From positions 1 through 21,949 of the IMG/VR virus record IMGVR_UViG_3300017952_000120: a stretch of DNA of 21,949 bases; one strand, 5' to 3'. Numbering within the stretch: position 1 is the stretch's first letter; each line of letters opens with the position of its first letter. Made by a program: the position numbers and the translations under genes. This document shows positions 1-21,949 of the stretch, piece by piece. The stretch is from a virus. Below the pieces are notes generated by a model, which saw only the letters and a list, made by a program, of their open reading frames with translations, was not told where the DNA came from and searched no databases.

Positions 1-44
1 AAAACCGCGGCATTATTGTTAGGATCTCTTTGTAATCTAATCAT
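1..44 (-). CDS. N-terminal start of a downstream structural gene (partial)
   Basis: Only the first 14 codons or so are inside the window, reading MIRLQRDPNNNAAV. The ATG overlaps the TGA stop of the giant structural gene as ATGA, the usual arrangement for translationally coupled phage genes. An AGAGGG purine run lies about 10 bases upstream of the ATG. The frame stays open to the window edge. Such a short piece cannot be assigned to a family; from its position it is probably another baseplate or tail protein of the same transcription unit. The call rests on the coupled start, the Shine-Dalgarno-like run and the strict gene packing. Confidence 0.5.
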   Translation of the reverse strand, partial: MIRLQRDPNNNAAV

Positions 45-3000
45 GTCAATGCAATCCCTCTGTAATCGCGTAGCATTGGTGCACGATTGATTGATTCTGA
101 CAACATATCTATTCTTACAGCAAATCTTCTATAACCAGCAAAAGTTCCTCCTTCACTAGTATATTGGATTACACCATCAGCATCCTTGGCTGAATCTGGT
201 ACTCTATATTTGAATTCTCTATAATCATTAATATTTGTTACAGAACAGAATTGATTTACACCTTTATAAAGTTCAAGTTCAATCCAATCCAAATTATCAA
301 ACCCATCACTATCATATACATTCTGTGGTCGGATATAACATTTAATATCAGTTCCTTGTGGGCGATAACCAGTTATAATTAATTCAAAGTCCTCTGCATC
401 AAAATCCTCGGCAAGTTCAATTTTCTTGGAGATATATTTTGAAGTAGTGTTTGCCGTATTTGTGACTTTCCACTGATATGCAATTAATTTAGATATTTCA
501 ATGTCAATGAACGGAGATGTCGTTGATTGAGCTGAATTTGTCATATCAATAACAAAGTCAAATGATTTTGCATCAGTCAAATCATTCGATTTACTATATA
601 CCACAGCACCTTTGGATCCAAAATAACCGTTTGAATTAAAGTTCATAGACTGATTATAAGGAACAGTTGGTGCGCTTGGATCTGTAAAATTACCAGACAA
701 TGTAGTCACTGTCAAATCATCATTGGTTCTATAGATAAACGGTTGAACATAACTAATTTCAATGTCATCAATAGATGCGGTATTTGCAGAACCACCAGAT
801 TCCAAACCATAGAGTTCTTCACCGCTGCGGAAAATTGAACCAGTTCTAGCACTACTTTGTTCGATGAACATTGACTCTGGATTTCGTCTATTATAATGTG
901 ATAGTTTACCTGTAACAACTGGCAAACCACTACCGGCATTGACATCAAACGAGGAAGCTTTGTTTAGCCTCATCGAGGTACCACTTTCAACTGTCGTGAT
1001 TTTAAATAGATCTTTTGTTCCAGCTCTATCGGAAATGTAAATATAATCATCAGCAATATATGTTGAATCAAAACCAATACCAGTTACAACATTATTCCCC
1101 GCCTCAATACTTACTGTATTACTTGTAGAGGCATTTAATGGAGCATATTGGTATATGGGCTCACCTAATTTAAATAGGCCAGTAATATCATTAACAGTAA
1201 AGAATTCATGATCATTATTTGTAAGTGTTATTGATCCACTAGAGAAATTAAAATCATGCCGCTTCAATGAGAATTTTACATCCTCATCTTGATATGCGGT
1301 CCACGCACGATTATTGGTTGATGTAAAGAGAACACCATCACCCCAGTCTTGTACAATAGCCTGACCTTGTGTATCACCTGGCGTTAAATCTATACCCCCA
1401 ACCTTCGATGTAAATACAAGATAGTCAGGATCATTTCCGTCGGGCATTACCACAAAGGCATATTCCCTTTCCGTCTCTAGTCGTACTGGTGCGTCAAATG
1501 TAAATGTTGTGGGAACAGATGCATCATCTGAAACATTAATTTGAGAAGGCGTATAGTGCTTTCTAGAGAATGGAATAATTTTATCTGAGGGATAACCATT
1601 ATCCACCTCTGTAAGATAAACTGTCAAGCCATTTGTATCACTTTTACGTTTTAGATACAAATCAAGTTCTGACGCAAGAATTGTTTCAGAACCTTCACCC
1701 ATACCTTCTCTAACATAGAATGTTTGAGCAAGAGGGTCATGCCTTCTTGTGAATGTAACAGATCTTGGTACTACTCTTTGATCTACTGTGGTTTCTGGTT
1801 CTCTTGTTTCAAGCGTTGTCTTTTCGATTGAGAAATTATATGCTCTATATGTGAGTGCGGCTTTAGATGTAGCACCAGAATCAATGGATGCCCATTGGTC
1901 AACATCAGCAATTTCTAATACTCTATCTCCAACAAAGAATGTTTCTGCTGGAACCTTAAATACAGCTCTAAGAATACCATTTGAATCTGTTGAAACACCA
2001 GTGCCAGTAACATTATATGTACCATATGTTTCCACCTCATTTGCATTTTCTGCATCGAGTGTCCCAGGTGCAACGTGAGCCTGAACATCCTCTTGGTCAA
2101 AGAAGAAATAATGAGGAGTATCTGGTCTCAAGCCACCTACCCATACCTTAATTTCTCTCTCAGCAATGAAAGGATTAAATTCGATATTTGTTACAAAATC
2201 TCCAACTTGTCTTGTATTAGACCCTACATTAAGACTTTGTACAGTATCGTCAAAAGTTTGAGTAATAGTTCTTCCTTGGACGGTTTGACCAGTGAACTGG
2301 GTATCAACGACAATATCAGTAAGTGGAATAAATTCTTGAAGAGCCTCTGTATATTCCTCAAACATACTAGCAATGTCAATATTAAATGCTTCAGGATTCT
2401 GAGTCATATCATATGCGACATCATACTCAGGAGACAAAGCTCCAATGCCTTTATAGTTATAGAAGTTACTTACGGCATTTCTAAATTCTGTTGCATATGG
2501 CTGATTGATAAATGTTACGTTTTGGTTTCTACTCAAAGTACCAACTGCGGGATTTGCAGATGGGAATAGAGATGCATTTGTTGATTCCTTGTATTTCAGA
2601 TCCAATGGGAACTGTTTTACACTCGGCATCAGTATTTTTTGACTGTGTGGAATAGCAGCATTAAATGTTGGATCGTCCAAATTTGCAAATGCAAAGTTAT
2701 TGAATGGATCTACAACAAATCCATTTTTAAATCTATTTAAGCCATTCTCATCAAGTATTGAAAGATTCTGAGTTTCAGATTCAAGTTGACTCAAGGAAAT
2801 ATAATAAATTAAATTATCAACCTTGGTTTCAAGAGCACGGATATCCTTCATGGTATATCCTTTGTGCTGCATTCTACGAACCTTAATACCGTATTCTTTT
2901 TTATTCTTTTCTAGAGCTTCATTTGCTGTAATTGCAGGAACACCAGGAATTGTAATTTCACTTAAAGTTAAACGGTCTCTTGAAGTAATTTCTGGTCTTG

Positions 3001-5449
3001 GTTTATCATTTGGTGTGCCTTTTAGCAATTTAAATTTACCATATGAATCTACGGTAAGTGTATCAACCCTTCCTAAATAGTGTTCAACATCCAACGAGGC
3101 TGATGCATTTCTAGCAGGAACTGTGGGTATGCCATTTGTTATAAATATAGGATCCTTTGATCCCACTGTTGCAAGGATTGTTGGTGCAGTATTTGGATCC
3201 GTATTATTATAATCAGCCAGAGCATCAGCATCTACATGAGGTCTGAAGTCTAAACATTCTCTCAGATTATATTTTCTTCCTGTTGATGAGACATAGATAG
3301 GAATATCGTTAATAATATTTGATTGATCTGAAATATTATTGATTTCATTAGCGGTTGGTTGTGGATAACTGTTAATTGAGAAATAGAATAAATTACCACC
3401 AGTAGTATTAATTTCAAATACTCTAATCTGAGCTGTCAATACTCCATTTTCTGGTCTAGGTCTACCTCTAATCCATTCAACATATGACAGATCATAATAA
3501 TGATCTTTTTGGTTTGTAACTAGTTTAAAGCTATCAGTATAATCGTTTCCGTTTGCGTCAACAATACTAATAATATCAAACACATCAGGAAATCCTAGAC
3601 TCCATCTGTTATTTTGTGTGTCAACAGCAAAGTTAAATTTAACGTAAGGCTCTCTTATAATTTTACTATATGGTTGACCTAATGCACCTGTTTTATTAAT
3701 ATTATAATATACACTGCAGCTAGATCCAATTACGTTTTGCGCTGGATCTAATTGAATCACAAGTTGTGTATTATTATTTGCATTTGTTACAGAATCAACA
3801 GTCAATCTTTCACCGGTAGTTTCAATGACGACTACCTCATCATTATCAACATTAAAGTTTTCTTGTGAGTCACTTACGTTAATAAGAATTTGGTGTTGTG
3901 CATCAACTGTTCCCAATTCATATTGGCGAACTGGAATTGCGTTCGGCGTAATCCCTTTCATACTAAACGTACCTTGTTCAAAAATCAAGGCTTGTTTATC
4001 TGTTTCTCTCATTACTGCACCAGAAATATCGGTGTTTGCTACACCAACATATCCTGTAGGAACATCAATTTTTGCAACATCATTAAAATTATTACTACCA
4101 GACAACCTGATACCAGTCAAATGAACCTTATCTGGTGTCATGTTCAGAACATATGCCTCACCAAGTTTCACGTCCGTTTTTGATTTTAAATCAACCGCTG
4201 AAAAGTCCAAAGGAATATAACCACTGTAATCTGTAATTGGCAAATACATTCCATAATTAAATGAACACGTTTCATTTTCAATTGTTTGCGTTTCAGTAAT
4301 TGGTTCAATATCAAATATTTGTTCTGTTAGTGCTTCAATTCTATGGCCTTTTACGTATGCCGTACCTGGGCCCACTGACAATTTAAGATCACCGTTACGT
4401 CGTACGACATTTACATCAAAGTTACTAACTACATAGTTTCCTGATTCCTCAAATGTTCTTTTTGCCATTGCGTCGCCGAGAACATTATATTCAGCAACGT
4501 CTCTAACCGTGACTGCATTACCGTTTTTATATCTAATTAAGGAGAAGAAACTAGCATCTGCTTCGGCAGTTGCCGATTCAAGAGCAACAAGAGTAGGAAC
4601 TAATTTTAGACGGTCTGCGCCTGGAGCATTAAAATTGTTTGAGCCGTTTGCATTATCGTAAAGACTTTCGTCCTCAAATGCGTTTACAGTTGATTCCTCA
4701 ATCTGATATCCAACATTAACTCCATCTGGAGAATTGGTATATTTGCTAACAACTAATGTCTGCGCATCCGCAAAAAGAAAATGGCCTTTTTGGAATACAA
4801 TCCCAGCCTCTGAGCGAATACCGAATGAACTACCGACCGCGGCACTTGGTGCCACTCTGATCTGAGCAATATTACTTTGAGTAAAATAAGGATTGACTTC
4901 ACCTGGTTCTAGTTCTCCCACCTTAAACTTTTTAAGCGAAAGTGTTAGAACTTCATTTTCCTGGAATTGTTCTGATGTAGATGCAGTATCCGTTTTGCCC
5001 ACATAGCCAATAAAGAAAGTATTTGTAGCATTTACGTTGCTCAAATAGCCATTAGATGCCGAAATGACTTGAGCTTTTAGCTTTGTAATATTACTTTCTA
5101 ATTCATAAACATAATCAACTTCAATATCCTGCCCGTTGACAGTTTCAATTACTCTTTTTGAAATATATGATTCTGGCGTAAATGGAGTAACATCATCAGT
5201 AATTGTATCAAATAGTTTTACATATTTTAAACCATTAATATTAGTGAAGTTACAGCCTCTTATAATGCTGCCTTCTTTATAGACATTATCTCCAAACTGT
5301 TCCACTTGGTTTTGCAGAACCGATTGAAGCTGAGTAAGTTCTCTTGCTTGCACCGCATATCCTGGTTTAAACAATACTCTATAATATTGTTTACTGACGT
5401 CATAGTCGTCAAAATATGGAGCAGTACTTAAATTTGTATTAATTGGCAT
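41..5449 (-). CDS. Giant virion structural protein, DUF4815-like N-terminus (baseplate/tail periphery)
   Basis: An 1802-aa protein, the largest in the window. The N-terminus (PYFDDYDVSKQYYRVLFKPG, then QARELTQLQ at about residues 35-45) matches the DUF4815-type start of large structural proteins in marine T4-like phages. A helical segment near residues 860-920 (GYTMKDIRALETKVDNLIYY) is another block I associate with this family. A block starting with DPLAQTFYV near residue 1237 resembles a module shared by large tail proteins. The rest is beta-rich with no catalytic motif visible. It follows gp8 with an 11-bp gap, and an AAGGA Shine-Dalgarno overlaps the gp8 stop. Its position after gp8, where T4 carries gp9-gp12, suggests a peripheral baseplate or fibre-attachment role; that is inference. 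Structural identity is fairly sure, exact role is not. Confidence 0.8.
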   Translation of the reverse strand: MPINTNLSTAPYFDDYDVSKQYYRVLFKPGYAVQARELTQLQSVLQNQVEQFGDNVYKEGSIIRGCNFTNINGLKYVKLFDTITDDVTPFTPESYISKRVIETVNGQDIEVDYVYELESNITKLKAQVISASNGYLSNVNATNTFFIGYVGKTDTASTSEQFQENEVLTLSLKKFKVGELEPGEVNPYFTQSNIAQIRVAPSAAVGSSFGIRSEAGIVFQKGHFLFADAQTLVVSKYTNSPDGVNVGYQIEESTVNAFEDESLYDNANGSNNFNAPGADRLKLVPTLVALESATAEADASFFSLIRYKNGNAVTVRDVAEYNVLGDAMAKRTFEESGNYVVSNFDVNVVRRNGDLKLSVGPGTAYVKGHRIEALTEQIFDIEPITETQTIENETCSFNYGMYLPITDYSGYIPLDFSAVDLKSKTDVKLGEAYVLNMTPDKVHLTGIRLSGSNNFNDVAKIDVPTGYVGVANTDISGAVMRETDKQALIFEQGTFSMKGITPNAIPVRQYELGTVDAQHQILINVSDSQENFNVDNDEVVVIETTGERLTVDSVTNANNNTQLVIQLDPAQNVIGSSCSVYYNINKTGALGQPYSKIIREPYVKFNFAVDTQNNRWSLGFPDVFDIISIVDANGNDYTDSFKLVTNQKDHYYDLSYVEWIRGRPRPENGVLTAQIRVFEINTTGGNLFYFSINSYPQPTANEINNISDQSNIINDIPIYVSSTGRKYNLRECLDFRPHVDADALADYNNTDPNTAPTILATVGSKDPIFITNGIPTVPARNASASLDVEHYLGRVDTLTVDSYGKFKLLKGTPNDKPRPEITSRDRLTLSEITIPGVPAITANEALEKNKKEYGIKVRRMQHKGYTMKDIRALETKVDNLIYYISLSQLESETQNLSILDENGLNRFKNGFVVDPFNNFAFANLDDPTFNAAIPHSQKILMPSVKQFPLDLKYKESTNASLFPSANPAVGTLSRNQNVTFINQPYATEFRNAVSNFYNYKGIGALSPEYDVAYDMTQNPEAFNIDIASMFEEYTEALQEFIPLTDIVVDTQFTGQTVQGRTITQTFDDTVQSLNVGSNTRQVGDFVTNIEFNPFIAEREIKVWVGGLRPDTPHYFFFDQEDVQAHVAPGTLDAENANEVETYGTYNVTGTGVSTDSNGILRAVFKVPAETFFVGDRVLEIADVDQWASIDSGATSKAALTYRAYNFSIEKTTLETREPETTVDQRVVPRSVTFTRRHDPLAQTFYVREGMGEGSETILASELDLYLKRKSDTNGLTVYLTEVDNGYPSDKIIPFSRKHYTPSQINVSDDASVPTTFTFDAPVRLETEREYAFVVMPDGNDPDYLVFTSKVGGIDLTPGDTQGQAIVQDWGDGVLFTSTNNRAWTAYQDEDVKFSLKRHDFNFSSGSITLTNNDHEFFTVNDITGLFKLGEPIYQYAPLNASTSNTVSIEAGNNVVTGIGFDSTYIADDYIYISDRAGTKDLFKITTVESGTSMRLNKASSFDVNAGSGLPVVTGKLSHYNRRNPESMFIEQSSARTGSIFRSGEELYGLESGGSANTASIDDIEISYVQPFIYRTNDDLTVTTLSGNFTDPSAPTVPYNQSMNFNSNGYFGSKGAVVYSKSNDLTDAKSFDFVIDMTNSAQSTTSPFIDIEISKLIAYQWKVTNTANTTSKYISKKIELAEDFDAEDFELIITGYRPQGTDIKCYIRPQNVYDSDGFDNLDWIELELYKGVNQFCSVTNINDYREFKYRVPDSAKDADGVIQYTSEGGTFAGYRRFAVRIDMLSESINRAPMLRDYRGIALT

Positions 5450-5460
5450 CTACTTATTCC

Positions 5461-7449
5461 TTAAAATTCCATCACGAATTTAAATTCTTCTCTCGAGTTT
5501 ACGGTTCTTTCCAGTGGGAAGAAATCTTCCATAAAATATACCTTTCCAGTTCTCTGAGCATATGGTGATTCTGTTACATTGTCCTCTACAGGAGTATTTA
5601 TTCTAATTATTTGGCCATTGCTCTTTCTTAAATCCAGTGTAGGATTAAACGGACTATTTGATCCAGAATATGGTGGTCTTGGTCCATTATATATTGCAAT
5701 GTATGCTGTATTGGATTGAAGATCTAATTCATATACAGTTCCCTGGAATACAATATTGTTACCACCACTGTATTGATATACAATTTCATTTTTTTCAAGT
5801 CCACCAATATCATCAGTTACAACTGCTATGGTATTATCAAAAATTTCTGGGCTGTTATTAACACTATACAAATCTGTATTTAATTGCCCACCCATTCCAC
5901 TATGAGCAGTACAATAATAGTGAAGTGTCGGAGCACCTTCTTCTAAAGCAATTTCAACATAAGCTCCGGCGTTACCTGGTGTCCCAACGGTTGTGACCCC
6001 AGTAGTATATTCTGTGCCACCGCCAAACGATCCATTTGGTGTAGTTGAAAATCTAAGTGGATGTGTAGAATTTGACGAATCAGATTGATCAAATCTATAT
6101 GTTCTACCTTCCACAAGTTCTAAGGTTGGGCTCAACTCACCATCTAAATAATATTTATTACCCGTTCCATAGTTATTTTCACCTGACGCAACTGTTACTG
6201 TGTACGTTGTTGTTGTCCCTGCATCCGGGTCAATAAATACTGGATTCTTAACAATGCCGACCTTTGAATATACATTATTAATTCGTATTAAATTATTTTG
6301 AGCAGCCGTAATGTATGAATAAAATAGAAAATGCCTACAGTATAATTCATCAAGCAAATTTGTATTATGGCCATCAGGGGGTGAAAGAACAACTCTAATT
6401 TCAGCTCTTACATCCGTTGTATTTGTACTGTCAGGATCAAAATCATAGATAGGATCTATAACTGTTGCCTCGGCATTATTATAACCAGAACCTACTGATA
6501 ACATATCTACATTTGTAAGTGTTCCATCCACAAATGTTGGCAAAGCAGCTGCACCAGTTCCATCTCCATCAATTTTTATTCTTGGAAAAATTTGGCAGGT
6601 CGCATTACTTCCTAGACCATCAGATCTAGGTCTACCCTGAACTGTAAATCTTCCTGTATTTGTATTATCATCGTACGTATATGCCAAAATCGTGTACAAT
6701 TCAGCAACACCTGGACCGACAGCATATAATGTTTGTCCAACATAATAACCTACTGTCTTACTAAATGGATATAATTCACTAAACGTAACTCTAATATTAC
6801 CTTGTAGTGCACCAGTTGAGCTATCTGTAGGTTGACCAAAGAACGAACCTTGTGCAACACGATAACCAGCATTTGAAATTTCATTTTCTACTGTGATGGT
6901 TGTAATTTCAGAGCCACCTGTATTTGCTACTGGATCTGAATCAAAAGTCCCCACAATTGGAATATAGCCTAGAGCATTATATGCATCAAATTGAATTCTT
7001 GATAAGGCGTACATAAATTTCCATACATAGCCGTCTGCTGTTCTATAAATCTGATCTGAAATTGATGCATCATATTGAGGCGCACTTTTAGATTCAGCAC
7101 CATCGTTATTATCCAAACACTTATAAACTCTGTAATCACCAGTATTGTGATTTGTAGGTCCTACGACGGCATAAAAATTAGAATTTTCTAAATCAATATT
7201 ATCGTCATACTGTTCGTAAACTGAATCCCTTTGCCAAGGATAATACTTAATCATAAATTTTACATCATCATTACGAATCTTTTTTCCAAAAATAACATTT
7301 TCTAAAAAATTATTTTTTGATCTGATTGAATTTTCAGCTGATTCCTGTTCCATCTCAGATACAAAAAGATAATATTCGTTAGACACAATATCATCTACGA
7401 ACAGCCTAGTCGTATCAGTTTTAAAATTGGTTGTCAAAATTTCTGCCAT
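5461..7449 (-). CDS. 8: Baseplate wedge protein gp8-like, with an inserted cupredoxin-like domain
   Basis: A 662-aa protein, about twice the roughly 334 aa of T4 gp8. The N-terminal part resembles marine T4-like gp8: NEYYLFVSE near residue 24, YPWQRDSVY near 70, and RTADGYVWKFMYALS near 136-150. Residues about 415-526 form an extra domain with cupredoxin character: NKYYLDGELSPTLELVEG, then THPLRF with H463, and YYCTAHSGMG with C513, H516 and M519. After it the wedge-like sequence resumes and ends in a typical YFMEDFFPLERTVNSREEF tail. gp8 is a wedge component that in T4 contacts gp6, gp7 and gp10. A T4-type late promoter lies directly upstream. A GGGA run 6 bases before the ATG can serve as ribosome-binding site. 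The family call is firm; copper binding is inferred from ligands only. Confidence 0.85.
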   Translation of the reverse strand: MAEILTTNFKTDTTRLFVDDIVSNEYYLFVSEMEQESAENSIRSKNNFLENVIFGKKIRNDDVKFMIKYYPWQRDSVYEQYDDNIDLENSNFYAVVGPTNHNTGDYRVYKCLDNNDGAESKSAPQYDASISDQIYRTADGYVWKFMYALSRIQFDAYNALGYIPIVGTFDSDPVANTGGSEITTITVENEISNAGYRVAQGSFFGQPTDSSTGALQGNIRVTFSELYPFSKTVGYYVGQTLYAVGPGVAELYTILAYTYDDNTNTGRFTVQGRPRSDGLGSNATCQIFPRIKIDGDGTGAAALPTFVDGTLTNVDMLSVGSGYNNAEATVIDPIYDFDPDSTNTTDVRAEIRVVLSPPDGHNTNLLDELYCRHFLFYSYITAAQNNLIRINNVYSKVGIVKNPVFIDPDAGTTTTYTVTVASGENNYGTGNKYYLDGELSPTLELVEGRTYRFDQSDSSNSTHPLRFSTTPNGSFGGGTEYTTGVTTVGTPGNAGAYVEIALEEGAPTLHYYCTAHSGMGGQLNTDLYSVNNSPEIFDNTIAVVTDDIGGLEKNEIVYQYSGGNNIVFQGTVYELDLQSNTAYIAIYNGPRPPYSGSNSPFNPTLDLRKSNGQIIRINTPVEDNVTESPYAQRTGKVYFMEDFFPLERTVNSREEFKFVMEF
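5872..6207 (-). other. Cupredoxin-like domain with full type-1 copper ligand set inside gp8
   Basis: This is gp8 residues about 415-526. A beta-rich stretch opens with TYTVTVASG, followed by the sequence around H463 (THPLRF) and a terminal loop with C513, H516 and M519. The spacing Cys-x2-His-x2-Met followed by Gly is that of the amicyanin copper loop, and an upstream His about 50 residues earlier fits the fourth ligand. Plastocyanin and pseudoazurin use Cys-x2-His-x4-Met. All four codons were checked on the nucleotide sequence (6061-6063, 5911-5913, 5902-5904, 5893-5895). Whether copper is actually bound, or the fold is used only as a structural or adhesive domain, cannot be told from sequence. 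Confidence 0.65.
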
Positions 7450-7484
7450 GAGATTCCCACTGTGCTAAATATTCTTTTATTTTC

Positions 7485-7492
7485 TATTTATA
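7485..7492 (-). promoter_or_regulatory. T4-type late promoter (TATAAATA) upstream of gp8
   Basis: The coding strand reads GGTTATAAATAGAAAAT here, containing an exact TATAAATA, the consensus -10 element recognised in T4 by the gp55 sigma factor with gp33 and gp45. It lies in the 45-bp gap between the subtilase stop and the gp8 ATG, about 35 bases before the start codon, and faces gp8. The match, orientation and position in a rare long gap make a real late promoter likely. Transcription start is expected about 6-7 bases downstream. Confidence 0.75.
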
Positions 7493-7494
7493 AC

Positions 7495-9243
7495 CTAACC
7501 CCTACGTCTGATTCTGGGTCTAGGATATTTTAATTTTGCGCCGGATCTATAACCAGCCGTTTTATATGGGTACGCTGCACCTGTTTCTTTTCTTTGATTA
7601 ATCCAAAATAAAATTCTATTTTCACCAGATGCCAGGTTGTAATTATCTGTTGGATCCCAATTTACGCCACCAGAATCATCTCGTGCCATTTCATTATTTA
7701 AACCATTATCAATTATCCATTGATTAATATCTGCCTGTGTAAAATTAGGATTATTTTCAAGCAAACAGCCTATCATACCAGTAACTTGTGGGGCAGCCAT
7801 ACTTGTACCTTGATACTTTGCCTGGACGAAATTGCTATCTCTAGGATCATTTACAGACGAGATATAATCACCTGTATTTAATGAACTTTGAATTGCTGTC
7901 CCAGCTGAATAAACATCAACGGCACTTCCGTAGTTACTAAAGCTAGCCTTTTGAAGATTAGCTGAAGTACTCAACGCACCAACGACTGTAGTTGGCTCAA
8001 CATATTGTCCTGAAAAAGCACCTCTTGCGGTATAATCAGATAAACTAAAAAAGCCGCCGAAAAGATATGTAATTTCATTATTCCAATCCTGATCTGTTGG
8101 AACTGCAATAAAGTTATTATCATTACCTGCCGCAAATACAATAATAATTCCATCATCAATGGCATCCTCAATATCTGCCTGAATTGAATTACTGTAATTC
8201 TGTATATAGAAATAATTAATTGAACCGGCTGTTTGTATATCAATATCTCTGTCAATTAATTCCTGATTTGTTAATGTCCTACCTGGGGCAAAAGTACTTC
8301 CTCTATATGTAATTGATGTTGGGAATGGATAATTTCCTACACCATCATCTCGGAAAAGTATTGCCGATCCATAGCTGTTATTTGAAACAGTAGGATTTCT
8401 TCTTCCTGTTACTGGATTAATTGGCTTATTATTATGCCAAGCTCTGACATAATCCCATAATGTAGCAGAACTAAAACCTTGAGTACCCCAGTTAGGATTT
8501 GTTCCATAAGGGCTTATGCAATAGATGTTTGCATCACGAGCCCAACCTTGGGTATTTCCAGCAACTGTTCCTGCACAGTGTGCTCCGTGATTATTGTCAT
8601 CTGTTCGGTCTGGTATGCCATCACCATTATTATCTGCATAACTAGGATCTACATAAGGTGTATAGGTATATGTTCCGGTGCCGTATCCCACATCGTTTTG
8701 AAACCAGTTATATTGAACAACACGAGTACCACCAGTTCCGTCTGCATTAACAGCATATTCTGGGTGAGCTGGGTCCATATGACCATCGACAATAAGAACA
8801 TCTACGTTTTTGCCAGATGCCGTCACAGTAACGGTATCTGTAATTGAAAATGATGAGCCACCGCTTCCCCAGTCATTTACGACAGTATTGGTATTATCTG
8901 TATGCTGTAACAAACCCCAATTTATATCTGTGGTACCGGGCGATCCTCCCTTATCAAAATTACCTGATACAATTTCATAACCCAAAGGAGTAGGAGGAAA
9001 GTCCAGGAATTTTTGTAGCAAATCCACACCTCTTACTCTAGGATCTGCTTTTACTCTCTCAACCTCATCAAACGTTAGCATATAATGTGTATTTCTACTT
9101 ATAGGCCTTCTCGAAGCCAATTCAACTGCGCGGTTTGGAATATACAAATTACCACCTTCGGTTTCCATGTCCTCATAGAAACCTTCAAGATCCTCACGGT
9201 TGTGAAGACTGATAATCCATTCGAGAGGTGTTTCTCTATCCAT
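7495..9243 (-). CDS. Subtilisin-like serine protease (peptidase S8) in the baseplate cluster
   Basis: A 582-aa protein with all the hallmarks of a subtilase. The catalytic Asp is D153 in VLIVDGHMDPAHPE, the His is H219 in NNHGAHCAGTVAG, the Ser is S481 in GTSMAAPQVTG, and the oxyanion-hole Asn is N374 in FAAGNDN. Residues 8-75 resemble an inhibitor-I9-type propeptide in length and position. No signal peptide is seen. The C-terminus is short and basic (RPRIRRRG). A segment around 199-216 (DPSYADNNGDGIPDRTDD) looks like an acidic calcium-binding loop. The gene lies between the fibre-like gene (3-bp gap) and gp8, inside the late structural block; GAGG about 10 bases upstream serves as ribosome-binding site. 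It could process virion proteins, act on the host surface as a virion enzyme, or be released at lysis. Enzyme class is firm; target is unknown. Confidence 0.93.
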   Translation of the reverse strand: MDRETPLEWIISLHNREDLEGFYEDMETEGGNLYIPNRAVELASRRPISRNTHYMLTFDEVERVKADPRVRGVDLLQKFLDFPPTPLGYEIVSGNFDKGGSPGTTDINWGLLQHTDNTNTVVNDWGSGGSSFSITDTVTVTASGKNVDVLIVDGHMDPAHPEYAVNADGTGGTRVVQYNWFQNDVGYGTGTYTYTPYVDPSYADNNGDGIPDRTDDNNHGAHCAGTVAGNTQGWARDANIYCISPYGTNPNWGTQGFSSATLWDYVRAWHNNKPINPVTGRRNPTVSNNSYGSAILFRDDGVGNYPFPTSITYRGSTFAPGRTLTNQELIDRDIDIQTAGSINYFYIQNYSNSIQADIEDAIDDGIIIVFAAGNDNNFIAVPTDQDWNNEITYLFGGFFSLSDYTARGAFSGQYVEPTTVVGALSTSANLQKASFSNYGSAVDVYSAGTAIQSSLNTGDYISSVNDPRDSNFVQAKYQGTSMAAPQVTGMIGCLLENNPNFTQADINQWIIDNGLNNEMARDDSGGVNWDPTDNYNLASGENRILFWINQRKETGAAYPYKTAGYRSGAKLKYPRPRIRRRG

Positions 9244-9246
9244 TTA

Positions 9247-10395
9247 TTATGCCTCTATTTGTAATAGAGTTAATGTTACATTAATTGTAGCAGTAGCACC
9301 AGTTTTATTGGTTACTCTGAGATAAATTTCATTTACTGGTGTTGATTCGTTATTGAAGCCAATTGCTGCAGGAGTAAATTTAACAGTTTCATTTCCAGTT
9401 GTAATAACTTCAGCAATTACGCCAGCATCTGGCAATGGATCCTGTAATTCAGTTCTGGAAGCATCAGCGGTTCTAGAAGCCTGGTCACTGTAAACTCTTA
9501 CCCATGCCGCAAAATCTGTTTGAATAGTAAGTAATGCATAACCTTTAGGACCTACAATAGTTGGTGTTACTGTAGCACCAGCAGCCATGTTTGTGAGTGT
9601 TGTGGAAATATCTTGTCTGGTTTGAAGGCCATTTCCGCCAGTAGCCGTAATTGTAAGAGTATCAGTTGCTGGAGTGGTAGATATAATAATACCTTCGCCG
9701 TTTGCAACATTCAATGTATCAAGAACACCATCAGCAACAAGAGAAGCCTGACCAGAAACGGCTACAGTGCTAAACGAGTTTGACGTACCACCGCCACCGC
9801 CGCCACCTGTTTGAGCAGAAAATGTAAGAGTATCACTGGTAGCATTACTAGTAATAGTCATATTAGAACCAGCAATCAATGTAAGAGTATCACTGGTATT
9901 ATCAGCAACAATGTCGGTTTGACCGGCAACAACAATTCTGCTAAATGTATTTGAGGTTCCACCGCCTCCGCCACCGCCGCCGATATTGCCGATTAGATCA
10001 TTTACGTTTCCTGTATATGCAACTCTGGCAAGATTATCTGTATATGCCGCAACGGGATCCAGCGTATTTGCATTATCCGTTAATAGCTTTCGCCAACCGT
10101 CAGAACCGTGTGAATAATATACGGCACCTTCTGATTGTACATATGCGATACAACCTTGATATAATGTTGAATTTGGTAGTTCGTCGAGATCTGCATACCA
10201 AAATGAAACCTTATTAGGTTCGCCGCCTACATCTATGTGTCCTTGTGCATTGATGATTGCCGTAAGATCCGTCCCATCACCAATGGAGTTATATATTTCA
10301 TTGACATTATCATTTAGTTTGTCCATCGCAACACGCAATGGATCACCTGTACCATCATTTGGCACTGTACCAATGTCTACTAATTGCTTTGCCAT
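9247..10395 (-). CDS. Fibre-like virion structural protein with glycine-rich repeats
   Basis: A 382-aa protein. The start, QLVDIGTVPNDGTGDPLR followed by MDKLNDNVNEIYN, is a recurrent N-terminal module of structural proteins in marine T4-like phages and probably an attachment domain. Residues about 55-105 form a second small domain (VSFWYADLDELPNSTLYQG). Two glycine runs follow, of 8 (139-146) and 7 (197-203) residues, each leading into TSN-FS and a beta repeat with GQ and DTL motifs. The C-terminal 125 residues (GPKGYALLTIQTDFAAWVRV, ending in VTLTLLQIEA) look like a compact terminal beta domain. No catalytic motif is visible. It has a strong AGGAG site 5 bases before the ATG and its own late promoter. 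It may be a short fibre, a baseplate decoration, or a partner or substrate of the neighbouring subtilase; family-level call only. Confidence 0.75.
   Translation of the reverse strand: MAKQLVDIGTVPNDGTGDPLRVAMDKLNDNVNEIYNSIGDGTDLTAIINAQGHIDVGGEPNKVSFWYADLDELPNSTLYQGCIAYVQSEGAVYYSHGSDGWRKLLTDNANTLDPVAAYTDNLARVAYTGNVNDLIGNIGGGGGGGGTSNTFSRIVVAGQTDIVADNTSDTLTLIAGSNMTITSNATSDTLTFSAQTGGGGGGGTSNSFSTVAVSGQASLVADGVLDTLNVANGEGIIISTTPATDTLTITATGGNGLQTRQDISTTLTNMAAGATVTPTIVGPKGYALLTIQTDFAAWVRVYSDQASRTADASRTELQDPLPDAGVIAEVITTGNETVKFTPAAIGFNNESTPVNEIYLRVTNKTGATATINVTLTLLQIEA
9640..9981 (-). repeat. Two-unit internal protein repeat with poly-glycine linkers
   Basis: Residues 139-195 and 197-252 of the fibre-like protein align as two units: a glycine run, then TSN, T or S, FS, a V-x-GQ motif, a V-A-D motif and one or two DTL strands. 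The motif SDTLTL / SDTLTF / LDTLNV / TDTLTI occurs four times. At DNA level the plus-strand string gtaagagtatcactggta occurs twice in about 60 bases (near 9830 and 9885), with a diverged third copy near 9650. The repeat explains the low-complexity appearance of this stretch and could allow length variation by recombination. Confidence 0.7.
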
Positions 10396-10419
10396 GTTGT
10401 CTCCTACAACTTTTAGAAT

Positions 10420-10427
10420 TATTTATA
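10420..10427 (-). promoter_or_regulatory. T4-type late promoter (TATAAATA) upstream of the fibre-like gene
   Basis: Coding-strand TATAAATA, an exact match to the T4 late consensus, in the 55-bp gap between the 878-aa gene and the fibre-like gene. It ends 24 bases before the ATG, and a strong AGGAG ribosome-binding site (10401-10405) lies between. The upstream flank is a perfect AT-rich inverted repeat that overlaps the element. Exact match, direction and location in the longest gap of the window support function. Confidence 0.75.
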
Positions 10428-10441
10428 CTAGATTAGTATAA
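10423..10441. repeat. Perfect 8-bp inverted repeat overlapping the late promoter
   Basis: TTATACTA, a 3-base spacer GAT, then TAGTATAA: a perfect 8-bp palindromic pair in the gap between the 878-aa gene and the fibre-like gene, 9 bases after the stop codon. It overlaps four bases of the TATAAATA element. As RNA it would form a short, weak hairpin. No T-run follows on the coding strand, so it is not a classical rho-independent terminator. It might be a protein-binding or mRNA 3'-end element, or chance in AT-rich DNA. Confidence 0.4.
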
Positions 10442-10450
10442 TTGTATTGT

Positions 10451-10768
10451 TTATGCCGTTGATGTGTCATTAATTGTAAATGGTCCTGCTGTATGAATAA
10501 CCGGTCCAGCTCCACTTCCGGTATGCAGTGTGATATAGAAGGTTTCTTCCCCTTCAGTTGTAAAATCTGCATCAGCTTGAATTTGGAATGTTCCTGTATT
10601 ATTACTTACCACTACGTTTCCGGAATCAAATGTAAAATCTTCTGGTCTGGAAACTGTCCAATATATAACACCACCAGGATGATTAGTCAAGGTTACAGAA
10701 AAGGTTAGTGAACCACCTTCATTAATACTGGTTCCACCAACCGGAGTAACTGTATATACCGCACCCCC
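10451..10768 (-). other. Calx-beta-like domain at the end of the 878-aa baseplate protein
   Basis: Residues about 774-878 show the Calx-beta pattern: an early N/S-EG-G strand (INEGGSLTFSVTLTN), the DADFTTEGEETFYITL signature with its acidic positions, and a terminal I-x-D strand (FTINDTS). The acidic residues fit the calcium-binding sites of this family. Such domains are common in extracellular adhesion proteins and in phage tail fibres, so this end may project from the particle. Confidence 0.65.
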
Positions 10769-13087
10769 ATTAAGTGCATCCTTATCATTATCAGATGTAA
10801 TTACTGTACTGTCAGAATAAAGATTTGTAATATCAGTTGATATGTTTGCTGGATCTGCAACATCCAATGCAGAACCTCTGCCATCATCGTTGAAGATTCT
10901 TATAAAGCTTTGCTGTAATGCAGAAGTGTTTTTGTATCTATAATAAAATTGACCAAATAATTTAGTACCGGCAAGGTGTACATTTTCTTTTAATAGTTTT
11001 TCATATTGTGATAAAGGTAATGTTGATTTTACCTCATATGAATATTCCTGGAAATAATCACTATCCTGGATTCTCATGTTACCATCAAAATATTCATCAG
11101 TCGCTTCACCAAACGATGTCGACAAATAACCGTTTAGGTGAGATGAAAAATCACCCCAGTATCCAGCGGTAACCCCTTGTGATGAGACATTAATTGTGCC
11201 TCGGATCTGAGGAACCCCGTCTTCGTCAGCAAGATATGCCTCAGCATTATTAACATATCCAAACCCAGAGTTATAAATTTTAACTGCTCTAATTCTACCA
11301 GAAGCAAAATCTGTAGATGGGTCGATTGTAGCATTATCACCAAGATTCTTTGAATTATAATCTACTGATATGTCAATGACATTTACCTGTCCAGGCACAG
11401 CACCTATTACATTTGCACCTGAATACCCATAATAACTATAAGGAAGAATTGTTACGGTACCTTTGTTACCATCAGTTGCCAATACCTTAGCATTTATACC
11501 AGTTCCTACCTCAGCAATAATTTCGCCAATATTAAAATCCGTGGCTGTCTCTGGTGGATCTACGGTTAAAATTTGATTATAACGGTCAAACAATTTCATG
11601 GTATCATCTACAGCATATGCAAAAACATCATTTCTGTAATCTGAACCTGGGTTAATATTTCTAAATCCAACGATAGAACCGATGTCGAAAGGTGTTAAGT
11701 CAAATGCAGCATCAAGTGATGTAGCCAAATTTGCAGATGGTTCTGTTCCAGACATAGCAGCTGCGGCAGGGGGAACAGCATTATAATTAGGTGAGTTTAT
11801 ATAAACTGGACCAGTTGCCAAACCTTCTGGATGATCAACGTCTGGTTCAATAAAATTAGCAATAGGATCTGTTATAAGTGATACAGTTTCTTGATTAATA
11901 AGATCTGAAACTTTTACATCGGTATTTAAACCAGTATCAACAAACATTGGCCCAGGAGATGATTCATTGATAGGAGTAATTACAACAATAGGCGATGCTT
12001 GTGATCCCAAATTTACGATATTTAAATTAGGATTCCTATCTACAGTTGATATGTTTCTGTTAATTTCAAATTCGTCACCCGGATCCATAAGGACACCCAC
12101 GGATCCATCATTTTGCCCAATTACGGTACCGAAGTTATTGTCTGTATCTCTAAGTCTTTCGCCTTCAATAAAAACCCTTTCGGAATTTTCCAAAACGATG
12201 GACTGATTTGAAACTACCAGTCTTGTATTTTCTATAGAATAACCAAAGCCGCCATCTTCAATCTCATATGTAACTTGACCAGTAGGATTATTTGTGATCT
12301 CTGTAACAATTGCTCTACCGGATTGTCCGCCAGCACTTACAACATCAAAGATGTTACCTTTTTTATTTCCGGTAGTACCACCAGATGTTACGTCTACTGT
12401 AAAGTCACTTAATGAACCTTTAACAACACCAAACCGAACTATATTTTCGCCGATTCTAGTTAAAAGTTCATCATATTTTGTAAAGACACCTTGAACAGCG
12501 TCCAAATAAATGATAGGTGTTAATGTTTTATTAATAAGAACTGAATTTATTGAATTTACAGCTGCCTTTGCGCCAGAAATAGATCCAGTAATATTTCTAC
12601 CTATTAAATCAGCATACGTGAAAGTATTCCCATCTATATCATCGAACGAATTATTATTTTCTTCCATCTCCAAAAAGACACCAGTTTGCCATTTTGCATT
12701 AGACGGCTTGAGCATTTGTGATGCTGGATAATATATCTCAATAGATTCATTATAGAATAATCTAAAAAATAAAATAATACCGTCTTTGGTACCTTTACGA
12801 TGATATAAATCTTGGATATGGCGAACAATAAATTTTACAGTAGTTTCATCGAACGGTAGATCTTTTAAAAATTTATTTTTAAAGTATATAAGCATACTGT
12901 TTAAAGTTGTGCTTATATCTCTATATTCAAAAATTCTTCTGCCGATGTAGTGGGACTGTTTAATGTCCTCTTCCATAAAGCGATAATATTCTTCTACGAT
13001 CTTTACTAATTCAGGGCCAGCTTCCCGGTAAATACCAGGGAATTGGTTTTCAATAAAAAACGCAATATTCTTTTCTGTTTCCCTCAT
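10451..13087 (-). CDS. Baseplate structural protein in gp7 position, C-terminal Calx-beta-like domain
   Basis: An 878-aa protein between gp6 and the fibre/gp8 genes, where T4 places gp7 (about 1032 aa). The first 140 residues are helical and charged (FIENQFPGIYREAGPELVKI, YHRKGTKDGIILFFRLFYN) and look like an assembly domain. The middle is beta-rich, with GGFGYSIENTRLVV (279-292) and NSGFGYVNNAEAYL (606-619) repeats. Residues 674-713 contain DSDYFQEYSYEVKS followed by LAGTKLFGQF, a block I associate with phage baseplate proteins. Residues about 774-875 end the protein with a Calx-beta-like domain (SINEGGSLTFSVTLTN, TEGEETFYITL, FTINDTS). Some cyanophage homologues at this position are annotated VrlC-like; I recall this but cannot verify it. 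Equivalence to gp7 is inferred from position only. Confidence 0.72.
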   Translation of the reverse strand: MRETEKNIAFFIENQFPGIYREAGPELVKIVEEYYRFMEEDIKQSHYIGRRIFEYRDISTTLNSMLIYFKNKFLKDLPFDETTVKFIVRHIQDLYHRKGTKDGIILFFRLFYNESIEIYYPASQMLKPSNAKWQTGVFLEMEENNNSFDDIDGNTFTYADLIGRNITGSISGAKAAVNSINSVLINKTLTPIIYLDAVQGVFTKYDELLTRIGENIVRFGVVKGSLSDFTVDVTSGGTTGNKKGNIFDVVSAGGQSGRAIVTEITNNPTGQVTYEIEDGGFGYSIENTRLVVSNQSIVLENSERVFIEGERLRDTDNNFGTVIGQNDGSVGVLMDPGDEFEINRNISTVDRNPNLNIVNLGSQASPIVVITPINESSPGPMFVDTGLNTDVKVSDLINQETVSLITDPIANFIEPDVDHPEGLATGPVYINSPNYNAVPPAAAAMSGTEPSANLATSLDAAFDLTPFDIGSIVGFRNINPGSDYRNDVFAYAVDDTMKLFDRYNQILTVDPPETATDFNIGEIIAEVGTGINAKVLATDGNKGTVTILPYSYYGYSGANVIGAVPGQVNVIDISVDYNSKNLGDNATIDPSTDFASGRIRAVKIYNSGFGYVNNAEAYLADEDGVPQIRGTINVSSQGVTAGYWGDFSSHLNGYLSTSFGEATDEYFDGNMRIQDSDYFQEYSYEVKSTLPLSQYEKLLKENVHLAGTKLFGQFYYRYKNTSALQQSFIRIFNDDGRGSALDVADPANISTDITNLYSDSTVITSDNDKDALNGGAVYTVTPVGGTSINEGGSLTFSVTLTNHPGGVIYWTVSRPEDFTFDSGNVVVSNNTGTFQIQADADFTTEGEETFYITLHTGSGAGPVIHTAGPFTINDTSTA

Positions 13088-13102
13088 GGATAAAAGACCC
13101 TA

Positions 13103-14974
13103 TTAGTAGGTTGTAATTACTGAACCACCTGCGGTTGCCACCGATGAAGCCGCTGCTGTTCTTTCAACATCTTCTTCTGCTATAATCTCAACGGTTACAT
13201 CATCATCACGGATAAAGAATACTCTACCTGTTGGGGCAGAAATGTCTCTTCGTTTTGTGTTCGCCTCAAATTCTATTGCACTGCCTTCATATGATTCAAC
13301 TGCAAAGTTGACAAGTGTAAGCTCACCTTTATCATAATCAATCGAACCAACATCTACATTCACCACCTGTGGCTGAGTTGCACTATCTGTAATGACTTGG
13401 ATTTTTCCTAGACCATCATCTTGTAGATATACCGATTCCCCACCTTTTAATTTAAATGCACTACTTCTGATTGCCGGTTTATAATTAGTAAATCCATTTG
13501 TTGATTTGTATGGATACGGTCTTACCAATTCAGCTTGGAATCTAAATGTTGGTGTATATGAAATATTTGCTGCTGGTGACCATTCAATTTTTGGAGTAGC
13601 ATCAACAAAATTACTTTGTATTGATACATCCAAATTATTAATTGTTTCAGTTAATTTTGACAGTCTCATTTTTACGTCAAAATTATTTAGATTCTCATTA
13701 GAATATTCCTGAATAGCACCTCTGACTAGTGTTTCCAATTCGTCTGCAGATTTGGTTGTAAGTTTTCTACTGTAATATAATTTTACGGTAACACAGGCAT
13801 ATATAAACTCAGTCTGAACAAAAATAGGCTCGATACTGAGTGGTGTTTTATCCTGGAGATATTCTACATATTGATTTGCGAGTGATGATGAAAGCAGATC
13901 ACCACCATCTCTTAAATAAACTGCCAATGCAACTTTACCAAACTGAGGTGGATCAAGTTCTTCACCACCATAAGCAGATACTGAAGTAATTTCAGGGAAC
14001 TTTTGTTTTAACAGTACCTCATAATCTCTTTCTGTAATTGCTCTTTCCTGAATCTGAAGAGCCTTAGGTGCAAAGTTTCTAATGCTTTCGGTTGATTCTC
14101 TTTCAAGACCACCCGAAGCTGGAGATATTGTGGAAACTACGGTTGTTACATTTGAAAGGAATGATGTATTAAATGAACTGGCACCATTTGCCTCAGCACC
14201 TGATGTGACTCTATATCTAACTCTTACATCCTCAAACTCAGAAGGTTGATTACCAAAAACATTGCCACCGAAGTAGATTGAATATCGGTTATCAAAATAT
14301 GGCTCTACATAAAATACCTTATCGTTTGGTTCTACACCAAAAATATCGTTTCTGCGAATATATATGTTTTCATTATCAGTCGCCTCGGCATCAACAAATA
14401 CTTCAAATGAATCTGTATCTGCATTTTCGTTGGTAAGTGCAACTCTTAATATACCGTCTGCGTCAACAATAAAGCCTTCTCTTTCAAAACTTGTAAGCAT
14501 TTCGCCTTCAAATAATTCTATTTCGTCCGTTTCATATACACCAATACCAATTTTTCTAGCAACGTATGTTTGCATATTGACAAAATTATAATTCACACCT
14601 TGATACGAACTTACAAAATCTGTATACTGTGGAACCGTAACCGTTTGCCCTTGTAGTACATTATCAGTATCAACAAATCTAACCTTTACCACCGCTTTAG
14701 CAGATCTTCTTGATCTTGGAAGATAATTTAATTCCTTTGCATGAGACATAATTGAATTGCGTAATACCGCAGAATCAAGAAACATCTCATTTATCGCCAT
14801 ATTGGTATAAAAATTATTCTGAAATGTATTATAGGACAGAACATCCAAAAGAACACTCATATTGGACCCTTCAAAATTATAGTCCTTAAATTGAGTTTGC
14901 CCTTTCAGATATGTTTTGAGTTGCGTTTTAATTGACTCAAAATCTAATTCTGTGATAGGAGTTTGAGTAGCCAT
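13103..14974 (-). CDS. 6: Baseplate wedge protein gp6 (baseplate J-like)
   Basis: A 623-aa protein, close to T4 gp6 (about 660 aa). The N-terminal 100 residues carry the family signature: NFEGSNMSVLLDVLSYNTFQ near 33-52, NNFYTNMAINEMFLDSAV at 53-70, then the LRNSIMSHAKELNYLPRS type of segment. A baseplate-J-like block runs from about 289 to 352 (ESTESIRNFAPKALQIQERA, then ITERDYEVLL and FPEITSV). In T4, gp6 dimers form the inner ring that ties the wedges together. The gene starts 1 bp after gp25, with AAGGA about 9 bases upstream inside the gp25 end, so the pair is probably translationally coupled. The C-terminus is alanine/valine-rich without a special motif. Confidence 0.93.
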   Translation of the reverse strand: MATQTPITELDFESIKTQLKTYLKGQTQFKDYNFEGSNMSVLLDVLSYNTFQNNFYTNMAINEMFLDSAVLRNSIMSHAKELNYLPRSRRSAKAVVKVRFVDTDNVLQGQTVTVPQYTDFVSSYQGVNYNFVNMQTYVARKIGIGVYETDEIELFEGEMLTSFEREGFIVDADGILRVALTNENADTDSFEVFVDAEATDNENIYIRRNDIFGVEPNDKVFYVEPYFDNRYSIYFGGNVFGNQPSEFEDVRVRYRVTSGAEANGASSFNTSFLSNVTTVVSTISPASGGLERESTESIRNFAPKALQIQERAITERDYEVLLKQKFPEITSVSAYGGEELDPPQFGKVALAVYLRDGGDLLSSSLANQYVEYLQDKTPLSIEPIFVQTEFIYACVTVKLYYSRKLTTKSADELETLVRGAIQEYSNENLNNFDVKMRLSKLTETINNLDVSIQSNFVDATPKIEWSPAANISYTPTFRFQAELVRPYPYKSTNGFTNYKPAIRSSAFKLKGGESVYLQDDGLGKIQVITDSATQPQVVNVDVGSIDYDKGELTLVNFAVESYEGSAIEFEANTKRRDISAPTGRVFFIRDDDVTVEIIAEEDVERTAAASSVATAGGSVITTY

Positions 14975-14975
14975 A

Positions 14976-15392
14976 CTATCTAGTCCTTTCTAGAATCACA
15001 TCTAGTGTGATTGGTTGTTCGACGTTGCGTACATAAAATACAATTTTTACACCTACAAAATTGTCATCAATATTTGATGATACCTGTACACTTACTAGTT
15101 CTGCCCTAGGTTCCGTGGTTTTAACACACTCCTCTACTCTATCCTTTATAAGAGTAAGAACGGCAGGGGTCATATTTTCAAATAATAATTCCTTAATGCC
15201 ACCGCCTAGGTCTGGCTGCATTAGTCTTTCACCCCTATCAGTCAACAAAAGATTTTTTAATGCGTCTTTAACAGCATCCTCATCCTTAAGCAATGTTATA
15301 TCACCAGACAAAGGACTAATTGCCAGATCTTTTCTAAAATCAGCATATAAATTAGTCTTTTTTGTTCTCGGCGTAAATACTGTTAATGGCAT
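14976..15392 (-). CDS. 25: Baseplate wedge / sheath-initiator protein gp25
   Basis: A 138-aa protein (T4 gp25 is about 132 aa) of the GPW/gp25 family. Seen in sequence: DLAISPLSGDITLLKDEDAV (25-44), DALKNLLLTDRGERLMQPDL (47-66), then GGGIKELLFENMTP, the diagnostic block of the family. In contractile systems this protein templates the first sheath ring at the baseplate. It lies between the M15-peptidase gene (9-bp gap) and gp6 (1-bp gap). AGGA, with a spacing of about 9 bases, is its ribosome-binding site. The assignment is strong. Confidence 0.96.
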   Translation of the reverse strand: MPLTVFTPRTKKTNLYADFRKDLAISPLSGDITLLKDEDAVKDALKNLLLTDRGERLMQPDLGGGIKELLFENMTPAVLTLIKDRVEECVKTTEPRAELVSVQVSSNIDDNFVGVKIVFYVRNVEQPITLDVILERTR

Positions 15393-15401
15393 TTTTTAAT
15401 C

Positions 15402-17024
15402 CTAAACAAATCCTTGCCAATGAGGTGCCGGTTCTATATGAATATGATTTCTATATCCACCTATTACCTCATAGTCGTAAAGTTTTACTAAATCTCTAAT
15501 TAGTTGTATGTCATTACTATTTAGGTTCTTTGTAGCTATATCAAAAGCCATACCAGAGGTATGAAAAGAACCTTCTACACCACCAACACGCTTATTATAT
15601 TGTGTACTTCTCCAAGCACTATTAATCTGGAATGGTTTTCCGATTACAGCTTGGATATTCATTATATCAATTATAAATTCCTCTTCCATATTGTACCATG
15701 CTGCCTGGCCGTCGCCAAAATCCTTGCCTTTATTATAAAAGGTAAAGACAGAACTTCCACCAGAGGAAACTGTTTCCCAATCTGGAATTTTTTCATACTC
15801 AAATGCTCTCTTCGGCGGTCTGTTTTTAGGTGGCTTTCCGCTAGGAGTTGGGAGATTGGTATCTTGTTCTACTCCATTGAGAGCATCATCAATACCTTTA
15901 CTCCAATTTGGCCATGCTTCATCAGCCTTCTGTTTTCTGAGTTGTCTGTCATATCTTTTTCCACCATTTATAATAGCCTTACCAGTAGCAACATCAGAAA
16001 CTCTTCTCAATCTATTTACCACATTTTGATATTTTAATGCAAAATTTTGAGTTGGTTTTCTAATATCATATATTAATGCTTCGACATTTGAAAGTAATGC
16101 ACAAAATCTTAAAATCAAATATTGAATTTCCTCGAGTGAAGGTAGTTCAAAAATACTAACGGCATAATCTAAAAGTGCTTCAACCTTTTCCGTCATTCTC
16201 TCACAATTATCTTCACTTAATAGAGCCAAAGATCTTTGTCTAATTTGCTTGCCTTTTTTAGCAACCTGAGGATTTACATGTGAATCAGTATCATTAATAA
16301 GATTTACAACATTAAGATTTAAAATTGCATTTTTTGACCGTAGCCATGCTTGACAGATAATGTCCTTAATTTTTTCCTTCATTGTTCTTATTAAAGCTTC
16401 AGCTGAAGCCTTTTTGGCGGCATCAGAAAATAGTTGGCCACTTTTAAATTTATTAATAAATGATATTGCGTCAGCAATAAAGCCTTGAATCAGGTCGACC
16501 AAATCAAAAAATGCATCAATAGCACCAAAAACATTTTGAATTGTTCTACAGAAACCACCTAATATACTACTAGAAAATGTATTTTGATAATACGCATCAA
16601 ATTCAAAATTAATTTTATCAATATCGTTTGCTAGTGTAGCATCAAATACAGACAAATTATAATTATATTCTCCCAGAAAATCAGAAAATTCTAATATTCC
16701 TATTTGACCTCTAGTTATTCTGTCGTTTAACGTAGGAAATCCAGCTAGGTTTGTTTGTTTAAATATTTGGTTTGCGTTATTTAATGAGGTATATATTTCT
16801 TGGCCATAAAAATTTACAGCCTTTGTAATAGGATTTTCCTCGGCTTCTTCAAGATAACTTGAAATAAAATCTGCACCCAACTGATCGATTTTATTGATAT
16901 TAAATGAGCCGTCAGCATTTGTGGTAGATACTGATGACGATAACCTTGCTTTATTCAAAGCGGCTTTATCAACAAGACACTGACCATCAAGTGTTCTGGT
17001 AAATGATAAACAATCCGAACTCAT
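15402..17024 (-). CDS. Baseplate-associated protein with C-terminal M15-type peptidase domain
   Basis: A 540-aa protein. Residues 1-340 are mostly helical, with hydrophobic helices around 155-195 (VFGAIDAFFDLVDLIQGFIA), and are not recognised. A basic, Pro-rich linker (LPTPSGKPPKNRPPKRAF) follows near 391-408. Residues about 440-540 form a peptidase M15 (Peptidase_M15_3-like) domain: INSAWRSTQYNKRVGGVEGS, H488 in SFHTSGMAFDIA with D495, and the H527-x-H529 pair in RNHIHIEP. These are the zinc-ligand pattern of D-Ala-type or endolysin peptidases. It probably cuts peptidoglycan peptides. Placed between gp5 and gp25, it is likely a tail or baseplate component; a separate endolysin role is the alternative. 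The AAGGAGG site (17030-17036) is very strong, 5 bases from ATG. Confidence 0.85.
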   Translation of the reverse strand: MSSDCLSFTRTLDGQCLVDKAALNKARLSSSVSTTNADGSFNINKIDQLGADFISSYLEEAEENPITKAVNFYGQEIYTSLNNANQIFKQTNLAGFPTLNDRITRGQIGILEFSDFLGEYNYNLSVFDATLANDIDKINFEFDAYYQNTFSSSILGGFCRTIQNVFGAIDAFFDLVDLIQGFIADAISFINKFKSGQLFSDAAKKASAEALIRTMKEKIKDIICQAWLRSKNAILNLNVVNLINDTDSHVNPQVAKKGKQIRQRSLALLSEDNCERMTEKVEALLDYAVSIFELPSLEEIQYLILRFCALLSNVEALIYDIRKPTQNFALKYQNVVNRLRRVSDVATGKAIINGGKRYDRQLRKQKADEAWPNWSKGIDDALNGVEQDTNLPTPSGKPPKNRPPKRAFEYEKIPDWETVSSGGSSVFTFYNKGKDFGDGQAAWYNMEEEFIIDIMNIQAVIGKPFQINSAWRSTQYNKRVGGVEGSFHTSGMAFDIATKNLNSNDIQLIRDLVKLYDYEVIGGYRNHIHIEPAPHWQGFV

Positions 17025-17043
17025 TTAATCCTCCTTAATAACA

Positions 17044-17051
17044 TATTTATC
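17044..17051 (-). promoter_or_regulatory. Possible T4-type late promoter, one mismatch (GATAAATA)
   Basis: On the coding strand GATAAATA overlaps the gp5 stop codon and lies 19 bases before the ATG of the M15-peptidase gene, facing it. It matches the late consensus at 7 of 8 positions, and the spacing to the AAGGAGG ribosome-binding site and ATG resembles the exact motif upstream of the fibre-like gene. In AT-rich DNA such a near-match may be chance, so it is only a candidate. Confidence 0.35.
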
Positions 17052-19137
17052 CCAACCCTTTAAATATGTCAGGTATATTCACTGCAATATGATTATCAAT
17101 TGAATCCTCTACAGCAGAAATTGATGAATTGAAATCATTCCATCTGGTTCTCGTGTTTCCAATTGCCGCTAGGAGTGTTCCTTCGGTAATTCTAGCACTA
17201 TTTTCACCATCACCACCATATGTACTTTTACCTTTTAGCGCACCAGAAAGATTAGGTAAACCTGCCCAGATACCGGCAAGTCTATTACCAAACTGGTCAT
17301 TAGACATGGTTCCGTTTAACCATGAATCCAATCCACCATCCTCAGTCATAAGGCCAACGGCAAGATTATCTTGTGTTTGCTCGTTGAACAAATCATTAGG
17401 GTTTGCATATCCTTTATCAACCATACGCTGTAATGTTTCATTAATGAATTGATATTTACCTGCAGCAACACTAGGAAATTCTCTACCAAGACCGACTCGA
17501 CCAGTATTAATTAAGCCTTTTTGCCAATCAAGCACCTCTTGCACAGTCATTGAACTCAATGGTTTAGATGGTCTGTCTCTTTGTGGCACTTTACTGTGTA
17601 TTGCTTCATATCCATCTTGAGCGGATTCAGCAAGATTAATTGTGTCAAGTATTGGTTTTACAACACTGACTTTATCTGATACAATATCAGCTGTTCTGTT
17701 ATCAATAAGCGAAGGATTGTGACCGGCACCAGAAGTCACACCAGAACTTGAACCAGAACCATAACTCAAATAGACCGATGTTGATTTTCCTTTTGGTTCT
17801 GGCATTTTTGGTAATGCACCTACTTGTGCAAAATCAATATTATTTAGTGCGGATCCAACGGCACCAGCAACAAATGTAGGACCTCTAAGTCTACCAGCAA
17901 GATTTACGAGGTTATCAACTTCAACCAAAATACCACCATATACTGAGGTGTATGTTGATGATTGGAATTTAGCAGGACCGACGAGACTGTTGATTTCAAC
18001 ACCGAGGCCTCCAAATTTTGTGGGCACAGTTCCAAGAGCATCAACAAAGAAATTATTTACCGATGCTAGGTAGTCACCAGTAACCAATAAATTATAACCC
18101 TCTGGGCCCGCCTGTACATTATGACTTACAAAACTACTCTGTTTAGTATATGGAGCAATCGTATTTAATGATTCGCCTGCTTGAAGTTTTAGATTCTTTT
18201 TGGAGACTATTGACATGTTACTCACATTTGAGAACATTCGTACCTCAGCAGATCTCATCGTTAATTGATCACTAGCGTTAATAGCCAACTGACCACCCAC
18301 ACTAATTTCTGCACTACCGCCAACATTTAACTTATAGTTTTGATTGACTTCGGTCGTTAGATCGCCGTGCACATACATCGTAGCATTGCCACCGACGTGA
18401 ACATGACATTGACCACCAGTAAATATATGTGAATTTTTTATTGTTACATCATATTTTTCACCAGCGGCTTTATGTGTGACATTTCCAGAGGAATCCATTT
18501 GCACAAATGAACCTTCCTTGTGGTATATCATAATTCGTTCAGCTGTTGGTGTATCGTCTAATTCAATAATATGGTGTTTTGTTTCCATAACTCTATTATG
18601 AGGCCATACTGCATTATATGCGGGAGGTGGTTCGGACCAAGTAGCATCATCCTGTCCTGCAATTTTAACGTCCTCTACACGGTTCATTTCCTGAACCAAA
18701 ATGTATGTTTCGTCTAATTCCTCACCTCGAGCAAGACTAGACTGTTGTGGCTTGCCCCAGTCATCTGGAGATGTTCCCTTGGCTTCAAGATCACCATGTT
18801 TATCTGGGATGACACCATAGCCTTGATTGATGGGAAAATTAGGATCTGATGGTGCAAATTGAGTAGGTAGCAGACCTAAAATAATGGGATGTTGTGCATC
18901 ACGTCCATCTGTAAAACACCCAAATACAAATTTATTTAAAAGATTGCCTAAAAAGACATTTGGATCGTAGCTTCCTGACATACAAAGAGCCCACGGAAGA
19001 TGTTCTGTTTTAATTTTATCATTTGTTCCGTGTACTCCAAATGCTCGCACACGCACTCGTCCAGGAGTACCTTTATCAATTTCCTCAACGATACCTACAA
19101 AAAATAATGGATCCTTTAGGCCACCCGTCTGAAACAT
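17047..19137 (-). CDS. 5: Baseplate hub/needle protein gp5-like with C-terminal muramidase domain
   Basis: 696 aa from the ATG chosen here (a GTG three codons earlier is possible). Residues about 10-95 are the OB-fold typical of gp5/VgrG: FFVGIVEEIDKGTPGRVRVR, PWALC, GCFTDGRDAQHPIILGLLPT. Residues about 200-320 hold the needle-like beta region with VgrG/gp5-type repeats (HVHVGGNATMYVHGDLTTEV and following). The C-terminal part, about 490-665, is lysozyme-like: INLAESAQDGYEAI with the putative catalytic Glu504, then SVAAGKYQFINETLQRM, LFNEQTQDNLAVGLM and YGGDGENSAR, a COG4678-type muramidase pattern. In T4 gp5 the lysozyme sits between the OB-fold and the needle; here it follows the needle. 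It would digest peptidoglycan during tube penetration. The start overlaps the gp27-like stop region. Confidence 0.88.
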   Translation of the reverse strand: MFQTGGLKDPLFFVGIVEEIDKGTPGRVRVRAFGVHGTNDKIKTEHLPWALCMSGSYDPNVFLGNLLNKFVFGCFTDGRDAQHPIILGLLPTQFAPSDPNFPINQGYGVIPDKHGDLEAKGTSPDDWGKPQQSSLARGEELDETYILVQEMNRVEDVKIAGQDDATWSEPPPAYNAVWPHNRVMETKHHIIELDDTPTAERIMIYHKEGSFVQMDSSGNVTHKAAGEKYDVTIKNSHIFTGGQCHVHVGGNATMYVHGDLTTEVNQNYKLNVGGSAEISVGGQLAINASDQLTMRSAEVRMFSNVSNMSIVSKKNLKLQAGESLNTIAPYTKQSSFVSHNVQAGPEGYNLLVTGDYLASVNNFFVDALGTVPTKFGGLGVEINSLVGPAKFQSSTYTSVYGGILVEVDNLVNLAGRLRGPTFVAGAVGSALNNIDFAQVGALPKMPEPKGKSTSVYLSYGSGSSSGVTSGAGHNPSLIDNRTADIVSDKVSVVKPILDTINLAESAQDGYEAIHSKVPQRDRPSKPLSSMTVQEVLDWQKGLINTGRVGLGREFPSVAAGKYQFINETLQRMVDKGYANPNDLFNEQTQDNLAVGLMTEDGGLDSWLNGTMSNDQFGNRLAGIWAGLPNLSGALKGKSTYGGDGENSARITEGTLLAAIGNTRTRWNDFNSSISAVEDSIDNHIAVNIPDIFKGLG

Positions 19138-19138
19138 T

Positions 19139-20578
19139 CTATACACTCCAATTATATTTAATTAACGTCAAGTTAGTAGTTAGTATATTATTATCAAATT
19201 TTGTATATACAGAGGAAACCAAATATTTTCCTCGTAATTGATCATTTTGCTTTTCTGTTGCTTTGTTTACAGAACTCATATCATCTATTGTAAGATCAAC
19301 AATTTGGCCCGCAGTAATATCCAATCTTCCTTTTAACGAAACAGCCAATGGTGTTCTGTTAATTCGATGATGATATGCTAATCTTCTTGATGCGACTTCA
19401 GCAAAAAATTGATTTCCTCTTGTGGTTTGACCACTGCTTGAATCCAACCAATCCTTAATTACCATAAACTTTGGCTTATTATCTACTCTATAATTATCCA
19501 AAATAAATGTTTCGGTGTGAATATCAAATTCTTCGTTAGTAAGCTTGGTCAGTCTTTCACCATTCATACCGTAAAAACCTTCATCAAACAGATCATCAAA
19601 ATCTTTGTATATAATGTCTCCGTCAATAAGATCAATCTCCATAACTTGGTTTACATAACCACCAGAATATAAATCATCAATACTATCTGTACGTTTGGTA
19701 TATGATAGGGATTCTATAGCCTTTACCTGCTCTTCTGCAGCCCTTCCGTCTTTTGATACATAGGGATTATATGTAAGACTTATAATATTATCCTCATTTT
19801 GGTTCGCAAAAAGAATCAACCATTCGTCAGTCACAAAATAAAAATTGTCCCAGGTCTCAAAAAATCTGTACATACATGATGGAGATTTTGAACTATACGA
19901 TTTTTTAGCAATAAAATTCATAGCCTGAGGAACATTATAACTAGGGATAATTACATTAAATAACCCTTCAGTGTGTTGGACAACTAAGGACCTATCTGTC
20001 CAATCACCAGTATCCTTTATTCTATAAACATCTGTTGGAAAAACAGCTGGTGGTGTCTCATTTTCAAAGCTTGAATTTGTTAGCGGTGACACATAATCGT
20101 CAAAAATCTTTTTAACTATTTCGTGTCCTTTTTTGTTTTTAAAAGGTTCCAAAACAGTACTGGTGACTGCGTACCAAGCAGGCCAACTCATAACATGTAA
20201 TGAAAATTCTTTACCATCGACATTAGTTGTGGGTGTGATATTATCAATTCGATACACAAAAAGATCTAAATCTACCTCGGTACCATAGTCAAACCCCTTC
20301 ATTTTCCATTGCAATCTTTCCTCGCCACGGAGAGGTTTTAACATATTTGTGTTGTTTTCAGTATCCCTCATAATACCTTCAAGGATACCTACTCTGTCGT
20401 GTAGTCTGATGGTACCAGTAATACCCGTTTTATCTATTGATTGTTCAAAATCAAAGCCCACGATCTGTGGTCTAATATCAATACCGTCCTCACTCGACTC
20501 CTTCCTCCAAGGATATAACGTTGCAGTTATAACCTCAACAAGAGATGGATTAAATGGATCGGATATTTGCTTAGGCAC
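19139..20578 (-). CDS. 27: gp27-like baseplate hub protein
   Basis: A 479-aa protein, longer than T4 gp27 (about 391 aa). The start (NPSLVEVITATLYPWRKES, then GFDFEQSIDKTGITGTIRLH) is a hub-like beta domain. The end (GRLDITAGQIVDLTID, then LRGKYLVSSVYTKFDNNILT and TNLTLIKYNWSV) resembles the second tube-like domain of gp27/VgrG-N proteins. No catalytic motif is seen. It lies directly before gp5, its structural partner in T4 (gp27 trimers hold the gp5 needle); in T4 the two genes are in different clusters. The start is GTG, since the next in-frame ATG would remove the first domain; AAGG lies about 11 bases upstream. Assigned from position and fold-like pattern, so less firm than gp6 or gp25. 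Confidence 0.7.
   Translation of the reverse strand: MPKQISDPFNPSLVEVITATLYPWRKESSEDGIDIRPQIVGFDFEQSIDKTGITGTIRLHDRVGILEGIMRDTENNTNMLKPLRGEERLQWKMKGFDYGTEVDLDLFVYRIDNITPTTNVDGKEFSLHVMSWPAWYAVTSTVLEPFKNKKGHEIVKKIFDDYVSPLTNSSFENETPPAVFPTDVYRIKDTGDWTDRSLVVQHTEGLFNVIIPSYNVPQAMNFIAKKSYSSKSPSCMYRFFETWDNFYFVTDEWLILFANQNEDNIISLTYNPYVSKDGRAAEEQVKAIESLSYTKRTDSIDDLYSGGYVNQVMEIDLIDGDIIYKDFDDLFDEGFYGMNGERLTKLTNEEFDIHTETFILDNYRVDNKPKFMVIKDWLDSSSGQTTRGNQFFAEVASRRLAYHHRINRTPLAVSLKGRLDITAGQIVDLTIDDMSSVNKATEKQNDQLRGKYLVSSVYTKFDNNILTTNLTLIKYNWSV
19146..19149 (-). promoter_or_regulatory. Shine-Dalgarno GGAG that selects the gp5 ATG start
   Basis: The coding strand reads TTGGAGTGTATAGAATG. GGAG lies 8 bases before the ATG at 19135-19137, an ideal distance, but its last base is already the first base of the in-frame GTG at 19144-19146, so it cannot serve the GTG. 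The site favours the ATG start (protein beginning MFQTGG) and lies inside the last codons of the gp27-like gene, suggesting translational coupling. Confidence 0.7.
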
Positions 20579-20586
20579 TTACGGTT

Positions 20587-20844
20587 CTACCTTACTTTTA
20601 ATCTTTTCTTAAATTCCTCATCCAACTGTGGTAGGAACGAATTATCAAATAGGAATACTTCTTTTTTATTGTCATTAAGATCTTGTTCGTATTCACCAAT
20701 TCTATATGGCTTCCATTCTTCTGGAATAATACGTTTAATAATAATTTTACGACCAGCTTCTGTACGAAGAATAATCCTATCCTCTTTTCTGAGATAGATT
20801 GTTCTGAAGGATTCCGGAGCAATTTTTACAATATCAATCGCCAT
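20587..20844 (-). CDS. Small protein of unknown function between gp53 and gp27
   Basis: An 85-aa protein that I do not recognise. It is highly charged, rich in Ile, Arg, Lys and Glu, with a short beta-like centre (TIYLRKEDRIILRTEAGRKI) and a helical, basic C-terminus (DEEFKKRLKVR). No signal peptide or membrane segment. It begins 5 bp after the gp53 stop, with GAGG about 11 bases before the ATG, and ends 8 bp before the gp27-like GTG. Packing on the same strand between two baseplate genes makes it a real gene and a possible small baseplate or assembly factor; the function is unknown. An overlapping 74-aa reading frame on the same strand lacks a good ribosome-binding site and is probably a shadow. 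Confidence 0.75.
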   Translation of the reverse strand: MAIDIVKIAPESFRTIYLRKEDRIILRTEAGRKIIIKRIIPEEWKPYRIGEYEQDLNDNKKEVFLFDNSFLPQLDEEFKKRLKVR

Positions 20845-20849
20845 TTAAT

Positions 20850-21227
20850 TTAGACCTCTTTATAATAGTACAGAATATTTTCATCATTATCTTGATCCTT
20901 TACCCAATCGACTACATCTTGTCCAGTAAGACCAGACTGTTCGGAATATTTTTCAATTAAATAATTATTAAATGTATTTTCATCCATAGGCCATTCGTGG
21001 TAAGGATCAACAATATTATTTGCTAGATATACAAGCCATGTATAATCAGTGGATCCATAATAAAATTGAGCAACGTCCTCTGGTCTTTCGTTGTCTTTTA
21101 TCGTATATGGTAAAAACAAATAAGGGTTCGTCTGAACTGATTTAAGAAATCCATTGCGCCTGGTAATATCTCTTACCTTTTTGCCTTGATATTCGATAAC
21201 AGGGAAATTTTGAAAATATTTAGCCAT
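20850..21227 (-). CDS. 53: Baseplate wedge protein gp53-like
   Basis: A 125-aa protein, shorter than T4 gp53 (about 196 aa). The diagnostic block is present: LPYTIKDNERPEDVAQFYYG (39-58), then DYTWLVYLANNIVDPYHEWP (61-80), paralleling the RPEELANAIYG and DPYYGW motifs of T4 gp53. The T4 C-terminal extension is absent. In T4, gp53 completes the wedge and helps wedges join around the hub. It follows the gp48-like gene by 22 bp, with AGAG about 7 bases before the ATG. Confidence 0.9.
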   Translation of the reverse strand: MAKYFQNFPVIEYQGKKVRDITRRNGFLKSVQTNPYLFLPYTIKDNERPEDVAQFYYGSTDYTWLVYLANNIVDPYHEWPMDENTFNNYLIEKYSEQSGLTGQDVVDWVKDQDNDENILYYYKEV

Positions 21228-21249
21228 ATTGATCTCTTTTAATTAAAAA

Positions 21250-21949
21250 TTATTGTTGCGCGGGTTCTGATTCAGTCGTCCCAGTAGCTTGACTTACGTA
21301 ATCATTTGAAGTATGAATTTCCAACTCTTGTAGTTCAAGGGAAAAATTAACAGCAGATGGTTTACCACCTTGCATCAATGCAACTTGACCAGCAGGTGAA
21401 TAATCAGATGTGAAACCAGATATCATACAAGGTTTATATGATGGGAAGTGCGAAGGATCAACACCTAACAAATGTATTTCAACGACACTAGGATAATTTA
21501 AAAATGCCTTTTTAACATTAATAGTATCGCCACCAATATCAACAGCTTGTGGTAGCATTTTTCCTTTAATGAAATATGTCATTTGTTTAATAATTTCACT
21601 ATCTTTTTTGCTGTATGGAAATAGCTGCCAATTAAATGTATGACTTTTCAGATTAACACCTTCAAACGCAAGTGTTTCTTTTGGGTTGACAGTATTACCA
21701 GCATACACACCAACCGATCTTGCAATATCGCCTGGAAGAAAATTTCGTAGAAGATAAGCGGCACCACTTGCAGCGTCCTTAATTGCTATCTTTTCTAATG
21801 CACTTGTAATTTTTTCACTTAATGTAGGACCACCTTCTTGTTGTACAAAACCACCTCCGACTCCCTGTAAGATATCAGCCATTGCTCCAGTAATATCTTT
21901 TGCGGCAGTACCTATATCAGCAAGGCTACCTTTTGCGCCCATTTGATTG
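21250..21949 (-). CDS. 48: Tail-tube cap protein gp48-like, C-terminal part (cut by window edge)
   Basis: At least 233 codons are visible; T4 gp48 is about 364 aa, so the true start probably lies outside the window. An internal ATG at 21940-21942 has no ribosome-binding site before it and the frame remains open to the edge. The pattern fits the gp48 C-terminal half: ARSVGVYAG, then KSHTFNWQLFPYSKKDSEII (like T4 TKVFTWDLTPRS), NYPSVVEIHLLG (like NPTVWMVKNFG), the KPCMISGFTSDYSPAGQ block, and a final VNFSLELQELEIHTSNDY beta strand pair. gp48 caps the tail tube at the baseplate with gp54 and starts tube polymerisation. Similarity was judged from a remembered T4 sequence. Confidence 0.82.
   Translation of the reverse strand, partial: NQMGAKGSLADIGTAAKDITGAMADILQGVGGGFVQQEGGPTLSEKITSALEKIAIKDAASGAAYLLRNFLPGDIARSVGVYAGNTVNPKETLAFEGVNLKSHTFNWQLFPYSKKDSEIIKQMTYFIKGKMLPQAVDIGGDTINVKKAFLNYPSVVEIHLLGVDPSHFPSYKPCMISGFTSDYSPAGQVALMQGGKPSAVNFSLELQELEIHTSNDYVSQATGTTESEPAQQ

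Follow-up and report, generated by a model that had tools for sequence, protein, structure and literature searches.

The baseplate wedge protein gp8 of the virus analyzed here contains an inserted domain of predicted cupredoxin fold. In our main reading this insert is a mobile cupredoxin module with a probable copper site that acts as a surface clamp, and we give that reading a probability of about 0.6. Comparison shows that the module is mobile among the tail and fibre genes of marine phages; the metal and the role are inferred. The DNA studied is a 21.9-kb virus record (IMG/VR IMGVR_UViG_3300017952_000120, 21,949 nucleotides), referred to here in its full length as the window. The features discussed are listed below, where A1 is a 57-row alignment of the domain family and fractions are counts in a set of 29 non-redundant copies.

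5461..7449, minus strand: gp8, T4-type baseplate wedge protein, 662 aa (PHROG 438 and T4 gp8 fold match)
5854..6207, minus strand: inserted stretch, gp8 residues 415-532, without counterpart in other gp8s (homologue alignment)
5872..6213, minus strand: predicted cupredoxin-fold domain proper, gp8 residues 413-526 (AlphaFold2 and PDB fold matches)
6061..6063, minus strand: H463, predicted first His ligand, codon CAT (invariant in A1; 28/29)
5911..5913, minus strand: C513, predicted Cys ligand, codon TGT (invariant in A1; 28/29)
5902..5904, minus strand: H516, predicted second His ligand, codon CAT (invariant in A1; 28/29)
5893..5895, minus strand: M519, predicted axial Met ligand, codon ATG (invariant in A1; 29/29)

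The insertion in gp8 and its predicted fold

The assignment to gp8 rests on family and fold. PHROG 438 spans gp8 residues 1-662 (E 6.2e-47), supporting family membership over the full length, and a model of the whole protein found its best match in T4 gp8 (1n7z_A; Z 14.2, rmsd 4.4, 217 residues aligned across the whole length) and also matched 9f4a (Z 12.8), in support of a gp8 fold. This model was weak beyond residue 514, in the last quarter (mean pLDDT 69.7). A sequence-only profile matched T4 gp8 only at the C-terminus, where the last 32 residues aligned, and the T4 residue corresponding to the insertion point could not be fixed. The neighbours of gp8 are T4-type tail genes, including gp25, gp6, gp5 and a gp9/10-type protein. 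Between gp8 and the gp9/10-type gene lies a subtilase-family (Peptidase S8) protein (window 7495-9243, minus strand), which stops before the cupredoxin domain that its PHROG 9158 relatives have at the C-terminus. Elsewhere in the window, a 540-aa tail-region protein (15402-17024, minus strand) has a Peptidase M15 domain at its end, and a wedge-like protein (10451-13087, minus strand) has an extra C-terminal 110 residues with a putative Calx-beta-like repeat, proposed from reading alone.

Homologues of gp8 were collected by scanning viral contigs with gp8 residues 1-404, and 80 loci were fetched. The domain was missing in all 69 full-length homologues (a second contig of the same virus excluded), which ranged from 523 to 628 aa and were mostly about 550 aa. 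In the alignment, the insert columns were filled in fewer than 30% of these 69 sequences, and the extra residues of the window gp8 formed one clean insertion between 'KNPVFIDPD' and 'SPEIFDN', at a loop of variable length flanked by conserved 'KNP-F' and 'FDN'. The second contig (L082), a non-identical IMG/VR record, contains the whole gene including the insert and aligns over 10,191 bases without a gap and with 16 mismatches; the insertion thus belongs to the virus itself and is not peculiar to a single assembly. T4 gp8 has 334 aa, and the insert accounts for about 118 of the 328 extra residues in the window gp8. Three gp8 proteins of other phages (L157, L158 and L159) reach 628 aa owing to a different insertion near residue 270, so gp8 loops tolerate more than one kind of insert.

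An AlphaFold2 model of the domain, built with a 57-sequence alignment, predicted nine strands from about residue 413 to 526 (mean pLDDT 90.0, pTM 0.85), with mean pLDDT of 92-97 in the ten-residue blocks holding the four ligands. The model predicts a cupredoxin fold, a Greek-key beta sandwich. The top solved structures found by Foldseek were nearly all copper nitrite reductases, rusticyanins and multicopper oxidases. Scores from VIA-align were moderate, at Z 9.8 (rmsd 2.5, 100 residues) against the N-terminal domain of Hyphomicrobium nitrite reductase (2dv6) and Z 8.8 (rmsd 3.2, 107 residues) against rusticyanin, and the match list was uniform in fold. Without recourse to the structure, a search of PDB sequences with the family profile A1 recovered copper nitrite reductase at E 1.2e-5 and rusticyanins at about 1e-3, and its alignment placed H463 on the rusticyanin His and C513, H516 and M519 on its Cys, His and Met, the rusticyanin ligands. 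Distant family members matched the NCBIfam rusticyanin model (best 3e-8).

The family profile was needed for these sequence matches, as the window domain alone gave no cupredoxin match among PDB sequences or Pfam. No match to Pfam PF00127 Copper-bind (plastocyanin/azurin) was found for it at E 1, and 8 of the 57 relatives matched that model weakly (best 0.0013). Nor did the window domain match any NCBIfam model, including plastocyanin and amicyanin TIGR02657, the latter being matched by 5 of the 57 relatives (best 0.0018). Since TIGR02657 was not matched, the window domain is amicyanin-like in spacing only.

An earlier note on this DNA had proposed that the baseplate wedge protein gp8 carries a cupredoxin-like domain at about residues 415-526 (5872-6207), and this held on the evidence of PHROG 438, the T4 gp8 fold, the AlphaFold2 domain model and profile A1, with the extra stretch proving slightly longer (415-532, 5854-6207). 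Its statements that T4 gp8 lacks the domain and that the domain explains part of the twofold length difference also held, the share being the one given above. It had asked for structure prediction and named a fold other than a cupredoxin as grounds for refutation; the predicted fold was a cupredoxin. The claimed amicyanin-type Cys-x2-His-x2-Met spacing was confirmed, as spacing and nothing more.

Spread of the module and conservation of its ligands

Relatives of the domain are encoded in at least 597 stretches of the viral collection. A tblastn search matched 50 phage records, mainly of cyanophages but also of Pelagibacter and Methylophilales phages. The domain sits at the very C-terminus in 68 of 80 complete carriers, seven of the 80 having tandem copies. 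A frequent type of carrier starts with a PHROG 28581-like domain, and further hosts are gp10-like wedge/fibre connectors (PHROG 677), PHROG 9158 subtilase proteins, long tail fibres and podovirus tail-fibre proteins; the domain occurs in PHROGs 30742, 693, 677 and 9158. Named carriers include a structural protein of S-TIM5, a tail fibre of P-SSM2 and tail fibres of the Pelagibacter phages Baldr and HTVC028P. S-TIM5, Baldr, HTVC028P and Methylophilales phage Melnitz are isolated carriers, and the idea is therefore testable. A P-HM1 protein (L174) and the MED4-213 protein M4QD42 are annotated with an immunoglobulin domain, yet have this cupredoxin domain by sequence or fold, and the label may be wrong.

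Comparison across carriers shows that the gp8 location is a rare exception, the module usually sitting in tail-fibre-like and wedge/connector proteins. The same module is inserted internally in a PHROG 2941 head/neck protein, which is unrelated to gp8 (L011:3692-4702, L066, L077:3149-4189 and L039), and gp8 is therefore not the sole virion protein to receive it by insertion. In the tree, a gp10-like/subtilase-linked clade was separated from a tail-fibre clade (100/99). The gp8 copy fell in the tail-fibre clade, its finer placement unresolved, and so came from outside the local baseplate genes. Local duplication from the neighbouring baseplate genes was considered as a source and is rejected on this branching.

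Relatives of the domain were also found in marine bacteria and archaea, many with signal peptides or lipobox-like 'TACGGG' starts. Many of them look exported and several resemble exported lipoproteins, as inferred only from their sequences. These cellular loci were recruited by the Cys/His/Met pattern and were excluded from the evidence on conservation. Phage-type tail-fibre genes with the domain were seen on SAR11 single-cell contigs (L187, L189, L193-L195 and L199), which may represent prophages or infecting phages.

In the window domain the His, Cys, His and axial Met ligands are all present in order, as checked in the codons, and C-x2-H-x2-M occurs once in the ten translated window proteins versus 0.0036 times expected from composition. 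In A1 no columns are invariant other than G448, H463, P464, G484, Y511, C513, H516 and M519. Ligand counts from the first scan were not used as main evidence because one search peptide contained the Cys and His; replacement samples were recruited via gp8, by plain tblastn or with the part of the domain before the first ligand. The 29-copy set comprises copies lying beside gp8 in other phages or found by plain tblastn of phage records, reduced at 80% identity. Mean pairwise identity in this set was 34% (minimum 14%), all four ligands were present in 28 of the 29 copies, and the ligand columns were among the six most conserved. When copies were recruited with the half before the first ligand, 61 of 63 tail-fibre-group copies and all 34 complete copies of the gp10-like group had the full His-Cys-His-Met set, one more being cut by the contig end.

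The exceptions, including those recruited by the ligand-free PSS2 protein, read NST-M, FNT-M, DAT-M, AAT-M and YAP- at the four positions, with no partial His/Cys/His set among them. His, Cys and His were lost together and Met was often retained, so M519 by itself is weak evidence. Second copies of the domain in five cyanophage structural proteins appear to lack the whole Cys-His-Met loop. PSS2_gp080 (L176:3992-4327), annotated in PSS2 as a baseplate wedge subunit, and its relatives L378-L381 are stand-alone, ligand-free domains in which His, Cys and His are all replaced. The all-or-none loss of His, Cys and His is a strong argument for a real metal site, and we conclude that a type-1 ligand set of His, Cys, His and Met is under joint constraint, whereas metal binding and convergence of the four ligands in space are inferred. 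Recent spread of the module could account for part of the strong ligand conservation.

What the site may do

Our main reading begins from what comparison shows, namely a cupredoxin module circulating among marine phage tail and fibre genes and inserted in a gp8 loop. The module is predicted to fold as a Greek-key beta sandwich and retains the His-Cys-His-Met site, whose residues and conservation are shown. By inference, the site would most likely bind one copper ion. Free copper is scarce in the reducing cytoplasm of the host, where virions are assembled; the module would therefore probably be synthesized without metal, or with a metal other than copper, and be loaded once the virion is released into seawater or reaches the host surface. 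The least certain step is that the metal would fasten the strand bearing His463 to the C-terminal loop that supplies Cys, His and Met, so stiffening an exposed baseplate module that serves decoration or adhesion; such a clamp would not depend on electron transfer. The clamp or adhesion role rests on the location of the domain only, without binding data, and that the insert is exposed on the virion is itself an inference, given the poor full-length gp8 model after residue 514. It also counts against the copper reading that zinc or other metals can occupy a Cys-His-His-Met site.

A trivial explanation would be that a chimeric contig joined the domain to gp8. In its favour, the insert is unique to this virus among the gp8 homologues found. 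However, the frame is open, the sequence to either side of the insert matches that of other gp8s, and contig L082 carries the whole gene without a gap; on the strength of that contig we reject chimeric assembly as the source of the insert, and an artefact is all but excluded. A more serious competitor is that the domain has the cupredoxin fold but that its site in the virion is empty or occupied by zinc, with the residues retained for fold stability alone. Copper is scarce in the cytoplasm, in which virion assembly takes place, and cupredoxins made in the cytoplasm of E. coli can take zinc. Ligand-free copies with undisrupted reading frames moreover exist, PSS2 gp080 among them. Against this, His, Cys and His are lost jointly and never singly, which points to a metal site and not to three separate packing residues. 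This alternative remains possible.

Two further proposals give the metal an active role, and we regard both as unlikely. The virion copper could be a working redox centre that, during adsorption, senses the envelope or periplasm of the host or passes electrons to and from it. The complete type-1 ligand set is retained, as in electron-transfer cupredoxins, and the module is found in fibre and wedge proteins; however, there is no known partner or electron path, many carriers are fibres located away from all known redox partners, and to our knowledge there is no precedent for one-electron centres fixed in a baseplate. Alternatively, the virion metal could bait host copper-uptake proteins, or the module could strip copper from the cell surface. 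A parallel exists in marine phages, whose tail fibres have been proposed to hold iron in HxH motifs and to act as a 'Trojan horse' (PMC11705849), and the module lies mostly at protein C-termini, with the lipoprotein-like cellular relatives described above. Nevertheless, there is no evidence for host copper uptake via a receptor that accepts a cupredoxin, and the cited work covers iron only, its single mention of 'copper' being a microscope grid. We therefore retain the surface clamp with a probable copper site as the preferred reading. A bolder version, in which many marine phage tails carry true blue-copper centres that are loaded from the environment and used at host contact, by redox action, copper-dependent adhesion or passing for a copper carrier, is possible.

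The remaining claims of the earlier note can be judged against these results. The complete ligand set of H463, C513, H516 and M519 held, with codons CAT, TGT, CAT and ATG, as did the suggestion that similar sequences may be widespread in marine phage proteins, by tblastn and in the viral collection. The argument that retained ligands indicate real metal binding is supported by their joint conservation and loss, although copper as the metal is not shown, and none of the proposed roles (stability, redox sensing at the host surface, copper scavenging) is shown. Routine loss of Cys or His among homologues, which would have refuted the idea, was not observed; the gp8 homologues themselves lack the domain. 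New beyond that note are the rarity of the gp8 insertion site, the wide tail-protein family and the all-or-none ligand loss.

Intact ligands across hundreds of marine phage tail proteins point to a probable part for copper, or for another soft metal, in how virions function or stay stable; we found no paper on this in the open-access literature searched. Many 'hypothetical' and 'tail fibre' proteins gain a testable domain identity, and some 'immunoglobulin domain' labels are called into question. The findings suggest a counterpart, with copper, of the iron-carrying virions that have been proposed and, if the bolder reading is true, copper would be a virion cofactor in the ocean.

Comparison with known systems

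Our search of the open-access literature found no paper on cupredoxin or plastocyanin-like domains in phage virions. The closest relatives in fold are the type-1 copper cupredoxins (rusticyanin, amicyanin, plastocyanin and the N-terminal domain of three-domain copper nitrite reductase), which have the same predicted fold and the same four ligand types in the same order; with amicyanin the window domain also has the C-x2-H-x2-M loop in common (C513-x2-H516-x2-M519). Blue copper proteins of this kind serve in photosynthesis and respiration and are exported electron carriers, whereas the window domain is part of a virion protein and its metal site is only predicted. Metal-binding residues in phage tail parts, as predicted for the window domain, have been described for the T4 gp37 tip and the tail fibres of Alteromonas phage R22Y, as iron-binding HxH motifs (PMC11705849). 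There, however, the iron is octahedral and held on His pairs, without a cupredoxin fold, Cys or Met.

T4 gp8 belongs to the same family as the window gp8 by PHROG and fold and likewise lies in a baseplate gene cluster, but it is only 334 aa long and lacks the domain, whereas the window protein has the 118-residue insert and other enlargements. The nearest counterpart of the insert is the domain in marine phage tail proteins (S-TIM5, P-SSM2, Baldr and HTVC028P), which is the same domain at 42-65% identity (tblastn) with the same ligand set, but is usually found in a fibre-like protein, often at the C-terminus, or in a wedge/fibre connector, and not in gp8.
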